A stretch of DNA of 64,000 nucleotides from Rhodothermales bacterium (GTDB lineage Bacteria > Bacteroidota > Rhodothermia > Rhodothermales > UBA10348): contig JANQQV010000020.1 of NCBI GenBank assembly GCA_028284865.1, forward strand, positions 372,001 through 436,000. The letters run 5' to 3'. Under the pieces are notes generated by a model. The model did no database searches and had not been told where the DNA came from. It saw only the letters and a list, made by a program, of their open reading frames with translations. How positions within the stretch are numbered: the first letter of the stretch is position 1; every line of letters starts with the position of its first letter. Position numbers and translations under genes: made by a program. Shown in pieces: positions 1 to 64,000 of this stretch.

Positions 1-1
1 T

Positions 2-304
2 GAGACCGCACCACACGACACCCTTTTCTGGAAGATGCAGTGGGGTGCTGCTGTCCGCGCTGGAAAATGGAAGCTCGTTCGCACCCCGTCCGAAGAGCAC
101 TGGCTGTTCAATCTGGATGAGGACGTCGCAGAAGCCAATGACCTGTCCGAGGATCATCCGGAAATCTTGGAACGTCTTCGATCATCACTGGAAGCCTGGG
201 AAACGACGCATCCGGCGCCCATTTGGCTAATCGACGATGGCTGGCACGCTCGAACCCTCGAGCGGTACGACCAGACGGTGGTGGACGGCTTCGTCAGGAA
301 CTGA
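2..304 (+). CDS. Sulfatase, C-terminal fragment (5' end outside window)
   Basis: The frame is open from the first complete codon of the window, so this is the last ~100 residues of a longer gene. The stretch PHDTLFWKMQWGAAVRAGKWKL followed by LFNLDEDVAEANDL is the typical end of arylsulfatase A-type (S1 family) enzymes: the 'WAVR-GKWKLV' strand and the 'L(Y/F)NL..D..E..DL' strand. The catalytic formylglycine motif and the signal peptide would lie upstream and cannot be seen. No T9SS sorting domain follows, unlike the sulfatase at 55.8 kb. The ATG at 35 in the ORF track is internal. It ends convergently with the glycogen synthase gene, with 43 bp between stops and no clear terminator. Confidence 0.8.
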   Translation, partial: ETAPHDTLFWKMQWGAAVRAGKWKLVRTPSEEHWLFNLDEDVAEANDLSEDHPEILERLRSSLEAWETTHPAPIWLIDDGWHARTLERYDQTVVDGFVRN

Positions 305-347
305 TCGGTCAGGAAGCGAGGTCGGCGCGCCGTACACCTAGGACCAT

Positions 348-2150
348 CTACTCCTCGAGGTCCGACCCGTTCATCGCCAAACGATGGGCATCGTGGTAGT
401 GATGGATCAGCTGCGCCCAATCAAAATGCTGGGCGAAGTTCTCGGCACGGTTTCGCTGCGCGATTCGTTGGCGCTGACTCTGCTGGCAGAACTTGAACAT
501 CATGTCCGCCAACTGCCGAGCAGATTCGTCGCGCTCTTTTCCTTTCCGATCAACTACATACAGGCCCGCCCGTTGATGCAGGCGACGATACTCAGCTGCG
601 TACGCACCGAATCCTGCCAGGTCTGAGCTGATCGCAGGAATACCCAGAGCCAGTGTCTCCAAAGGCGTGTAGCCCCATGGCTCGTACGAACTCGGGAAGA
701 CACCCAGGTGGCAACCGCGGATGAGCTCTTCGTAGTCCATTCCGAACAAGGGGTTGGCTGAGTCAACGAAATCGGGGTGGTAAACGATTTTGACCTTGTC
801 GTGGGCATTGTTGAACAGCTCCAGCTCTCGAAGCTTGTTCAATACTTCGTCTCCTCCATCGTCCAATACGTCATGGGTAACAATGGGCGGAAGCCAGTCC
901 CGATTCCAGGCATGCTGCGCACGGCGAATACGCAGCTTCCAGTAGTCAGGCACCATCTCATTCAAGTCGATATTTCCTCCCGACGCCAGCCGCTCCGTCA
1001 GCGTTTTCTGCACCTCATCCGTGACGCTTCGGGCAATGACTTCGAATTCCCTGAACATGTTTGCATATTCCAGCGAATGGACGGCCATGTTCCGAACCGG
1101 GCGCTTGGTGATCAGGAGGAAAATCACCGTTTTGGGCGACTTGAGATCCTGGAGACGTTGATTGAGCATGGACAGCGCCTCGAGCGTGAGGTCCATGCCC
1201 TTGTTCTTGAACTCGAATCGACCCGATGTGAAGAAGTACAGCGTTTGGGAAAGGTCGAAGGAGTACGATGGAAAGAAGTATCCCATCGTGAATTTGTGCA
1301 GCTTGGAGCGATTCTCTGCATGGCGCTGCTGCAGGTAGTGCAGCGCCTGGAAACGTTTGGTATTCAGCCCGTTCGGAACCAACACATCGGGCTTTCTTTC
1401 CAGGAGATGGATGCATTCCTGACCCGTGATACCCGAGACGGTCGTGAACACATCTGCGCTCTGTGCCGCGGCTTTTTCCAGTCCATGCTGAGCCGCGATC
1501 CCGAATTCCTCTGCAGAGGCCTCGGCGTCAAATTCAGGTAGCCGGCTGTAGAAACGCTCCTCGTTCATTGCCAGATAGCGTCCGATGAGCGTGGCGTGCG
1601 TGGTGAATACCGTCCCCCCCTTCCATCCCGCATCTTTCATCAGAGGTAGGGCGACAGCCGCCATCCACTCATGGAAGTGCGCAAGAATCTCGGATTCATC
1701 GTGGCAGGCAGCAAAATGTTTGAAAAAGGCCTCGACGCCCACCGACAACGCGACGACGTCCATCACCAGTTCATCATTCCTGGGGATCTCGATTCCAAGA
1801 AGGGTCTCGATGCGTTGTGCCTGCGATTCGGCTTGAGGCCGCAGCGGGTCCAATCCGAGGAGAATCGCACGTGGTTGACCGGAGACCTGCCATCGCCCGA
1901 CCCTCACTTCAAGCCCATCGTTGCGAAGGGCTTCGGCAGCCGTGTCAATCGCGTCCCCAAGGATCTCGTCTTCGAACTCGATGGCGGCTTGCGAGTCGTT
2001 CAGGGGACCGAGGAGCGCATACTGTTCTCCCCACTCCTCCACCATGTTCGGCGCCTTGGAGCGAAGCACTGTGTAGATCCCGCCTACTTTATTGCAGACT
2101 TCCCATCCGGCCTCGATGAGGTATGTACTTGCTGATCGTTTGGCTGTCAT
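348..2150 (-). CDS. GT3-family (eukaryote-type) glycogen synthase
   Basis: Predicted to elongate alpha-1,4-glucan from a nucleotide-glucose donor in the cytoplasm. About 600 aa. The N-terminus carries EAGWEVCNKVGGIYTVLRSK, the GT3 counterpart of the KxGGL donor-binding motif, and the C-terminal half has PSSYEPWGYTPLETLALGIP, which closely resembles the yeast/animal GYS signature. Bacterial GlgA (GT5) has a different arrangement, so this is the family found in fungi, animals and some Bacteroidota. Start: ATG at 2150 preceded by GGGAAGG; the 42 extra residues in the ORF track run into the promoter region. It is divergent from the ABC cluster across 186 bp. Whether UDP- or ADP-glucose is used cannot be told from sequence alone. 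Confidence 0.93.
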   Translation of the reverse strand: MTAKRSASTYLIEAGWEVCNKVGGIYTVLRSKAPNMVEEWGEQYALLGPLNDSQAAIEFEDEILGDAIDTAAEALRNDGLEVRVGRWQVSGQPRAILLGLDPLRPQAESQAQRIETLLGIEIPRNDELVMDVVALSVGVEAFFKHFAACHDESEILAHFHEWMAAVALPLMKDAGWKGGTVFTTHATLIGRYLAMNEERFYSRLPEFDAEASAEEFGIAAQHGLEKAAAQSADVFTTVSGITGQECIHLLERKPDVLVPNGLNTKRFQALHYLQQRHAENRSKLHKFTMGYFFPSYSFDLSQTLYFFTSGRFEFKNKGMDLTLEALSMLNQRLQDLKSPKTVIFLLITKRPVRNMAVHSLEYANMFREFEVIARSVTDEVQKTLTERLASGGNIDLNEMVPDYWKLRIRRAQHAWNRDWLPPIVTHDVLDDGGDEVLNKLRELELFNNAHDKVKIVYHPDFVDSANPLFGMDYEELIRGCHLGVFPSSYEPWGYTPLETLALGIPAISSDLAGFGAYAAEYRRLHQRAGLYVVDRKGKERDESARQLADMMFKFCQQSQRQRIAQRNRAENFAQHFDWAQLIHHYHDAHRLAMNGSDLEE

Positions 2151-2336
2151 GTGCCTTCCCAGGTCTGTGTTCGGCTCGAGATTCTGATTGACGGGAATCT
2201 TTGTGCAAGCACGAAATGCGGGCCTTGATGATCCCAGTCCCGAGTGTCCGATTTCACGTATTCGCCACAGCTCCAAGGTAACACGGCGAACGGCATCCGG
2301 ACTCAGGGATACCGCAGAAAAGATGCCATCAGCGCC

Positions 2337-3074
2337 ATGAACAACCTATCCAACTCACCCATCCTGTCCGTCTCTGATTTGAGCAAGTCCTACCAGGAAG
2401 GCTCAAAGTCCCGTGATGTTCTCCAAGGGCTATCCTTCGAGATCAATCGCGGAGAATTGATCGTGTTGCTCGGACGCAGCGGCTCGGGCAAAAGCACACT
2501 GCTGAACATGATCAGCGGGATGGACGCGCCGACATCAGGCTCGATCCGGTTTCAAAACACCGATCTGACATCCCTGACCGAGAGCCAGCGCACGCTCTTC
2601 AGAAGGCACTCGATCGGCATCATCTTCCAGTCCTTCAATCTCATCCCCACACTTACAGTCGAGGAGAACATCCTGCTGCCCCTCGAGCTTGATGGCTCGG
2701 TTACCCCAGAGCAGCGAAAGAAAGCACTGGATGTTCTGGATGAGGTTGGCCTCGGAGATCGCAATCGCAGTTTTCCCGATCTCCTTTCGGGTGGCGAACA
2801 GCAACGAGTAGCCATTGCTCGGGCGTTGGCGCATGATCCCATGCTGATACTGGCGGACGAACCAACCGGAAACCTGGACTTCAGGACGGCCGAGGTGGTC
2901 ATGACCATTCTTGAGCGCATCGTCCACGACAAGGAGCGCACCATGCTCATCGCCACGCATGATCGCGACATCATCGGTCTGGCAGATCGCGTTCTGGAGC
3001 TGCGCGAAGGCGTGCTTCACGAGATCGACCCAACCAGTTACGCGACTCACCAGTCCGGCTCGCTCGCCGGCTGA
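2337..3074 (+). CDS. ABC transporter ATP-binding protein (LolD/MacB type)
   Basis: 245-aa ATPase that should power the FtsX-type permease encoded next. Visible motifs: Walker A GRSGSGKST (residues 46-54), signature LSGGEQQRVAIARAL, Walker B LILADEPTGNLD and the H-loop ATHD. This set, with the short length and the 'FQSFNLIPTLT' Q-loop, is typical of the LolD/MacB/FtsE-like group that works on lipoproteins, peptides or mechanotransmission rather than importing solutes. The ATG at 2337 is chosen because the family begins a few residues before the ILSVSDLSKSY strand; the longer track ORF extends into the shared promoter region. It forms an operon with the permease (34 bp downstream) and an AttH-like lipoprotein. 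Confidence 0.9.
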   Translation: MNNLSNSPILSVSDLSKSYQEGSKSRDVLQGLSFEINRGELIVLLGRSGSGKSTLLNMISGMDAPTSGSIRFQNTDLTSLTESQRTLFRRHSIGIIFQSFNLIPTLTVEENILLPLELDGSVTPEQRKKALDVLDEVGLGDRNRSFPDLLSGGEQQRVAIARALAHDPMLILADEPTGNLDFRTAEVVMTILERIVHDKERTMLIATHDRDIIGLADRVLELREGVLHEIDPTSYATHQSGSLAG

Positions 3075-3108
3075 TGGGGGCTTTGAACTACTGACCCGCA
3101 GACTCGTC

Positions 3109-5691
3109 ATGTCATCGCAGCCATCGATCCCACCCTTCTGGCCACGACGCATCCTTCGAAGGAGCAGTCGCCGATATCTGGCTCGGCATCCCCTCCTCAT
3201 GGCCCTCTCCATCCTGGGGGTCGCCGTGGGCGTCGCTGTGGTTGTGGGTATTGATCTGGCGAATACAAGCGCTCGAACGGCCTTCAAGCTGTCCACGGAA
3301 ACCGTCGCCGGGAGAGCGACTCACGCTCTCGTGGCAGGCAACGGGCAGCTTTCAGACTCGGTGTTCACCAGCCTGAGAGTGGACGTCGGTTACCGTGATT
3401 CTGCTCCAGCCATTGAAGGATCTGTCCGCATGGGCGCGCCCGATGGGCAGGTCGTGCAGGTACTCGGGATTGATCCCCTGGCCGAAGAACCTTTCCGCTC
3501 CTTTACCGGCGGTCCCCAATCCAACCTGAATCTGGGCCGCTTCATGGGCCAAGTCCCCGCGGTACTCCTCTCTGAGCCCACCGCTTCTCGACTTTCCCTG
3601 TCGGAAGGGTCTTCATTCTCCGTGTGGAAAGAAGGTCGTGAAGTCGAGTTGGTTATCGAGGGCTTCCTTCCTTCTGACTCCGACCTGGACGCCGCAGCGC
3701 TTGATAATCTGCTGATCACGGATATCTCGACGGCTCAAGCCCTCTTGGCCATGCCAGGCGAATTGACCCGCATTGATCTCATTTTGCCGGACTCGCCCGC
3801 AGACGAAGCGGTCATTCAGGAGATCAAATCATGGCTACCTGCTAACGTCGAACTTCGGGCCGCGGCAACGCGAACCGGAACGCTCGACCAGATGACACGA
3901 GCCTTTTCCCTGAACCTGACGGCCATGAGCCTGCTGGCGCTGGTCGTAGGCATGTTCTTGATCTACAACACCATGACCTTCTCTGTCGTGCAGCGTCGGC
4001 CCCTCCTCGGCAGACTACGCGCGGTAGGGGTCACACGGCGGGAAATGGTGTGGATGGTGTTGGGAGAAGCGGCCATGATCGGCACCGTGGGGTCCATCAT
4101 CGGTGTGGCAGGTGGAGTGCTGTTGGGCAACGCCCTGGTTGGCCTCGTCACGCAAACCATCAATGACCTCTATTTCGTCGTACGCATCCGGGAATTGGAT
4201 CTCTCGATGTGGACGCTCCTCAAAGGTATGGCCGTAGGCCTTGGTAGCACGATTCTGTCGGCGTTGCCACCCGCTCGTGAAGCCACGCGAACCTCTCCAA
4301 GCATGGTGCTCAAACGGTCGACGTCCGAATCGAGTACCCGCGAGAAGATCCCCAGCCTTCTCATCGCAGGACTGGGCCTCTTGGTACTCGGGGCCGCCAT
4401 CCTGTGGCTGTCTGGCCAGAGCATCGCATGGAGCTACCTCGGTATCCTCGCGGTGATTCTTGCCTTCGCTTGTTGGACACCTCCATTGGTACTCTGGGGA
4501 GCGCGTTTGATGCGACCCGTTCTGGGTCGATTCTTCGGAATCATTGGCCGCATGGGAGCCTCCGGCATTGAGCAGTCCCTGAGTCGATCTGCCATAGCCG
4601 TTGTGGCCCTTACGATTGCGGTTTCAGCCACAACAGGCGTTGGAGTCATGGTGGACTCCTTTCGGACGACCGTGAACACCTGGCTGACGTATTCGCTTGA
4701 AGCGGACATCTACATCTCTCCTCCCGGGGATGTATTCCGCAGGAACGACGCCACCATTCTGAAAACGGCAGAAGAGAGCATCCGCACGGCCCCGGGCGTA
4801 GCCGAGGTCTACTCGGTTCGAACCGCTCGCGTCACGATCGATGGCCGCGAGTCGGATCTGATCGTCACGGAGCCCCGTCCTCGTGAACTTGAGCCCGGTC
4901 GGTACAAGAGTCGCATGTCGGGGGATCATCGCTCAGCCATGCGAGAGCGTGATGTAGTGATGGTTTCGGAACCCTATGCGTTCCTCTACAACGTGGATGT
5001 CGGCGATACGCTGGAGATTGTGACGAAAACAGGACCGACACCATTCGAAGTCGGTGCGATTTACTACGACTACGCTTCGGACCTGGGACTCGTGCAGATG
5101 ACCCGGTCGCGATACGACATTCATTTCGATGACCCACTGGTATCCGGTCTGGCTGTTTACGTCGAAACGGGCCTCGACCCTTCCGCGATCACAGAAGACC
5201 TCCGGACCCGCACCGCCTCCATCCAGGGGCTGAATATCCGATCGAACCGCGATCTGCGTCAGGCTTCGCTCGATGTGTTCGACCAGACCTTCACCGTCAC
5301 GACCGTCTTGCGACTGTTGGCCATCCTTGTGGCTTTTGTAGGCGTGTTGACCGCATTGATGGCCCTCCAGCTGGAGCGTTCCCGGGAGCTGGCGGTGCTT
5401 CGGGCCAACGGTATGACCCCAGGGCAAGTCGGACGGATGATCACCGTCCAGACCTCCTCGATGGGACTGCTGGCAGGGATTCTGTCTGTGCCACTGGGTT
5501 TGGTCCTTGCATGGCTGTTGATCTATGTGATCAACCAACGCTCGTTCGGCTGGACGCTCCAATTCCAGATCGACGGCGCGATTCTGCTGCAGGCTGTCCT
5601 CTTGGCCATTGTAGCTGCTGCTCTCGCGGCCATTTATCCCGCCATCTCCATGGGGAAAACGAACCCGACCGAGGCATTGCGAACAGAATGA
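3109..5691 (+). CDS. ABC transporter permease with two FtsX domains
   Basis: About 860 aa. After a basic N-terminus there is a first membrane segment (MALSILGVAVGVAVVVGIDLA), a large extracytoplasmic MacB_PCD-like region, a first FtsX four-helix block around residues 265-400, central helices, a second extracytoplasmic region, and a second FtsX block near the C-terminus (LLAILVAFVGVLTALMALQL; ends NPTEALRTE). Two FtsX units in one chain is the layout of AttF/AttG-like and LolCE-like exporters. ATG at 3109 is preferred over the track start at 2911, which lies deep inside the ATPase gene. Its TGA overlaps the ATG of the following lipoprotein gene (ATGA), which implies translational coupling. Confidence 0.88.
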   Translation: MSSQPSIPPFWPRRILRRSSRRYLARHPLLMALSILGVAVGVAVVVGIDLANTSARTAFKLSTETVAGRATHALVAGNGQLSDSVFTSLRVDVGYRDSAPAIEGSVRMGAPDGQVVQVLGIDPLAEEPFRSFTGGPQSNLNLGRFMGQVPAVLLSEPTASRLSLSEGSSFSVWKEGREVELVIEGFLPSDSDLDAAALDNLLITDISTAQALLAMPGELTRIDLILPDSPADEAVIQEIKSWLPANVELRAAATRTGTLDQMTRAFSLNLTAMSLLALVVGMFLIYNTMTFSVVQRRPLLGRLRAVGVTRREMVWMVLGEAAMIGTVGSIIGVAGGVLLGNALVGLVTQTINDLYFVVRIRELDLSMWTLLKGMAVGLGSTILSALPPAREATRTSPSMVLKRSTSESSTREKIPSLLIAGLGLLVLGAAILWLSGQSIAWSYLGILAVILAFACWTPPLVLWGARLMRPVLGRFFGIIGRMGASGIEQSLSRSAIAVVALTIAVSATTGVGVMVDSFRTTVNTWLTYSLEADIYISPPGDVFRRNDATILKTAEESIRTAPGVAEVYSVRTARVTIDGRESDLIVTEPRPRELEPGRYKSRMSGDHRSAMRERDVVMVSEPYAFLYNVDVGDTLEIVTKTGPTPFEVGAIYYDYASDLGLVQMTRSRYDIHFDDPLVSGLAVYVETGLDPSAITEDLRTRTASIQGLNIRSNRDLRQASLDVFDQTFTVTTVLRLLAILVAFVGVLTALMALQLERSRELAVLRANGMTPGQVGRMITVQTSSMGLLAGILSVPLGLVLAWLLIYVINQRSFGWTLQFQIDGAILLQAVLLAIVAAALAAIYPAISMGKTNPTEALRTE

Positions 5692-6902
5692 GACGATCAT
5701 TGAACAAGATGCAGAATGCGCGTCTGCCGATGGCTGGTATGGCCGTGGCTTGGCTGCTGGTTGTGGGAGTCGTTATTGCGGGCTGCGGTACAGCACCGAC
5801 GCCGGAAAACCAGGATGAACCTCTCGAGCTCGCCGCAGCGATGGGCGGCGACACGTTGGGATACGCACGCGCGGACCAGGTTCGGGAATTTGATTTCCCG
5901 ACGGACTACGGCGCGCATCCGGACTACAAAACCGAGTGGTGGTACTTCACGGGAAACCTGTTCTCTGACGAAGGCCGCCGATTTGGCTACGAAATGGTCG
6001 TCTTTCGCACCGCCATGGCGCCGGAGGACACCACTCAAACGCCAATTGCATCCGACTGGACCACACGACAGCTTTATATGGGTCACTTTTCGCTGGCTGA
6101 TCCTGAAACGGGCGATTTCCACGCGTTTGAGCGATTCAGCCGCGGTGGTGCTGGGCTGGCAGGGGCTGAATCTCCTCCCTTCCGGATCTGGCTGAACGAC
6201 TGGACGATGGCTTCGATGGATGCATTCAATCCTGACGAACTGTTCCCTATTCGCTTGCAGGCTCAAGAAGACGGTGTTGCGATCGACCTCACCCTGAACG
6301 CGATCAAGCCTATCGTCCTTCAGGGAGATCGTGGCTGGGACCCGAAAGGTGCTGGCGCAGGAAATGCCAGCTACTACTACTCATTCACCCGAATGGAAAC
6401 GACAGGGACCGTCACGATTCCGGATGGCACGTTCGACATCACCGGGCAGAGTTGGAAAGACCACGAGTGGAGTACGTCAGCGCTTGGTCCAGACGAAACG
6501 GGTTGGGACTGGTTTGCCCTTCAGTTGGACGACGGTCGAGACATCATGTACTACCAGCTGCGTCGTGAAGACGGATCGGTCAGCCCATTTACGGGCGGTT
6601 CATTCATCGAAGTGGACGGGTCGAAGCGGCACTTGACCACAGGCGAAGTGGAGCTGATCGTGCTGGACACCTGGCAAAGCGATGTCAGCGGCGCTGAATA
6701 TCCCGTTCGCTGGGAGCTGAACATCCCGGCCGAAGACCTTGCATTGGAGATTAGTGCTGTTCAACCCAACCAGGAGCTAAACGTCTCCGTGCGATACTGG
6801 GAAGGGGCCGTGGACATTTCCGGCAGGTATGGAGACCAGCCCGCAAGTGGCGTCGGGTACGTTGAGCTGACGGGGTACGACACACAGCAGCTCCCGCAGT
6901 AG
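5688..6902 (+). CDS. AttH-like lipocalin-fold lipoprotein (CrtC/Lipocalin_9 family)
   Basis: 404 aa, with a signal peptide ending in a lipobox (VVIAGCG), so probably an envelope lipoprotein. The conserved block FPTDYGAHPDYKTEWWYFTG is the hallmark of the AttH/CrtC (hydroxyneurosporene synthase-like) family; later WKDHEWS and DETGWDWFALQL match the second half of the two-lipocalin fold. Carotenoid hydratase activity is unlikely here: the gene is the last member of an ATPase-permease-AttH cassette, the same order as AttEFGH described in Agrobacterium, so an accessory role in envelope export is inferred. Start at 5688 is chosen because ATGA overlaps the permease stop. A bidirectional terminator follows 47 bp after the stop. 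Confidence 0.85.
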   Translation: MRRSLNKMQNARLPMAGMAVAWLLVVGVVIAGCGTAPTPENQDEPLELAAAMGGDTLGYARADQVREFDFPTDYGAHPDYKTEWWYFTGNLFSDEGRRFGYEMVVFRTAMAPEDTTQTPIASDWTTRQLYMGHFSLADPETGDFHAFERFSRGGAGLAGAESPPFRIWLNDWTMASMDAFNPDELFPIRLQAQEDGVAIDLTLNAIKPIVLQGDRGWDPKGAGAGNASYYYSFTRMETTGTVTIPDGTFDITGQSWKDHEWSTSALGPDETGWDWFALQLDDGRDIMYYQLRREDGSVSPFTGGSFIEVDGSKRHLTTGEVELIVLDTWQSDVSGAEYPVRWELNIPAEDLALEISAVQPNQELNVSVRYWEGAVDISGRYGDQPASGVGYVELTGYDTQQLPQ

Positions 6903-6949
6903 GGACGGTAAGCCCTGGCGCAACCCTGGGCAAACCCCCACAGAATGCA

Positions 6950-6983
6950 AAAAGCCGGCTCTTCGCAAGAAGAGCCGGCTTTT
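6950..6983. terminator. Bidirectional intrinsic terminator
   Basis: Perfect inverted repeat: arm AAAAGCCGGCTCTTC, loop GCAA, arm GAAGAGCCGGCTTTT. It has an A run on one side and a T run on the other, so it can stop transcription of the AttH operon from the left and of tRNA-Leu from the right. Confidence 0.9.
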
Positions 6984-7015
6984 CCTTTGCTTCGCAGCAT
7001 TGCTGATCGGCAATG

Positions 7016-7099
7016 TGCCCAGGAGAGGACTCGAACCTCCACGTCCTAATGGACACTAGGTCCTGAACCTAGCGCGTCTACCAATTCCGCCACCTGGGC
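7016..7099 (-). tRNA. tRNA-Leu (anticodon CAG)
   Basis: Read on the minus strand: acceptor arm GCCCAGG pairs with CCTGGGC (7/7), the anticodon arm has loop TTCAGGA with anticodon CAG, there is a long class II variable arm, and the T loop is GGTTCGAGTCC. The long variable arm plus CAG identifies leucine. The 3' CCA is not encoded (the genome reads A-CAT after the acceptor), so it would be added by the CCA enzyme. A 245-bp spacer lies between this gene and the next CDS. Confidence 0.95.
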
Positions 7100-7269
7100 C
7101 TGTAGACTTCCGTTCCCGTCCGGAGAACAGCGAAACGGACGCCAATGGTACGACAAAAAGCGGGCGCAGGTCAACCCGGATTCCTCTTTTCGCAACCCCT
7201 TCACGACTCATACGATACACGCAGAAGTCGGAACTGCTGGTGCTGTATGTCCGACAACCGTATCATTGC

Positions 7270-7298
7270 GGCGAGGCAAACGGAATGCACGCCTCGCC
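7270..7298. promoter_or_regulatory. Inverted repeat upstream of the DUF5916 gene
   Basis: Within the 7100-7344 spacer, GGCGAGGC and GCCTCGCC form an 8-bp perfect inverted repeat with a 13-nt loop, ending 46 bp before the start codon. No T run follows, so it reads as an operator or a 5'-UTR hairpin rather than a terminator. I see nothing else interpretable in this spacer. Confidence 0.4.
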
Positions 7299-7344
7299 CT
7301 GATCGTCTCCGACTTGTAACCCTGCTCACCCCACTCTCGATCGC

Positions 7345-9561
7345 ATGCGTCGTCTATCTCCGCTCCTTCTGCTGATTCTCATTGTTTCGCCGGCCTTCGG
7401 TCAGTCGCAGATTCCTGAAGCTCCATCGTTCGAAGCCGTTTTCACCGATGCTGCTCCTCGCGTCGATGGTCACCTGGACGACGCAATTTGGGATCAGATT
7501 TCGCCCATGGATGATTTCGTCCAACGCTGGCCCAACGAAGGCGCCGAGCCGACAGAATACAGCTGGGCAAAAGTGGCTTACGACCGCGACAACCTGTATT
7601 TCGCATTCAACTTCACGGACAAAGAGCCGCATTTGATCCGCGCCAAGAACATGGAGCGCGGCGGACGAAACGACCGCGACGATCACGCCTACATCGGGAT
7701 CGACACCTTCCTCGATGGACGCAATGCCTTCCTGTTTGAGATGAATGCCCTGGGCACGCAGGATGACGCGCTTATCGCTGACGAGAACATGACAATCGAC
7801 TCCTATTCGTGGGATGCCGTGTTCGCCAGCGAAACGCAGATCACGGACAAGGGATGGACGATGGAAGTACGGATTCCTTTTCGCCAATTGCGATTCCCGG
7901 AGGGTGATGAACTGACATTCGGCCTGTTCATGCGTCGTACGGTCAACCGCAAGAATGAAATCCAGAACTGGCCCCTCATCCCGCTTACCTATGGTTCGGG
8001 CTATTCGGACGACATGAAGACAGTATCCCGTTATGGGCGACTGACTGGCATCAAGAATATTCGCCGAGGCAAGAACATCGAGTTCAAGCCGTATATCATT
8101 ACCGGTGCACAGGAAGTCCGTCCCGATCTTCGCTTCGAGCGAACCGAGTCAGATAATAGCTACGATGCGGGATTCGATGTCAAGTACGGCATCACGTCCA
8201 ACCTGACGCTCGACTTCACCGTCAATACGGACTTTGCCCAGGTCGAAGCTGACAATGCGCAGGTCAACCTGACACGTTTCTCCCTCTTCTTTCCTGAAAA
8301 ACGAGAGTTCTTCCTCGAGCGTTCAGGCATCTTTGAGCATGGCGATTCCCGTCGCACACAGACGTTCTTCTCCCGTCGGATAGGATTGACGGAGTCGATT
8401 CTGGCGGGGACACGGCTGACCGGACAGGTCGGACGCTTCAACGTCGGTGTATTGAACATCGAAACGGGTCCGGCGGAAGGTACGCTGGGTGAAAAGCTCG
8501 GCCGAATCTTCGGCGATGAGTCGGCAAACAACGCCGTCGCACGCGTCCAGACAAACTTCGGCCGTCGAGGCTCGGCAGGTGTGATCCTGACCAGCTACGA
8601 TCGCGGTGACGACTGGAACAGAGCCATTGGATTCGATGTGCGCCAGCGCTTCGGATCGGCATCCAGCGCCGATGTGTGGTTCACCAACGTGACGGACGAC
8701 AATCCGGACCATGAGGACTGGGCAGGATCGGCAGCCGTCTCGTTCCGCAACGACATCTACGGCGCCTCCCTCTCCTACACGAGCGTTGGTGAGAACTATC
8801 GCCCTGCGCTCGGCTTCGTACGCCGTCGCGACATGCGACAGACGATCAGTACGGCCACGTACTCACCGTTCTTCGATAATGGCCCATTCCGCCAGGGAAC
8901 GGCCCACGTGATGGGTATTCACACGAATGGACAGGACGGTGAATTGCAGTCCTGGTCCGTGAATCCATCCATCGGGCTCACCTCCCAGGCTCGGATGCAG
9001 GTCCGCCTTTCAGGCTCCCATGAATTCGACCGATTGGAAAGTGGTTTCCGGATTCGTCCTGATGCTGAAATCCGTCCGGATGACTACACGTTTACGCGTA
9101 TCGGTGCTCGCTTCAATACCGACCCCGGCAAGCGCCTTTCAGGTGGTGCCAACTTCGAAACGGGTGGCTTCTATGGTGGTGACCGCTTTGACTGGGGCGT
9201 CAACGCCGGCTGGCGTCAGTCGAAATACCTCACGCTGGGTGCAAACCTCAGCAAGAGTGACGTGGACCTGCCTATCGCGAACGGTGAATTCAGTGCTACC
9301 ACGGCGTCTGTGGACATCCTGGCCAGCGTGAGCCGCAAGCTGTTCGCCAAGGCCCTGATCCAGTATGACAACTTCTCGCGCGATGTGAATGCGAACATTC
9401 GCATCAACTGGATCCATACGCCGGGCTCGGACCTCTTCCTCGTGCTGAACACGTCCTGGCACGCTACCGGCGACAATGAGATGCTCTTCGACCCTCGTGC
9501 TGACTTCCTGATGAACAGCACGGTCGGGGTTGCCAAGCTCACGTATCTGATCTTGCTCTAA
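7345..9561 (+). CDS. DUF5916 / CBM9-like outer-membrane protein
   Basis: 738 aa with a clear signal peptide ending at SPAFGQ. Residues ~35-200 form a carbohydrate-binding family 9-like domain (APRVDGHLDDAIWDQI ... NLYFAFNFTD ... MEVRIPFRQLRF). The rest alternates short amphipathic strands, including FPEKREFFLERSGIF, the diagnostic DUF5916 segment, and ends in a hydrophobic strand (VAKLTYLILL) like an outer-membrane barrel. The family is common in Bacteroidota, often with proteases or TonB systems; its biochemical role is not established. ATG at 7345 opens directly onto the signal peptide. It stands alone, with a GC-rich hairpin after the stop. Ligand binding is inferred only from the CBM9-like fold. 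Confidence 0.82.
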   Translation: MRRLSPLLLLILIVSPAFGQSQIPEAPSFEAVFTDAAPRVDGHLDDAIWDQISPMDDFVQRWPNEGAEPTEYSWAKVAYDRDNLYFAFNFTDKEPHLIRAKNMERGGRNDRDDHAYIGIDTFLDGRNAFLFEMNALGTQDDALIADENMTIDSYSWDAVFASETQITDKGWTMEVRIPFRQLRFPEGDELTFGLFMRRTVNRKNEIQNWPLIPLTYGSGYSDDMKTVSRYGRLTGIKNIRRGKNIEFKPYIITGAQEVRPDLRFERTESDNSYDAGFDVKYGITSNLTLDFTVNTDFAQVEADNAQVNLTRFSLFFPEKREFFLERSGIFEHGDSRRTQTFFSRRIGLTESILAGTRLTGQVGRFNVGVLNIETGPAEGTLGEKLGRIFGDESANNAVARVQTNFGRRGSAGVILTSYDRGDDWNRAIGFDVRQRFGSASSADVWFTNVTDDNPDHEDWAGSAAVSFRNDIYGASLSYTSVGENYRPALGFVRRRDMRQTISTATYSPFFDNGPFRQGTAHVMGIHTNGQDGELQSWSVNPSIGLTSQARMQVRLSGSHEFDRLESGFRIRPDAEIRPDDYTFTRIGARFNTDPGKRLSGGANFETGGFYGGDRFDWGVNAGWRQSKYLTLGANLSKSDVDLPIANGEFSATTASVDILASVSRKLFAKALIQYDNFSRDVNANIRINWIHTPGSDLFLVLNTSWHATGDNEMLFDPRADFLMNSTVGVAKLTYLILL

Positions 9562-9567
9562 ACGGAG

Positions 9568-9596
9568 TTGGGCGGCGGATGAAATCCGCCGCCCAA
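9568..9596. terminator. GC-rich hairpin after DUF5916 gene (terminator-like)
   Basis: Arms TTGGGCGGCGGAT and ATCCGCCGCCCAA with a GAA loop lie 6 bp after the stop. The stem is strong but there is no T run, so termination by a Rho-independent mechanism is uncertain; it may act as a 3' stabiliser. Confidence 0.6.
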
Positions 9597-9642
9597 ACAG
9601 CTTCCGTCGAGGTCTCAACTGCGCGCACGAGCCGGTTTGGCG

Positions 9643-10056
9643 CTACTGGATGTTCGACTCTTCCTCGACAGACCGGAGATCTTTCGTCTTTGGATGAGTC
9701 GCCATCAGCTCTCCAGTGGGTTCATAGAAGGACAGGCTGACGATCTTCCCGTCTTCATCCCTGTTGAACTGAAACTCCGGGATGGAGTGGCCTCCCTGTG
9801 CTTGGACGACGGCTCCAGGTGGAATAACGATTTCGAATCGATCATCGCCGAGATATCCCAGCTCGACTGAATTCTGCATTCCCGTTCGGAAGTAAGTAAG
9901 CACGCCGTCGGCGAGCTGCACGTCGCGGCCTTCGTAGGATCCCTGGTATTCGGCTAGATCAATCTTCTCTTCTTCAGCGTCCTGGGCGAGGACTGTGCCG
10001 GGAATGAAGGCAAGTGCCATCAGCACGGCAAACAGGATGGATGTGAATCGATACAT
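9643..10056 (-). CDS. Small secreted protein of unknown function
   Basis: 137 aa with a signal peptide (MYRFTSILFAVLMALAFIPGTVLAQ). The mature part is about 115 residues with short predicted strands: DLAEYQGSYEGRDVQLADG, LTYFRTGM, SVELGYLGDDRFEIVIP, EFQFNRDEDGKIVSLSFYEPTG. This resembles the small lipocalin-like C-terminal domains that often sit behind serine hydrolases (the same type of strand pattern is seen at the end of the beta-lactamase-like protein at 60.6 kb), here as a free-standing unit. The ATG at 10056 is used; the track's 18 additional residues lie in the divergent promoter region shared with the winged-helix regulator gene. Function unknown. Confidence 0.7.
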   Translation of the reverse strand: MYRFTSILFAVLMALAFIPGTVLAQDAEEEKIDLAEYQGSYEGRDVQLADGVLTYFRTGMQNSVELGYLGDDRFEIVIPPGAVVQAQGGHSIPEFQFNRDEDGKIVSLSFYEPTGELMATHPKTKDLRSVEEESNIQ

Positions 10057-10161
10057 CGTCAGTGTTGGAATGGTTGTGGTTGATACCACCCCACAATATG
10101 ACCGCAACATGCGCGTTAACCTGACGAATACCTCTCGGAAACCAGTTTTTCCGCCGTTGTT

Positions 10162-10938
10162 ATGGAATCGTCAGCTTCTCCCTCGGGCTCATCCCCCTTC
10201 ACGCCTTTCATTCTAGGCGGTGTCCGCGTAGATCCCGGTCTAAACGCTGTGTCGTGCGGGTCTACTATCGTCACGCTCGAACCTCAGGTGATGCGTTTAT
10301 TGCTTTTTCTGAGCGATAACGTGGACGCCACGTGCAGTCGTGAGAATATCATGAGCTCGGTGTGGCCTGAGAGCGAACCCAATGAGGAAGCCCTCACCCA
10401 GGCCATTTCGAAACTGAGGAAGGCGCTTGGCGATGCTGATCGCTCAATCGTCACGACTGTCCGCAAGGTGGGCTATCGATTGAACGGGCCCGTGACGCGA
10501 GACAACGCGATCGAGGGAGAAGGCGAAGACATTGAAGCTGCTTCTCGCACGGATTCCCTTGTCACCGATGACTCGCCGCCGGCGAATGAAGACCGGGCCG
10601 CCAGCGGCAGCTTGCGTCGCGCACTTACCCCTAGACACTGGATTTGGAAAGCGGCTGCAGTAGTCCTCGTTGGCTTCGCCATCAGCCGGTTCAAGGTCGT
10701 GGCCGTTCATCATGACGGCGTTGATGGACCGCGTATGGTCGCTGTTCGCATGATGGACGACGGCACCATGATCCGGTCTCACACGATCACGATTGATGCT
10801 GACTCTCTGGACGGACAGACGATGTCGTGGACGGCGAAGAAGTCGATTGTCCTTCCCGCAGATGCTACCGTTCTTCCGGAGCTTCCGCTGCACATAATGG
10901 AATTCGAAATCGAACGGGACGGTGAAGAATCTGACTGA
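10162..10938 (+). CDS. Membrane-anchored winged-helix transcriptional regulator (ToxR/CadC-like)
   Basis: 258 aa. Residues ~17-112 form an OmpR/PhoB-type winged helix: FILGGVRVDPGLNAVSCG, the helix with LEPQVMRLLLFL, the recognition region EEALTQAISKLRKALGD and the wing TVRKVGYRLNG. A charged linker is followed by one membrane helix (WIWKAAAVVLVGFAISRF, ~155-173) and about 85 residues that would be extracytoplasmic. That is the layout of ToxR/CadC, where the sensor end lies outside and there is no receiver domain. The external part has no recognisable fold. It is divergent from a small secreted protein gene, which is the obvious first candidate target. A strong bidirectional terminator follows. 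Confidence 0.85.
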   Translation: MESSASPSGSSPFTPFILGGVRVDPGLNAVSCGSTIVTLEPQVMRLLLFLSDNVDATCSRENIMSSVWPESEPNEEALTQAISKLRKALGDADRSIVTTVRKVGYRLNGPVTRDNAIEGEGEDIEAASRTDSLVTDDSPPANEDRAASGSLRRALTPRHWIWKAAAVVLVGFAISRFKVVAVHHDGVDGPRMVAVRMMDDGTMIRSHTITIDADSLDGQTMSWTAKKSIVLPADATVLPELPLHIMEFEIERDGEESD

Positions 10939-10965
10939 CCCCTTTGATGACTCAGGGATAAACAG

Positions 10966-11003
10966 AACGAGCGGGGCGCAGCTGATGCTGCGCCCCGCTC
11001 GTT
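10966..11003. terminator. Bidirectional terminator between convergent genes
   Basis: Arms AACGAGCGGGGCGCAGC and GCTGCGCCCCGCTCGTT (17-bp perfect stem) with TGAT loop, followed by TT. Serves the winged-helix gene from the left and the lipoprotein gene from the right. Confidence 0.9.
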
Positions 11004-11022
11004 TTAGCTACCTCATTTACGA

Positions 11023-11580
11023 TCAGTCCGTCGATTCCTCCGGAATGAATCGCGTCATGCGCATGATGTCGTCCGAGAAGAATCCCGGATCGCCCATGTG
11101 TCGCTCAACATACTGACGGACGTCCCGCGAGCGAGTCATTTGTGCCATGGCATCGCTGTAGTGAGCATCCTCAATGCCGCGGATCAGCAGGACATCGGGA
11201 GATTCGAGCTCATACTGGAAAAAGAACCACTCTCGACGATCATCCTCGTCACAATTGACGCACTGCATGTTGGCAAACAGATAGGTGTCCAGATCGGACG
11301 AGAAGACACGCATACGAGCGGTGTCGTCTTCGTCGTCCTGGGTCTCCCATTCGACATAGTACTCGTGGTCATTGAAGGCCCAGATCCGAAGCCACGCCGC
11401 GTCGTCGCCTTCGCCAGCCGCGTACCACGTACCGGTTACGGCCATATCGACCGCCATTTCGTCTGGTTCGCCAAGAGGCGCACCTGCCCCCTCGCATCCA
11501 GTCAGGACAAGTCCTGCAATCAGAAATGAGGTCAACGCCAGCCGGCGAACGAAGGAGTGATGGGTGGAAGTGAAACTCAT
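11023..11580 (-). CDS. Hypothetical lipoprotein
   Basis: 185 aa with a signal peptide and lipobox (LIAGLVLTGCEG), so probably an envelope lipoprotein. The mature chain is acidic (runs such as DDEDDTARM and CVNCDEDDRREWF) with a CxxC pair in FANMQCVNCDEDD and beta-like segments (GTWYAAGEGDDAAWLRIWAF). No family recognised. The ATG at 11580 opens directly on the signal peptide; the track start lies 45 bp further upstream. It is monocistronic: a terminator lies on the downstream side, and the DoxX gene upstream (end 11720) is 139 bp away. The CxxC could hold a disulfide or a metal, but nothing else supports either reading. Confidence 0.7.
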   Translation of the reverse strand: MSFTSTHHSFVRRLALTSFLIAGLVLTGCEGAGAPLGEPDEMAVDMAVTGTWYAAGEGDDAAWLRIWAFNDHEYYVEWETQDDEDDTARMRVFSSDLDTYLFANMQCVNCDEDDRREWFFFQYELESPDVLLIRGIEDAHYSDAMAQMTRSRDVRQYVERHMGDPGFFSDDIMRMTRFIPEESTD

Positions 11581-11719
11581 GAACAAACATCCGCCCTGAT
11601 TGGGGCATTGGTTATACGGTTCCACTCACTAAGCCGCTAACGTCGCTTCAGCGGTAACCCCCCACGGGAGAATTCATCCAGGAGCGTTGTCCGGGGACGA
11701 ATCGAGCCACTAGGTCCGA

Positions 11720-12103
11720 CTAGTCTTTCGCGAACGGGCCGAAAGGGATGTCTTCCTTGTGCAGCCAAAGCGTAACAGCGCTGCAGATGGTGACGACAAT
11801 GGCCATGCCGAAAAGCGTACCGCCATCTCCCTGTACTTCGATGCCGAGGACGAACAAGTGGCTGAGAATGGCTCCAGCCATGACGCCGAGCGCGATGCCT
11901 GCCCCCATCCAAGCACGAGACGGTACCAACAGTAGAAGGCCAGCTACGAGTTCGACTATTCCGCTACCAATGCGGCCCCACGGTTCGGCTCCCATCTGCT
12001 CGAAAATCCATACGCTCTCGGGCGCTCCGGTGAATTTGAAGAACAGAGTCTGGAGGAGAATGACCGCAGCGACGATTCGAACGATCCAATCAAGAGCTTT
12101 CAT
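11720..12103 (-). CDS. DoxX-like small membrane protein
   Basis: 127 aa with four hydrophobic segments: WIVRIVAAVILLQTLFFKFTGAP, IGSGIVELVAGLLLLVP, WMGAGIALGVMAGAILSHLFVLG and FGMAIVVTICSAVTLWL. The 'LQTLFFKFTGAPES..IFEQMG.EPW.RIG.G..EL' pattern is that of the DoxX/DoxD-like superfamily, small inner-membrane proteins found across Bacteroidota; their role is not settled (links to redox stress have been described for some members). The ATG at 12103 is used; the track extension reads back towards the tRNA-Asn gene. A second DoxX-family gene lies at 33.1 kb, of a different subtype. Confidence 0.78.
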   Translation of the reverse strand: MKALDWIVRIVAAVILLQTLFFKFTGAPESVWIFEQMGAEPWGRIGSGIVELVAGLLLLVPSRAWMGAGIALGVMAGAILSHLFVLGIEVQGDGGTLFGMAIVVTICSAVTLWLHKEDIPFGPFAKD

Positions 12104-12261
12104 GGAAGTGACGGGATGGTGATGATTGACGGGTTCATGCAACGAGCTTGGGTGTCCCTTCTCGGAAATCTGTTGCAGAAGTTGAAAAGGTCGCAAAGAG
12201 GGTTGTCCTCTGCAAAACAACGTCCTATCTTTGCGCCCGCTTCCGCTACTACGAAGCACAC

Positions 12262-12336
12262 TCCTCGGTAGCTCAGCGGTAGAGCATGCGGCTGTTAACC
12301 GCAGGGTCGTAGGTTCGAATCCTACCCGGGGAGCCA
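12262..12336 (+). tRNA. tRNA-Asn (anticodon GTT)
   Basis: Acceptor TCCTCGG pairs with CCGGGGA, D arm AGCTCAGCGGTAGAGC, anticodon loop CTGTTAA giving GTT, T arm GTAGG-TTCGAAT-CCTAC, discriminator G. The CCA end is encoded (12334-12336), unlike in the tRNA-Leu gene of this window. Two terminators follow immediately. Confidence 0.96.
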
Positions 12337-12373
12337 AGAAAGGCAGACCAGCATTCGCTGGTCTGCCTTTCTT
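12336..12373 (+). terminator. Terminator 1 behind tRNA-Asn
   Basis: Arms AAGAAAGGCAGACCAGC and GCTGGTCTGCCTTTCTT, loop ATTC, then a T run. Starts within the last base of the tRNA CCA end. Confidence 0.92.
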
Positions 12374-12385
12374 TTTTACAGGTAG

Positions 12386-12415
12386 GGAGATCGGCATTCG
12401 CCGGTCTCCTTTTTT
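12386..12415 (+). terminator. Terminator 2 behind tRNA-Asn
   Basis: Arms GGAGATCGGC and GCCGGTCTCC (one G-T wobble), loop ATTC, then TTTTTT. The loop and closing pairs (GCATTCGC-like) echo terminator 1, suggesting a diverged duplicate or a fail-safe pair. Confidence 0.88.
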
Positions 12416-12517
12416 GTTTAATGGAAGGGTCGAGAGCTGTACCCGAGCGAAGGATATCCCCTCCGCCCCCTATCTTCCAGAATCACAAACCCTTCGGTTC
12501 CTACCCAAAACTCCGGA

Positions 12518-14818
12518 ATGGAGTCTTCGACTTCCACTGACACCTCCAACTCGACAGCCACGAACGCCGATTCAGGCTCGTCCCGGGGCGATTCTGCCAA
12601 TCTGAATGGCGGCCACGGGTTCGGAACGCTTCCCGTTTTCTTTGCGGGTATCAGCACGATTCTCGGCGCAGTCATGTTTCTGCGGTTCGGGTATGCGGTT
12701 GGAAACGTAGGCTTGCTGGGCGCACTGGCCATCATTTTCCTCGGACACCTGGTCACAATCCCGACCGCCCTGGCCATTGCGGAGATTGCCACCAACCGGA
12801 AGGTGGAAGGCGGCGGTGAGTACTTCATCATCTCCCGCTCGTTTGGTACCTCGATTGGTGGGGTAATCGGAATCTCGCTTTTCCTGTCCCAGGCGGTGTC
12901 GGTGGCCTTCTACATGATCGCCTTCGCCGAGGCGTTCAGTCCGGCTGCGCCGTGGATTGAGGAGACGTTGGGCTTCGGCTATGACCCGCGATTGATCTCC
13001 TTACCAGCTACCCTGGCCTTGATCGGTCTGATGCTTACAAAAGGCGCTGCTCTTGGCGTCAAGGCGCTCTACACGGTGGTGGCGACTCTTACGCTATCCC
13101 TGATCATGTTTTTCCTGGGCTCGCCCGTCGAGGGATTTGACCCCTCTCAGGTCAGCCTTTCCAGCGGTCTGGCAGACGCCGATCCATTCTTCCTCGTGTT
13201 CGCTATCGTCTTCCCTGCATTCACGGGAATGACGGCCGGCGTCGGACTTTCTGGAGATCTGGCAAACCCTCGAACCTCCATCCCACGCGGTACGCTGGCC
13301 GCGACGGTCGTGGGCATGCTGGTCTACATCTTCATCGTGTTCAAGCTGGTCTATTCGGCGCCCGCAGAATTGCTCGACTCCGACCAGCTAGCCATGTCCC
13401 GCATCGCAGTCTGGGGCCCCATCATATTCATCGGGCTGGGTGCGGCTACCCTCAGCTCGGCCATCGGCTCCATTCTGGTTGCACCGCGCACCCTGCAGGC
13501 GCTCGGTGGTGATGGCAGCGTTCCGTTCCGCAGTGCGAATCCATGGCTGGCAGCCGGTAATGGTCCGGTCAACGAGCCACGAAATGCCACGCTGGTGACG
13601 GGCGCCATCGCCATGGTCATCGTGCTCCTCGGAAACGTGGATATCGTGGCGCGGCTGATATCCATGTTCTTCATGGTGACGTACGGTGCTCTCTGCGCCA
13701 TCAGCTTCCTGGAGCACTTCGCAGCACGTCCCTCCTATCGACCGAGCTTCCGCTCACGCTGGTACATCAGTTTGTTTGGAGCCGTCATGTGTGCGCTGAT
13801 GATGTTCCAGATGGATCCCATCTTCGCGCTGGCGGCCATCCTCGTCATGACAGGGCTCTACCAGGTCGTCAAACGCTCTCACGTTGGCTCAGACGACCTC
13901 GCTGCCATGTTCCAGGGTGTGATGACACAGACATCGCGCTACATGCACATCCGGCTGCAGCGTCGTCGCAGGCGGGTCAATGACGATGAGTGGCGGCCGA
14001 GCGTCATCATGGTCAACGACAGGACGTTCGACAGACGCAGCCCACTCGAGTTCATGCGATGGATGTGTCATCGCCACGGATTCGGGACGTATCTGCATTT
14101 CATCAAGGGGACGCTGAATTCGAAGTCGTACCGCGAGGCCCAATTGGTCCAAGCCAAGCTGGTCAAGATGGCCCGTACCCAGAAGTCACCGGTATACATG
14201 AACACGATCATCAGTCCTTCGATGATCAGCGCGCTGGCGCAGAGTCTTCAGGTACCTGGGGTTTCCGGACTCAGCAATAATGCGGTGATGTTCGAGTTTT
14301 CGCAGAACGATCCGCCCGAAGTTGTCACCGATGTGGTTAAATGGTGTGATTTCGCCGCATCCACCCGGATGACGCTCATGGTATTGCGCCACGGCGACCT
14401 GCATTTCGGCGAACACAAGACCATCCACATCTGGCTCACCTGGAACGATCAGGAAAACGCCAACCTGATGATCCTGCTCTCCTACATCCTGCTGGGACAT
14501 CCGGCCTGGAATGAGGCTGAAATCGAGGTATTCGTGGCCCTTCCAAGAGATCAGGTCGATGAGCGTCGCGAAGAATTCGAACGCCTCATGACACAGGGCC
14601 GATTGCCCGTTTCGGAGAAAAACATTCGCTTCTTCCCCACCAACAACGTGGATGCTTTCCGACGACTGGTTGTGCGCTATTCCGGCTCGGCCGACCTCAC
14701 CGTGGTCGGATTCGACATGGAAGGTCTCGAGGAACGCAAGGAAGACGTGTTCCGGAATCACCCTGATCTGGGTGATATCCTCTTCGTGCACACGCCGCGC
14801 CAGATCGCGATGGAATAG
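12518..14818 (+). CDS. SLC12-type (cation-chloride cotransporter-like) APC transporter
   Basis: 766 aa. After a Ser/Thr-rich N-terminal tail, residues ~35-450 hold about 12 membrane helices starting with LPVFFAGISTILGAVMFLRFGYAVG, the N-terminal signature of the Na-K-Cl/K-Cl cotransporter (SLC12) branch of the APC superfamily; EGGGEYFIISRSFGTSIGG matches the next conserved block. The last ~300 residues are soluble (SVIMVNDRTFDRRSPLEFMRWM ... LMILLSYILLGHPAW), as in SLC12 C-termini. Expected role: electroneutral salt or amino-acid/polyamine transport in the inner membrane; the ions cannot be decided from sequence. ATG at 12518. Convergent with the formate-THF ligase gene, 47 bp apart. Confidence 0.85.
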   Translation: MESSTSTDTSNSTATNADSGSSRGDSANLNGGHGFGTLPVFFAGISTILGAVMFLRFGYAVGNVGLLGALAIIFLGHLVTIPTALAIAEIATNRKVEGGGEYFIISRSFGTSIGGVIGISLFLSQAVSVAFYMIAFAEAFSPAAPWIEETLGFGYDPRLISLPATLALIGLMLTKGAALGVKALYTVVATLTLSLIMFFLGSPVEGFDPSQVSLSSGLADADPFFLVFAIVFPAFTGMTAGVGLSGDLANPRTSIPRGTLAATVVGMLVYIFIVFKLVYSAPAELLDSDQLAMSRIAVWGPIIFIGLGAATLSSAIGSILVAPRTLQALGGDGSVPFRSANPWLAAGNGPVNEPRNATLVTGAIAMVIVLLGNVDIVARLISMFFMVTYGALCAISFLEHFAARPSYRPSFRSRWYISLFGAVMCALMMFQMDPIFALAAILVMTGLYQVVKRSHVGSDDLAAMFQGVMTQTSRYMHIRLQRRRRRVNDDEWRPSVIMVNDRTFDRRSPLEFMRWMCHRHGFGTYLHFIKGTLNSKSYREAQLVQAKLVKMARTQKSPVYMNTIISPSMISALAQSLQVPGVSGLSNNAVMFEFSQNDPPEVVTDVVKWCDFAASTRMTLMVLRHGDLHFGEHKTIHIWLTWNDQENANLMILLSYILLGHPAWNEAEIEVFVALPRDQVDERREEFERLMTQGRLPVSEKNIRFFPTNNVDAFRRLVVRYSGSADLTVVGFDMEGLEERKEDVFRNHPDLGDILFVHTPRQIAME

Positions 14819-14831
14819 TCAGGTGAACTGA

Positions 14832-14855
14832 CGCGGGTGATACGCTCGTCACGCG
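14832..14855. terminator. Possible weak terminator between convergent genes
   Basis: CGCGGGTGA and TCACGCG pair with one bulge around an 8-nt loop, midway between the convergent stops of the SLC12-type gene and fhs. No T run, so weak. Confidence 0.3.
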
Positions 14856-14865
14856 AATCCTCAGA

Positions 14866-16656
14866 TCAGGACAGGCCGACCGTCTTTCCGTCCTCATCGA
14901 TGTCGATGCGCATGAACGCCGGAATGGCTGGGAGGCCCGGCATGGTCATCATGTTGCCAACCAGCGGATAAATGAACCCGGCACCCGCGCTCGCCCGAAC
15001 TTCTCGAATCGGCAATGTGAATCCTTTCGGCGCACCTTTCAGAGTCGGGTCATGAGACAGTGAAAGGTGGGTCTTGGCCATGCAGATCGGGAGGTTGCCG
15101 AATCCCCCATCCTCATAGGCCTGGATCTGCTGATTCGCTTTCGCCTCGTACGACACACCGTCAGCTCCGTACACCTCGCGCGCGATCAATTCAATCTTCT
15201 CCTTGATGGACAGTTCGACGTCGTAAAGAAGGCGGAATTCGTTGGGCTGCTGTCCTGCCTTGACGACGGCACGCGCCAGGTCTTCTGCACCCTCACCTCC
15301 CCTGACGACGTGATACGAAGCTACCGCATCAGCAGCGCCCGCTTCGATCGCAGCGTTGCGCACCATGTCGATCTCGGCCTGCGTATCGGTTGGAAATACG
15401 TTCACCGCACACACGACGGGGACCCCGAACTTGCGCGCGATTCCGATGTGCGCCTTGAGGTTGGACAGGCCCGCCTCGAGTAGTCCGAGATTCTCCTCAA
15501 CATACTCGCGAGGCAGATCCCAGCCTGCAACCACCTTGGAGCCGCCCCCGTGCATCTTCAGCGCTCGAATGGTGGATACCAGCACCACGACGTCAGGCGT
15601 CAGACCCGATGCCCGGCATTTGATGTCGAAAAATTTCTCCATGCCGATATCCGACCCGAAGCCCGCTTCCGTGACCACGTAGTCCGCGAGCTTCAGTGCG
15701 ACCTGGTCCGCAACCACGGAATTCGTACCGGTCGCAATGTTGGCGAAGGGTCCCGCGTGCACGAAGGCCGGCTGACCTTCCAGGGTCTGCATGAGGGTAG
15801 GATTGATGGCCTCCTTCATGAGGACCGTCATGGCCCCTGCCACTCCCAGATCTTCGGTGGTGACCGGCTCTCCTGTGTGGCTGTAGGCCACGACAATGCG
15901 ACCAATTCGCGCTCGCATGTCTTTGAGCGCGTCCGCGTACGATTGTCCGGTGACCAGCGCGAGGATGGCCATGATTTCCGAAGCCACGGTGATGTCGTAG
16001 CTGGCTTCGCGCAGGAAGCCATCGGCTTTCCGACCTTGACCAATAGTGATGTCACGCAGCGAGCGATCGTTGGCGTCGACAACGCGATTCCAGGTGATGG
16101 AATGTGGGTCGATATCCAGACGCGGCAATCCATCCGGGCGTTCGTCGCTCTGGGTCCGCTGCTTCCACCGATCTCCCGGATAATTGCGCTCGTGCATCAT
16201 CCGGGTGTCGAGTGCGGCGGCGCACAGATTGTGCGCCGCCGTGATGGCGTGAATATCGCCCGTGAGGTGCAGGTTGAAGTCTTCCATCGGAATCACCTGC
16301 GAATATCCCCCTCCCGCTGCGCCACCCTTGATCGAAAAGGTGGGCCCCATGGAAGGCTGACGCAGACAGACAATGGATGACTCACCAATCTGGCCGAGGC
16401 CTTGCGTCAGGCCAACAGCAGTGGTGGTCTTGCCTTCACCCAATGGTGTGGGTGTGATGGCCGTCACGACGACATATTTCCCGTTCTCACGATCCCGAAG
16501 CCTGCTGATCACGTCGAGGTGCACTTTGGCTTTCTGCGTCCCGTACGGGATCAGTTCTTCTTCCAGCAAGCCCATGCCTTCGGCGACCGAGCTGATCGGC
16601 TTGATGTCGGCCGCCTGGGCGATGTCGATGTCAGAAGGAAAGGGCTTCGAACTCAT
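14866..16656 (-). CDS. fhs: Formate-tetrahydrofolate ligase
   Basis: 596 aa. Catalyses ATP-dependent formation of 10-formyl-THF from formate and THF, feeding purine synthesis and other one-carbon reactions in the cytoplasm. The P-loop-like ATP site TPLGEGKTT is at residues 70-78, followed by [22 protein letters not shown], a strong family signature; the C-terminus has [20 protein letters not shown] and the family end [25 protein letters not shown]. The ATG at 16656 is used; 45 residues in the track version are upstream leader. It is separated by 207 bp from the PpiC gene on the same strand, so it probably has its own promoter; that spacer holds a long-range inverted repeat. Confidence 0.96.
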
Positions 16657-16780
16657 GGTATGGTGTGCTGGGTGGTCGGGTACGGATTCTCGACGGCCAA
16701 AAGTCGGCCAACGGCCATGGGGTGTATAGCGTTGCGTTGCAAGGCACGCAAGCTTACGTCTTTTCCACGTCGAAGACTGT

Positions 16781-16832
16781 AGGGAATCCAACCACAGTAT
16801 CCGGAAGTCGCCAACACAGGTCAGGATTCCCT
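16781..16832. repeat. Long-range inverted repeat upstream of fhs
   Basis: AGGGAATCC (16781-16789) and GGATTCCCT (16824-16832) are perfect 9-bp inverted arms separated by 34 bp, about 125 bp upstream of the fhs start and 31 bp after the PpiC-like stop. Could be an operator pair, a leader-RNA stem or chance. No known riboswitch class is recognised. Confidence 0.35.
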
Positions 16833-16863
16833 TCTAGCGGAAGCTGCTGCAGACCGGACTTGC

Positions 16864-18534
16864 CTACTGGAGCGCCGCGATTTCTTCCATCAGGCGCTCG
16901 TTGATGGTGATCGACGCTCCTTCCCGTAGCTCCGCGACCAGCTCGTACTCCGCCACAAACGGCCGGAGACGGCGAGCGATATCTGCTTGATCGCGCTCCC
17001 AGTCGGGGGTGATCTGCTGCCGGTCAAGAATGCGGATAGCGGCCCAATCGTCGCGCCGACCCACAAACACGGTCGAATCGACGGGCACCGTCGCTACATA
17101 GGGGGACCACTCAGGAATCGTCTCCAATCGCACATCGCGCATCTGGATGGGCCAATCGACTCCCGATTCGACGGCCGCCTGCAGTGCTTCGGGCGAAACG
17201 GCGGTCACCGCGTCAAAGGACAACGATGCCATTCGGCGATTGGCCCAGCCCAGTCGATCAAAGGCGAGTCGGATGAGAGACGTGTCCACCTCGACCTCTT
17301 CAGTTCGAAGAGCCTCCCTCAACTGACGCGCCTTTTCCAATCGGACGCGCCGATCCACCTCAATCTCCCACTCTTCATCCCGCAGACGCTCTTCCTCTCC
17401 GGCTCTCGCAAGAGCTTCATTCCGTAGTGCACGACCCACAGAGGCTGCTGTTCGCTCCCTGGCTTCCCGCTGAGGGAGTGACTCGAACCAGAAGGCATAG
17501 TCACCGGCGGTGAAGGCTTGCATCTCCCCTTCCCACTCATAGGTCAGGAGCGGCGTGGAAGGATCGACGTCCCGTTTCCATGAGTCGTCAATCCGTGAGA
17601 CAACCATCCCTCCCAGATCCTCAGGAGTCGGGTCAATCGCATTGATGAGGTCATTCAATGCTCCGATGGCAGGCGCGTTGACGGTGACGTCCAACTGGGA
17701 CATGAACGACTGCACGAACCGGTCACCTTCGAGTCTGCGCCGACGTTGACGGTACTGACTGGATAGCCCGCTCCTCCGGGTGAGGTATGCTGATTCTGTC
17801 AGAAGCGGTTCCTGGATGATGTTCTCCAGGAAAATGATGTGATAGCCATAGCGCGTCCGTACAGGAGCAGACCATGTACCCGGCTCCATGCTGAAGGCCA
17901 TCTCGGCAAAGGCATCGTCGACCGAATAGTACCCGACAGGGCCCAGGTATCCAGCCATGGAGTCCACGTCCGCCAGCCCGTACACATCACGCGCTTCTTC
18001 CAGAAAAGGCACACCAGACTGAAGCCGTGCATAGGAGGCCTGAGCTTGCTGAAGGGATGTGAAATAAAGGTGCCGGACAACCCGTTTCGACTGGTCCTTG
18101 ATATACGCCTGGCGAAGCTGGACGTCCGTCGGAGCCGTCATCGTGTCCAGGAGCGCCGTTTCAAAAAAGCGGGATCCCAGCTCTTCTTTCTCAATCCGAA
18201 GCAGCGTCTCGCGGAATGCTTCCGTAGTGTCCCGTCTCTCGACTGAAAACTGCTGGGCCAACAGAATGGCATCGATCAGCTGCTCCAGATGAGCGGCCCG
18301 GGCCACGGCCGTGTCATTCGAGCCCGATCGAACCAGAAAGTCGATGTACGTCTGCTCGAACCAGGAAACACTGATTCCAAAATCATCGACCGTAGCCACA
18401 ATCCTGGGATCGCGATCCGGACCCGGTCCGGCATCGCCTGATCCACAACCGGCGATGAACAGCAAAAGCGCCAGGCACCAAATAGGTGCCTGGCGCGAGA
18501 TGATGCCGTTATGGGGGGCGCGTTTCGTGCTCAC
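16864..18534 (-). CDS. PpiC/SurA-like peptidyl-prolyl isomerase lipoprotein
   Basis: 556 aa. GTG start at 18534, overlapping the stop of the PorV-like gene (TGATGTG), then a signal peptide with lipobox LLLFIAGC (Cys30). A SurA_N-like helical part (IVATVDDFGISVSWFEQTYIDFL) leads to a parvulin-type domain at ~135-230: VRHLYFTSLQQAQASYARL, ARDVYGLADVDSMAGYLGPVG and the family end VRTRYGYHIIFLENI. A second, degenerate half follows. Expected role: periplasmic folding of outer-membrane or secreted proteins. As the last gene of the TonB-receptor operon it may be a dedicated foldase for the receptor, the PorV-like barrel or the T9SS substrates. The track's 56 extra residues overlap the PorV-like gene and are not used. 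Confidence 0.85.
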   Translation of the reverse strand: MSTKRAPHNGIISRQAPIWCLALLLFIAGCGSGDAGPGPDRDPRIVATVDDFGISVSWFEQTYIDFLVRSGSNDTAVARAAHLEQLIDAILLAQQFSVERRDTTEAFRETLLRIEKEELGSRFFETALLDTMTAPTDVQLRQAYIKDQSKRVVRHLYFTSLQQAQASYARLQSGVPFLEEARDVYGLADVDSMAGYLGPVGYYSVDDAFAEMAFSMEPGTWSAPVRTRYGYHIIFLENIIQEPLLTESAYLTRRSGLSSQYRQRRRRLEGDRFVQSFMSQLDVTVNAPAIGALNDLINAIDPTPEDLGGMVVSRIDDSWKRDVDPSTPLLTYEWEGEMQAFTAGDYAFWFESLPQREARERTAASVGRALRNEALARAGEEERLRDEEWEIEVDRRVRLEKARQLREALRTEEVEVDTSLIRLAFDRLGWANRRMASLSFDAVTAVSPEALQAAVESGVDWPIQMRDVRLETIPEWSPYVATVPVDSTVFVGRRDDWAAIRILDRQQITPDWERDQADIARRLRPFVAEYELVAELREGASITINERLMEEIAALQ

Positions 18535-18535
18535 A

Positions 18536-19588
18536 TCAGAAGTAAATGCGGAAGTCCATGGTCTGCGAGGAGTCCAGAAGATCGAACGGGACGTATGCGT
18601 AGTCAAATCCGAAGCGCACACCGGAGAGCTGCAGATCGAGGCCCGCACCATAGGACAGGTGCGAATCGACATTGTCGATGAACGCGTCCTTGTACCCCGC
18701 ACGGGCGTTGAACGTCAGCATCCGGGTCATGTACTTGAACTGAGCGCCGAAGTCACCATTGAGGTTGTTGTCGTTCGTCTGGTTGGCATCAGCCAGAATG
18801 ACCAGCTCGGTAGCGTCGGTCTTGATGACCGGGAGCGAAATCCCAAACTTGAACGACATGGGCAGATCCCACGCATCCATCTTGATGCGCGCGGGGATGC
18901 TTTCTGACGACCCGTCATGCTGCGGATCGAGATCGACCTGGATCTCAGAGTTGATGCCGCGCATCGTCATCTTCCCGCCGAAGTTCATGATGGAGGCAGC
19001 CACCTTGAGACCATTGAAGTAATCCGTCAGCAAGACGAATCCGACATCAATGGCCATCGTGCGTGCCCGCATGTCCCGAATGGACTGGCGAACAAGCTTC
19101 GTGGTACCACCAAAGTAGAAGTTCGGCGTCAGCGGCATGGCGTAGGTCAGACCCACGCTGAGGTCGGCCGCGCTGAAGGTCTCTCCCGTTCCCTCCGGGC
19201 GAGCGATCGTGCGGACCTTCATGGAGCCGTAATCGACCGAGGCGATGCTCAGACCAACTACACCGGATCCACCGGCCGGAATGGTCAATCCAGCTGTGTT
19301 GTAGGTGATGCCGGCAATCCACTCGTTGTTGGAGAACATCAGGCCACTGCGCTGGCCAGAGCGATGCGCAATGGCAGCTCCTCCCGGATTCCAGAACAGG
19401 GCGTCTGCGCCCGTTGCCGTGGCTGTGTACGCGTGACCGAGCGAAAGACCCGGTGCTCCAGCTCCAAGCGTCAGGAACGTCGCAGCCGTCGTGCCGACAC
19501 GACTCTGATCGTCACTCTGCCCCGAGTCCTGGGCATATGTCGATCCAACGAGGGCAAACAGGATCAGTAAAGAGATTGTACGTCGCAT
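18536..19588 (-). CDS. PorV/PorQ-family outer-membrane protein
   Basis: 350 aa with a signal peptide (MRRTISLLILFALVGSTYAQ). The segment TTAATFLTLGAGAPGLSLGHAYTATATGADALFWNPGGAA is the classical N-terminus of the PorV/PorQ/UPF0164 family, FadL-like 14-strand barrels; the C-terminus ends with amphipathic strands and FRIYF. PorV proteins escort T9SS substrates at the cell surface. The gene lies 11 bp after the 1143-aa T9SS protein gene and overlaps the PpiC-like gene, so a local shuttle for that substrate is a reasonable inference. Whether the main T9SS PorV is encoded elsewhere cannot be seen. Confidence 0.85.
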   Translation of the reverse strand: MRRTISLLILFALVGSTYAQDSGQSDDQSRVGTTAATFLTLGAGAPGLSLGHAYTATATGADALFWNPGGAAIAHRSGQRSGLMFSNNEWIAGITYNTAGLTIPAGGSGVVGLSIASVDYGSMKVRTIARPEGTGETFSAADLSVGLTYAMPLTPNFYFGGTTKLVRQSIRDMRARTMAIDVGFVLLTDYFNGLKVAASIMNFGGKMTMRGINSEIQVDLDPQHDGSSESIPARIKMDAWDLPMSFKFGISLPVIKTDATELVILADANQTNDNNLNGDFGAQFKYMTRMLTFNARAGYKDAFIDNVDSHLSYGAGLDLQLSGVRFGFDYAYVPFDLLDSSQTMDFRIYF

Positions 19589-19599
19589 GATGAGCCTCC

Positions 19600-22500
19600 C
19601 TATTTGACGACGGCAAATTTGCCGACGTGCTCGCCGATACCGGGAGCCTTGACGTGATAGATGTACACCCCGAATGCAATGTCCTGTCCTCCGCGGGTCT
19701 GAAGATCCCAGAACACAGAACCATTGTCTTCGGCCGAATTATGCTCGATCTCATCCACCAGTTCACCCCGCAGGTTGAAAATCGAGATGGTTGCCTGCTG
19801 AGGCAGGTTGATGAACTGCAAACGACGTTCGCCGCGACCGGATATCTGGCTACGCTGCTCAAAGCCGGAACCACCCACATAGGGGTTTGGCACAACGCCG
19901 ATATCATCGAGCTCTTCCTCCGCCAACTGCACGTCCACAAAGGGCTCACGCAGCGTGAACTGGAAGTAGTCGCCCGTGTGGAATTCCTTTTTTGGCGTGA
20001 TGCGCAGGACAGTCCCGGGCCCAGGGGCTGTGGGAGTAGCACCATCCGGAGTTGAGAAGGACACACGATGCCTGAACTTGCGTTGGAATCCTTCACGATC
20101 CACAACGATCAAGTCGTCCTCGACGTCGAATTCGCGGTTGTTGTTGAGATCCTGGATCAGCAGCTCGACCACCTGATTGGTGGTGGCATTCAAGGCGAAG
20201 ACCGGTACTGTTCCGTTGAGGAACCCGATTCCGAAACGCGGCAAGCGATACGTCGAATCCGCCGGGTTCACCCAGTGGACCTCGTAATCGTAAGTCGTTG
20301 GAACGTGCAGGCTGGTTGAATCAGGGCGAACATTGGCAATCCAGTTCGTCGAGACACCGTCCAGCGTTGTGGGGTCAAGGTTCACAAGCTCTGAAGCGGT
20401 GCCTGCGCTTCCCACGTAGCCCGTCTGCTCTTCGACAAACTCCAGGGCACCGGCCTGAACTTCGTAGTTCTCCACTTCGACGATGAAGCCATCCACCATC
20501 GGGGGCTCATCGATCAACGCGTTGTTGCGAACGCGAATCTCGTTGGTTGCCATGTCCACGATGTCGAATGTCGTCGTCACCTGGATATCCGCATTCGGAT
20601 TGTCGCTGTCCTCACTCTTGAAGACGACGCGGTACGGATTGTTGGCCTTGATGTCGGCTCCTGAAATGATCCGGACTCCCATGCTTCCCGCTCCGACCCC
20701 TTCAGTGATCTGGGACAGATCCTCATTGACGGTTCCATCGACGAAACCGGCAGGTTTGCTTCGAGGAACGACGATAGCCGCATTTTGGGAGACACCGAGG
20801 ACGTTCCCAGCCAGGTCCACGGAGATGTTGAAGATGTTCTCCTGTGGGTCAATTACCGGCTGACCGTCCTCCTGGATACCCCGATCGTACGCGACGAGTG
20901 CGTAGTAATACGTCATCCCGTTGCTCACGTCATCATCGACGAAGAAGAATGAAAGACCGGAGTTGTCGCCAAGGTCGTAGACGGCCTCATTTTCCAGGAC
21001 CGTCACCGGACCTGAGATGTCATTGACCAGATCCCACTGCCCGATCGGCTCCATGAACGTCGGCGTACCGTCGACATTGGTGATCGTGCGGGCATCGGTC
21101 AGCAGTGGGTTCGTTCCCTTGTAGAGGCGGTAGCCCTCGAAGTCGAACTCCTGGCTGAACCGGTCGAAGCTGGCCACGGAAGTCGTATCCCACGTGAGGA
21201 CCACACGACCATCACCCGGAATGGCCGTCAACGTCGGCAGGAATGGAGCCTGAGCAAAGTTGTAGTCCGCGTCGTAGATGCTCTGGACCGTGCGGCGATT
21301 CTTGAAAAAGTCCTGCTCATCCTCACCAAAGACCCAGGCCGTCGAGAAGAAGTCCGTACGCCCCGCAAACAGGTTGACAGGTCCCGAAACGAAGAGCAGG
21401 AAGGGCTCGATGTCCGCCTCAAAGGCATCTGCAGGCGTTCCGAGTGGGAACTGGGCGAAGTTCAGGATGCGGTCGAACATCCACGTGTCCTCGCGCAGGT
21501 TGTCCCCATTCTCGTAGAATGGACGCGATGAAAGGTCGAACCCAGTCAGACCGATCATGTCGGATTCTGCCACGTCGAGCTCATCGAAGTTGGGCTCTCC
21601 CGGATCGGGCATGCCGTTGGCTTCTCCTTCATCCGGACCCGGATAGTTCAGGTCGAACGGCCCTTTCCCATCAAGTCCAACGTCGTTGTTCACGGATTCC
21701 CCTGCATCCAGGATGCCGTTACCGTTGACATCGTCAAACGCCAACCAATCGAGGTTCTCATCACCTGTCCACCACCGGCCGGCCTTGTAGGCTCGGGTTT
21801 CGGTCAGCGGGCCGTTGACAGCCTCAAAATTGATCAGGTCGTAATTGTTGGATACGTACAGCTGGATGGCATCCTGACCTGCAATCAGCTGGCCCGGTCC
21901 ACCGAACCGCTGCTCATCGATGATGCCGTCCTCATCGTTGTCCAGACCGTCTTCAGCACGCGTCGGGCTCTCAAGGAACGCAAAACCCGTGTATCCCAGG
22001 TCATACAGCGTTCCATCCTGACGCTGACCGATTCCGTCCTGGTCCCAGCCATACGTGACATCCTCCTGGGCGTTGAATGCAGCGGTCTCATCACCTTCCT
22101 CGTTCCCCAGACCATAGTCCATGATCTGGGTGAAGAACATTCCTTCTGTACCGTCCAGGTTATAGCGATAGTCCGTCTCTGACGTGTTCGACATCCGATA
22201 GAGGATGAACATGACATCCTCAGCAAGGATGTTTGCCCACTGGAAAATGCGGACCTGAGTCTGCAGTCCCATTCCGCCGATGGTTGAATCCGATGGCGAC
22301 GGATAGAACACGCCATACTGGGAGTTCGGCTGGCCCGTGACTCGGGAGACGTGATACTCCCGGTCAGAGTAGTCATCCATTACATAGAAGCTCTCCAGGT
22401 CGGCATTGAATACACCACGGCCGAAGAATCCATTCCACTGACCACCCCAGCCCGGATCATCGGGGTTGTCGAGGCGATCTGGCCAGATTCCGGGCCAGGA

Positions 22501-23031
22501 ATCCGGATCGTCAGAAAGGGCCGGTACTGGCTCAAGAAGACCAAGCGCGTTGATTCGACGCGTGTTGTGGAAGCCGTCAAGAGGCAACCATCCCCAAAGC
22601 TCGCCGCCTGGTCCAAGACGCTTTCCAGCCTCTCGATACGTCAGGATGACCGGGTTGACGAGGCTGTCGGGAGCACCATTGTAGAATGGCCACTTTTCAC
22701 GCTCGGCCCGTACACGTCCAGCGGCCATGATGCCGACACCGTCAATGTGACGACCACCGATTCCGCGAGGCCACACTCCCCAAGGGAGGTCATTCCAGCG
22801 CGAGAGTTCTCCGTGATTGCGGAAGTTGGTCTCGATCAGGTTACCGTCGAGAATACCGCGAGCGATCATCTCTTCGCTTCCGCGATATTCGGGAGGAATC
22901 TGCGTCTGGGCAGCTGCATCCATCGCGATGATTGACATCACGAGCACGCCCGCCAGCAGCAGGGAAAGAACGGAGTGGTGAGAAGCATGTCCCACCTGAT
23001 TGCGCATCGTGCGTTTCATGAAGTTTGACAT
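19600..23031 (-). CDS. 1143-aa T9SS-exported surface protein of unknown function
   Basis: Signal peptide (LLAGVLVMSIIAMDAAAQ), then a long exported chain. Visible parts: an N-terminal Trp/Gly-rich region (SRWNDLPWGVWPRGIGGRH), Asp-rich calcium-loop-like motifs (DGLDNDEDGIIDEQ, DDVNGNGILDAGES, EANGMPDPGEPNFDE), an FN3-like strand set near residue 640 (PGDGRVVLTWDTTSVASFDRF..EGYRLYKG), and a C-terminal T9SS type A sorting domain (VPNPYVGGSGF ... TISIFNLRGELVDEI ... GVYIYHVK). No catalytic family recognised. The start lies 2 bp from the TonB receptor stop and the PorV-like gene follows after 11 bp, so it is almost certainly co-expressed with both. It occupies the place a SusD-like lipoprotein would hold, and a substrate-capture role is a hypothesis. 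ATG 23031; ATG 23019 is possible. Confidence 0.75.
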   Translation of the reverse strand: MSNFMKRTMRNQVGHASHHSVLSLLLAGVLVMSIIAMDAAAQTQIPPEYRGSEEMIARGILDGNLIETNFRNHGELSRWNDLPWGVWPRGIGGRHIDGVGIMAAGRVRAEREKWPFYNGAPDSLVNPVILTYREAGKRLGPGGELWGWLPLDGFHNTRRINALGLLEPVPALSDDPDSWPGIWPDRLDNPDDPGWGGQWNGFFGRGVFNADLESFYVMDDYSDREYHVSRVTGQPNSQYGVFYPSPSDSTIGGMGLQTQVRIFQWANILAEDVMFILYRMSNTSETDYRYNLDGTEGMFFTQIMDYGLGNEEGDETAAFNAQEDVTYGWDQDGIGQRQDGTLYDLGYTGFAFLESPTRAEDGLDNDEDGIIDEQRFGGPGQLIAGQDAIQLYVSNNYDLINFEAVNGPLTETRAYKAGRWWTGDENLDWLAFDDVNGNGILDAGESVNNDVGLDGKGPFDLNYPGPDEGEANGMPDPGEPNFDELDVAESDMIGLTGFDLSSRPFYENGDNLREDTWMFDRILNFAQFPLGTPADAFEADIEPFLLFVSGPVNLFAGRTDFFSTAWVFGEDEQDFFKNRRTVQSIYDADYNFAQAPFLPTLTAIPGDGRVVLTWDTTSVASFDRFSQEFDFEGYRLYKGTNPLLTDARTITNVDGTPTFMEPIGQWDLVNDISGPVTVLENEAVYDLGDNSGLSFFFVDDDVSNGMTYYYALVAYDRGIQEDGQPVIDPQENIFNISVDLAGNVLGVSQNAAIVVPRSKPAGFVDGTVNEDLSQITEGVGAGSMGVRIISGADIKANNPYRVVFKSEDSDNPNADIQVTTTFDIVDMATNEIRVRNNALIDEPPMVDGFIVEVENYEVQAGALEFVEEQTGYVGSAGTASELVNLDPTTLDGVSTNWIANVRPDSTSLHVPTTYDYEVHWVNPADSTYRLPRFGIGFLNGTVPVFALNATTNQVVELLIQDLNNNREFDVEDDLIVVDREGFQRKFRHRVSFSTPDGATPTAPGPGTVLRITPKKEFHTGDYFQFTLREPFVDVQLAEEELDDIGVVPNPYVGGSGFEQRSQISGRGERRLQFINLPQQATISIFNLRGELVDEIEHNSAEDNGSVFWDLQTRGGQDIAFGVYIYHVKAPGIGEHVGKFAVVK

Positions 23032-23033
23032 GC

Positions 23034-25790
23034 TTAGAATGAGTATTGGAGTCCGAGGCTGACCTGACGAGGACCGGATACCCAGTCCGGACGAGCGAAA
23101 TACTCGTCGAGGGAGTTCAGCCCTCCGATGGCAGCACCAGTAGCCCGGAATTGCTCTTTTTCGAGGGCTTCATCCCAGCTTCCCGTCGTGGCATACACCG
23201 CAAACTGGTTGGCTCGATCCCACAGATTCTGCACCTGAAGGAAGAGCTGGACATCCTGTTCGATGAATGGCGGCGTGTAGTAGGCTCGCAGGTCCGTCCA
23301 GAATTGAACGGGGCGATTGGCATTGTTCGGGCGCGTTGATCGCACGAAGCCGCGGACTGTCGTGTACGGCTCACCGGAACGCAGCCTGTTGACCATCGTC
23401 AGCGAAAGTCCTTCAATTGGAGCGATCGTGACGGTGCTGTTGAACACGTGGCGTCGATCCCAATTCAAGCGAACCAATGACAAGATCGGCTCCAGACCTG
23501 ACTGGGCGCGCCCAAAGGCTTCACCCGGGTCAGAAGACGTTCCCTCTGCAAACTGCAGGGTGTAATCAAATGTCCAGGAGAGCATTCCGCCCGGACGATC
23601 GAACATCGAGAACGTGAAGCCGCGGATCGTTCCGAAGTCGCGGTTGATCCACTGCACGACCTGGTCACCGGTTGGCGTCCGATCGATCTCCTGCCCCGTC
23701 AGATTGCGGACGTCCTTGGAGAAAATGGTGAGTTCCATTCCAATATCATCCGAGAGTCCCTGCTGCAGCCCCACTTCGAATGCGAGGGTACGCTCCGGCT
23801 CGAGCGCTGCGTTGCCGAACTGCACGCTGCTGGCCTGCGGATTGACCTCGTACTCTGGATTGGTGTAGAGCAATGCAAGGGCAGGAATCTGGAAGAAGAG
23901 TCCTGCGGAGAAGCGCATCACCCCTGTCGATGAGATCGGGAAGGCGATTCCGATGCGTGGGCTGAGCTGCATGTCCGGATCCGGCTTCACGCGGTTCGAG
24001 ATTGAATCCTGGGATGCAGGATCGAAAATGCGCTCCTGCTCTGCCTGGCGCCATTCGACTGGCACATCAAAGTTCGAATTGAAATAGTCGAAGCGCAGAC
24101 CGGCGTTCACGATCAATCCAGTGAACTCCATTTTGTCCTGGATGTAGGCGGCGAACTCGGTCGGCGTGGCATCCAGTCGGTTGTCGGCGAAACGGTCAGG
24201 CGAGATGGCAGGCTGATTTCCCGTGCGGGCCGAACGCTCGATACCGAATGAGCGGTTCTGCAATTTGTGCAGACGCGTCATGACCCCACCTTTCACGAGG
24301 TGACGTTTGTTGATCTGACTCGTGAAATCAGTCAGTATCGTGTGGGTGATCGTCAGCTGATCATCCGTGAACAGATCGTTCCCTCCAACATCGAACGCAT
24401 TCTGGCCGTCCAGATTGCGTTTCTGGGGCCACTGGTAGCGAGGATCCGTCGGGTCTTCGAACAGATAGTTGTCCCACTTGTCACGAAGCAGGCTGTAGGA
24501 AAGCTGTCCGAATGATTTGGTCCCAACTGTGTAGCGAAGAGCAGCGATGTGCGTCTGGCTGCCATAGTAGCCCGTGTTCAATCCACCAGGCACGTATTTG
24601 GCATCGTGACTGTACGGGCTTGTCTTGCCGTCCTGCCAGAACAGGTTGTATTCGAAACGGGTGTTGCCTGAAAGTCGGGCCGTCAGACCCGTATTGATGG
24701 AAAGGCGCTGATTGGTGCCCATGGACACGAAATCACCGTCTCCATTCGATTCAATATTCCACTCGGCGGAGTCGCGTCCGGTGTTCAGACCTACCGATGA
24801 GTCGGCTGGCGCAAAGAGACGGCGGCCAAACTGATTACCATTGTCGTCCAGCCAGCGGGTCGTGACCTGAAGCCCGACCTTTTCATTCAGGAGCGGGCCA
24901 CCAAACGAGAACTGGACATCTGTCAGATTCCGCATGGGAGCCAGCTCGTTGTAGGTATACGTGTCCGAAACGAAATCAGAAGCGCGCAGGTTGTCGCCAG
25001 GACCGGTCGTCCGATTCATGAACTCAAGTTCGCGATCAGAAACAAGCGATCCGGCATACGCCAGTACGTTTCCTGACCATGAATCGGGAATATCTTTGGT
25101 GACGATGTTTACGACTCCAGACTGGGCCTGCCCGTACTCCGCGTTGAAGACCCCGCTGATGACCTGCAGGTTCGAGACCATGTTCTGCTCGATTTCGAAG
25201 GAGGCCTGATTGTTGAATGCGTTGTTGATCGGAATACCGTTGATCAGGTAGGCCACCTCGCCGGAACGCCCACCGCGGAAACGACCATCCACGACACCCG
25301 CCTGCAGGTTGATGGCATCGTTGATTCCCAACACAGGAAGGGCTTCAAGCTGCTCCTCTCCCACGACAGCAGTTGTCGTGGTTCTGTCCGTCTGCACGAT
25401 GGGGCGCTCAGCCGTGACGACAATCTCCTCCCCTTCCAGAATCTCCTCTCCAAGACGGAAGTCGACGCGCGTCGTCTGGTCGATGATCACCTCGATGTTC
25501 TCGATGAGCTGGGTCTGGAACCCGATGAATTGGGCCCTCACGGCATAGGTACCCGGACGAACGCGGATGATCACGTACTCCCCGTCCATGTCTGTAGCCG
25601 TTCCCTGGGTAGTGCCGTCGATGACCACGTTGACGCCTGGCAAAGGGTCTCCAGTGGCGGCGTCCACTACGCGCCCAGCAATTTTTCCGTAGATGGCGGC
25701 ATCCTCCTCAGAGGGACTTGCTGTTGCCGTGAATCCGGTGCCAAGCAAGAGGAATAGCAGGGCGCCGAGAAGGGGTGACTTTGAAACCAT
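23034..25790 (-). CDS. TonB-dependent outer-membrane receptor with CarboxypepD_reg-like domain
   Basis: 918 aa. Signal peptide (LLGALLFLLLGTGFTATAS), then an N-terminal CarboxypepD_reg-like Ig fold (~38-115: GKIAGRVVDAATGDPLPGVNVVIDG), a plug domain (LEALPVLGINDAINLQAGVV ... GVFNAEYGQAQSGVVNIVTKD) and a ~22-strand barrel ending in the outer-membrane signature VSLGLQYSF. The N-terminal domain is shared with SusC-like receptors, but no SusD-like gene follows. Predicted role: energy-dependent import of a glycan fragment or another large ligand across the outer membrane. ATG 25790 opens directly on the signal peptide. It is second in the operon, behind a strong hairpin that follows the CBM9-like gene. 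Confidence 0.9.
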   Translation of the reverse strand: MVSKSPLLGALLFLLLGTGFTATASPSEEDAAIYGKIAGRVVDAATGDPLPGVNVVIDGTTQGTATDMDGEYVIIRVRPGTYAVRAQFIGFQTQLIENIEVIIDQTTRVDFRLGEEILEGEEIVVTAERPIVQTDRTTTTAVVGEEQLEALPVLGINDAINLQAGVVDGRFRGGRSGEVAYLINGIPINNAFNNQASFEIEQNMVSNLQVISGVFNAEYGQAQSGVVNIVTKDIPDSWSGNVLAYAGSLVSDRELEFMNRTTGPGDNLRASDFVSDTYTYNELAPMRNLTDVQFSFGGPLLNEKVGLQVTTRWLDDNGNQFGRRLFAPADSSVGLNTGRDSAEWNIESNGDGDFVSMGTNQRLSINTGLTARLSGNTRFEYNLFWQDGKTSPYSHDAKYVPGGLNTGYYGSQTHIAALRYTVGTKSFGQLSYSLLRDKWDNYLFEDPTDPRYQWPQKRNLDGQNAFDVGGNDLFTDDQLTITHTILTDFTSQINKRHLVKGGVMTRLHKLQNRSFGIERSARTGNQPAISPDRFADNRLDATPTEFAAYIQDKMEFTGLIVNAGLRFDYFNSNFDVPVEWRQAEQERIFDPASQDSISNRVKPDPDMQLSPRIGIAFPISSTGVMRFSAGLFFQIPALALLYTNPEYEVNPQASSVQFGNAALEPERTLAFEVGLQQGLSDDIGMELTIFSKDVRNLTGQEIDRTPTGDQVVQWINRDFGTIRGFTFSMFDRPGGMLSWTFDYTLQFAEGTSSDPGEAFGRAQSGLEPILSLVRLNWDRRHVFNSTVTIAPIEGLSLTMVNRLRSGEPYTTVRGFVRSTRPNNANRPVQFWTDLRAYYTPPFIEQDVQLFLQVQNLWDRANQFAVYATTGSWDEALEKEQFRATGAAIGGLNSLDEYFARPDWVSGPRQVSLGLQYSF

Positions 25791-25827
25791 GGGATCCGGG
25801 GATTCCAGTTGAAAAGAACCGTCAACG

Positions 25828-25861
25828 ACGCGGGGCCTGCCTGAGAAGGCTGGCCCCGCGT
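25828..25861. terminator. Strong intra-operon hairpin (attenuator-like)
   Basis: Arms ACGCGGGGCC and GGCCCCGCGT enclose a second stem GCCT-GAGA-AGGC with single T mismatches, giving about 14 bp of pairing. It lies 25 bp after the CBM9-like gene stop and 38 bp before the TonB receptor start. On the minus strand a TTCTTTTC tract follows ~12 nt later, so partial termination or mRNA stabilisation of the first gene is possible. Confidence 0.7.
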
Positions 25862-25886
25862 ACACTCGACGGAATGTGCGATGTGC

Positions 25887-28127
25887 TTACTTCAGCAGCA
25901 TCATGGTCCGCGTCTGGGTGAATTCACCTCCAGCCTGCAGACGATAGATGTACATACCGGAGGTCAGCTGCGACGCGTCAAACGTGACAGCGTGCGTGCC
26001 GGCCGGCATGGTACGTCCGTTGACCAGCGTGGCAACACGCTGTCCAAGCACATTGTAAACGTCCAGGCGAACGTCCGAGGCGTTCGGGATGGAGAATTCA
26101 ATGTTCGTGCTCGGGTTGAACGGGTTCGGGTAGTTCTGCTCAAGGGCGAACTCATATGGAAGAGCCGAATTGGCCTCTTCGATATCCGTAGCCGTCACAG
26201 CCGTACCAGCGATCGCGACAGGCTGCCAGGTCGACGGGTTGTTCCAAGCGCCCGGGCCGCCAAAGAGCGTCCAGTTGACCTGGGCTTCACGTCCACCACC
26301 AGCGTCCCGATCTCCCAGGGCGAGGTTGAATGGAATGACCTTGAGAGCGTCGCTTGCTGGGACAGCAAGTGGCTGGTCAGTCGTCGGATCCAATACGGAT
26401 TCCAGCGGAATGGCGACGAGGAAACGATAGCCAGTGGCCGTTTTCTCAGCAGCTCCACCAGCACCCTGAACAGGACCGGATGCCGTCGAGCCCGTGGCAC
26501 CAGCCGGATCAGCGTGAGACCAGATTCCGATACCCAGAACGTTGCCCGCTTCGTCAGCTTCCACCGCCATGCGGATCTGGAAGTCAGCGGTGTTTCCGCG
26601 GCCATACTGGCCATTCGGAGAGCGATTCAGCAAACCGCCACCGGGGACTTCGCGAACATCGTAGTTACCGAAGAAGATTTCGAACGAGTCGAAATTCCAG
26701 GTGCCTGCGCCGTCGGCGTTGGCGCCAGGGAAACCAGCAACGTCATCTGTGACTTCTGCATAGACATACAGGAATCCGAATTCGTCGATGGCCACTTTGG
26801 CCATGGCCGAGATATCGGCGGCCGCACCGTCACCAGTCGGTGCTGGAGCATCACCCGATGTCCAGTGATCAGGGGTGATCATGAACGGCGCGTTGCCCGG
26901 GAATCCATCGTCGGAAATCGTGCCAGAGGCGACGTTATCGAAGATGGTCGTCGACTGCGCTTCCGTCAACACGCGAATGAACGGTGCTTCCGGGAGGTTC
27001 GGGTTGGCCACTTCACCTGAAGAACCGCCCACAAACGTGTTTTCAACGCCGAAGAGGCTCTTGGAGGTCACCGCGTAGTAGAACGGATCACCCGCCAGGG
27101 AAACGTGTGGCAGCTCAACCTGGTGGTCGATGGAAAACTCTGTGTCGTTGAACGATTTCGAGCCAATCAATGAGACGCTTCCAGCCAGAATATCCTGCGA
27201 TGTAATCGGGCTCTCGGAGGCGTAAACGTTGTATCCACCAAAATCAGGATTTGGCGTCCAGCTGATCGTGTTGACATCGCCGTTGGCAGCAAATGACGCG
27301 CCACTCATGGCAATAGGGCCCTGTGTGGCCACCGACACGTCGGTGTTTGGACCACCGATGTAAACGTCGTCGAGGTAGATCGGGCCGCCACCGGTGTTGT
27401 TGTCAAAGAAGACCGTCAGGCTGTAGACACCGTCCCACTGGAATTCTTCGAAACAGGCGTCACCGTTGCACTCGCCTGGGCCCCAAACGCCGAATCCACC
27501 AACGGACCAGGCACCGCCGTATGTCCACTGGGCTGCGTTGTCATCCAGCGGAGTCGCGAGGGCATTACCGTTGATGTCCTTGCCGACTTTGGCAGAGTCG
27601 AGTCCAGCGACAGTCGTCGGCGGCAGCGGAATGGCCAGATCGTGCCACTGTCCGTTGCGCATGGCTTCTGGAATGGTCCAATTGAGACGGGACTGGAGAT
27701 CAGCCGTGCCATCGTTGGCCGGGCTGTCATCCGTTTTGTCGAACATGGTGATCCAGACACCTGGCTGACCCGCATTGGCAGGGTCAACGAGAAGCTTCAT
27801 GTAGAGCGTGTCTCCTTCCCCAGCACTCATGCCCACGTTCTGGGACATGTCAATGCCTTCCGACTTCGAGAACCGGTAGCCGTTCTCCGACCAGTTACCG
27901 TAGTCGTACTTGTGGACACGGTTGCCAGAAGTCGGATCCAGGGGATCAAGGACGATGGGAGCCGAGGCTTCAGGAATGAGGACGTTAGGTCCGTCGAAGA
28001 AGAAAATGAAATCGTCGCCGAGCTCAGTCATGCCGCTCTGGGCTGATGCCGGGACCGCAATCATAGCGGTCAGGAGAAGCATCATGAACGGCAGCACAGC
28101 GACGCGCGTGGTAGCACTCGTGTTCAT
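25887..28127 (-). CDS. T9SS-exported protein with CBM9-like domain
   Basis: 746 aa. Signal peptide (MMLLLTAMIAVPASAQ). Residues ~30-260 look like a beta-sandwich binding module (DDFIFFFDGPNVLIPEA ... GPIYLDDVYIGGP). An FN3-like unit follows (VNTISWTPNPDFGGYNVYAS), then a CBM9/DOMON-like domain at ~375-640 (FGFLYVYAEVTDD ... WNFDSFEIFFGNYD ... GYRFLVAIPLESV) and a canonical T9SS type A sorting domain (LEQNYPNPFNPSTNIEFSIP ... GMYIYRLQAGG). No hydrolase motif was found. Likely a cell-surface carbohydrate-binding protein. It is the first gene of the receptor operon, directly behind two LacI-type operators, and the hairpin after its stop could favour its expression over the downstream genes. Confidence 0.8.
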   Translation of the reverse strand: MNTSATTRVAVLPFMMLLLTAMIAVPASAQSGMTELGDDFIFFFDGPNVLIPEASAPIVLDPLDPTSGNRVHKYDYGNWSENGYRFSKSEGIDMSQNVGMSAGEGDTLYMKLLVDPANAGQPGVWITMFDKTDDSPANDGTADLQSRLNWTIPEAMRNGQWHDLAIPLPPTTVAGLDSAKVGKDINGNALATPLDDNAAQWTYGGAWSVGGFGVWGPGECNGDACFEEFQWDGVYSLTVFFDNNTGGGPIYLDDVYIGGPNTDVSVATQGPIAMSGASFAANGDVNTISWTPNPDFGGYNVYASESPITSQDILAGSVSLIGSKSFNDTEFSIDHQVELPHVSLAGDPFYYAVTSKSLFGVENTFVGGSSGEVANPNLPEAPFIRVLTEAQSTTIFDNVASGTISDDGFPGNAPFMITPDHWTSGDAPAPTGDGAAADISAMAKVAIDEFGFLYVYAEVTDDVAGFPGANADGAGTWNFDSFEIFFGNYDVREVPGGGLLNRSPNGQYGRGNTADFQIRMAVEADEAGNVLGIGIWSHADPAGATGSTASGPVQGAGGAAEKTATGYRFLVAIPLESVLDPTTDQPLAVPASDALKVIPFNLALGDRDAGGGREAQVNWTLFGGPGAWNNPSTWQPVAIAGTAVTATDIEEANSALPYEFALEQNYPNPFNPSTNIEFSIPNASDVRLDVYNVLGQRVATLVNGRTMPAGTHAVTFDASQLTSGMYIYRLQAGGEFTQTRTMMLLK

Positions 28128-28187
28128 TGCATTGCTTGATGGTTAGTTGTGGAGTACGGGTCCGGCAGGGGTTCAACCGGCCCCTCC

Positions 28188-28201
28188 TGAAAACCTTTTC
28201 A
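28188..28201. promoter_or_regulatory. LacI-type operator, copy 2
   Basis: TGAAAACCTTTTCA: near-perfect dyad, one of three matching sites in the window. It lies 61 bp upstream of the CBM9-like gene start, between a TAATAC-like promoter element and the gene, where bound repressor would block RNA polymerase. Confidence 0.75.
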
Positions 28202-28209
28202 CGATGAAG

Positions 28210-28215
28210 GTATTA
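28210..28215 (-). promoter_or_regulatory. Possible -10 element between the two operators
   Basis: TAATAC on the minus strand, with TTTTCA 15 nt upstream inside the operator at 28231. Position is plausible, but Bacteroidota promoters often differ from this form, so this is a weak call. Confidence 0.3.
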
Positions 28216-28230
28216 ACGCCCTCTCATAAA

Positions 28231-28244
28231 TGAAAACGTTTTCA
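28231..28244. promoter_or_regulatory. LacI-type operator, copy 1
   Basis: TGAAAACGTTTTCA, a perfect 14-bp palindrome with the central CG that LacI-family members prefer. Lies 104 bp upstream of the CBM9-like gene. Two further TTTTCAG half-sites follow at 28250-28256 and 28257-28263. Confidence 0.82.
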
Positions 28245-28249
28245 GGCCA

Positions 28250-28263
28250 TTTTCAGTTTTCAG
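28250..28263. repeat. Tandem operator half-sites
   Basis: TTTTCAGTTTTCAG: two direct copies of the operator half-site adjoining the perfect operator, between it and the end of the GH16 gene. They could assist binding or be relics of operator duplication. Confidence 0.5.
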
Positions 28264-28278
28264 ATCGTCAGATTTTCG

Positions 28279-30153
28279 TCAGCGCAACGGGACGCCGTCG
28301 CCAACCCGGATTACGGGCCGGGAAATGGTCCCTGTATCTGTTTGTACTACAAGGAAATACATGCCCGGTGAAAGTCTGGTTGGCAAGTCCAGTCGGATGG
28401 TATCACCCTCGCGTCCGAGGGAATCGAATTCACGATTCATGACCTCCCTTCCCATGACATCAACGAGTCTCACCGTCGCCGGATGATAGGCTTCACTTCC
28501 CAGTTCTACTAGCAGTCGATCGGTGAACGGATTTGGGTAGACTGAACGCATCAGATTGACGCGTTCCGGATGCGTCTCCGTGGAGGTCGATGTTCCCAGT
28601 TGGAGCTCATATCGATTGATGTACACCCCGAAGCTCCTGTACCCGATTCGCAACGTCCGGATACCCTCTTCCAACCAAACACCGTCCAGGACTGCGTTCC
28701 GGAAGAATGTTGTCGAATTGGTAGACGAGTAGGCCAACTCCTCTCCCCAATCCTGTCCATCGATGGCCAGGGTAAGCGAGCCATCCCGGGTCGCCGCCAG
28801 GCGTGCGATGAGGCGATAGGTTCCGCTCTCCGTCACGTTCACGGTGTATTCCGTCCACTCACGCAGGGTCACATTTTCCACGTTGTATCCCCCGCCGATA
28901 TCGGCAGAGACGCCTATGTCCACTCCCTCATCTGCTCGTAGCGCTCCGACCGTATTCAATGGGGTCAGTTCGAGGTAGGCTACACCGGGACCACCAAGAT
29001 CATAGTATTCCGCTTCAAATTGACCGGGGATATCCGGCGCTTCCATCAGATAGGGAGCCTGACCACATGTATCTCCGACCTGGATATGAAGGGTGTCCGA
29101 TTGTGCGGTCCATCCATCCTCGTCCAATGCATCAGCGCGGAGTTCATAGCAACCTGGATGCACGTTTTCGAGCGACAGGTCGATGGAAGGACCACTTCCC
29201 ATGGCAAGCAGACCGTCACCCTGATACAAAGCCAGAGAAGCGATTTCGGATACCGGATCGGTGGCTGTTGCCGTCAGGCTTACTGATTCACCGACATCAT
29301 ATTGCGTCTGCTCTCCTGCTGAAGCCACCGAGACAGACGGAGGGCCATGGGCGTCGGCATAAACCCGTACGTAGTCAACCTCGAAGCTCGTTGGAAAGTC
29401 ATTCGGCTCAACGCCTTGAGCACCACCCCACGTTCCACCGACCGCCAGGTTCAGGATCAAGTGAAACGGTTTGTCGAATGGCCAGCGGGTCCAGTTCGAA
29501 AGCCCTCGTTCGTACACCAGATTGACGTTGCCATCAACGTAGGTCGTAATACGCGTGGGCGTCCATTCCAGCGCGTAGACATGAAAGTCGGAGCGCGAGG
29601 TCGCGTTCATGAAAGTTGACGCCGGGTTATTGTTCAGCTGGTGATTGAGTGCATTCATGTGAACGGCCGAATGGGTCCGGTCCGGCTCATGGCCGACTCC
29701 TTCCATGATGTCAATCTCGCCGTTGTCCGGCCACCCTCCGTCTCCGTAGTTACTCTCGGATGGCATCATCCAGATGGCTGGCCAGGTACCCAATCCTTCC
29801 GGAAGGCGTGCTCGCACCTCAAAACGACCGTACAACCAATCTCCTTTGCCCAATGTCCTCAGCCGGGCCGAGGTGTAGGGTGCTCCTGCAAATGATTCAG
29901 GGCGCGCCTCAATGATGAGCACACCATTCTCGATACGAGCATTCTCGGGGCGAGCGTCGGTGTAGTATTGGAGTTCTTGATTCCCCCATCCCCCACCACC
30001 AACTTGATAGGACCATTTGGTCTCATCGGGTTGGGTACCGGAGTCGAATTCATCACTCCAGACCAATTGCCAGTCCTGGGCGTGCGCGGACATACCAAGC
30101 AGCACGCATGTCAGACCCGCAATCAACCTTTTCACTCTGTTCGACCTCGTCAT
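28279..30153 (-). CDS. GH16 beta-glucanase (laminarinase-like) with CBM6-like and T9SS domains
   Basis: About 624 aa. Signal peptide to SAHAQ, then a GH16 domain at ~27-265: the catalytic motif GEIDIMEGVG holds Glu146 and Glu151 as nucleophile and acid/base, with the usual TWPAIWMMP strand before it. An Ig-like domain (~268-355), a CBM6-like module (~370-515: GQFEAEYYDLGGPGVAY) and a T9SS sorting domain (YPNPFTDRLLVEL ... SPGMYFLVVQ) follow. Predicted to hydrolyse beta-1,3(1,4)-glucans at the cell surface. The ATG at 30153 has AGGAGG at 9 nt; the track start is the adjacent GTG. It lies 72 bp after lacI on the same strand, so the two may be co-transcribed. Confidence 0.92.
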   Translation of the reverse strand: MTRSNRVKRLIAGLTCVLLGMSAHAQDWQLVWSDEFDSGTQPDETKWSYQVGGGGWGNQELQYYTDARPENARIENGVLIIEARPESFAGAPYTSARLRTLGKGDWLYGRFEVRARLPEGLGTWPAIWMMPSESNYGDGGWPDNGEIDIMEGVGHEPDRTHSAVHMNALNHQLNNNPASTFMNATSRSDFHVYALEWTPTRITTYVDGNVNLVYERGLSNWTRWPFDKPFHLILNLAVGGTWGGAQGVEPNDFPTSFEVDYVRVYADAHGPPSVSVASAGEQTQYDVGESVSLTATATDPVSEIASLALYQGDGLLAMGSGPSIDLSLENVHPGCYELRADALDEDGWTAQSDTLHIQVGDTCGQAPYLMEAPDIPGQFEAEYYDLGGPGVAYLELTPLNTVGALRADEGVDIGVSADIGGGYNVENVTLREWTEYTVNVTESGTYRLIARLAATRDGSLTLAIDGQDWGEELAYSSTNSTTFFRNAVLDGVWLEEGIRTLRIGYRSFGVYINRYELQLGTSTSTETHPERVNLMRSVYPNPFTDRLLVELGSEAYHPATVRLVDVMGREVMNREFDSLGREGDTIRLDLPTRLSPGMYFLVVQTDTGTISRPVIRVGDGVPLR

Positions 30154-30225
30154 CACTCCTACCCTCCTGGGGCGCTTCTACAGTGAATGGTGTTCTGTCA
30201 GTCCCGATCGATCATCTGGCGACAC

Positions 30226-31224
30226 TCAGGAGGACGCACGGATGCGAAGCTCCACCGGCAGTTCGCTGGCATAGCTTTGCAGAACGTCGTCGCTTTCATT
30301 GGCGATGACCGCTTCAAGAAGCTTGACCGATCGCCGTCCCAGCTCCCGAATCGGAACGTGAACAGTGGTTAACGGCGGGAACGTGAATGCCGAACTGGGA
30401 ATGTTGTCAAACCCGGTCAGCGATACATCTTCTGGAATCCTCAGCCCGGCGTCGCGAATCGCACTCAAAGCGCCGACAGCCGCATCATCATTCGATGTCA
30501 TGATGGCCGAAGGCGGCTCAGGCAAACCCAATAGGTATTTGGTGCCATCGTACCCGGCCTGCTGGGTGAACTCACCCTCGAAAATCAAGTCCTCATTGAC
30601 AGGAATGCCTGAGACACGCAGTGCTTCCAGGAACCCTCTGAACCGTTCCTGAGCGTCATAAGCATCGCGCGGACCCGTTATGAATCCGATTTTGGAATGT
30701 CCCGAAGCGATCAGATGTTCAGCCATCTGTCGCATTCCGCCAAAATTGTCGAATGAAATGGTCGGCACTCTCTTACCCTCGGACCGGGTGTTGAGGAATA
30801 CCAATGGGATCCCGCTGGGCGCGCGGTCCAGTACGGATTCCACGGTGAGCACGGGAGCCATGACCAGAATGCCGTCCACTCTACGGTACATTCCTTTCAA
30901 AGCAGCTTCCAATTCGTCAGACGAGTTGTGCGAGGACGAAATCAAAAGCATCCGGCCGTCCTCTTGAGCTGCGCTGTCTATGCCATTCAGCAATTCGGCA
31001 TAGAAGTCTCCGGATACATAGGGCAGTAGAATACCGATGGCCCCTGTTTGCCTGGAGTGCAAACTCTGTGCAGCCGGGTTGGGCGTGTACCCCAGCTCTG
31101 CCGCCGCCTCCAGCACACGTTCACGTTTGTCCGCGCGAACGTTGCAGGTGTCGTTGAGTACACGGGAAACCGTCGAAATCGATACCTTTGCTCGCTCTGC
31201 TACGTCCCGTATCGTTGCTCCCAT
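30226..31224 (-). CDS. LacI-family transcriptional regulator
   Basis: 332 aa. The N-terminal HTH reads MGATIRDVAERAKVSISTVSRVLN, followed by the hinge GYTPNPAAQSL, which contacts the centre of the operator. The rest is a periplasmic-binding-protein fold for a sugar effector (TGAIGILLPYVSGDFYAELL ... PSAIMTSNDDAAVGAL ... LTGFDNIPSSAFTFPPLTTV). It should repress the surrounding glucan genes and be released by a sugar from glucan breakdown; the effector is not predictable here. Three TGAAAACSTTTTCA dyads in the block fit its DNA-binding family, and one lies 40 bp upstream of its own start, which suggests autoregulation. Divergent from the SGNH-TPR gene. Confidence 0.94.
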   Translation of the reverse strand: MGATIRDVAERAKVSISTVSRVLNDTCNVRADKRERVLEAAAELGYTPNPAAQSLHSRQTGAIGILLPYVSGDFYAELLNGIDSAAQEDGRMLLISSSHNSSDELEAALKGMYRRVDGILVMAPVLTVESVLDRAPSGIPLVFLNTRSEGKRVPTISFDNFGGMRQMAEHLIASGHSKIGFITGPRDAYDAQERFRGFLEALRVSGIPVNEDLIFEGEFTQQAGYDGTKYLLGLPEPPSAIMTSNDDAAVGALSAIRDAGLRIPEDVSLTGFDNIPSSAFTFPPLTTVHVPIRELGRRSVKLLEAVIANESDDVLQSYASELPVELRIRASS

Positions 31225-31237
31225 CGTACCTCGTCAT

Positions 31238-31261
31238 TGAGGCGGTTTCGCAACCGCATCA
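31238..31261. promoter_or_regulatory. Second palindrome in the lacI-SGNH intergenic region
   Basis: Arms GCGGTT and AACCGC around TCGC, extended by TGA/TCA on the outside. It is different in sequence from the LacI sites and ends 2 bp before one of them. Either an operator for another regulator or a 5'-UTR hairpin of lacI. Confidence 0.5.
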
Positions 31262-31263
31262 TG

Positions 31264-31287
31264 CATTCTGAAAACCTTTTCAGAATG
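31264..31287. promoter_or_regulatory. LacI-type operator, copy 3 (extended palindrome)
   Basis: Arms CATTCTGAAAA and TTTTCAGAATG are perfect 11-bp inverted repeats around CC; the core TGAAAACCTTTTCA is identical to copy 2. It is placed to control both lacI (start 31224) and the divergent SGNH-TPR gene (start 31316). Confidence 0.85.
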
Positions 31288-31315
31288 ATACACTCTTGGC
31301 ATTTTGAACGCAAGC

Positions 31316-33115
31316 ATGCCCAAATCGTCCAAAGAACGGGTTTTCACCGTTCTGCTTGTTCTCATCCCCGTCTTTCTGCTTCTTGCTCTGGAGATGGGTC
31401 TTCGGCTGTCCGGTTTCGCCGAATCGCGACGTAGTGCGCTCAAGCCGATCGATGGTGAACCGGGATGGGTCGGGCTCAACCCAGAATATCCGGGCCGGTA
31501 TTTCAGAGGCTTTCTTCCGGCAGTGGCTTTCACTCCATTTCGCGAAGTCAAGCCGGACAACAGTGTTCGCGTGGTAGTCCTCGGTGGGTCTTCGACTGCC
31601 GGATTCCCTTATCAATGGTACCAAGGCTTCCCTTCGGGCTTGGAACGACGATTGACGGACCAGTATGCAGGCCGCCCGGTCGAGGTCATCAATCTGGGGA
31701 TGACGGCTGTCAACAGTTACACACTCTGGGACCTGGGGCGTCATGTTATCGACATGGACCCCGACCTGGTCGTCATCTACGCTGGCCACAACGAATTCTA
31801 TGGCGCATACGGTGCGGGCACCACGGCAGCGTGGTATCCGAAGTCCGCGTGGTTTGGACGCATGTTGCTGACGCTGAAACGGTCGGCCATCGTCATGGGT
31901 ATCGAGCGCATCCTCTTCGGGCCGCCTGACTATGGCCTGGACGCAGATCCGAACGAGCGCACTTTGATGGCCCGCGTGGTGCAGGACGCGGGAATCGTAC
32001 TCGATGAGGATGTCTATTCCGCGGGAATCGCCCAGTTCGAATCCAACATGGAGCGGGTCCTGTCTTCCTATCAGGAAAACGGCATTCCGGTTGTGGTCGG
32101 CACTCTCGTCGCCAACCTCTCCGAACAGCATCCGCTCTCGCAGACAGTCGACGCTGTAGAGGCATTCGAAGCAGGCCGCCAGGCTCTTCAGGATGGGGAC
32201 GTGGAAGAGGCACGAATTCGATTCATCGAGGCGCGGGACCTGGATCAGATACGATTTCGAGCCTCAACCGATATCAACGACATCATTCGGTCCTGGTCTG
32301 GTCGAGACGGCGTTTCGGTTGTAGACCTTGAGCCTGCATTTGAGGAGGCATCCACAACAGGAATCCCTGGATACGATTTGTTCACGGATCACCTCCACCC
32401 CACCGCGCGCGGATATGATTTGATTGCGGAGGAGCTTACTCCATCGGCGGTTGCGGCTCTCGAACAACGAGGGATTCGCCCCCGACCGCTGAATCTGGAA
32501 TGGGACTCGACCATTCTGTTGGACGGCCTGTCGGAATCGGAGGCGGGGATTCTGATCGACCGCCTCCTGTCAGACTATCCGTTCAATCTGGACGACGAAC
32601 CGGGGGCGGCCACATCCAGATACCAGGAACTGATGGACGCTCGGCGTCAGTCCGGCAGCATCTCAGATTCCCTTGCCATCAGTGTGATGACAACGGATAT
32701 GCCCACACAAAACGCCCTTCTGGAGGGTGCGCGTCTGTACGAGTCCTCAGGCGACTCCCTGCAAGCCCTGCAATACTACCATTCGCTCTTCTATTGGCAG
32801 CCCTTCAATGCCACCTTGATGGAAGAGGTCATCGGGAGATACCTGACGGCTCCTACATGGGATGCCGTAACGGAAAAGCTGGCTTTGTACGGCGCCGCCC
32901 GATCAGATCAGCTGTACTTCTGGAACGCACTCGCGGTAACGCAGATACGCCAGGAGCGTTGGGAGTCAGCAGCCGTCGCCCTTCAACAGGCTGAGCGTCT
33001 TGATGACCGGTCGCCGGTCATGCTATACAACCGTGCTCGCCTGGAATTGGCCCAGGGCGATACGCTCGCCGCACGCTCCACGTTGGAAGCTTACCGCTCT
33101 GCCACGCAGAACTAA
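31316..33115 (+). CDS. Membrane-anchored SGNH hydrolase-like protein with TPR C-terminus
   Basis: About 599 aa. One N-terminal membrane helix (FTVLLVLIPVFLLLALEMGL) acts as anchor. An SGNH/GDSL domain follows with block I VVLGGSSTAGFP, block II NLGMTAVNSY, block III YAGHNEFYGAYG and block V DHLHPTARGYD, so Ser, Gly, Asn and Asp/His positions appear intact. The last ~170 residues look like TPR helices (NALLEGARLYESSGDSLQALQYYHSLF; ESAAVALQQAERL). Activity would be ester hydrolysis, perhaps deacetylation of a polysaccharide, but no substrate can be assigned. The ATG at 31316 is used; the track begins at an upstream TTG. It is divergent from lacI with a shared operator, so it belongs to the predicted regulon. 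Confidence 0.82.
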   Translation: MPKSSKERVFTVLLVLIPVFLLLALEMGLRLSGFAESRRSALKPIDGEPGWVGLNPEYPGRYFRGFLPAVAFTPFREVKPDNSVRVVVLGGSSTAGFPYQWYQGFPSGLERRLTDQYAGRPVEVINLGMTAVNSYTLWDLGRHVIDMDPDLVVIYAGHNEFYGAYGAGTTAAWYPKSAWFGRMLLTLKRSAIVMGIERILFGPPDYGLDADPNERTLMARVVQDAGIVLDEDVYSAGIAQFESNMERVLSSYQENGIPVVVGTLVANLSEQHPLSQTVDAVEAFEAGRQALQDGDVEEARIRFIEARDLDQIRFRASTDINDIIRSWSGRDGVSVVDLEPAFEEASTTGIPGYDLFTDHLHPTARGYDLIAEELTPSAVAALEQRGIRPRPLNLEWDSTILLDGLSESEAGILIDRLLSDYPFNLDDEPGAATSRYQELMDARRQSGSISDSLAISVMTTDMPTQNALLEGARLYESSGDSLQALQYYHSLFYWQPFNATLMEEVIGRYLTAPTWDAVTEKLALYGAARSDQLYFWNALAVTQIRQERWESAAVALQQAERLDDRSPVMLYNRARLELAQGDTLAARSTLEAYRSATQN

Positions 33116-33119
33116 CGGG

Positions 33120-33548
33120 CTATTCGCCAGAAGCTTGAGCCTTCTTGGCAGCCAGCCACGCATCAACCGAGTACTTGCCCGGGCCCGTGAACACAAAGGC
33201 CAGCAACACCATCATGTTCTTGAAGGAGTGGCCTGGGTTGCCATTGCCCGATACGACATGGCCGATCCAGGCAACGAGCATGGTGAACGCCAGCAGAAGC
33301 GACATCGGCATGAACAGGATGCCGAAGAGGATCAGCAGTGCACCAATCGACTCGGTGAAGGCGGCCATGAATCCCCAGAAAGTGGGCCAGAATTCGATTC
33401 CGAAGCGAGCCATCGCTCCTCCGAGACCTTCCCAGCGTTCTGGGCCACCAACCAGCTTGTCCCAGCCGTGGTAATAGATGAATCCAGCGCCGATACCGAT
33501 GCGCGCGATGAGAAGTCCAAGGTCTAGGTGCTTGTAAATCGCTTTCAT
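33120..33548 (-). CDS. DoxX family membrane protein
   Basis: 142 aa with four membrane segments. LGLLIARIGIGAGFIYYHGWDKLVGGPERWEGLG is the DoxX signature (the G.....HG..K..G....W pattern), followed by FWGFMAAFTESIGALLILFGI and the terminal NPGHSFKNMMVLLAFVF. Inner-membrane protein of unsettled function; some relatives contribute to redox homeostasis. The ATG at 33548 is used. It ends 4 bp from the convergent stop of the SGNH-TPR gene without an obvious terminator between them. Monocistronic as far as can be seen. Confidence 0.88.
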   Translation of the reverse strand: MKAIYKHLDLGLLIARIGIGAGFIYYHGWDKLVGGPERWEGLGGAMARFGIEFWPTFWGFMAAFTESIGALLILFGILFMPMSLLLAFTMLVAWIGHVVSGNGNPGHSFKNMMVLLAFVFTGPGKYSVDAWLAAKKAQASGE

Positions 33549-33636
33549 GACGGGGAGAGAAAGTGGGGAAGTTTGAAATGTGTACCGATGGACCTGCTGG
33601 TGTTACGGCTTTTCCAACGGACATCCTTTCGGTTGG

Positions 33637-34515
33637 TCAAAACGCTGTGGGATACGCTGCCTGAATCATGGGTCCATCGGTCAATAGCCACTTGGACCGT
33701 GCTGAACTCTCAAGGAGAAGTCTGATGTCTTCTTCCTTTCCATTGACCAGAACGCTTCGAGCTACCAATCGGACACCGTGGCTATAGTCCACCCATCGAT
33801 CGGTATGCCCTGTGTAGAGCGGCTGAATCGGACTTCCGTCCACTTGATGCCAGCCGTAGATGGCAACGCGTCCCTCCAGATCATTCAGTCTGCCAGTCAA
33901 CACGATGTCTTTCTTGTGCCCCGCAACCCAGGACCCGGACTCGATTCCCAAAGAGTCCCGCTGAGCCAGCAGCATGCCTGTATGCTGTGCGAAAACCGGT
34001 AAAGTGGTCATGGCATCACTCGGAGGAATCGGACGAGGTGCTACTTTTCGATCAGCCATTGAGTGAATGAGATCCACCAACAACGCTGTCGGTAGAGTCA
34101 TGTCCGTAGCGTCGGCAATGCGCTGGGCCGCCTGAGGAGACATCGGCATGAACAGGAAGTCGTCATCAGAACCAACGGCCAGATAGTCCGGCAAAACCCT
34201 GAATTCGAGCGATATCCAGTCTCCGCCATCCGGTCGCTCCGTCGTCAGACTTGATAAGCTCCGCAACCAGGACGGCACGTTTCCAGCCAGGATCTCAGCC
34301 ACAACCTGCTCGTCGCGCGACTCGAGTGGTAGTGCGCTCCATCGTTCGATCAATTCACTCGCAGACCGGGCATCCGGGCTTCGAGCCGGTATCTCCCACA
34401 CGGCGGGAATCGCGTCGGCGGAACTGTCACATCCCGACCACAGGAAGACGAGAAGTACACCGCAAAACCCGCACGTGAGCATCCGTAATCGATATGCGTG
34501 GATACCATCGATCAT
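33637..34515 (-). CDS. Hypothetical lipoprotein
   Basis: 292 aa. A signal peptide with lipobox (VFLWSGCDSS) indicates an envelope lipoprotein. The mature region has segments such as IPARSPDARSASELIERWSALPLESRDEQVV, WISLEFRVLPDYLAVGSDDDFLFMPMSP and VVLVARSVLVNGKEEDIRLLLES. No family recognised; the mention of mixed helix and strand comes only from reading the sequence. The ATG overlaps the stop of the VOC gene upstream (ATGA), so it is the third gene of a DinB-VOC-lipoprotein operon and is probably translationally coupled. An internal ATG (MLTCGF) would also give a complete signal peptide. Confidence 0.65.
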   Translation of the reverse strand: MIDGIHAYRLRMLTCGFCGVLLVFLWSGCDSSADAIPAVWEIPARSPDARSASELIERWSALPLESRDEQVVAEILAGNVPSWLRSLSSLTTERPDGGDWISLEFRVLPDYLAVGSDDDFLFMPMSPQAAQRIADATDMTLPTALLVDLIHSMADRKVAPRPIPPSDAMTTLPVFAQHTGMLLAQRDSLGIESGSWVAGHKKDIVLTGRLNDLEGRVAIYGWHQVDGSPIQPLYTGHTDRWVDYSHGVRLVARSVLVNGKEEDIRLLLESSARSKWLLTDGPMIQAAYPTAF

Positions 34516-34883
34516 ACATGTTGATCGATGAGAATCGCGTTTCCATCGGGATCCAGCAATGTGAAACTTCCCGGCCCTTCGCTCGACTCGTCGACTTCAG
34601 TCGTAAGCTCCACCCCCCGTCGCTTGAGCTCGCTCTGTAGCGATCGAACGTCCGTAAAGCCTTCCAACGGCTGATTCTTGGCATCCCAGCCTGGATTGAA
34701 GGTCAGCACATTGCCTTCAAACATCCCCTGGAACAGACCGATCGTGTGGGATCCGTTTCGAAGGATCAACCAGTTCTGCTCTTGCACGCCACCAATCACC
34801 TCGAATCCAAGGTTCTCGTAAAACGAACGTGACTTCCCGATATCCTTGACGGACAAGCTGACGGAGAAAGCGCCCAGGTCCAT
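34512..34883 (-). CDS. VOC (glyoxalase/bleomycin-resistance fold) protein
   Basis: 123 aa, a single VOC unit pair: AFSVSLSVKDIGKSRSFYENLGFEVIGG at the start and GSFTLLDPDGNAILIDQ at the end, the canonical first and last motifs. Members include glyoxalases, dioxygenases and antibiotic-binding proteins; substrate unknown. Metal ligands cannot be assigned confidently. It starts 4 bp after the DinB stop and overlaps the lipoprotein gene by 4 nt, so the three genes are one operon. A second VOC gene is at 43.0 kb. Confidence 0.87.
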   Translation of the reverse strand: MDLGAFSVSLSVKDIGKSRSFYENLGFEVIGGVQEQNWLILRNGSHTIGLFQGMFEGNVLTFNPGWDAKNQPLEGFTDVRSLQSELKRRGVELTTEVDESSEGPGSFTLLDPDGNAILIDQHV

Positions 34884-34887
34884 TATT

Positions 34888-35403
34888 CTATCCTCGTTCT
34901 TTGGTTGGATTCTTGTTGTAAGCTGCTGTCTGTCCCGGCGGGATGGTCATGAACTCCCATGTTTCCGCCTTACCCATTCTCGCCATGACTACCATCTGCC
35001 CGACATGGTAGCTCAAGTGTGCCAGACTTCTCAGCAGCGCCGCTCGTACCGTCAACGGCTGTTGGCGGATGGTGATCATCCGATCCAGATCCGCATCCGA
35101 CAACGATGAAATAGCGCCTTCCAGAATAGACCACGCTTCATTCCATAGGGCTTCGGCCTCCACGATTGACAGGTGAGCGATCGCAAACTCTCCTTCCCGA
35201 TCCCGCCACTCTTTTTCGCCATCGCTTGTCAGAAAATCGGTGAACCGCGACAACAGGTTGCCGTGAAGATGTCGAACGAGCATCCCGATCGAATTTCCTC
35301 CTTCCACAGGGATGCGATTCAACACGTCATCATCCATCTGGCCCAGGATGGAGGTGATGTAGCCGGCATATCTTCGGAACTCGGCGTGGTAGGTATCAAT
35401 CAT
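34888..35403 (-). CDS. DinB-like (DUF1572/DUF664-type) protein
   Basis: 171 aa, mostly helical. Features of the DinB/YfiT four-helix fold: GNSIGMLVRHLHGNLLSRF carries a first histidine pair, and LAHLSYHVGQMVVMARMG near the C-terminus carries the typical HxxxHxGQ metal site. Members are metal-dependent thiol-transferase-like proteins, often damage- or stress-linked; no substrate can be assigned. First gene of the DinB-VOC-lipoprotein operon (4-bp spacing). ATG at 35403. Confidence 0.85.
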   Translation of the reverse strand: MIDTYHAEFRRYAGYITSILGQMDDDVLNRIPVEGGNSIGMLVRHLHGNLLSRFTDFLTSDGEKEWRDREGEFAIAHLSIVEAEALWNEAWSILEGAISSLSDADLDRMITIRQQPLTVRAALLRSLAHLSYHVGQMVVMARMGKAETWEFMTIPPGQTAAYNKNPTKERG

Positions 35404-35483
35404 GAGCTGTGGGTTGGGTAGATGGGTATGTTACGCAAGAATCCCCGTGCGAGTGAAACGTCCGCTTTTCTGCATCGGCACTT

Positions 35484-35669
35484 TCAGGACAGATGGTTCT
35501 TTCGCCTGATCTTGATACCCAACAGCCATACTGCGCTGCCCAGAATCATCAGTACGGGGATCCCCCCCGGCTCGTCTTCAATCATGATCATCGGGACCAT
35601 GAGCGAGGCTCCCAGAATCCCCAACCCGGCAGCGATACCGGTCTCAATATGGGTGAACAGGTTTCTCAC
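35484..35669 (-). CDS. Small two-helix membrane protein
   Basis: 61 aa. GTG start at 35669 overlapping the TGA of the upstream membrane-protein gene (GTGA overlap), which supports it being real and coupled. Two hydrophobic segments (IETGIAAGLGILGASLMVPMIMI and GGIPVLMILGSAVWLLGI) with a basic tail KIRRKNHLS. No family recognised. Probably an inner-membrane partner of the protein encoded just upstream. Confidence 0.6.
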   Translation of the reverse strand: MRNLFTHIETGIAAGLGILGASLMVPMIMIEDEPGGIPVLMILGSAVWLLGIKIRRKNHLS

Positions 35670-36151
35670 GCAGAAGCCTCAAGAGTGTCATCAGAAGACT
35701 CATTCTCTCTTATCGCGGCCTGCTTGAACAACCAGGCGGCAAACAGGCATAGTCCCGAGAAAAACACCGTAATCCAGACCACGTCCCAGGGCCAGACCGG
35801 GCCGGAAACGCCAAGACCGCCCACCAATGCGACCAGGGCAATCATGATCAATGCAGCCGCAGACAGAGACATGATCCACGTCATATGCGCTGGACGAAAT
35901 CGGATGGCCACTGCCGAAAAGAATGCGACCACCAGGACGACGAAGTAAAGCATGTTGACGTCATTGTTCTCGGAGCCGATGATTCCCACCGCACCGTTTA
36001 CCCAGAACAGCAGAAAGGCGGAAATCATGGTGACGGCCAAGCCGAAACGATAGTGACGGTTCGATGGAAGGCGTGACGCGAGAAACCGGAAAATGCCAAA
36101 CAGGGCCAGACCGAACAGGCCCAGTAACAGGAATTCGAAAACGAGAGGCAT
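35666..36151 (-). CDS. Hypothetical inner-membrane protein (5 helices)
   Basis: 161 aa with hydrophobic segments FEFLLLGLFGLALFGIFRFLA, FGLAVTMISAFLLFWVNGAVGII, MLYFVVLVVAFFSAVAI, WIMSLSAAALIMIALVALVGGLGV and VVWITVFFSGLCLFAAWLF. The pattern 'FWVNGAVGIIGSENNDVNMLYF' is seen in small Bacteroidota/proteobacterial membrane proteins of unknown function. ATG at 36151; the 157 extra residues of the track ORF run through the divergent promoter region and into the winged-helix gene. The coupled GTG-start gene follows. Divergent from the polytopic winged-helix regulator, which is a candidate controller. Confidence 0.72.
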   Translation of the reverse strand: MPLVFEFLLLGLFGLALFGIFRFLASRLPSNRHYRFGLAVTMISAFLLFWVNGAVGIIGSENNDVNMLYFVVLVVAFFSAVAIRFRPAHMTWIMSLSAAALIMIALVALVGGLGVSGPVWPWDVVWITVFFSGLCLFAAWLFKQAAIRENESSDDTLEASA

Positions 36152-36217
36152 GACAAGAGGATGGTTGGTTGATCGTATGTTGACATTTGAATCGAAAACC
36201 GAGTGCCTTTTTCGATG

Positions 36218-36243
36218 GGGACTGCGGCTCGATCGACAGTCCC
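36218..36243. promoter_or_regulatory. Inverted repeat between divergent genes
   Basis: GGGACTG (36218-36224) and CAGTCCC (36237-36243) flank a 12-nt centre containing the palindrome TCGATCGA. Lies 50 bp upstream of the winged-helix gene and 67 bp upstream of the membrane-protein gene, a suitable place for an operator. Confidence 0.45.
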
Positions 36244-36292
36244 AAACTGCAACCTGATGCAGTGAGGGACGTGAGCACCTTGTGATCAGTTG

Positions 36293-37438
36293 ATGAGCAT
36301 TCGCCATTTCATGAGTTCCGGTCCGGAAAAAACACCCGAATCTGCTGAAGCCTATCACTTTGAAGGATTCCGCCTCGACGTGGAAGACCGGCAACTTTGG
36401 AGGGGACACGACCGGGTAGAGTTGAATGCCAGGTATCTCGACGCCCTTATCCTGCTCGTGCGGGAAAGCCCCAAACTGGTCGAGAAGGATCGCTTCTTTG
36501 AAGAAGTATGGCAGGATGTAGTCGTCAGCGACAGCGCGCTGTCCCAGTGCATCAAAGAACTGCGCAAAGCTCTGGATGACGATGCTTCCAATCCCGGATT
36601 CATCCAGACGGTACCCCGACACGGGTATCGATTCATCGGAGCCGAGAACGCGAATCCCACAGAACCCATCACTTCGGAGTCAGCCACTTCGAACTTGACC
36701 GCCTTGAAATGGGGTGGCGCGTCGACGGCCAACGTGAATCGAGCAACACTTCTGGCTCTGGCGGGCACCACCGGTGGAGCCCTTGCCGGACTTTTCGGAG
36801 GGATGCTTTACGGATTCAGCCTGTCTTCCCCTGAAGCAGGTATCGGGACACTTTCCACGCTCCTGGTTCTCGTTGGCATCAACATGTTGATGGGGCTGGC
36901 GGGTGCTGCAGGAATCAGCACCGGATGGGCCTTGGGTGTCTTGAAATCCGGCAAAGGGTCCCCGGCTGTTTCATGGATGCACGTCCTTGGAGCAACCTTG
37001 GGGGGCATGTTGATCGGATCCGGAGTGAAAATGCTGGGTGTCGATGCCTTCAATCTGTTTTTCGGGATTGCGCCTTCCGGCATCACCGGGGGTGTCGAAG
37101 GAGCTATTCTGGGAGCCGCAATCGTATTCGGAGTCTGGCTGGGACGCGGTCTTTCATTCGTTGCGGAAGCCTGGCGAAACGCGGCAGGTGCCGGAGTCGC
37201 TGGAGCCCTTGCCGGAGCCGTCATTCCGTTGACGGGAGGCAATCTGATGGGTGGCAGTTTGCGGCTGCTTGCCGACTCATTTCAGGAGTCGCGTCTTCCG
37301 GAGGATCCCTTCCATTCCCTGTTCGGGTCAATGGCTGTTGGACCGGCATCCGAGGCCATTCTGGGCTCCGTCGAAGGCCTTGTTTTTGCTGCTTGCGTGG
37401 CGGGAGTCATCTCCTGGGCTGAGCGTCGATTCGCCTAG
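36293..37438 (+). CDS. Winged-helix regulator fused to a polytopic membrane domain
   Basis: About 381 aa. Residues ~20-120 form an OmpR/PhoB-type winged helix: YHFEGFRLDVEDRQLWRG, LDALILLVRESPKLVEKD, the recognition helix region SDSALSQCIKELRKALDD and the wing FIQTVPRHGYRFIG. After a short linker comes a Gly/Ala-rich region with about seven membrane helices (LALAGTTGGALAGLFGGMLYGF ... LVLVGINMLMGLAGAAG ... GVEGAILGAAIVFGVWLG ... GVAGALAGAVIPLTGG). ToxR/CadC proteins normally have one helix, so this is an unusual architecture. The ATG at 36293 is preferred over the adjacent TTG. Divergent from two small membrane-protein genes. Confidence 0.82.
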   Translation: MSIRHFMSSGPEKTPESAEAYHFEGFRLDVEDRQLWRGHDRVELNARYLDALILLVRESPKLVEKDRFFEEVWQDVVVSDSALSQCIKELRKALDDDASNPGFIQTVPRHGYRFIGAENANPTEPITSESATSNLTALKWGGASTANVNRATLLALAGTTGGALAGLFGGMLYGFSLSSPEAGIGTLSTLLVLVGINMLMGLAGAAGISTGWALGVLKSGKGSPAVSWMHVLGATLGGMLIGSGVKMLGVDAFNLFFGIAPSGITGGVEGAILGAAIVFGVWLGRGLSFVAEAWRNAAGAGVAGALAGAVIPLTGGNLMGGSLRLLADSFQESRLPEDPFHSLFGSMAVGPASEAILGSVEGLVFAACVAGVISWAERRFA

Positions 37439-37520
37439 AGAGTTGCGGCCAATTCGAGCTTACCTCTGATCTCGTTCTGGTAGTCGTCCCAGGCGGCATG
37501 TCAAGTCGCTGTTCTGCAAG

Positions 37521-38723
37521 GTGGACGCTATACTGTCCGCTCACCTATCCAAGCGATTCATGCCCCTTCCCGACCTTCGTGCCCAGGCCACTTCGAGAAC
37601 GGCCGACGAGCTGGTTAAGCATCTGAATGCGTTCGAGCTCGATCTCAAGTTCAGTGCAGGTATCTGGTTTCTCTCCCCTGCAGACAGCCGATTCCACGGC
37701 AAATACAAGCCCGACCTGCCCATCGAGGCCCGTCTGGAGGTTGCTGCCAGTCTGAAGGATTATGGCCTGGGTGCGCTCGAAGCTCACTATCCGAACGAGA
37801 TCAACGAGGACAACGTGGATCTCTGGATGGACTTTCAGAGGGATACCGGGATTCGTCTCGTGACGGTCATTCCCCTGCTTTTCTACGATCCGCAGTTTGA
37901 ATTCGGCTCCCTGTCGAACCCGGATGCTGCACCCCGCAGAGTCGCCATCGAGCGTGCAAAAGAAGCCTTCCGTATGGCTCAGCGTGTTGGCGCCGATTTC
38001 TCGGTCATCTGGGCGGGGATTGATGGCTACGAGAATCCGTTCGGCATTGACCTGGCCGGGATGCGACAGCGATTCGTCGAGGGGATGGCCGAAGCGATTG
38101 ACGAGGTGCCAGGGACTCGAGTCGCGTTCGAGCCCAAGCCTTACGAGCCCAGAGGTCGCCTTCTCTATGGACTGACACCCGAAGGCGTATTGCTTGGTCA
38201 TCAGGTTGAAGCCCAGCTCAGCAACCCGCAAAATCGATCCCTCCTGAACGACGGACACAAGTTGGTGTGCATGAACCCGGAAGTGGGCCATGTCCTGATG
38301 GGCTTCGAAGATCTACCCTACGCACTTTCCTGGCCGCTCTCGGAAGGTCGCCTGGCCCACACGCACTGGAATAGCCAGCCACTTGGCAACTACGATCAGG
38401 ATCTGAATGTGGGCGTGATTTCGCCCGAACAGATGGAAGCGGGGCTCTATACCCTGAAGATGCACGGGTATTCGGAGTGGTTTGGAATCGACATCAATCC
38501 AGAGCGCATGCCGGTAGATGTCGCTCTCAAGAATTCCATGGATGCCCTCCGGGCGGCGAACGATCGCATCAATGGACTCGACCATGCGGCTGTCATCGAG
38601 GCGGCAGAGAATCCTTCGAAGCATCGCGGTTGGCTCGAAGCCTATTTGATCCGTCAACGAGCTCCCCGTGGATCGTCACTGCCGCCGATCGATCAGGCGC
38701 TTTCCACGTCAACGGGCGACTAG
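37521..38723 (+). CDS. Divergent xylose isomerase-like TIM-barrel sugar isomerase
   Basis: 400 aa from a GTG; ATG at 37560 would give 387 aa and has no better ribosome site. Motifs along the barrel: ALEAHYPNEINEDN, VSVIWAGIDGYE-type strand, AFEPKPYEPRGR (matching the EPKP metal/substrate strand of xylose isomerases), MNPEVGHVLM, AHTHWNSQPLGNYDQDLN and WFGIDINPER. The order fits xylose isomerase-like enzymes, but the central residues differ from classical XylA (NHATLAGHTF is not present). It is followed after 3 bp by xylulokinase, which makes isomerisation of xylose (or another pentose/methylpentose) to a ketose the best hypothesis. Cytoplasmic. Confidence 0.75.
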   Translation: MDAILSAHLSKRFMPLPDLRAQATSRTADELVKHLNAFELDLKFSAGIWFLSPADSRFHGKYKPDLPIEARLEVAASLKDYGLGALEAHYPNEINEDNVDLWMDFQRDTGIRLVTVIPLLFYDPQFEFGSLSNPDAAPRRVAIERAKEAFRMAQRVGADFSVIWAGIDGYENPFGIDLAGMRQRFVEGMAEAIDEVPGTRVAFEPKPYEPRGRLLYGLTPEGVLLGHQVEAQLSNPQNRSLLNDGHKLVCMNPEVGHVLMGFEDLPYALSWPLSEGRLAHTHWNSQPLGNYDQDLNVGVISPEQMEAGLYTLKMHGYSEWFGIDINPERMPVDVALKNSMDALRAANDRINGLDHAAVIEAAENPSKHRGWLEAYLIRQRAPRGSSLPPIDQALSTSTGD

Positions 38724-38726
38724 ACC

Positions 38727-40202
38727 ATGTGGCTGGGCATTGACGTCTCGACAACGGCCAGCAAGGCACTCCTTCTCGATGAAGAAGGAGTCGTCAGAGC
38801 TGTTGGGCGATCCGCACACACGCTCCAAACGCCGCGGCCGGGCTGGAGTGAACAAAGTCCGGACGAATGGTGGCGCGCCACCCAACACGCCATCCGGGAA
38901 GCCTGCGAGGAAGCAGGGTGCACCGGAGATGACATTCGCGGCGTTGGTCTTTCCGGCCAAATGCACGGTCTGGTTGCTCTCGATGGAGACCAGAACCCGA
39001 TCCGGCCTGCCATCCTTTGGAATGATGGCCGTGCAGCCGACGAGTGCGATCTCATCAGGGCGCGCTTGGGTCTCGGATCTCTGATTCGACACACTGGCAA
39101 TGATGCGTTCGCCGGCTTCACGGCGCCCAAACTGCTGTGGATGCGAACCCATGAACCCGACTTGTTCGATCGTATCCAACACGTTCTGCTTCCCAAAGAT
39201 TACATCCGCTTGAAGCTGAGCGGTGAACTGGCCACGGATCGAGCCGGAGCCGGTGGTACGTTGCTGCTCGACCTCGAATCACGCGATTGGTCCGAGCCGG
39301 TCCTGAAAGCCCTGGAGCTACCAATGGAGTGGTTTCCAAGAACATACGAGGGTACGGACATGACGGGACGGGTCAGCGCCGACGCCGCCCGCTTGACCGG
39401 CCTCAAAGCGGGCACGCCGATTGTTGCTGGCGGCGGCGATCAGGCCGCGCAAGCGGTCGGCGTCGGCGCCATCAAACCTGATGTCTTCGCGCTCACCATC
39501 GGGACTTCTGGCGTCGTATTTGCCCCGACCGAACAGCCTTTCGTGGACCCTCATGGCCGGGTTCATGCCTTTCCTAATGCGATCCCGGACATGTGGCATG
39601 TCATGGGAGTCATGCTTTCTGCCGCAGGCAGTTTGCAGTGGTATCGCGATACGCTGGCACCAGGAGTCGGTTTTGACGAACTCATTGCAGAAGCAGACTC
39701 CATTTCTCCTGGATCAGAGGGTCTGACTTTCCTGCCGTACCTCAGCGGCGAGCGCACGCCGCATGCCAACCCGAATGCCCGAGGTGCCTTTATCGGTCTC
39801 TCGTTGGCCCACTCCCGCGGACACCTGACGAGAGCTGTCCTGGAGGGCGTGGCGTTCGGCCTGAAGGATAATCTCGAGTTACTTCGGAACGCAGGACTGG
39901 CGATGCCCGCCGAACTTCGGGCCAGCGGAGGCGCCATGGGAAGTGCACTTTGGGGACAAATCCTGTCTGACGTCCTAGCCATCTCGCTGGTTACCGTGGA
40001 TGCCTCGGAGGGCGCCGCCTTGGGCGCAGCCATGTTGGCCGGCACGGGCTGTGGCGGTTGGGCAAACATCGATGAAGCTGCGAAAAACACAGTCCGGACT
40101 GGACCGATCATCGCGCCTTCAGCAACCGGGTCTGCTTCTTACTCCGCCGCGTACGAGCGATTCACATCGTTGTATCCGGCCTTGCATCCCTCAACTGATT
40201 GA
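38727..40202 (+). CDS. xylB: Xylulokinase (FGGY carbohydrate kinase)
   Basis: 491 aa. Phosphorylates D-xylulose with ATP to enter the pentose phosphate pathway. MWLGIDVSTTASKALLLDEEG is the FGGY phosphate-1 motif, GVGLSGQMHGLVALD and RPAILWNDGRAADE are XylB-typical substrate strands, KDYIRLKLSGELATDRAGAGGT matches the XylB block, and LRASGGAMGSALWGQILSDVL is the adenosine-side signature. It begins 3 bp after the isomerase stop, so the pair is one operon. Length fits the family. No LacI-type site of the kind at 28-31 kb was seen upstream of the pair. Confidence 0.92.
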   Translation: MWLGIDVSTTASKALLLDEEGVVRAVGRSAHTLQTPRPGWSEQSPDEWWRATQHAIREACEEAGCTGDDIRGVGLSGQMHGLVALDGDQNPIRPAILWNDGRAADECDLIRARLGLGSLIRHTGNDAFAGFTAPKLLWMRTHEPDLFDRIQHVLLPKDYIRLKLSGELATDRAGAGGTLLLDLESRDWSEPVLKALELPMEWFPRTYEGTDMTGRVSADAARLTGLKAGTPIVAGGGDQAAQAVGVGAIKPDVFALTIGTSGVVFAPTEQPFVDPHGRVHAFPNAIPDMWHVMGVMLSAAGSLQWYRDTLAPGVGFDELIAEADSISPGSEGLTFLPYLSGERTPHANPNARGAFIGLSLAHSRGHLTRAVLEGVAFGLKDNLELLRNAGLAMPAELRASGGAMGSALWGQILSDVLAISLVTVDASEGAALGAAMLAGTGCGGWANIDEAAKNTVRTGPIIAPSATGSASYSAAYERFTSLYPALHPSTD

Positions 40203-40351
40203 GTCAGCGCGTCCAATCCGCTCAATGGACGACGTGACGAATTGATGGTTCGATCCTAGATTTGAGGTTCGTTCTCGCTCCTGCATGCATAATTGCTGCG
40301 CGCGGGATCGTGATGCGTTCGCTTCGCCCCTCAAGGATCCTCACCCAGATC

Positions 40352-41221
40352 ATGCGAAAACACTCTCTGATTCATTCTTCGCTAATGGCCATCGTTCTCC
40401 TCGCGCTCACCGGCTGTGGACCCGTAGACGAGGCCCTGTCCGATGAGGACCCATCTTGGGAGACCACCTTCTTCGACGATTTCGACACGTTCAATCCTGA
40501 GAACTGGCAAGATCAGATCCTTTGGGTGAACGACGAAGATCAATGCTACCTGCGTGACGGGGAGCATGGTACGCGCGAAGTCTCGGACGGCACCCTCAAG
40601 GTGAGAGTCATTGATTTGGGCGAGCCCGTTGAATGCGACAACATGAGCAAGACGGGAGAGCAGCATCCACCCACTCGATATGTGGCCGGCCGGATTGCGT
40701 CCAAGAACTTGAAGGAATTCTCCGAAGGCCGGTGGACCGCCCGCCTGAAAGTTGAAGGCAGTGGTTCGGACGGGATGTTTCCGGCCTGGTGGCTACTGGG
40801 AGCGCGCAACAACGAGCCCCCGGTCCAGGAGGATGATGAGACGGTTTGCTGGCCTCAATTCGGGTCAGGGGAAATCGACATTTTCGAGCATCATGGGACG
40901 GCCGCTCCTGAAGACAAGTATGTTGCTCGATCCATCATCGAATTGACCGATGAGCCCTGCAACGGAGATTGGTGGACCTACCAACGAAATCTTGAAGCGG
41001 ATTTGGACGAGTTTCAGGAGTACGGAGTCGAATGGGCCGGTGACGATCTCATCTTTCTGTTGAACGGTCAGGAGGTCGCCCGAAACGATAGCCTTGGGAC
41101 CGTGATCACGGAGCCCATGTTCGCCATCCTGAACTTTGCCAAGATCGACGCCTCACCCATGGACACCACCTGGACCATGGAAGTCGATTGGGTCAAGCAC
41201 GAGCGACGCATCGCCGATTGA
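40352..41221 (+). CDS. GH16 beta-glucanase lipoprotein
   Basis: 289 aa. Signal peptide with lipobox LLALTGCG (Cys22), so anchored in the envelope rather than exported by T9SS. GH16 catalytic motif GEIDIFEHHG supplies the nucleophile and acid/base; WEFDDFDTFNPENW-like N-terminal strand, DGMFPAWWLLGA and YGVEWAGDDLIFLLNG fit the jelly-roll. Cysteines in CYLRDG, VECDNM, VCWPQ and EPCNG may form disulfides. Expected role: secondary cleavage of beta-glucan oligosaccharides at the membrane. The ATG at 40352 opens the signal peptide; the track's 30 earlier residues are rejected. Located 150 bp after xylB and may be separately transcribed. Confidence 0.88.
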   Translation: MRKHSLIHSSLMAIVLLALTGCGPVDEALSDEDPSWETTFFDDFDTFNPENWQDQILWVNDEDQCYLRDGEHGTREVSDGTLKVRVIDLGEPVECDNMSKTGEQHPPTRYVAGRIASKNLKEFSEGRWTARLKVEGSGSDGMFPAWWLLGARNNEPPVQEDDETVCWPQFGSGEIDIFEHHGTAAPEDKYVARSIIELTDEPCNGDWWTYQRNLEADLDEFQEYGVEWAGDDLIFLLNGQEVARNDSLGTVITEPMFAILNFAKIDASPMDTTWTMEVDWVKHERRIAD

Positions 41222-41283
41222 GAATCGAGCGTGGCTCGAGGGCAAAGTCGTCAATCGACCCCTGCCCTACTTGGAGATCTGCG

Positions 41284-41820
41284 TCACCAGTACTCCGGGT
41301 GATCAAACCCAGGCACGCATTGGCCACGCTCGGTGATTCGGGGAAGGGCTGAGCCATCCAGGGTCTGCCCCAGCCATCCGTGGGGCAAAGACAATGGATG
41401 TGGCGCAGCAATCAGAGACTCTGTGATCGGTTCGTATCCAAATCGCTTGTAATAGGATGGATCGCCATACGTGATGGTGATCACCTTGCTTTGTGAGCGT
41501 AGTTCGTCCAGGCCGTGTCGGATCAGACGCGACCCAACTCCACTGCCTTGGAATTCCGGGTGCACGGCCACCGGTGCCAACAACCAGATCGGATCCCGAT
41601 CCGCATAGCTGACGCTGGAGAAGAAGATGCCCCCAGCCAGCTGCTGCTGATCCACTGCCACGAATCCGAATACCTGCTGGCCATCTTCTGCATCAACAAG
41701 GTCTTGAGTCAACTTTCGGATGACGCGCCCCTCCTCCTCTCCTTCCGAAGCAGTAAACGTGTCGGCGAACACCGTGACGACTTCGGGGCCGTCGGGTGTG
41801 ACGAATTGTCTGAGTTCCAT
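41284..41820 (-). CDS. GNAT N-acetyltransferase
   Basis: 178 aa. Acetyl-CoA binding motif A is VAVHPEFQGSGVGSRLIRHGLDELR, with QVFGFVAVDQQQLAGGIFFSSV before it and YGDPSYYKRFGYEP after it. The GDPxYYxRFGF segment is shared with YhbS-like N-acetyltransferases. Substrate unknown. Cytoplasmic. ATG at 41820. Stands 63 bp from the convergent GH16 lipoprotein stop, and is followed upstream on the same strand by a second GNAT gene 79 bp away. Confidence 0.88.
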   Translation of the reverse strand: MELRQFVTPDGPEVVTVFADTFTASEGEEEGRVIRKLTQDLVDAEDGQQVFGFVAVDQQQLAGGIFFSSVSYADRDPIWLLAPVAVHPEFQGSGVGSRLIRHGLDELRSQSKVITITYGDPSYYKRFGYEPITESLIAAPHPLSLPHGWLGQTLDGSALPRITERGQCVPGFDHPEYW

Positions 41821-41899
41821 GCGATCTGAAGTGCGTACAACGGTCCGAAATGACCCGCCTTCTGAGGGGCGATGGCAAGGTCACATGGCTAAAATGGGG

Positions 41900-42397
41900 T
41901 CAATGATCGTCCAGATCAAGCTTCAATTGAGGCAGAAATCGCCCAGGGATGCTGCCAGACGCAGTTTCGCCAACCCGAATAGCGCCAAATGCTTGGTAGA
42001 ATGCCTCTGCGCCGGGGTCACTCTGAATATGCAACGTTGTGATCTGCTCATTCGCAGACCAGGAAGTCACGGCCTCCATCAGCGAACGTCCCACGCCTTT
42101 TCCCACATGAGCCGGGGCAACAAACAGAGCATCTAGATCGCCCGACCCGTCCTCAAGACGCTCAACGGCCGCATATCCGACTAGACCTTCGTTCGATTCC
42201 GCCACCAAATAGTGGTACCGCGGATCTTCCAATTGCGAACTAGGAACGGTCAGCTCTTCGCGACATGCCTCCATGAAGGCATCCGAATAACCATGAATGG
42301 CCTTGGAGCGTAAGGCAATATCGCTCAAGGTCTCGGCGTCGTCCGGCCGCCCTTTACGGATAATCCAGTCCCCTCGTGACTCCTTCTCGCTGTCCAT
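41900..42397 (-). CDS. GNAT N-acetyltransferase
   Basis: 165 aa. Motif A is LFVAPAHVGKGVGRSLMEAVTSWS; LVGYAAVERLEDGSGDLD precedes it and AEAFYQAFGAIRVGETASGSIPGR is the usual end. N-terminal IRKGRPDDAETLSDIALRSKAI is the typical first helix. Substrate unknown. ATG at 42397; 18 bp after the stop of the small unknown protein gene at 42416, so probably co-transcribed with it and with the glycine-zipper gene further upstream. Confidence 0.88.
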   Translation of the reverse strand: MDSEKESRGDWIIRKGRPDDAETLSDIALRSKAIHGYSDAFMEACREELTVPSSQLEDPRYHYLVAESNEGLVGYAAVERLEDGSGDLDALFVAPAHVGKGVGRSLMEAVTSWSANEQITTLHIQSDPGAEAFYQAFGAIRVGETASGSIPGRFLPQLKLDLDDH

Positions 42398-42415
42398 TTC
42401 AGAAGAACCGTGATG

Positions 42416-42754
42416 CTACTCAATCCACATCCAATCGATCAACGGACCGTCATCCGACGCGGCCACGCTGACCTGGACCAGTATTTCGTCATCGTGCGCT
42501 TTGGATGTCAGCACGTACAGGAATACCGGTTGGCCTGATCGCATGAACGAGCCGAGGTAACGACGACGCTCAATGGCTCTGAGCGGACCACCCAGGTCGC
42601 GGGAGGCGTTGACGAATGCCTCTGCTGAAACCTGTTGCCGGAAAGACTCCGAGACAATGTTGCTGAAGAGCGCATAGTCCCCCGAAGCGTGTGCTTTCAA
42701 TGCCTCGACAACCAGCGGGTCGACTTCCGTATGATGTATGGGTTCGATGCTCAT
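42416..42754 (-). CDS. Hypothetical small soluble protein
   Basis: 112 aa. Helical first half (VEALKAHASGDYALFSNIVSESFRQQVSAEAFVNASRDLGG) and strands in the second (RYLGSFMRSGQPVFLYVLTSKAHDDEILVQVSV ... DWMWIE). The pattern, with a helix pair followed by antiparallel strands and a final W-x-x-x, resembles small NTF2-like/DUF3887-type proteins, but that is a weak reading. No signal peptide. ATG at 42754, 10 bp after the stop of the glycine-zipper gene, and 18 bp before the GNAT gene: a three-gene operon is likely. Confidence 0.65.
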   Translation of the reverse strand: MSIEPIHHTEVDPLVVEALKAHASGDYALFSNIVSESFRQQVSAEAFVNASRDLGGPLRAIERRRYLGSFMRSGQPVFLYVLTSKAHDDEILVQVSVAASDDGPLIDWMWIE

Positions 42755-42764
42755 GGCGCACGTC

Positions 42765-42911
42765 TTATTCGCCGGACATCAACTGCTCCCGACGATCATA
42801 CCCCAAACCAAAAACGATACCAAGAGCAATCCCCAGTCCGACATTGCCGAGCGCTGCACCCAGCGCAACGCCAAGGGCAAGGCCGATTCCAACTCCTTTG
42901 TTCTTCTGCAT
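42765..42911 (-). CDS. 48-aa glycine-zipper membrane microprotein (not in ORF track)
   Basis: Minus-strand ATG at 42911 with AGTTGAC upstream, TAA at 42765. The product begins MQKNKGVGIG and continues with LALGVALGAALGNVGLGIAL, a GxxxG-rich hydrophobic stretch long enough for one or two tight helices, ending YDRREQLMSGE. Glycine-zipper microproteins of this kind occur in many Bacteroidota and usually insert in a membrane. It is too short for the supplied track. It lies 10 bp ahead of the gene at 42416, which supports it as the first gene of a small operon. Function unknown. Confidence 0.65.
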   Translation of the reverse strand: MQKNKGVGIGLALGVALGAALGNVGLGIALGIVFGLGYDRREQLMSGE

Positions 42912-43019
42912 GTCAACTTGCTCAACTGATTGATTCAATGCTAGGCCTACGATGTCCGACGCAGCGAAGTTACCCTTATGACCGAGGCGGGAGTCGATTC
43001 GACCTTGAACATTGAATCA

Positions 43020-43385
43020 TCAAATCTCGCCCGCCTGCTTCTCATCAATCAGCGAGAAGATGTTGCCGGAAGGATCCCACACGGAGCAGGTCCTTCCTCC
43101 CCATTCGTGGACTTCAATGCCGGAAGTCTTGAACCCAGCGGAGACAACACGCTCGATCACCTCATCAAGGGCATCCGTCGCGATGAATAGGCCTGAGTGA
43201 CCCGAACCGAAGTACTCTTCCGTCCACTCGTAGACTTTCAACACCATCCCGCCCAGGTTGTAGTTCGTAAATCGGTGCGGGGTACTTGCGAAATCACGGT
43301 CGACGCTCAAACCGATCACGTCCTCGTAGAAAACCTTGGAAGCCGCGTAGTCTTTGGCATGGAATGACGTGAATAGAGCTTTCAT
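43020..43385 (-). CDS. VOC family protein
   Basis: 121 aa. MKALFTSFHAKDYAASKVFYEDVIGLSV opens the fold and SVWDPSGNIFSLIDE closes it, the characteristic VOC motifs; VLKVYEWTEEYFGSGHSGLFIATDALDEVIERVVSAG lies between. Glyoxalase-like, substrate unknown. The ATG at 43385 is used; the 29 additional track residues lie in the promoter region shared with the GH5 gene. The 108-bp spacer towards the glycine-zipper gene contains nothing I can name. Confidence 0.86.
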   Translation of the reverse strand: MKALFTSFHAKDYAASKVFYEDVIGLSVDRDFASTPHRFTNYNLGGMVLKVYEWTEEYFGSGHSGLFIATDALDEVIERVVSAGFKTSGIEVHEWGGRTCSVWDPSGNIFSLIDEKQAGEI

Positions 43386-43478
43386 GGCGTGCTTTGTTCG
43401 ATGAACGGGACGGCACCGCGTTGGTCGCGATCGTAGCTTTCTCAGGTTAGTCTTCGCCAAGCCACTCCGCAACCGTCC

Positions 43479-44600
43479 ATGGGCCGTTCATTCACATACC
43501 TGATTCTGCTCTTGCTGGCGATTCCTATGGTGGCCTGCTCAAGCTCTCCTACCGACTCGGGAGATTCGGACGAGCCTGACTTCCCAACAGCTGAGCAAGT
43601 CTTGGCCGCCATGGGAGACGGTTTCAACCTGGGAAATGTATTCGAGAATGGAGGCAATCCACCCACATTCGGAGCGTCTCAACCTGTCATAGCGGCTTAC
43701 GAATTGGCTGGCATGCAGCACGTGCGCATCCCGGTGACATGGATGGACGAGTTCGGTGGAGATCATCTTGCCGATCAGGACGGAAACGTCAATTTCAGCC
43801 ATTCCCGATTCCAGGAGCTCAAGCGAACCATCGATTTCGCCCTGGCCCGTGATCTGTACGTCATTATCAACGCCCATCACGAGCGATCCTTCAAGGAGCA
43901 CTACGACGGAAGCGCAGCATTCGACAACCGGTTCACGACGCTCTGGACGAACATTGCCAACTACTTCGCGGACTACGACCACCGGCTGGTTTTCGAGTTG
44001 TTGAACGAGCCTGAAGGAGCTTTTGGTGGTTGGGGTGGCTCGGTCGGACCCACGGATCCACTGGGATACGAGCGAACCCGTCACATCTACCAGATCGGCG
44101 TCCAAGCCGTTCGCGCTACCGGAGGAACCAATGCGCAGCGGACGATTCTCATCGGTACCAATGTGCATGGAAATCACCAGTACATCGACGAAGTCTATCC
44201 GACTATCGCGGCCGTGCCCGGTGGCGGCAGTGATCCCTACATCGCCATCGAACTCCATACCTACGATCCGTGGGAGTTCTGTGGTCAGGATGGCAGCAAC
44301 AGCGCCTTTCCAGGTGTCCAGGCCATTGAAAGCGGGATGCGCAGCGTCATCGCTCATGCCCGGACACTGGGCGTGCCGGTCCACTATGGCGAATTCGGGG
44401 TCGGACGTCGCGAGGATCAGTCAGCGCGCAATACGGACCTGGTCAGAAGCTTCTATCGCACCATCGCCCGTGTTGCCCGCGAAGAGAACATTCCGCATTC
44501 TGCCTGGGACGATCGCGGTTGGTTCGGCCTCGTGACCGGCAATAGCCAGTCAGGCTACGAATTCCTGTACGATATCGTACCCACCATGCTGGAAGACTGA
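43479..44600 (+). CDS. GH5 endoglucanase-like lipoprotein
   Basis: 373 aa. Lipobox AIPMVACSSS (Cys20) and a Ser/Asp linker, then a GH5 (beta/alpha)8 barrel: GFNLGNVFENGG, MQHVRIPVTWMDEF, YVIINAHHERSF, the acid/base Glu in FELLNEPEG, and the nucleophile Glu in HYGEFGVG. The NEP and EFG motifs are both intact, so it should be active on beta-1,4- or mixed-linkage glucans. It lies at the envelope, in the same 15-kb interval as two GH16 enzymes and a xylose pathway. Not associated with a LacI-type site. Three 27-bp repeats follow its stop. Confidence 0.92.
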   Translation: MGRSFTYLILLLLAIPMVACSSSPTDSGDSDEPDFPTAEQVLAAMGDGFNLGNVFENGGNPPTFGASQPVIAAYELAGMQHVRIPVTWMDEFGGDHLADQDGNVNFSHSRFQELKRTIDFALARDLYVIINAHHERSFKEHYDGSAAFDNRFTTLWTNIANYFADYDHRLVFELLNEPEGAFGGWGGSVGPTDPLGYERTRHIYQIGVQAVRATGGTNAQRTILIGTNVHGNHQYIDEVYPTIAAVPGGGSDPYIAIELHTYDPWEFCGQDGSNSAFPGVQAIESGMRSVIAHARTLGVPVHYGEFGVGRREDQSARNTDLVRSFYRTIARVAREENIPHSAWDDRGWFGLVTGNSQSGYEFLYDIVPTMLED

Positions 44601-44618
44601 GCTGGATGAGGCATTCAG

Positions 44619-44699
44619 CCGGCCAATTCTGTGCTCATCACGTTGCCGGCCGATTCTGGGCTCGTCACTTTACCGGCCGATTCTGGGCTCGTCATGCGA
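44619..44699. repeat. 27-bp tandem repeat, three copies
   Basis: Units start at 44619, 44646 and 44673. The core CCGGCCGATTCTGGGCTCGT is identical in copies 2 and 3; copy 1 has three changes (CCGGCCAATTCTGTGCTCAT). The last unit runs into the final codons of the aminotransferase gene. It fills the space between the convergent GH5 and aminotransferase genes. Confidence 0.9.
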
Positions 44700-45987
44700 C
44701 CAACTGCTTCAGCGCATCGACCAGCTTGGCGAGATCCGGGGGCAAGTTGTAAAGGGCCGGAGTCACGCGAACACAGTCGCCCGCGGCAACTCCAGTCCGC
44801 GCAACGGTGAATATTCCAAAGTCCTCGACCAGTTGACGAACCAATGCACGGTTTGCATCCCCTGACGTCCCGCCGTTCAAGCGGAAACTGGTGATGGCAC
44901 CAATCAGCTCGTCGTTTTCCGGTGTCAGGACATCCACACCTTCAACATCCCGAACTTCCTGAACCCATAGGTCGCGCAGATAGCGGATGCGTGCGTACTT
45001 GTTTTCCCAACCGATCGATTCCTGGAAATCCAGGGCGTCTGGCACAGTAAGGATGGTGGCGAAGTTCATCGTGCCCGTATGCAAGCGGCTGTAGATCGAA
45101 TCCAGACTTCCTGGGTCGCCATGCGCCCGGTCGATGCCACTCAGACCAGCTTCGCGGATCACCATGGCCCCGACACCAATAGGCGCACCGATCCACTTGT
45201 GCAGATTCAATCCCACGTAGTCGGCACCGAACCCGTCGATATCGAGCGGAATGTGGCCCCAGGAATGGGCGGCATCCACTACGACATCGATCCCTCGTGA
45301 ACGAGCGAGCGCTGTGATCTCTCGAACCGGATGAATCAGGCCCGTCTTGTTGTTCGCGTGGGTCAGAAGCAGAAAACGCGTTCGCGGGTGCGCGTTCAAC
45401 GCTTCCCGATACGCCTCAACGATCTGCTCCACCGTCTCAGCAGGCTCAGGAATGACCAACCGAGCTACTTCAGCTCCCTTTCTGACGGCCAGCTCGTCCA
45501 TCGCCTGCTGCATGGCCGGATAATCCAGATCGGCATACATCACCGTCTCCCCTGGCTCCAGACGATTGTACTGACTGATCAATGCCTGAAGGGCTTCTGT
45601 CGCATTCCGTGAGAAGGCGATTTCGCCTGATGAGATGCCCAAAGCTGCAGCTACGCGTTCCGTGATGTCCCGGGCTTCCCGGTTGAAACGGGTACGTGCG
45701 TAGTAAGAACTCTCCCGATTAACGCGGATGGTGTTGCGATGGAATGCTTCCAATACCGGGGTCGCCATCATGCCCCAATAGCCGCCCTCTAGATTGGTGA
45801 CCTCGTCGGTGACGTCGTATTGAGCGGCGACCTGCTCCCAGTACGTTTCGTCACGTGCAACGACTGCCGCCGCATCGTGGCGTGCTGCAGGCATCGTCGG
45901 TCGGGGCCGTCCCGAGGCTGGGACCGGGAGAGCGAGCGCAGCCGAGGCCAGGCCAGCGCGACGTAGGAATTGGCGACGAGAGGTCAT
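44692..45987 (-). CDS. Tat-exported class V aminotransferase (isopenicillin-N-epimerase-like)
   Basis: 431 aa. Tat signal SRRQFLRRAGLASAALALP at the N-terminus, then a PLP fold type I enzyme: ISSGEIAFSRNATEALQALI, ANNKTGLIHPVREITAL, the Asp of DVVVDAAHSWGHIP that supports the PLP ring, and the Schiff-base Lys in GLNLHKWIGAPIG. This is the class V group that contains isopenicillin N epimerase-like and cysteine desulfurase-like enzymes. A Tat signal fits a cofactor-containing protein folded before export to the periplasm; the substrate cannot be predicted. ATG 45987. Its 3' end contains the last copy of the 27-bp tandem repeat. Confidence 0.87.
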   Translation of the reverse strand: MTSRRQFLRRAGLASAALALPVPASGRPRPTMPAARHDAAAVVARDETYWEQVAAQYDVTDEVTNLEGGYWGMMATPVLEAFHRNTIRVNRESSYYARTRFNREARDITERVAAALGISSGEIAFSRNATEALQALISQYNRLEPGETVMYADLDYPAMQQAMDELAVRKGAEVARLVIPEPAETVEQIVEAYREALNAHPRTRFLLLTHANNKTGLIHPVREITALARSRGIDVVVDAAHSWGHIPLDIDGFGADYVGLNLHKWIGAPIGVGAMVIREAGLSGIDRAHGDPGSLDSIYSRLHTGTMNFATILTVPDALDFQESIGWENKYARIRYLRDLWVQEVRDVEGVDVLTPENDELIGAITSFRLNGGTSGDANRALVRQLVEDFGIFTVARTGVAAGDCVRVTPALYNLPPDLAKLVDALKQLVA

Positions 45988-46009
45988 GGGTTGCGAAGAT
46001 TAGGCCGTG

Positions 46010-46888
46010 CTAATGGCGACGGAAAGCGAGGCCTTCCTTGAAGTCATCAGATCCGTCTTTCCGTACCAATTCCCCACCGCACATGTTGCAGCATCGTGCG
46101 TCATCCTCATGCCCCTCCTTCATGCAATGGGGGCACACACGTGGATTGACACCTCGTTTGGCGTTGATGAGCTCGGCGGACACGATCCCGGTGGGTACGG
46201 CGATGATCGCATAGCCGGCAATCATGACCAAGGCGGCCATGAATTGGCCCAAATTGGTTGTTGGACTGATGTCTCCGTACCCGACTGTGGTAATCGTGAC
46301 AATCGCCCAGTAAATGCTCCTAGGGATACTGTCGAACTGGCTGGCTCCGGCCCCCCTCCCTTCGATCAGATACATGAACGATCCGATGACGATCACGGAG
46401 AGCAGCACGAAATACAGGAAAACGGCAATCTTCTGGCGGCTACGCAATAAGGCCGCAGAAATGATATCTCCCTGATACAGAAAGTTGTGCAGCTTGAAAA
46501 TCCTGAAGACCCTGAGTAGACGAAGCACACGGATGACGGCTCCGACCTGGGATCCAGCAAATAGCAGACTGAGATAGGTCGGTAGAATCGAGAGGAGATC
46601 AATGACGCCGTAAAAACTCGTGATGTACTTCAGCGGCCGCAGCGCACAGTAGATCCGGATCGCGTACTCGATGGTGAAGAAGACGGTGAAGATCCACTCC
46701 AACGCATAGAAGAGCTCGTGATACTGCGCATCCAGCGACGGAATACTCTCCAGAAAAACCGTCGTCACACTGGCCAGGATCATCACCAGGAGCCAGATAT
46801 CGAAGGTCCTCCCCGTTGACGAGTCGGCCTCGAAAATGATGTGATACAGCTTCGCCTGCAGGGGCGACAGTCGTCGTTCGCTTTTCAT
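46010..46888 (-). CDS. Kv-type voltage-gated potassium channel with C-terminal zinc ribbon
   Basis: 292 aa. Six helices: S1 FDIWLLVMILASVTTVFLES, S2 ALEWIFTVFFTIEYAIRIYC, S3 VIDLLSILPTYLSLL, S4 with regularly spaced Arg (RVLRLLRVFRIFKL), S5, pore helix and the selectivity filter TTVGYGD, then S6. After S6 comes CPHCMKEGHEDDARCCNMCGGEL, a CxxC...CxxC zinc-ribbon-like tail. Selective K+ conductance in the inner membrane, gated by voltage, is expected. The ATG at 46888 is used; the frame stays open upstream to 47005 through a region of inverted repeats that is more likely leader RNA. Confidence 0.9.
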   Translation of the reverse strand: MKSERRLSPLQAKLYHIIFEADSSTGRTFDIWLLVMILASVTTVFLESIPSLDAQYHELFYALEWIFTVFFTIEYAIRIYCALRPLKYITSFYGVIDLLSILPTYLSLLFAGSQVGAVIRVLRLLRVFRIFKLHNFLYQGDIISAALLRSRQKIAVFLYFVLLSVIVIGSFMYLIEGRGAGASQFDSIPRSIYWAIVTITTVGYGDISPTTNLGQFMAALVMIAGYAIIAVPTGIVSAELINAKRGVNPRVCPHCMKEGHEDDARCCNMCGGELVRKDGSDDFKEGLAFRRH

Positions 46889-46937
46889 GACGAAATGGCT
46901 AGATCGAGCACTTGTATTTCCGGCATCCCCCACGGCA

Positions 46938-46974
46938 GCCGTCCTTTCTCGGCCTTTCAGCTGAAAAGGACGGC
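46938..46974. repeat. Inverted repeat A (K+ channel leader)
   Basis: GCCGTCCTTT (46938-46947) and AAAGGACGGC (46965-46974) with an internal near-palindrome around CAGCTG. It overlaps the base of repeat B, so the two stems cannot both form fully. Confidence 0.65.
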
Positions 46975-47008
46975 CCTTGGGCATCATGCCCGGAATGATG
47001 CCCAAGGG
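46974..47008. repeat. Inverted repeat B between MarR and K+ channel genes
   Basis: CCCTTGGGCATCAT and ATGATGCCCAAGGG, perfect 14-bp arms with a 7-nt loop. On the minus strand it is followed by CCGTCCTTTTC, so it may terminate the MarR transcript; flanking AAGGAC/GTCCTT extends the stem. Confidence 0.8.
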
Positions 47009-47050
47009 TAGGGTCCTTCCCCAAGTAGCGCAACCGGGGATTCTCGCACA

Positions 47051-47458
47051 TCAACGAGCAAACAATCGCTCAAGCGCATCCTGCTGCGTCTTGGACAGTC
47101 CCTCGAGCATGCTGTCCGCGACATGCTCTACGGTTGTCGTCGAATCCTCCAACAAGGTTTTGCCGGCATCGGTTAATGCGACGAGACTCTTGCGGGCATC
47201 CCGGGGATGCGATTCTTTGCGAACCATGCCGAGCTTCTCCATGGGAGCGAGAATGCGGGTCACTCCTGATGCAGTACGTCCAACAGAACGAGCCAACTCT
47301 ATGCGCGGCATCGTGGATGTCGGGCTCTGCGATAACTGGAAGAGCACTTGGTACTCGGTATAACTGATACCATGGATGCTGAGATTGGCATCCATTCGTT
47401 TCAATGCGTCGGTACTGAATTGCACCATCGACATGAAAATGAAGTCTGAATTACTCAT
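47051..47458 (-). CDS. MarR-family transcriptional regulator
   Basis: 135 aa. Winged-helix MarR fold: LSIHGISYTEYQVLFQLSQSP, the recognition part RIELARSVGRTASGVTRILAPMEKLG and the wing MVRKESHPRDARKSLVALTDAGKTLL (with the conserved DxRxxxxxLT). Homodimeric repressor, probably ligand-controlled. An 18-bp dyad (TACTTGA-CCGC-TCAAGTA) begins 19 bp upstream of the ATG, in the right place for autoregulation. The K+ channel gene lies downstream on the same strand after a region of hairpins; the GNAT gene upstream ends 54 bp away. Confidence 0.92.
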   Translation of the reverse strand: MSNSDFIFMSMVQFSTDALKRMDANLSIHGISYTEYQVLFQLSQSPTSTMPRIELARSVGRTASGVTRILAPMEKLGMVRKESHPRDARKSLVALTDAGKTLLEDSTTTVEHVADSMLEGLSKTQQDALERLFAR

Positions 47459-47476
47459 GATCTTATTATTGCTTTA

Positions 47477-47494
47477 TACTTGACCGCTCAAGTA
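47477..47494. promoter_or_regulatory. Predicted MarR operator
   Basis: TACTTGACCGCTCAAGTA: perfect 7-bp arms around CCGC. TTGA-N(x)-TCAA dyads are typical for MarR-family repressors, and this one lies between the GNAT stop and the MarR start. Confidence 0.72.
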
Positions 47495-47511
47495 CACCGC
47501 AATTTTGATCA

Positions 47512-47952
47512 TTACCCAAGTGGGCGCTGCATGGTCACCATGTCCCACCCAGGTCCGTATCCGTCCTTATTCACTGCGACGGTTTGAAAGCCGAATTGCT
47601 CGAAGAATCCCATGACGCTTGGGATGGTCCTGAGTCGAGCATACTGGAGGCCCTCAGCACCTGACATATCCTTCAAGCGATATGTCATCAGTGCCTTACC
47701 CAGTCCCTGACCGTGATGATCACGATGGACTATGCCCCAGGTCAGCGCAGCGATTTCAGATGAGTCCTTTGCCCACCCTCCGCAGGCTACGACGGCATCA
47801 CCCTGTTCACCGACGAAGTACACACCCGGCAATTCGTCGAGGAATTGCTCGAACTCGGAGCGATCGGCCACTGAAAAGAATTCCGGAGTGTTGCTAGTCA
47901 GCAATACCAGACAGGAATCCCGGTCCTCAGGAGTGTATGGTCTGATTTTCAT
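47512..47952 (-). CDS. GNAT N-acetyltransferase
   Basis: 146 aa. MKIRPYTPEDRDSCLVLLTSN is the typical GNAT opening, motif A is WGIVHRDHHGQGLGKALMTYRLKDM and the end is FFEQFGFQTVAVNKDGYGPGWDMVTM. Substrate unknown. Same strand as the DUF6122 gene upstream with a 45-bp gap, so it may close that operon. ATG at 47952. The predicted MarR operator lies just after its stop. Confidence 0.88.
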   Translation of the reverse strand: MKIRPYTPEDRDSCLVLLTSNTPEFFSVADRSEFEQFLDELPGVYFVGEQGDAVVACGGWAKDSSEIAALTWGIVHRDHHGQGLGKALMTYRLKDMSGAEGLQYARLRTIPSVMGFFEQFGFQTVAVNKDGYGPGWDMVTMQRPLG

Positions 47953-47997
47953 AGGTACCGTGTCCTTACGGAATCGACTAGGATCTTCGCCTCGCGC

Positions 47998-48342
47998 CTA
48001 CACCAGGCAATCTATCCAGTCCAAGGCCATGTGGATGAGAAGTCCCAGGCTGGCAAGGTAAATCACCCACCATACGTTGCGCGGTTTCTCATCCCGCATC
48101 CGTCGGTGCATCAACAGGGAAACCACGAAAGCAACGACGTAGGTAGCAATCAGCGGCTCCGCATGAAACGGGTGGAAGCCGATTGAACACCGCTCAGGAT
48201 CGTAGATCGGATCTGCAAACAGATGGTCCAGATCAACCGCCATCGTGGCAATCATGATTGTGAACGCAGAACGCCACAGCTTCCGATAGAAAACGCCCGC
48301 CACTACAAGCGGAATGATGAAGTGAAGTGCAATGTGAACCAC
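47998..48342 (-). CDS. DUF6122-family membrane protein
   Basis: 114 aa. GTG start at 48342, 3 bp after the YdeI-like stop, suggesting coupled translation. Hydrophobic segments with the conserved core TMAVDLDHLFADPIYDPERCSIGFHPFHAEPL, which is the hallmark of DUF6122 (a small Bacteroidota family). The Asp/His-rich core recalls the membrane-bound metal-dependent hydrolases of the YdjM type (LxDLDHL...H), so metal binding is plausible, but no activity is known to me. Confidence 0.8.
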   Translation of the reverse strand: MVHIALHFIIPLVVAGVFYRKLWRSAFTIMIATMAVDLDHLFADPIYDPERCSIGFHPFHAEPLIATYVVAFVVSLLMHRRMRDEKPRNVWWVIYLASLGLLIHMALDWIDCLV

Positions 48343-48345
48343 GAA

Positions 48346-48966
48346 TCAGCGCTCCTGAGCACCTTTACCGGCAATGATCTTGTCCCGGAATTTCGCGATC
48401 CGGGCGATGCGCGTTTCGGGCTTTTTAGCCCCATTCAGATTGATGACATAGCTGCGCTGTCGGCCTGGTGTCAATCGATTGAACGCTTCGGCCAATTCAA
48501 CATCAGCATCCAGTGCTTCGGACAACTCTTCAGGGTAATCCAGTCTGATCGCCTCCTTTGGCGGCTTGCTGCCCGCTTTCGCGTAGCCAATGGCTTCGTC
48601 CAGATAGGAAAGGACGATGGGCTTCAACTCCCGCACCTGGTCATTCCGGGTAAACCGAATCATGTCTGGATGACGCGTATTGGCGCCTTGCTTTTCCAGC
48701 ACTTGGTGGGTATCGGTCATGAGTGCGGCATTAAAAAAGCTCAATCGAAAGTCCTTCCGGAAAGCGCCGATGATCACAATATTCCGACCCGCCGCCATGT
48801 AGCATGGGTGCGCCCATTTGAGCGTTTCCTCCAACCCAGCTTCCAGACAGAGCTGTCGGAGAGCCTCCAGTCCGGAAGTCCAATGTCGGGTTGAGCAATC
48901 AGATGTGGCATACCGCTCACATCGACCACAGCCATTGACAAAATACTCCTCGATGTCTGTGATCAT
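48346..48966 (-). CDS. YdeI/OmdA-like protein (DUF1801 + OmdA)
   Basis: 206 aa. The N-terminal half has LRQLCLEAGLEETLKWAHPCYMAAGRNIVIIGAFRKDFRLSFF, the DUF1801/iron-chaperone-like fold; the C-terminal half LDADVELAEAFNRLTPGRQRSYVINLNGAKKPETRIARI is the OmdA (bacteriocin-protection, YdeI) signature. Role in envelope stress or peptide tolerance has been suggested for relatives, but is not established here. Start at 48966 is chosen because ATGA overlaps the SGNH gene stop; the track's N-terminal extension reads the repeated end of that gene in another frame. Confidence 0.87.
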   Translation of the reverse strand: MITDIEEYFVNGCGRCERYATSDCSTRHWTSGLEALRQLCLEAGLEETLKWAHPCYMAAGRNIVIIGAFRKDFRLSFFNAALMTDTHQVLEKQGANTRHPDMIRFTRNDQVRELKPIVLSYLDEAIGYAKAGSKPPKEAIRLDYPEELSEALDADVELAEAFNRLTPGRQRSYVINLNGAKKPETRIARIAKFRDKIIAGKGAQER

Positions 48967-49736
48967 GCCGCGTTGTCCCCATCGGATGACCCTGGTCGTG
49001 GGCTTGCTTGCTCCTGAACCTCCACGTTCTTCCGAATCGCCACGTTCTTCCGAATTTCCTGGCCCATCGCTGACGCCCACAATCGGTAGATGCCTGGCCC
49101 AGGATGAAAACCATCCGTCGCCATCATGGATTCGTCCGCCTCGAATTCAATAGGCACAAAGGTGCATCCTTCCTCGGCACACGCATTCCTCAGAGCCGCG
49201 CTGAAGGTGTCCGCCTTGCTTCCCAGAAACCACCTCAAAGGCTGCGGGAGGGCCGGAAATGACTTTACCGGAGGCAGCCCTGAGACCACAATGAGCGGAT
49301 CCTCGAAGCGGTCCCTGATGATGGTGAAGAGTTGCCTCTGTTGATCCAGCCAATCATTGATCCCTATGCCGGAAGTAACGTCGTTGACACCGAACACGGA
49401 TACGACGACATCAAACGGCTGACGATCAATCCGATCGATACTCCGAAGGACGTTGGCGGTCTTGGCGCCGGTTCGGGCATGAAGATGCCACGCCACTCCT
49501 GACCACTCCGAAACCCGTGACAGCAGTACGCCCAGCAAGGCTTCATCTTGTGACTCCGCTCCTACTCCGGCGGCAGATGAGTCACCAAGGATAAGCAGAC
49601 GCAGGCGCGGCTCGGGGCCACTGGCCCCTTCCCGCTCTCCGGGTGGCTCCGGCAATCGCGGAATACTCTGCCGAACCCTCCACCCCTGGAGGAGAAGGAA
49701 CGGACCCAGAAGCACGGTCAGGATAGGGTTAGGCAT
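48963..49736 (-). CDS. SGNH/GDSL hydrolase
   Basis: 257 aa. N-terminal hydrophobic segment (ILTVLLGPFLLLQGW), then block I LLILGDSSAAGVGAE with the nucleophile Ser, block III VFGVNDVTSG and block V TDGFHPGPGIY with the Asp/His pair, so the catalytic set is complete. Probable esterase or lipase-like enzyme attached to the membrane. The ATG at 49736 is preferred over the TTG in the track. An 18-bp direct repeat near the 3' end gives IRKNVAIRKNV. It overlaps the YdeI-like gene by ATGA and follows a SnoaL-like gene by 9 bp. Confidence 0.87.
   Translation of the reverse strand: MPNPILTVLLGPFLLLQGWRVRQSIPRLPEPPGEREGASGPEPRLRLLILGDSSAAGVGAESQDEALLGVLLSRVSEWSGVAWHLHARTGAKTANVLRSIDRIDRQPFDVVVSVFGVNDVTSGIGINDWLDQQRQLFTIIRDRFEDPLIVVSGLPPVKSFPALPQPLRWFLGSKADTFSAALRNACAEEGCTFVPIEFEADESMMATDGFHPGPGIYRLWASAMGQEIRKNVAIRKNVEVQEQASPRPGSSDGDNAA
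49022..49057. repeat. 18-bp direct repeat within the SGNH gene
   Basis: CCACGTTCTTCCGAAT occurs twice with period 18 (49022 and 49040). In frame, it duplicates six residues near the SGNH C-terminus (IRKNV repeated), a typical slipped-strand expansion. Confidence 0.85.
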
Positions 49737-49745
49737 GGGATTCAA

Positions 49746-50132
49746 TCAGGACAGCAGTCTGTCCCACTCATTCTGGTCGAAATGCCCCCTGGCAATACGA
49801 ATCAGCCCATGGTCGCCAAATTCCAGCGCTTCGTACCCGCTCAGGTGAATGGATTTGCCGGTGCCTCCGGGCCCGGTGTTCGTTCCTCGCATGGTCCAAT
49901 ACCACTTCGTTTCGCCCTCTTCCTCGATGATCCGGTCACAACGCACGTCCAAGTCTGGAAAATCAGTCATGAATGCGTTGGCGACTTCCGCGATCGCTTC
50001 GTGACCGACGGCGGGCAGGCCGTCATTGATGACAAGCACCCCATCCTTGGTAAAGAACGCAGCCACGGATGCAGGGTCGCCGCTGCTCCAGGCTTCCGCG
50101 TACCGGTCTCCGAATTCCTGCAAGGACTGCAT
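49746..50132 (-). CDS. SnoaL/NTF2-like protein
   Basis: 128 aa from the ATG at 50132. MQSLQEFGDRYAEAWSSGDPASVAAFFTKDGVLVINDG is the classical NTF2-like opening, followed by IAEVANAFMTDFPDLDVRCDRI and YWTMRGTNTGPGGTGKSIHLSGYEALEF, which match ester cyclase/SnoaL-like proteins. Function is unassigned; such proteins can be isomerases, cyclases or ligand binders. The 34 earlier track residues overlap the other SnoaL-like gene and are not used. 11 bp separate the two SnoaL-like genes, pointing to an old tandem duplication or joint function. Confidence 0.83.
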   Translation of the reverse strand: MQSLQEFGDRYAEAWSSGDPASVAAFFTKDGVLVINDGLPAVGHEAIAEVANAFMTDFPDLDVRCDRIIEEEGETKWYWTMRGTNTGPGGTGKSIHLSGYEALEFGDHGLIRIARGHFDQNEWDRLLS

Positions 50133-50143
50133 ATCACCCGCGG

Positions 50144-50623
50144 TCAAAACACGCCGTTCTGATTGCGGACCTGTCCGCCCGTCATGAGGACGTAGAATCG
50201 CATGAATGCGTCGAGTGGCTGAATGGCGTCCCAATGCTCAAGGATCTCGCCGTCCACCACCCGCCATGAATCGATGATGTTCAGCCCTTTTCCATCGTTG
50301 CCGCGATGGCTCTTGTTAACCGTGGCGTGCGAATGGAACGTCACCGTGTCACCGTCGGCGGTGATGCGCTTGACGTCGTATCCGTAATCCGGAAAACGAT
50401 TGGCAAATGCCTCCACGTAATCAATCAGAGCCAGAATGCCGTCCGGGATGTTTCGATTGTGCTGCACGTAGTTCGCATCACCGAATTCCTTGCGGACGTA
50501 ATCGAAATCGTGGTCGTTCATGAGATGCTGAACGAACTCCGCGATCCGTTCCGCATTGGTCCGTTCTTTCTCGGTCCAGTGATCTTGTTTGAGCGCTTCA
50601 AAATCGACGTTCAATGTGTTCAT
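50144..50623 (-). CDS. SnoaL-like protein (ester cyclase type)
   Basis: 159 aa from the ATG at 50623, which has AGGAGG at the best spacing (9 nt). The upstream ATG at 50632 overlaps the reductase stop (ATGA) and could also be used. NAERIAEFVQHLMNDHDFDYVRKEFGDANYVQHNRNIPDG is the SnoaL/ester cyclase signature (the YxQHNPxxxDG motif), followed by VTFHSHATVNKSHRG and IIDSWRVVDGEILEHWDAIQ. Function unknown, probably a small-molecule isomerase or cyclase. Second gene of the operon that starts with the Tat aldo/keto reductase. Confidence 0.87.
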   Translation of the reverse strand: MNTLNVDFEALKQDHWTEKERTNAERIAEFVQHLMNDHDFDYVRKEFGDANYVQHNRNIPDGILALIDYVEAFANRFPDYGYDVKRITADGDTVTFHSHATVNKSHRGNDGKGLNIIDSWRVVDGEILEHWDAIQPLDAFMRFYVLMTGGQVRNQNGVF

Positions 50624-50628
50624 TCGGG

Positions 50629-51591
50629 TCATCCTCCTGGAAGGGCTTCTACCAATTCGACCATGCGCTTCAAGTGCTCTTCAGTCGGCATCTTGCCTCG
50701 ACCGGCGCCCAGGTTGTCAAGCATATGCTTCGGATTGCTGGTGCCCGGTACGGCCACGGTTACGGCTGGATGGGCCACCACAAATTTGAGCATGAATTGC
50801 GCCCAAGAGTAGGCGTCGAATTCAGCAGCCCACTCGGGCAACGGGCGATCACCGATGCGTGACCACATACGCGTGCGACCGAACGGCAAATACACCATCA
50901 CGCCAATCCCCAGCTCTTGAGCCAGCGGGAAAATCATCTCGGCAGCGTCCCGGTTGTCCACGGCGTAATCGATCCCGATGAAGTCGATCGGGTACGAGCG
51001 CATGACTTCTGCCAGGCTTTCGTAGTCCCGGGTCGTCGTGATTCCGATGTGACGAATACGCCCTGCTTCCTTGTACTCCTGGAGGATTCCCAGCTGAGTC
51101 GGAGGGTCTCCCATGTTGTGAACCTGATTCAGGTCGATGACGGGGACGCGCAGACGCTCAAATGAGCGCTCAATCTGTTCGCGAACCGCCGCCGGATCGG
51201 CAGCACCACCTCCGCGGCCCGCCACGTTGACTTTGGTCGCCCAGAAGATGTTTTCGCTGAAACCGTCCTCGTCAGCCCATTCCCCGGCGTAGATCTCGGA
51301 CCCACCACGACCGTATCCAGCCGCACTGTCAAAGACACGACCTTCCCCTTCCGCGCCTTCCGCAAGCGCCTGGAGCACAGCTCGATGGCCGTCCAGCTCT
51401 TCGTGCGTCGCGTCAATATTGATCCACCGCCCGCCGAGGCCAATGATGGGAATAGGGACTTCTGATGACGGAATCAGGCGCGTCATCAACGGATCGTCCA
51501 TCAACAACCGGAGGGTACCTGGATTCAGGCCGATTGCAGCGCCTGCAGTAGCCACTGAGCTCAGGCGAAGCCATTCTCTGCGAGTGATCAT
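50629..51591 (-). CDS. Tat-exported aldo/keto reductase
   Basis: 320 aa. N-terminal Tat-type signal MITRREWLRLSSVATAGAAIGL, then an AKR (beta/alpha)8 barrel. The catalytic tetrad is visible: Asp and Tyr in FDSAAGYGRGGSEI, Lys in WATKVN and His in LNQVHNMGD. The NADPH-side strand reads VTVAVPGTSNPKHMLDNL. Reduces or oxidises carbonyl/sugar substrates; substrate unknown. Export by Tat is in line with a cofactor-loaded enzyme. The start could also be ATG 51603. First gene of a minus-strand operon with two SnoaL-like, SGNH, YdeI-like and DUF6122 genes; divergent from the APC-RCK gene. Confidence 0.85.
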   Translation of the reverse strand: MITRREWLRLSSVATAGAAIGLNPGTLRLLMDDPLMTRLIPSSEVPIPIIGLGGRWINIDATHEELDGHRAVLQALAEGAEGEGRVFDSAAGYGRGGSEIYAGEWADEDGFSENIFWATKVNVAGRGGGAADPAAVREQIERSFERLRVPVIDLNQVHNMGDPPTQLGILQEYKEAGRIRHIGITTTRDYESLAEVMRSYPIDFIGIDYAVDNRDAAEMIFPLAQELGIGVMVYLPFGRTRMWSRIGDRPLPEWAAEFDAYSWAQFMLKFVVAHPAVTVAVPGTSNPKHMLDNLGAGRGKMPTEEHLKRMVELVEALPGG

Positions 51592-51764
51592 GAGTCCATT
51601 CATTTGTGGGTGCACAACGGGCTGCCGCAAAGTACGTCAATGAGAAAAAAGCGTATACCGGAGGCGCCAAACCGTTCCTGATTGCATCCCTACACCATGA
51701 GAAACCCGCCCAAGAATGGTTAATCCGCTTGAGCCCAGTTCAAGGGGTTCATATTCTCCGGTCA

Positions 51765-53801
51765 ATGGCGGAGAAGGTTCAATTCAAGCGCAATGTCGGC
51801 CTGTTCATGGCCGTGATGATTGGTATCGGCGCCATGATGGGGCCGGGCGTGTTCGCCTTGCCCAGTGTCGTAGCCATGGACGCCGGGCCGCTGGGCATTC
51901 TGGCCTATCTCTTCATGGGCCTGCTCACGCTGTTCACGGCACTGAGCTATAGCGAACTCGGTGCCGCTATCCCCATTGCAGGTGGCGGCTACTCATTCGT
52001 CAGCCGTGGACTTCCCGATCCTGTGGCCTTCCTGGCAGGGTGGTTCTTCTGGATCGGCAATACGCTTGCCTGCTCCCTCTACGTGGTCATTTTCGCCCTG
52101 ACCATCCGGGACTATTTCTTTCCGGACGCGAGCATCATCCTGATTGTGGTGGTCACAACGCTGGTCTTTACGGCGTCCAACCTGCGCGGACAGGTCGAAG
52201 CGCTCAAGATGATCACGCTCATGAACATCGTTGAGCTCGCAGTACTCATCGGGTTGGGCGTGCTGGGCGCTTTTGCCATTGAGCCGGCCAACCTCGAGCC
52301 GTTCGCACCCATGGGATGGGAGCCGCTGATTCCGACGATGGGGCTCATCTACATCTCCTACGTCGGTTTCGACCTGATCACCGTGGCCGCAGAGGAGATC
52401 ATCGATCCCGCCAGGAATATCCCGCGTGCCATATTGATCACGCTGGGTGTGGGCATCGTGATCTACGTGCTGGTGCTCTTTGTCATGATGGGCGTCGTGA
52501 ACTACACCGAGCTGGCCGAGACCGACACGCCGTTCATTTTCGTGGCCGACTTCCTGTTTGGCGGCTGGGGCCGCACGGCCGGCATCATTGCCACCATCAT
52601 GGCCAGTTTGTCAGCATTCTCTGTCACCCTCGGAGCGAGCTCCCGTGTCCTGTATGCTCTTGGACGGGACGGGCACTTCCCCGGCGTGTTCTCGCGGCTG
52701 CACACGCGGTTCAAGACGCCCCACATCGCCCTTTTCGTTTGTGCGGCGCTGGTCATGGTGTTTGGAGCCACGGGCATCGTCAACATTCTGGCCTCCGCCA
52801 GCAGCTTCGGCTACCTCGTCGCCATCGGCATCGTCAACTACGCGGTCATCGCGTTGCACAACAAGATGCCCAATCTCAGGCGGCCGTTCAAAGTGATCAT
52901 GTACCCGGTCGTTCCGGTGCTGGGTATCATCTCTTGTTGGTTTTTCGTACCCATGCTGGAGCCCCAGAGCCTGCTTCTAGGCGCTGCGCTGGCCGGTGTA
53001 GGCGGCATCCTCTACTTCGTGATGCCTGCCAACAGGGACCTGGTCAAACGATTACCGGAACTTGTTCACCACATCAAAACACGACTTCGCATCTGGAGGA
53101 GACCCAACATGCAGGTACTCATCATTGGAGGCGGCAATCAGGGGATGAACATTGCGGATCGACTCATCAAGCAGGATGAGTTCCGCATGATCTTCCGATC
53201 CGCCGAATACAAAGTGACGTTTGTCGAGAAAGATGAGGCTCGATGCGAAGAGCTGGAGCGGCGCTACAGCGTGCCCATTTTCCACGGTGATGGGACCAAG
53301 CTGGAGATTCTCGATCAGGTGGAACCCCAGAAAATGGATGTGGCCATTGCTGCTACCAATCACGACGATCGCAACACGATCATGGCGTTGCAAGCACAGC
53401 GGTTGGGCATTCCACGGGTGATTGCCATCGCCCGGGATCCAGACTACGTCGAGTTACTGAAGTCCAGAGGCATCGTGTGTATCAGCGCGCCGTACGCTAC
53501 GGCGGCAATGGTCGAGAATCACCTGGATCGTCCGGGAGTGGCCGATCTGTTCGAATTTGAATCCGGTGTGGCCAGTCTGATCGACATGCGCGTGCCAGAG
53601 AATGCACGCGTCGTCGGGAAGCGCATCAGCGATATCAACATTCCGTCGCAGTGCGTCGTTGCCGCCGTGATCAGGGACAAGGAGTTTGTCGTCCCGAGAG
53701 GCGATACGGAAGTCAAGGGAAACGACTACGTTGTTTTCGTAGGCCCCGTCGACTCGGTCCAGTCCGCTCACGCTGTGTTCTCGGAGTCCAAGACGGCTTG
53801 A
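51765..53801 (+). CDS. APC-family permease fused to an RCK/TrkA regulatory module
   Basis: 678 aa. Residues 1-~435 contain about 12 membrane helices of the amino acid-polyamine-organocation superfamily (NVGLFMAVMIGIGAMMGPGVFALP; PDPVAFLAGWFFWIGN; GASSRVLYALGRDGHFP). After a linker, MQVLIIGGGNQGMNIADRLI starts a Rossmann RCK_N/TrkA_N domain (~450-570, with VTFVEKDEARCEEL and FHGDGTKLEIL) and a TrkA_C domain ends the chain (PENARVVGKRISDINIPSQCVVAAVIRD). Ligand- or NAD-gated transport of K+ or amino acids is inferred. The ATG at 51765 is the family-like start. Its 3' end overlaps the convergent 2TM gene by 34 bp. Confidence 0.88.
   Translation: MAEKVQFKRNVGLFMAVMIGIGAMMGPGVFALPSVVAMDAGPLGILAYLFMGLLTLFTALSYSELGAAIPIAGGGYSFVSRGLPDPVAFLAGWFFWIGNTLACSLYVVIFALTIRDYFFPDASIILIVVVTTLVFTASNLRGQVEALKMITLMNIVELAVLIGLGVLGAFAIEPANLEPFAPMGWEPLIPTMGLIYISYVGFDLITVAAEEIIDPARNIPRAILITLGVGIVIYVLVLFVMMGVVNYTELAETDTPFIFVADFLFGGWGRTAGIIATIMASLSAFSVTLGASSRVLYALGRDGHFPGVFSRLHTRFKTPHIALFVCAALVMVFGATGIVNILASASSFGYLVAIGIVNYAVIALHNKMPNLRRPFKVIMYPVVPVLGIISCWFFVPMLEPQSLLLGAALAGVGGILYFVMPANRDLVKRLPELVHHIKTRLRIWRRPNMQVLIIGGGNQGMNIADRLIKQDEFRMIFRSAEYKVTFVEKDEARCEELERRYSVPIFHGDGTKLEILDQVEPQKMDVAIAATNHDDRNTIMALQAQRLGIPRVIAIARDPDYVELLKSRGIVCISAPYATAAMVENHLDRPGVADLFEFESGVASLIDMRVPENARVVGKRISDINIPSQCVVAAVIRDKEFVVPRGDTEVKGNDYVVFVGPVDSVQSAHAVFSESKTA
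53095..53111 (+). promoter_or_regulatory. Internal ribosome-binding site and in-frame ATG
   Basis: GGAGGAGACCCAACATG lies exactly at the boundary between the permease and RCK parts. A strong Shine-Dalgarno at good spacing before the in-frame ATG of MQVLIIGGGNQG could give a free RCK subunit of about 230 residues. Confidence 0.6.
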
Positions 53802-54220
53802 GCCCTGTCCATCCGCTCGAAGGCTTCCGTAGCCTTGATTTCTGCGACCTTTTCAGCCACCACCCAGCGTAGGCCCCAGCAGAAGAAATAGAAGGGCACG
53901 AATACACCGAGTCCGTACATCCAGGTGATCATGCGGGGATCCATTGTGATGCTTCTTGGAAGCAGATACCCGGCGAGAACCAAAACGACCAATGCTGCCG
54001 TCGTTTTGTACCAGCGCGCCTTGAAGAGCTCGACGACGATCAAAGGCACAAACACGATCATCAACAGATAGAGCGCCGTAATCACCAACTGGATGGGTGC
54101 AAAGAACATGAGCACGATGCCCCAGCCCGACTTCACTTCGTAGCTCAGCCATCGATCCAGGCGAACAAGCGCCTCTTCTTCCCGGCTGCGCATCCCGAGC
54201 ATGACGTGCGACTCATTCAT
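53768..54220 (-). CDS. 2TM-domain protein
   Basis: 150 aa with three or four hydrophobic segments (SGWGIVLMFFAPIQLVITALYLLMIVFVPLIVVELF; TAALVVLVLAGYLLP; WMYGLGVFVPFYFFCWGLRWVV). Short helical ends. The FVPFYFFCWGLRWVVAEK end resembles '2TM domain' proteins of Bacteroidota. Function unknown. The ATG overlaps the isochorismatase-like stop (ATGA), so the two are coupled. The last 34 bp overlap the end of the APC-RCK gene on the other strand. Confidence 0.7.
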   Translation of the reverse strand: MNESHVMLGMRSREEEALVRLDRWLSYEVKSGWGIVLMFFAPIQLVITALYLLMIVFVPLIVVELFKARWYKTTAALVVLVLAGYLLPRSITMDPRMITWMYGLGVFVPFYFFCWGLRWVVAEKVAEIKATEAFERMDRAQAVLDSENTA

Positions 54221-54807
54221 GGCGTGAGTCCTTCTCCACCCTGCTCCACCTCTCTGCCGGCTCGGGCATCCGGAAGCAAATCGTCGAGATCAACAATCTG
54301 CGCGATCTCGCGACCCAGGTACCGTAGCGTCACGTCATGGTGCTCGAGGTCCCACGAACTGACACAATCCTCCACGATGGTCACTTCCAGGTCCCGCTGG
54401 TACGCGTCGATGGCAGCCATGCGAACGCATGCATGGGTATTGATGCCAGCCAGGACCAGATGCGTAATGCCTGCATCTGCCAATTCGCTCTCCAGATCCG
54501 TTCCATGGAAGGCGCTGTAGCGCTTCTTGATGACTTCAGCGTCACTTGGATAGCGATCCAAATCGCTCAGGATCTCAGCGCCCGGCGTACCCGCCATTGT
54601 CATGCGGATCTGTTTCTGCCTCATCACGGGAAAGGCGTCGGACAGATCATCTTTAAACTCCTGCCGAACCCAGATGACCGGATGTCCTCGTTCCCTGGAC
54701 CATCGCACCAGTTGATTAATTGCGGCAACGAGTTCCTTGCGTTGGCTCCGCAAGGGATCGTCCTGGAAGAAATCCTCCAGCATATCGATGACCAGTAGCG
54801 CTGTCAT
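54217..54807 (-). CDS. Isochorismatase-family cysteine hydrolase
   Basis: 196 aa. The triad of this fold is visible: Asp8 in LLVIDMLEDFF, Lys in AEVIKKRYSAFHGT and the nucleophile Cys in VLAGINTHACVRMAAIDAY. LGMTTHTC-like variation (INTHACV) is typical for nicotinamidase/isochorismatase relatives. Substrate is not predictable (amides, e.g. nicotinamide, biuret or ureido compounds, are typical). Cytoplasmic. ATG at 54807; coupled to the 2TM protein gene by an ATGA overlap. Confidence 0.9.
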   Translation of the reverse strand: MTALLVIDMLEDFFQDDPLRSQRKELVAAINQLVRWSRERGHPVIWVRQEFKDDLSDAFPVMRQKQIRMTMAGTPGAEILSDLDRYPSDAEVIKKRYSAFHGTDLESELADAGITHLVLAGINTHACVRMAAIDAYQRDLEVTIVEDCVSSWDLEHHDVTLRYLGREIAQIVDLDDLLPDARAGREVEQGGEGLTP

Positions 54808-54849
54808 TGCCGCGTTCGTTCCCCGGTTTTCAATGATCGACCGCTTCCA

Positions 54850-55353
54850 TCAACGGACGCGATCCGAAACAACAGGATGCAGCACCGCACCGGCATTCAC
54901 AAATCCGCGCAGCTCTGATGACGGGCGTCCCACATCAACTCGTGTGTAAGCATCAGAGTCGAATATGGCTCGGAAGATGACCTCCCTGTCGGCCCAGCGT
55001 GCTGAATCGGCGTATTCGGTCATGAGCATGATATCCCAGCCCAGACCGGAGTCCGGCTCAGCGATGAGTGCATTGAACGACAGCACATCGCCATTCGCCA
55101 AGGCGATTTCCCTCGCCTGCGCCCAGTTCTCACGAATATTCCGGAGATACAGCTCCTCGCCGTCGGGAAGCAGCCGGATGAAGTCCACTGCCCAAATGGC
55201 CGTGGAATGGTCCGCCAGATCTTCAGGTCCATTCACCTGCGACGACGGGCCAGCCGGCTGGTCGGTGCACGCACTGATCATCATGATGGGAATGATCAAC
55301 AAAATGGCGAACGCGCGTAGACGCTTGAGAAGGCCGAGACGTATGGAATCCAT
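54850..55353 (-). CDS. Hypothetical lipoprotein
   Basis: 167 aa. Basic N-terminus and signal peptide with lipobox (IPIMMISACTDQ). The mature part has AIWAVDFIRLLPDGEELYLRNIRENWAQAREIALANGDVLSFNAL and WDIMLMTEYADSARWADREVIFRAIF, which resemble the alpha/beta segments of dimeric ferredoxin-fold (Dabb/EthD-like) proteins of about 100 residues; this is a low-certainty reading. Function unknown. ATG at 55353. It is divergent from the small Cys/His protein gene across 101 bp. Confidence 0.65.
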   Translation of the reverse strand: MDSIRLGLLKRLRAFAILLIIPIMMISACTDQPAGPSSQVNGPEDLADHSTAIWAVDFIRLLPDGEELYLRNIRENWAQAREIALANGDVLSFNALIAEPDSGLGWDIMLMTEYADSARWADREVIFRAIFDSDAYTRVDVGRPSSELRGFVNAGAVLHPVVSDRVR

Positions 55354-55454
55354 GATGCTGTGAGCGGGTCAGTTGGAGAACAGGTTGCCGGGGAAGATCG
55401 ATGTCTTAGATTAGCCTTCGACCCGCAGAATATCCTGTCATTCGGTATCCAGAA

Positions 55455-55649
55455 ATGAAAACCCTCAAATGCGACTTGTGTGACGCGACGGCATCAGCCG
55501 ACACTTTCGAACAATGGATGCAGGCCTTGATGCCGCACTACAAGGAAGCGCACGCGGACGTCATGAACGATCCGACAAAGACCAAAGAGGATGGCGAACG
55601 CTGGATGAAGGAAAACCGGGTTCGATTCGAGGCGGCGCCAGAAGACTGA
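55455..55649 (+). CDS. Small DUF1059-like zinc-finger-like protein
   Basis: 64 aa. KCDLCDATASADTFEQWMQALMPHYKEAHADVM has a CxxC pair near the start and HxxxxH in the helix that follows, the arrangement of DUF1059-type and C2H2-like small proteins; a bound zinc is likely. No signal peptide, so cytoplasmic. Function unknown. ATG at 55455, preceded by CCAGAA. 103 bp before the sulfatase gene on the same strand. Confidence 0.68.
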   Translation: MKTLKCDLCDATASADTFEQWMQALMPHYKEAHADVMNDPTKTKEDGERWMKENRVRFEAAPED

Positions 55650-55752
55650 GTAGTCACGAAGATGTGACACTTTCGGCACATCCGGGATGGAAGAGCTGGA
55701 GTAGGTTGTCAGCACGAACCATCACCCAGCCCCGTCCCTTCCTGCCTCAACC

Positions 55753-57363
55753 ATGCGTCGTATCTTTTTTCTATGCGCTTTTGTGCTCTTCGGCGGGTTG
55801 TCGAATCCCGTGCGCAATGACCGACCGAATGTCCTGATCATCATTTCGGATGACGTTGGACTGGACTCCTGGGAGCGAGCAGGCATTGGCAATTCGTTTG
55901 CCAGCACACCCAACCTGGACACCCTGGCCGATCAAGGGCTCACGTTCCGCAATGCGTGGACGACGCCGACCTGCTCCCCGACTCGAGCGGCCCTCCTTTC
56001 TGGCCTGATCGGCAGCAAGAACGGCGTACTGGAGGTAGGCGACCAACTGGACCCTTCCTTCGAGACCCTGTTTGAGGCCGTGGACCGGCACACGGGAGGC
56101 GAATACGCAATCGGTGCCTTCGGGAAATGGCACATCGGTCCCAACCGGGACCTCGACAATCCGAACGAACAGGGAGCGCACCATTTTCACGGATACATGG
56201 GTGGCGCGCCAAGTGACTACTCGAATTGGGATCAGGTCATCAATGGGTCTTCTTCGGAGACCACGACCTATCTCACAACCGACATCACCTCTGCGGCCAT
56301 CGACTGGAAACAGCAGCAGACCGGTCCGTGGATGATATGGATGGCGCACGCGGCCGCGCACACGCCGTTTCATGCGCCCCCTGATTCGCTCCACACGCGC
56401 ACATCCTTGGCAAGCGATCGGGATCAGTATCTGGCCATGATCGAGGCCTTGGACGCAGAGACCGGCCGGCTGGTTGATTCGCTTTCGCCCGCGGAAAGAG
56501 AAAACACGATCATCTTCTACGTCGGCGACAACGGGACGCCTGTTGGCGTTCTGGAAGGCTATCCGAATCGACGCGGAAAAGGCACCTTGTATCAGGGAGG
56601 AGTGAATGTGCCATTCATCGTTTCTGGTTTCGGGGTGACTCGCTCCGGTGAAATCGACCAGGCCCTTGTCCACACCATGGACATCCATGCAACGGTTCTT
56701 GATCTCCTCGGTGTGGAGCTGAATGGAGGGGTGAACAACAGCTTCAGCCTGGAGGAGCGCCTTCTCGATGCCTCCGGACGATCGCGTCCCTATCTGCTCA
56801 CGGAGACAGGAAATGGGGCCGACTACCAGGTGGCCATTCGCGACGATCAATACAAAGTGATCCGGCAATCCTCCGGCGAGACAACCTTCTTTGACCTCCT
56901 CGATGATCCGTTCGAGCGCACAGACCTCGCATCAATGACACTCTCGGCCGATCTGCAGTCCCGCTTGGACCAGTTGGTGGCCGAAGCCGACGTTCAGGTC
57001 AATGGATGGTCCTGCAATGATGGAATCCAGAATGGCGACGAAGATTCCATGACGTGTGCCGTGGAAACACGCACAGAGGAAGGCCTGCCGGGCTCAGGAT
57101 TTGAGCTGGGATCGGTCTATCCCAACCCGTTTGTCGATCAACTCACCATTGAATCGGAAAGCAGCATGCCGATTTCGCGAGTGACCATGTTCACGCTGAC
57201 GGGACAACGCGTTCAGTCGTGGGAGGCCTTTTCGCCCGAGCAAACAATGCAGCTGCACGTGAGCTCCCTTTCGGCAGGTATGTACGTGCTCCGCATTGAA
57301 AGCCACCTGGGCGGTCAGGGCAGCGTGCCGGCCGTGGAAACACGACTCGTCACGAAGCGCTGA
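55753..57363 (+). CDS. Sulfatase with T9SS sorting domain
   Basis: 536 aa. Signal peptide, then an alkaline-phosphatase-superfamily sulfatase: metal ligands in PNVLIIISDDVGLDSW, the formylglycine site CSPTRAALLSG (Cys of CxPxR to be converted by formylglycine-generating enzyme), GAFGKWHIG, and FYVGDNGTP with the Asp-Asn pair. A C-rich linker (CNDGIQNGDEDSMTC) and a T9SS sorting domain (VYPNPFVDQLTIES ... SAGMYVLRIES) follow. Predicted to remove sulfate esters from polysaccharides at the cell surface. Second sulfatase in the window, but the only one seen with a sorting domain. It ends convergently with the gene at 57385 (21 bp). Confidence 0.92.
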   Translation: MRRIFFLCAFVLFGGLSNPVRNDRPNVLIIISDDVGLDSWERAGIGNSFASTPNLDTLADQGLTFRNAWTTPTCSPTRAALLSGLIGSKNGVLEVGDQLDPSFETLFEAVDRHTGGEYAIGAFGKWHIGPNRDLDNPNEQGAHHFHGYMGGAPSDYSNWDQVINGSSSETTTYLTTDITSAAIDWKQQQTGPWMIWMAHAAAHTPFHAPPDSLHTRTSLASDRDQYLAMIEALDAETGRLVDSLSPAERENTIIFYVGDNGTPVGVLEGYPNRRGKGTLYQGGVNVPFIVSGFGVTRSGEIDQALVHTMDIHATVLDLLGVELNGGVNNSFSLEERLLDASGRSRPYLLTETGNGADYQVAIRDDQYKVIRQSSGETTFFDLLDDPFERTDLASMTLSADLQSRLDQLVAEADVQVNGWSCNDGIQNGDEDSMTCAVETRTEEGLPGSGFELGSVYPNPFVDQLTIESESSMPISRVTMFTLTGQRVQSWEAFSPEQTMQLHVSSLSAGMYVLRIESHLGGQGSVPAVETRLVTKR

Positions 57364-57384
57364 CCAAAACGCACTCCGCCTCGG

Positions 57385-57840
57385 TCACGACGACTGACGA
57401 CGCCAGACCAGGACCACCAGCCAGAAGAGAAACACCGCGACGGGAAACTTCACGTCGGTGCTCATCACCTCCATGGTCGCCTTCCGTGTCATTGGGCCGT
57501 TGGGCCTGATCGTTGCCGCCAGTTCGCCATCTTGAGCCACGATGAAGCTGCGACTCAATGCCCACTCGCTGGTCAACACCAGTGTGCCAGAGGCCGTCGT
57601 CACGTCAAACTTGCGCCGGAACGCGTTGGGCTTCCTGCCCGACACAATCACCTCTCCTTCCCGCTCCAGGGTCCACTGCCCGCTTCCTGGACCGTGCTTT
57701 CTGATCCGGTAAAGCTCACCATCGATCAACAAATCGCATTGTTCGCTGGACCACTTCTTGTCCAGGAATGCCTGGTGCTCGCCCGCTTTCAGGAAGAAAT
57801 CCCAGGAAAAGGGGTTGTCCGGTTCAGCGGAGATGATCAT
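57385..57840 (-). CDS. Hypothetical protein with C-terminal membrane helix
   Basis: 151 aa. Mostly short strands (LDKKWSSEQCDLLIDGELYRIRKHG; GSGQWTLEREGEVIVSGRK; FDVTTASGTLVLTSEWALSRSFIV) and one hydrophobic segment near the C-terminus (KFPVAVFLFWLVVLVW) followed by RRQSS. The strand pattern is like LURP-one/phospholipid-scramblase-type sheets, a tentative comparison. Tail-anchored arrangement is possible. The ATG overlaps the stop of the upstream beta-barrel gene (ATGA), so both are co-expressed. Confidence 0.68.
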   Translation of the reverse strand: MIISAEPDNPFSWDFFLKAGEHQAFLDKKWSSEQCDLLIDGELYRIRKHGPGSGQWTLEREGEVIVSGRKPNAFRRKFDVTTASGTLVLTSEWALSRSFIVAQDGELAATIRPNGPMTRKATMEVMSTDVKFPVAVFLFWLVVLVWRRQSS

Positions 57841-59132
57841 CAGAATCGGTCTCGATTTCCAATGCCGCCGAAGCGCGGATTCACCACATTGTTGAGCACG
57901 GACCCGAACCGGTAGCGGAATCCAAAACTGATGCCCGCTTCGTAATTCGTCTCAAGCTGTCGCCTTCGCAAGAGGACTTCCTCGAGGTCCGCATCGCCTT
58001 TGGGCAGGTTGATCTGGTCATGGATGAGCTCAAGCGACCCGCCGACCTCCACCGACAGCCCGCGCGTAATGCGCACTTCGAATTCTGCATCGAATTCGAC
58101 GCTGTGCCGCGATAGATCGTGCAAGTACTGGGAGGCAATGAATCCGATTTCGATCTCACCCCAGGGCTGGACCACTTCGTACCCGGCATTGATCAGGTGC
58201 TGGGGCAAGACCTCCTGGATTTCATTGTAGATCGTCGTGTCCGCCCATGTCACATGGGACGCTCCAAGTCGGTAGGCCACCGTCAGCTGGCGACGATTGG
58301 CTTCGCGGTAGGGATACAGACTCCACTCAACGGCAGCCATGCCTCGGTATCGCCAGTCCACATTTGAAAACGTGGAGGTCAGCACATCACCGTAGCCCCC
58401 AATCGACCAATGCGGGGATATACTCTTGACCGCATAGCTGGTAAAGCCGTCACGACGAGCCGTACTGGTGATGATCCCGGAGCTTCGCTCGAACCGGTCG
58501 TAGTTGTAGTTGAAGAAGGGTCTCAACTGGATCTTCCACGCCTCGGTGACTCGGCTCACATACACACCGTAGCGCGTGTCAAACGAACGGCGCTGGGACT
58601 CGAAGTCGGCACTCCCGTCCGAGTACATCTCGATGGTCCAGTAGTCCCAAGGATCCTCCGTCACAACCTCCATCTCTTCTGACACCTCGGCAACGGGAGT
58701 CACGTCAATGCTCAACCTGTCGCGGACCGGTGTTTGGAGGAGATAGGGAACGAGCACGGCTTCCAGCGTCTCGAGAAACCCATCCCGCTGCTCAGCCTCG
58801 GTCGCGTCGGCCGTGAACGTGTAGACCGTCGAGTAATCCATTCCTTCGAATCGGCGAAGACCGTACACATCAAAGGTGTGTGCCTGACCACCTGAGCCTG
58901 TGTTCTCCCAAGTCACCAGAACGTGAACGTCGGCGACCTCCCGGTCCCGAACGTGATCGACGTACGGCATCTCTTCCCGAATGAACGTCTCGGGACATCG
59001 ATTGCAGTCCAGAAACAGTCCGAGTCGTGCGTTTTCAGCCGCCGTCTCCTGCGAGGCAGCTGGTTGAACAAAAGCGACGCTTACCAGGATCAGCACGAAA
59101 CCGATGATCCAGCATGGATGAACTCGATGCAT
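57840..59132 (-). CDS. Hypothetical outer-membrane beta-barrel protein
   Basis: 430 aa from the ATG at 59132 (the track begins at a TTG 36 bp upstream). Signal peptide to PAASQ. The N-terminal ~130 residues include LGLFLDCNRCPETFIREEMPYVDHVRD and VHVLVTWENTGSGGQAHTFDVYGL, a periplasmic alpha/beta unit with a CxxC pair. From residue ~190 it consists of alternating strands with aromatic girdles (YGVYVSRVTEAWKIQLRPFFNYNYDRFE ... ISFGFRYRF), so a barrel of about 14 strands is likely. The N-terminal and barrel layout recurs in Bacteroidota proteins of unknown function. Coupled to the gene at 57385. Confidence 0.72.
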   Translation of the reverse strand: MHRVHPCWIIGFVLILVSVAFVQPAASQETAAENARLGLFLDCNRCPETFIREEMPYVDHVRDREVADVHVLVTWENTGSGGQAHTFDVYGLRRFEGMDYSTVYTFTADATEAEQRDGFLETLEAVLVPYLLQTPVRDRLSIDVTPVAEVSEEMEVVTEDPWDYWTIEMYSDGSADFESQRRSFDTRYGVYVSRVTEAWKIQLRPFFNYNYDRFERSSGIITSTARRDGFTSYAVKSISPHWSIGGYGDVLTSTFSNVDWRYRGMAAVEWSLYPYREANRRQLTVAYRLGASHVTWADTTIYNEIQEVLPQHLINAGYEVVQPWGEIEIGFIASQYLHDLSRHSVEFDAEFEVRITRGLSVEVGGSLELIHDQINLPKGDADLEEVLLRRRQLETNYEAGISFGFRYRFGSVLNNVVNPRFGGIGNRDRF

Positions 59133-59254
59133 GAACGATTGCTTGTGGTTCGGGTGAGAATGGATCAAAGGCTGGGTTGGATGGGCAATAACCAGCCTCG
59201 GCAGGGCTTCTCAATGTACGCGAAAGCGAGGGATTCCTTTCCGCCAGCGCGTGC

Positions 59255-60547
59255 TCAGGCTGGCTTCGCTGCAGGGTACAACGAAGTACCCGCTACATAC
59301 CCGCTGGCCCAGGCCCATTGGAAATTCAGGCCGCCGATCGGGCCGTCCACATCGCAGATCTCGCCGCATAGGAACAGGCCAGGATGAATTCGAGATTCCA
59401 TGACCTTGAGGTTCACTTCGCTGAGCGGGACCCCACCTGCTGTCACTTCAGCGTAGCGATAGCCCCGATCCCCTGTCACGTCCAGTCGCATTTCGGTCGC
59501 AGCTCCTGTCAGGCGCTTGCGATCCGCTTTGGGCAGTTGATCTCCCATGACAGCGGCGTCGACATCCGCTACGGCAAACAGCATACTGACCATGCGATCA
59601 GGCATGTGCTGTCGCAGGTATCGGCGTACAGAACTGTGACCAAGCGATTGTAGCGCGACGTCCAGGTCTTGCCGAGTCAGTTCGGGCAACCAGTTCATCG
59701 TCAGATAGGCCTCGGGATCAGAATGAACCAGATCCAGATAGTATCGGCTGATATCGAGGACTGAAGGGCCTGACAAGCCGAAATGGGTACACAAGGTCGA
59801 GTCGGTGAATGCGATGATGTGCTTTCCCGTCCCTGAGTGCAGTCGGATCGTGGCGGGAACGGTGATCCCGCTCAGCCCGCAAACAGGGTCTTCGGGCGGC
59901 AGCGTCAGCGGAACGAGAGAAGGGAACGTCCTTGTGACCGTGTGACCGAACGCTTTTGCAAACTCGAACCCTTTCCCATCCGAACCTGAACGAGGAAGAC
60001 TCTTCCCTCCTGTTGCCAGCACGAGTTTGTCACACTCGATGCGCCCCCACTCGCCGCTGACCATGAATCCACCGCCGGTGCTTTCCCCGTCGATGGCATC
60101 GCTAGCACCATCCAACCTACTGACCGATTCAATCGATTCGACCCGCCGCGGATGCATCAGGTGAACGCCCGCACGGGCCACGGCGACCTTCAGCGCTTCC
60201 AGCACGTCGCGAGCGCTGTCGGTCGTGGGAAAGAGCTTTCCTGTCTCTTCCCGCTTCAGCTCCACGCCGAGTTCGCGGAAAAACTGCACCGTTTCAGGGA
60301 CGTCGAATCGACGAAGAACCTTGGCGATGGCCGATGTACTGGATCCGGCATATCGCTTCGGGTCCACTTCAAAGTGCGTGACGTTGCAACGCCCTCCTCC
60401 CGCTACCAGAATCTTGGCGCCGATTTTCTTCGCCCCATCCAACAGCAGGATCGATTTGTCGGGATACGTCCTTCCCGCCCAGATCGCTGTCATCAATCCG
60501 GCGGCACCCGCCCCCACAATCACGACATCATGTCGCTCTTCTGCCAT
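59255..60547 (-). CDS. BaiN/HI0933-like FAD-dependent flavoprotein
   Basis: 430 aa. Rossmann FAD motif DVVIVGAGAAGLMTAIWAGR at the N-terminus, then KILVAGGGRCNVTH, a signature of the HI0933/BaiN family, LVLATGGKSLPRSGSDGKGFEFAKAFGH, and the family end TAGGVPLSEVNLKVMESRIHPGLFLCGEICDVDGPIGGLNFQWAWASG. Cytoplasmic oxidoreductase; the physiological substrate is not known for most members. ATG at 60547. Monocistronic, 36 bp from the serine hydrolase gene upstream (stop at 60584). Confidence 0.92.
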   Translation of the reverse strand: MAEERHDVVIVGAGAAGLMTAIWAGRTYPDKSILLLDGAKKIGAKILVAGGGRCNVTHFEVDPKRYAGSSTSAIAKVLRRFDVPETVQFFRELGVELKREETGKLFPTTDSARDVLEALKVAVARAGVHLMHPRRVESIESVSRLDGASDAIDGESTGGGFMVSGEWGRIECDKLVLATGGKSLPRSGSDGKGFEFAKAFGHTVTRTFPSLVPLTLPPEDPVCGLSGITVPATIRLHSGTGKHIIAFTDSTLCTHFGLSGPSVLDISRYYLDLVHSDPEAYLTMNWLPELTRQDLDVALQSLGHSSVRRYLRQHMPDRMVSMLFAVADVDAAVMGDQLPKADRKRLTGAATEMRLDVTGDRGYRYAEVTAGGVPLSEVNLKVMESRIHPGLFLCGEICDVDGPIGGLNFQWAWASGYVAGTSLYPAAKPA

Positions 60548-60583
60548 CTGTCTCCCCTTAGATGACCGGTAGTTTCTCGTTGG

Positions 60584-62008
60584 TCAGTTTTGCACGCGTC
60601 GTCCCGTCAGCCCCTCCACTTCGAAAGAGACAAACTCACCCGCGCCATTGGCGGAAAACGTGAACGTCTGACCGTCTTCGGGATCGAACAATGTGGATTC
60701 GTCTTCTGCCAGAAGTAGAAATGCCTCATCCACTGGCCCGCCTGCGTCCACGTACAGATTACCGTCACGGACAACGATGGAGATGAGTCCCACCTGGTCC
60801 ACGTTGTAGGAGCCGGTGAAAGCGGCCATGTCCTCTTCGGACAGATCGATGGTCGGTTTGAGCGTAGGCTCGAAACCGGGCCACTCGTAGTGCGCAAATA
60901 TGGCCTGCAGGATCTCGCCATACAGCTCGCCACCATTGGCTGAGTTAGTCATTATGGCTACCACGAACTCGCCGTCCTTGGAAGCCAGGAAGTAGCAACG
61001 GAAACCCTCGTTCGAGCCGCCGTGGGAAAACAAGGTCCCATCTTCGATGATAGCCGGCCCCAATCCCTGCGATTCCAGCCCCGGGGTCAGCATCTCCTCG
61101 ACAGTCTCCAGCTCGAGGACACCCGACTGACCTGCCAGGGTATTCTGAATGTCCACGGCATACTTGCCGATGTCCGTTGGTGTCGTCCAGAGCCCAGCAG
61201 CCGCCTGCTCCGGGTACACATGCCATTTTCCTTCCACTGGCGAGCCGTCGAAGGAATAGGCCGTAGCAGCCAGATCATGCAGGTTTTCCGGGAGAGGTTG
61301 CTCATACGTCGATGCACCCATCTGCAAAGGCGAAATCACCCGCTCTTCCATGATTTGTTCAAATGGCATCCCGGCAACATCACTCAAGGCAATCTGCATT
61401 ACTGTCGTACCGCCTCCAGAGTACTGCCAGCTTTCACCGGGAGTCTTGTAGACGTAGATCGAATCCGTATTTCCTTGACCGCTCACCACTCCGACCGCAT
61501 CAGGTATCTCGGCATCACGCTTGTAACCGGGGAATCCCCACACGGTCGTACCCGCGGTGTGATTCAGGAGCCGACGAATCGTCACCTTTTCTTCTTCCGT
61601 GACTGCGTTTTCGCTGAGCGCCCATGACGTGAGGTACATGTTGATGTTCTCGTCAATGTCGACCAAACCATCTTCGGCCATATCCAGGGCCGCCATGGCT
61701 GCAATCGGCTTGCTGATGGAAGCGGCTTGGAACAACGTGGTGGTCGTCACCGGAGTCTCGGATTCCACATCGGCATACCCGTACCCCTTTGCCCAGGCCA
61801 ATTCACCATTGCGATAGACCGCAACGCTCACGCCCGGGACATTGAAGTGGGCCATCCGCTCTTCAATCGTAGCAGCGGTTACCTCGACACCTTCGATCTG
61901 GACACGAGGAAGCAGACTGGACTCAATGACGGTGACGTCAGAGTCGGTCTGAGGCTGACAGGCCAGAGGCAGGAATGCCAGCGCGAACAAGAAACGGAGC
62001 CTAGACAT
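60584..62008 (-). CDS. Beta-lactamase-like serine hydrolase lipoprotein
   Basis: 474 aa. Lipobox ALAFLPLACQ at the N-terminus. Class C/esterase fold: nucleophile in SxxK of FQAASISKPIAAMAAL, the Tyr of WQYSGGGTTVMQIAL (YxN replaced by YSG) and the third box FSHGGSNEGFR. About 350 residues of catalytic domain are followed by a ~100-residue lipocalin-like C-terminal domain (FTGSYNVDQVGLISIVVRDGNLYVDAGG). Probably an esterase or D-aminopeptidase-like enzyme in the envelope rather than a drug-resistance enzyme; substrate unknown. ATG at 62008. Confidence 0.9.
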   Translation of the reverse strand: MSRLRFLFALAFLPLACQPQTDSDVTVIESSLLPRVQIEGVEVTAATIEERMAHFNVPGVSVAVYRNGELAWAKGYGYADVESETPVTTTTLFQAASISKPIAAMAALDMAEDGLVDIDENINMYLTSWALSENAVTEEEKVTIRRLLNHTAGTTVWGFPGYKRDAEIPDAVGVVSGQGNTDSIYVYKTPGESWQYSGGGTTVMQIALSDVAGMPFEQIMEERVISPLQMGASTYEQPLPENLHDLAATAYSFDGSPVEGKWHVYPEQAAAGLWTTPTDIGKYAVDIQNTLAGQSGVLELETVEEMLTPGLESQGLGPAIIEDGTLFSHGGSNEGFRCYFLASKDGEFVVAIMTNSANGGELYGEILQAIFAHYEWPGFEPTLKPTIDLSEEDMAAFTGSYNVDQVGLISIVVRDGNLYVDAGGPVDEAFLLLAEDESTLFDPEDGQTFTFSANGAGEFVSFEVEGLTGRRVQN

Positions 62009-62065
62009 GCAGGGAGTCAGGGATGAAATTGGAGAGGGCTATGGGTGTTCGTTCAAACGGCGGAT

Positions 62066-62419
62066 TCATGGAGTCCGGAGAATCTTCTCCATGGCTTTTC
62101 CTCTGGCCAACTCGTCGACCATTTTGTCCAGATAGCGAATCTCTCGCATCAAGGGTTCTTCGACTTCCTCGACGCGGATGCCACAAACGACCCCTTTGAT
62201 CAGTGTACGATCAGGATTGAGCGCTGGAGCCTCGGCAAAAAAGTCCTCGAAGTTCGTTTTCTGATCGAGAACCTGCTGGAGTCCGGCCTCATCGTAACCC
62301 GTAAGCCACTCAATGATATGGTCCACGTCGGCTTTGGTGCGTCCTTTCTTCTCGGCTTTCGTGATGTAATGCGGATAGACGCCCGCAAAACTCATGGTGT
62401 AGATGCGATGCTTGGCCAT
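62066..62419 (-). CDS. DUF2200-family protein
   Basis: 117 aa. [48 protein letters not shown] is the well-conserved DUF2200 start, followed by [49 protein letters not shown]. Cytoplasmic, helical, found in many bacteria; function unknown. ATG at 62419. The 57 bp downstream to the serine hydrolase start carry nothing I recognise; the 164-bp spacer upstream is likewise featureless to me. Confidence 0.9.
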
Positions 62420-62583
62420 GATGACTGATCAGTTGGGAAACGGGTTCGGCGTGGCCCCATGATACTGCATAGATGCATCCGGCATGACCGCATCTGCCGA
62501 TGAACGTTCGGGGACGATTCAGCTTTAAGGCGTTGCCCCGACTGCATCACGCATTCGAAGAACTGAGAAGTGACACGCTGAAA

Positions 62584-63357
62584 TCAGTCTGTGGCTTCCT
62601 TCCCGTAGAAAAAGAGCAAAAGGTCGTCCAGAAGCGGTCCCCAGTTATCCCAATTGTGGGCGAACGGGACTTCGATGTACTTCATGGGATACCCCTTCCT
62701 TTCCAGAATGTCACGGAATGCGCGCGTACGCTGTTCGTTGTCCCTGTGCGTACCCGACGACAGAAAGATGCGAAGCGGTAGTTGGGCTGAATCAGCGTAG
62801 GCCGGGTGGATGTAGCGGACTGGGTGCGTCGCTGGCGATTGCATGGCGATGCCTTCCATGAAATCGTGGCCATACAACCCAAAACAAGCGGCGTTCAGCC
62901 CTCCGAATGAAAGCCCGGCGATGGTTCGAGCACTCCGATCAGCTCGGGTTTTGTATGCGCTGTCGATGGCCGGAATCAGCTCGTGTTCGTAAAAAGAAAT
63001 GAAGCGCTGATTGCAGAAAAACTGGGCATTGCGCCTGCTCAGATGCTCATGCCCTGGAATTCGAGGATCCAGAAATACGGCAATGATGGGCTCCATCAAC
63101 TCCGCAGAAATCAGTGAATCCAGGACTGCAGGCATGTTGCCGATCTCGGGATCCATGTACCAGGCTCCATCGGATAGAAACAGGACCGGGAGATCATCCA
63201 GCGCATCATACCCCTCCGGTGTGTAAACCCAGTACTGCAGCTCGTAGGTCAACGTATCGCTCTGAATCAGCTGGGTCGCGGATGTCCTGGATGGTTGCGC
63301 ATGGGCGCTCCCTGCTGACGAGAGGGCTATTAACAGAGCCAGGATGAGAAGACGCAT
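62584..63357 (-). CDS. Secreted alpha/beta-hydrolase (enterochelin-esterase/Fes-like)
   Basis: 257 aa. Signal peptide MRLLILALLIALSSAGSAHAQ, then an esterase-D/Fes-like alpha/beta hydrolase: LPVLFLSDGAWYMDP, the nucleophile elbow IAGLSFGGLNAAC, and the C-terminal His in YIEVPFAHNWDNWG. Related to feruloyl and enterochelin esterases; a carbohydrate-esterase role (e.g. removal of acyl groups from plant or algal polysaccharide) is possible but unproven. ATG at 63357; the track's 31-residue extension reads into the upstream methyltransferase end. 19 bp after that gene, so probably an operon. Confidence 0.85.
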   Translation of the reverse strand: MRLLILALLIALSSAGSAHAQPSRTSATQLIQSDTLTYELQYWVYTPEGYDALDDLPVLFLSDGAWYMDPEIGNMPAVLDSLISAELMEPIIAVFLDPRIPGHEHLSRRNAQFFCNQRFISFYEHELIPAIDSAYKTRADRSARTIAGLSFGGLNAACFGLYGHDFMEGIAMQSPATHPVRYIHPAYADSAQLPLRIFLSSGTHRDNEQRTRAFRDILERKGYPMKYIEVPFAHNWDNWGPLLDDLLLFFYGKEATD

Positions 63358-63376
63358 GGACACAACGGGAATGCTT

Positions 63377-64000
63377 TTACTCCGAGAGTCGGTAGAGCGC
63401 ATGATACACGTCAGTCTCCACCGGGACAGGGTGATTCCCGGTGGCCGCATCCAGTGCCGCTACCAGGGCATCAAATGCGGAAACTGACCCTAACTCCCTA
63501 GCAAAATGGTCGAGTCGGTTGGAATCAGAAAGGACTACGTGTGCAAACTCAAACGGTGACATTTCAACGACCAGTTTCTCCTGGATGACCGATTCCTCGA
63601 TGAATCCGTCATTACCTGAGAAGTTGATGGCGTGATCGTAGTCCGTCACTGGCAGCGTCCCTTCAAGACTCAACCCATGGAGAATGGGCTCCAGAAGCAT
63701 CTCAAAGTCGTAGACTAAAACAAGAGCTTCTTGTCGGGCAATCCGCAGCACCTCGGCCCGCGTAGCGGCTGAATCGGTGTAGAAGAGCGAACCTGCGAAG
63801 GTGACTATATCGGCTTTCTGGTCAGGTAATGGGATCGCTTCGCCTGTTCCGTGCAGGTAGGTGATTCGCTCGTGAGGCTCAGCTTGAGCAAGCATCGCAT
63901 CGCTCGGATCAATCCCGAAGACCTGCTGACAACGCGTGGCTAATGCGAGCGCGGACAGCCCGGTGCCGCAACCAACATCCACTCCGATCGCGAAATCCGA
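63377..64000 (-). CDS. SAM-dependent methyltransferase, 5' end outside window
   Basis: The frame is open through the window edge. The last 208 residues are visible. Motif I is VDVGCGTGLSALAL, the acidic ribose-binding residue is in VFGIDPSDAMLAQA, and LPDQKADIVTFAGSLFYT is motif IV of class I methyltransferases (Methyltransf_11-like). The C-terminal half (LVLVYDFEMLLEPILHGL ...) is a variable domain. Substrate unknown. The N-terminus, perhaps 30-40 residues, lies beyond 64000. Followed by the secreted esterase gene after 19 bp. Confidence 0.85.
   Translation of the reverse strand, partial: SDFAIGVDVGCGTGLSALALATRCQQVFGIDPSDAMLAQAEPHERITYLHGTGEAIPLPDQKADIVTFAGSLFYTDSAATRAEVLRIARQEALVLVYDFEMLLEPILHGLSLEGTLPVTDYDHAINFSGNDGFIEESVIQEKLVVEMSPFEFAHVVLSDSNRLDHFARELGSVSAFDALVAALDAATGNHPVPVETDVYHALYRLSE

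What the first reader, a model, noticed from the sequence alone, without database searches (positions are those of the whole stretch)
53095..53801. Possible internal translation start releasing a free RCK/TrkA subunit from an APC-RCK fusion
GGAGGAGACCCAACATG places a strong Shine-Dalgarno and in-frame ATG exactly at the domain boundary of the fused gene. RCK domains work as rings; a fused chain plus free soluble subunits (as in some K+ channels of the MthK type, where an internal start supplies extra RCK subunits) would be a precedent. Seen: the sequence. Known: MthK uses an internal start. Inferred: the same here.
Basis: partly seen in the sequence, partly recalled or inferred. Interest (0 to 1): 0.55.

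Follow-up and report, generated by a model that had tools for sequence, protein, structure and literature searches.

The report
Hidden second start in transporter–sensor gene
One bacterial gene encodes a membrane transporter fused to a sensor domain (RCK), and a ribosome-binding site conserved across some eight bacterial phyla sits exactly at the join, so the gene very likely also makes the sensor as a separate free protein, as the K+ channel gene mthK does.

Summary
GGAGGAG (53095-53101) precedes an in-frame ATG (53109) inside a 678-aa APC–RCK fusion (51765-53801), at the start of the first RCK strand. In one sequence this is unremarkable: 6 of 390 in-frame ATGs in the window score as well. 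Comparison decides it. In 53 distinct intact fused homologues (58-92% identical; Rhodothermota/Balneolota, Gemmatimonadota, Desulfobacterota, Myxococcota, Acidobacteriota and others) the ATG is present in 53/53. GGAGG or AGGAG lies upstream in 41/53, against 5/1056 of the other in-frame ATGs in the same genes. Arg codons in the SD stretch are AGA/AGG versus CGN 87:8, against 277:1557 elsewhere. Codon 446 is AGR in all 49 Arg cases although neighbouring residues vary. The junction is the strongest synonymous-constraint site in the gene, and its SD is stronger than at the gene's own start (−8.4 vs −2.6 kcal/mol). Kef-like and Kch-like RCK fusions and APC paralogues with other C-terminal domains lack the signal. 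Best reading: the gene makes the fusion plus a free 230-aa RCK subunit that co-assembles with it, as in MthK, but on an amino-acid-transporter chassis. Translation of the short product and the assembly are inferred, not shown. New variant of a known kind.

The parts
51765..53801 (+). APC-RCK fusion gene, 678 aa, ATG start (51606 GTG is only the longest mechanical start)
   Evidence: ORF and Pfam domains; homologues start at the same residue
51765..53108 (+). APC (LeuT-fold amino acid permease) part, residues 1-448, ending in a positively charged helix 430-445
   Evidence: Pfam AA_permease_2; nearest solved structures GkApcT 5oqt/6f34; AlphaFold model
53095..53101 (+). Internal Shine-Dalgarno sequence GGAGGAG (codons Trp444-Arg445-Arg446)
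   Evidence: 41/53 homologues keep GGAGG/AGGAG; AGR codon bias 87:8 vs 277:1557; top synonymous constraint
53109..53111 (+). Internal start codon ATG (Met449)
   Evidence: ATG in 53/53 intact homologues while residues 447, 448 and 450 vary
53109..53801 (+). Predicted free RCK subunit, 230 aa: TrkA_N + TrkA_C, a complete domain starting at strand beta1
   Evidence: Pfam; AlphaFold model pLDDT 83.5; Foldseek to TM1088B, TrkA, MthK RCK

Best explanation
The gene has two translation starts. Start 1 (ATG 51765, weak or no SD) gives the 678-aa APC transporter with one C-terminal RCK domain. Start 2 (ATG 53109, strong conserved SD at the domain junction) gives a free, complete 230-aa RCK subunit. The free RCK most likely pairs with the tethered RCK and completes a dimer or ring on the cytoplasmic face, which controls the APC transporter in response to a nucleotide or ion, as the Met107 product does in MthK. 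Shown here: the signal, its position, its conservation, and selection on its nucleotides. Inferred: that ribosomes initiate there, that the product is stable, and that it co-assembles with and regulates the transporter.
For: ATG449 in 53/53 homologues and GGAGG/AGGAG in 41/53, against 5/1056 control ATGs in the same genes. Three further homologues not in the first set also carry it. Arg codons at -18..-7 nt are AGR:CGN 87:8 vs 277:1557 elsewhere. Codon 446 is AGR 49/49 with zero AGR-to-CGN switches and 6 codon switches on the tree, where every other column with 48 or more Arg shows 16-25; no Arg column outside 445/446 exceeds 50% AGR. Codons 442-449 hold the top synonymous-constraint windows of the gene. 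Anti-SD pairing averages -8.4 kcal/mol vs -3.0 for synonymous reshuffles and -2.6 at the main start. The mRNA is less structured there (-17.9 vs -27.1 kcal/mol per 90 nt). The anti-SD CACCTCCT is present in 16S of a same-order genome. The released piece is a full RCK fold. Controls lack the signal. MthK precedent.
Against: No expression data. In E. coli Kch, removal of a putative internal start had no effect (Kuo 2003, as cited in PMC2920069). Two homologues from Bacteroidota proper (L054, L055) keep the ATG but have hardly any SD pairing (-1.0 and -2.0 kcal/mol). For the window's sequence alone the codon-shuffle test is not significant (p = 0.15). Sequences are related, so the counts are not independent, although the tree spans 8.5 substitutions per site. 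Few genes in this window show SDs at their longest starts (6 of 35 at or below -6 kcal/mol), so SD strength may matter less in this lineage.
Confidence: 0.8

Rival explanations
1. Translational pause: the SD-like sequence slows ribosomes at the membrane-to-cytoplasm boundary so that the APC part inserts before the RCK part folds; nothing initiates there.
For: The SD-like sequence lies exactly after the last transmembrane segment and linker helix, where a pause would make sense.
Against: It does not need an ATG, yet the ATG is in 53/53, mostly 6-9 nt after the SD, while flanking residues vary. It does not explain the low mRNA structure. APC paralogues with other cytoplasmic domains lack it.
Confidence: 0.08
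2. Protein-level constraint only: W/R-R-P-x-M is a structural linker (positive-inside anchor plus start of strand beta1), so SD and ATG are by-products.
For: Residue 446 is nearly invariant (R49/K4) and KefC also has Arg residues in an amphipathic helix in this region (PMC11150392).
Against: Synonymous codon choice: AGR only at 445/446, while Arg at 440 and 450 is mostly CGN; top synonymous constraint of the gene. Met is not found at the start of beta1 in the other membrane-fused RCK domains of this genome that I checked.
Confidence: 0.04
3. Fossil of gene fusion: the RBS of a once separate trkA gene survives passively in the fusion.
For: A distant relative (L011, about 31% identity) has APC and TrkA as separate neighbouring genes about 28 nt apart, so fusion of adjacent genes is plausible and may be how the signal arose.
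Against: Passive retention should not survive 8.5 substitutions per site of tree with no synonymous AGR-to-CGN switch at codon 446. The split relative has no SD before its trkA (dG +0.3).
Confidence: 0.03
4. Internal initiation occurs, but the free RCK acts elsewhere (on another K+ transporter, or as a ligand buffer) rather than co-assembling with its own fusion.
For: The genome carries other RCK proteins, including a TrkA-like 466-aa tandem RCK and Kch- and Kef-like fusions, with which mixed assembly is conceivable.
Against: The free subunit is identical in sequence to the tethered domain, and RCK domains form dimers in the systems reviewed in PMC2920069 and PMC9440719.
Confidence: 0.12

Closest known systems
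MthK K+ channel (internal start Met107; PMC9440719, PMC2920069)
   Same: One gene encodes a membrane protein with one C-terminal RCK plus a free RCK from an in-frame internal start in front of the RCK; the released domain has the same full RCK fold (Foldseek hits to MthK RCK).
   Different: The membrane part is a LeuT-fold APC transporter, not a tetrameric K+ pore; RCK identity to MthK is only about 18%; the oligomeric state is unknown, so the 4:4 arrangement need not apply.
TrkA/KtrA and the TM1088A/B two-subunit TrkA ring (PMC4380455)
   Same: Closest solved relatives of the RCK part by sequence (4g65, 4j9u, 3l4b) and fold (3l4b_C, 4j9v); they act as separate cytoplasmic RCK subunits.
   Different: There the subunits come from their own genes; here the RCK is fused and, by inference, also made free from the same gene.
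GkApcT, bacterial cationic amino acid transporter homologue (5oqt, 6f34)
   Same: Closest solved relative of the membrane part by sequence and fold.
   Different: The solved GkApcT chains (456-471 residues) are covered almost entirely by the APC match, leaving no room for an RCK domain.
Kef K+/H+ antiporters (RCK-fused, dimeric)
   Same: Membrane transporter with a C-terminal RCK.
   Different: PMC2920069 states that Kef linkers lack a suitable internal start; the same holds for the Kef-like genes of this order tested here.
SctQ/YscQ-C and Cas11b (C-terminal subunits from internal starts; PMC4295842, PMC11899642)
   Same: Internal in-frame initiation supplies extra copies of a C-terminal domain that co-assembles with other subunits.
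   Different: Unrelated proteins and functions.

Membership tests
RCK (TrkA_N/TrkA_C) regulatory domain | Rossmann N-lobe plus TrkA_C C-lobe | tested here: met
   Pfam TrkA_N 77 bits, TrkA_C 56 bits, both over cut-off; Foldseek to TrkA and MthK RCK
RCK (TrkA_N/TrkA_C) regulatory domain | Binds a nucleotide or ion and changes ring/dimer shape | not testable with these tools
   GGGNQG motif present in the window, but glycines vary in part of the family (position 455 is Ser in 15/53; 457 is not Gly in 12/53)
APC superfamily transporter | AA_permease_2, LeuT fold | tested here: met
   Pfam 149 bits; TM-score 0.81 to GkApcT, normalised by target
MthK-type dual-product RCK gene | In-frame internal Met with ribosome-binding site just before the RCK domain | tested here: met
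MthK-type dual-product RCK gene | Free RCK actually made and co-assembled with the tethered one | not testable with these tools
   Needs N-terminomics and purification
MthK K+ channel family | Two-helix pore domain with K+ filter | tested here: not met
   The membrane part is APC; it may work like MthK but is not an MthK
Kef-type RCK fusion | Cation/proton antiporter membrane part and no internal start | tested here: not met
   APC membrane part, and internal SD + ATG present

The most novel reading that the evidence does not exclude
A widespread family of amino-acid-type (LeuT-fold) transporters is controlled by mixed RCK assemblies in which free subunits from the strong internal start outnumber the tethered ones. 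An APC dimer, for example, would need 2 fused plus 6 free RCK subunits for a standard octameric ring, which would fit the weak main start and strong internal SD.
Probability: 0.3. Interest if true: 0.75.

Novelty: new variant of a known kind. Interest (0 to 1): 0.58.

Why it matters
It would carry the MthK trick (one gene, tethered plus free gating subunits) from K+ channels to a secondary transporter of the amino-acid permease fold, across some eight bacterial phyla. Gene annotation would list only the long product. The conserved synonymous signature gives a general way to find hidden second products of RCK and other domain-fusion genes, and the stoichiometry question can be tested directly in cultured organisms that carry the gene.

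Tried and rejected
16S rRNA was not found in the window's own assembly, so the anti-SD was read from a same-order genome. Conserved gene neighbourhood: none found that points to a substrate. L051 was dropped from the intact set because it has two in-frame stops. A second in-frame ATG with a GGAGG at 53145 is not conserved (Met in 6/53). Internal promoter as source of a short transcript: not tested. I found no paper on an APC–RCK fusion or its internal start in the held library, but that library lacks most subscription journals. MthK itself was not run as a positive control because its gene is in no collection I could still scan. The substrate of the APC part was not determined.

Full report
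OBSERVATION. The window holds a gene on the + strand, ATG 51765 to stop 53801, flanked by ORFs that look like genes on the opposite strand. It encodes 678 residues: an APC permease (AA_permease_2, residues 12-395), then TrkA_N (451-570) and TrkA_C (607-672). At the join the DNA reads ATC TGG AGG AGA CCC AAC ATG CAG; the ATG is Met449 at 53109. In the AlphaFold model of the whole protein a helix covers 430-445 and RCK strand beta1 covers 448-454 (mean pLDDT 76, moderate).

CHANCE IN ONE SEQUENCE. In 36 long, largely non-overlapping ORFs of the window, 6 of 390 internal in-frame ATGs have a comparable SD (<= -9.0 kcal/mol), and reshuffling synonymous codons of this gene gives p = 0.15 for the site. 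So the sequence alone would not justify the claim.

CONSERVATION. A scan of one genome per species, using peptide patterns that do not touch the junction, returned 63 loci encoding relatives, and whole-genome searches gave more. From these I took 54 distinct full-length or nearly full-length fused genes at 58-92% identity, from records labelled Rhodothermales/Balneolaceae, Gemmatimonadota, Desulfobacterales/Deltaproteobacteria, Myxococcales, Acidobacteria, Planctomycetota, Latescibacterota and Bacteroidota (labels of metagenome-assembled genomes, not checked). One (L051) has two in-frame stops and was set aside, leaving 53. ATG449 is present in 53/53. A GGAGG or AGGAG lies in the SD window in 41/53, and some SD-like match of four bases in 51/53. 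Among 1056 other in-frame ATGs of the same genes only 5 have GGAGG or AGGAG. Three further homologues outside this set also carry TGGAGG plus ATG. The weakest pairing (-1.0 and -2.0 kcal/mol) is in L054 and L055, which form one clade from Bacteroidota proper, a group known (my knowledge) for rarely using SD sequences; they keep the ATG.

SELECTION ON NUCLEOTIDES, NOT RESIDUES. The SD is spelled by different peptides, for example Tyr-Trp-Arg-Pro-His, Leu-Arg-Arg-Met-Arg and Arg-Lys-Arg-Lys-Arg. Arg codons at -18 to -7 are AGA/AGG in 87 and CGN in 8; elsewhere in the same genes 277 and 1557. Of the 38 columns with at least 20 Arg, column 446 is 100% AGR and 445 is 89%; all others are 50% or less, including Arg440 (14%) and Arg450 (6%) on either side. 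On a tree built without the junction (8.5 substitutions per site) codon 446 shows no AGR-to-CGN switch and 6 codon switches in 49 Arg, where every other column with 48 or more Arg shows 16-25. Five-codon windows at 442-449 have the highest excess synonymous conservation of the gene (+0.46; gene-wide standard deviation 0.11). Anti-SD pairing averages -8.4 against -3.0 kcal/mol for reshuffles. Counts from related sequences are not independent; the tree-based figures are the safer ones.

INITIATION CONTEXT. The mRNA around Met449 is less structured than the rest of the gene (-17.9 vs -27.1 kcal/mol per 90 nt) and more accessible (0.50 vs 0.42 unpaired). The main start has little SD in most homologues (mean -2.6 vs -8.4 at the internal start). 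The anti-SD CACCTCCT is intact in the 16S of a same-order genome; the window's own 16S was not found in its assembly.

CONTROLS. Of the other RCK genes in this genome, the Kef-like fusion has no ATG at the RCK boundary and the Kch-like channel has Met-Met without a strong SD. Over 16 homologues each, Kef-like genes show no conserved ATG with SD, and Kch-like genes show Met in about half, never with a strong SD. Thirteen APC paralogues with other C-terminal domains show no conserved internal SD. Within what I tested, the signal is specific to this APC-RCK family.

WHAT IS RELEASED. The 230-aa product is a full RCK. AlphaFold pLDDT is 83.5, and best Foldseek matches are TM1088B, TrkA and MthK RCK. 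It begins at strand beta1, which in separate TrkA proteins is also at the N-terminus (for example the tandem-RCK gene of this genome).

MECHANISM. Most likely the gene yields a tethered and a free RCK, and the two pair. Precedent: MthK, where Met107 supplies four free RCKs that pair with four tethered ones (PMC9440719; PMC3510474). YscQ and Cas11b show the same logic in other systems. A caution: removing the putative internal start of E. coli Kch had no effect (PMC2920069). Initiation, product stability, co-assembly and regulation are all inferred. The transported substrate is unknown; the APC part is closest to GkApcT.

ORIGIN. A distant relative (L011) has separate APC and TrkA genes about 28 nt apart, so the fusion may have arisen by loss of a stop between neighbouring genes, with the second gene's start kept under selection. 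This is inference.

VERDICT. New variant of a known kind.

Noticed in passing
window 51765 and homologues: The main start of the fusion gene has almost no SD in most homologues, while the internal start has a strong one (-2.6 vs -8.4 kcal/mol); the free RCK may be made in excess.
   Followed up: partly
L011 1462-3513 (minus strand): A genome in the same genus group as the Salinibacter copy (G048) carries separate APC and TrkA genes about 28 nt apart, with a USP-like ORF nearby on the other strand: a split counterpart of the fusion.
   Followed up: partly
L054, L055: Two Bacteroidota homologues keep the internal ATG but have an A-rich stretch in place of the SD, in line with the rarity of SD sequences in that group.
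   Followed up: partly
L051 3001-5031: Fusion gene with two in-frame stops (residues 115 and 460) in a Deltaproteobacteria MAG: decay or sequencing error.
   Followed up: no
G041:C241 1-1902 and 4317-4934: Two copies of the APC-RCK gene (the second cut by the contig end) side by side on one contig.
   Followed up: no
window 53145: A second in-frame ATG with GGAGG upstream, 12 codons after Met449; Met there in only 6/53 homologues, so probably chance.
   Followed up: yes
window 55753-57363: Sulfatase-like ORF with a C-terminal stretch (SVYPNPFVDQLTI...GMYVLRI) that looks like a type IX secretion sorting domain.
   Followed up: no
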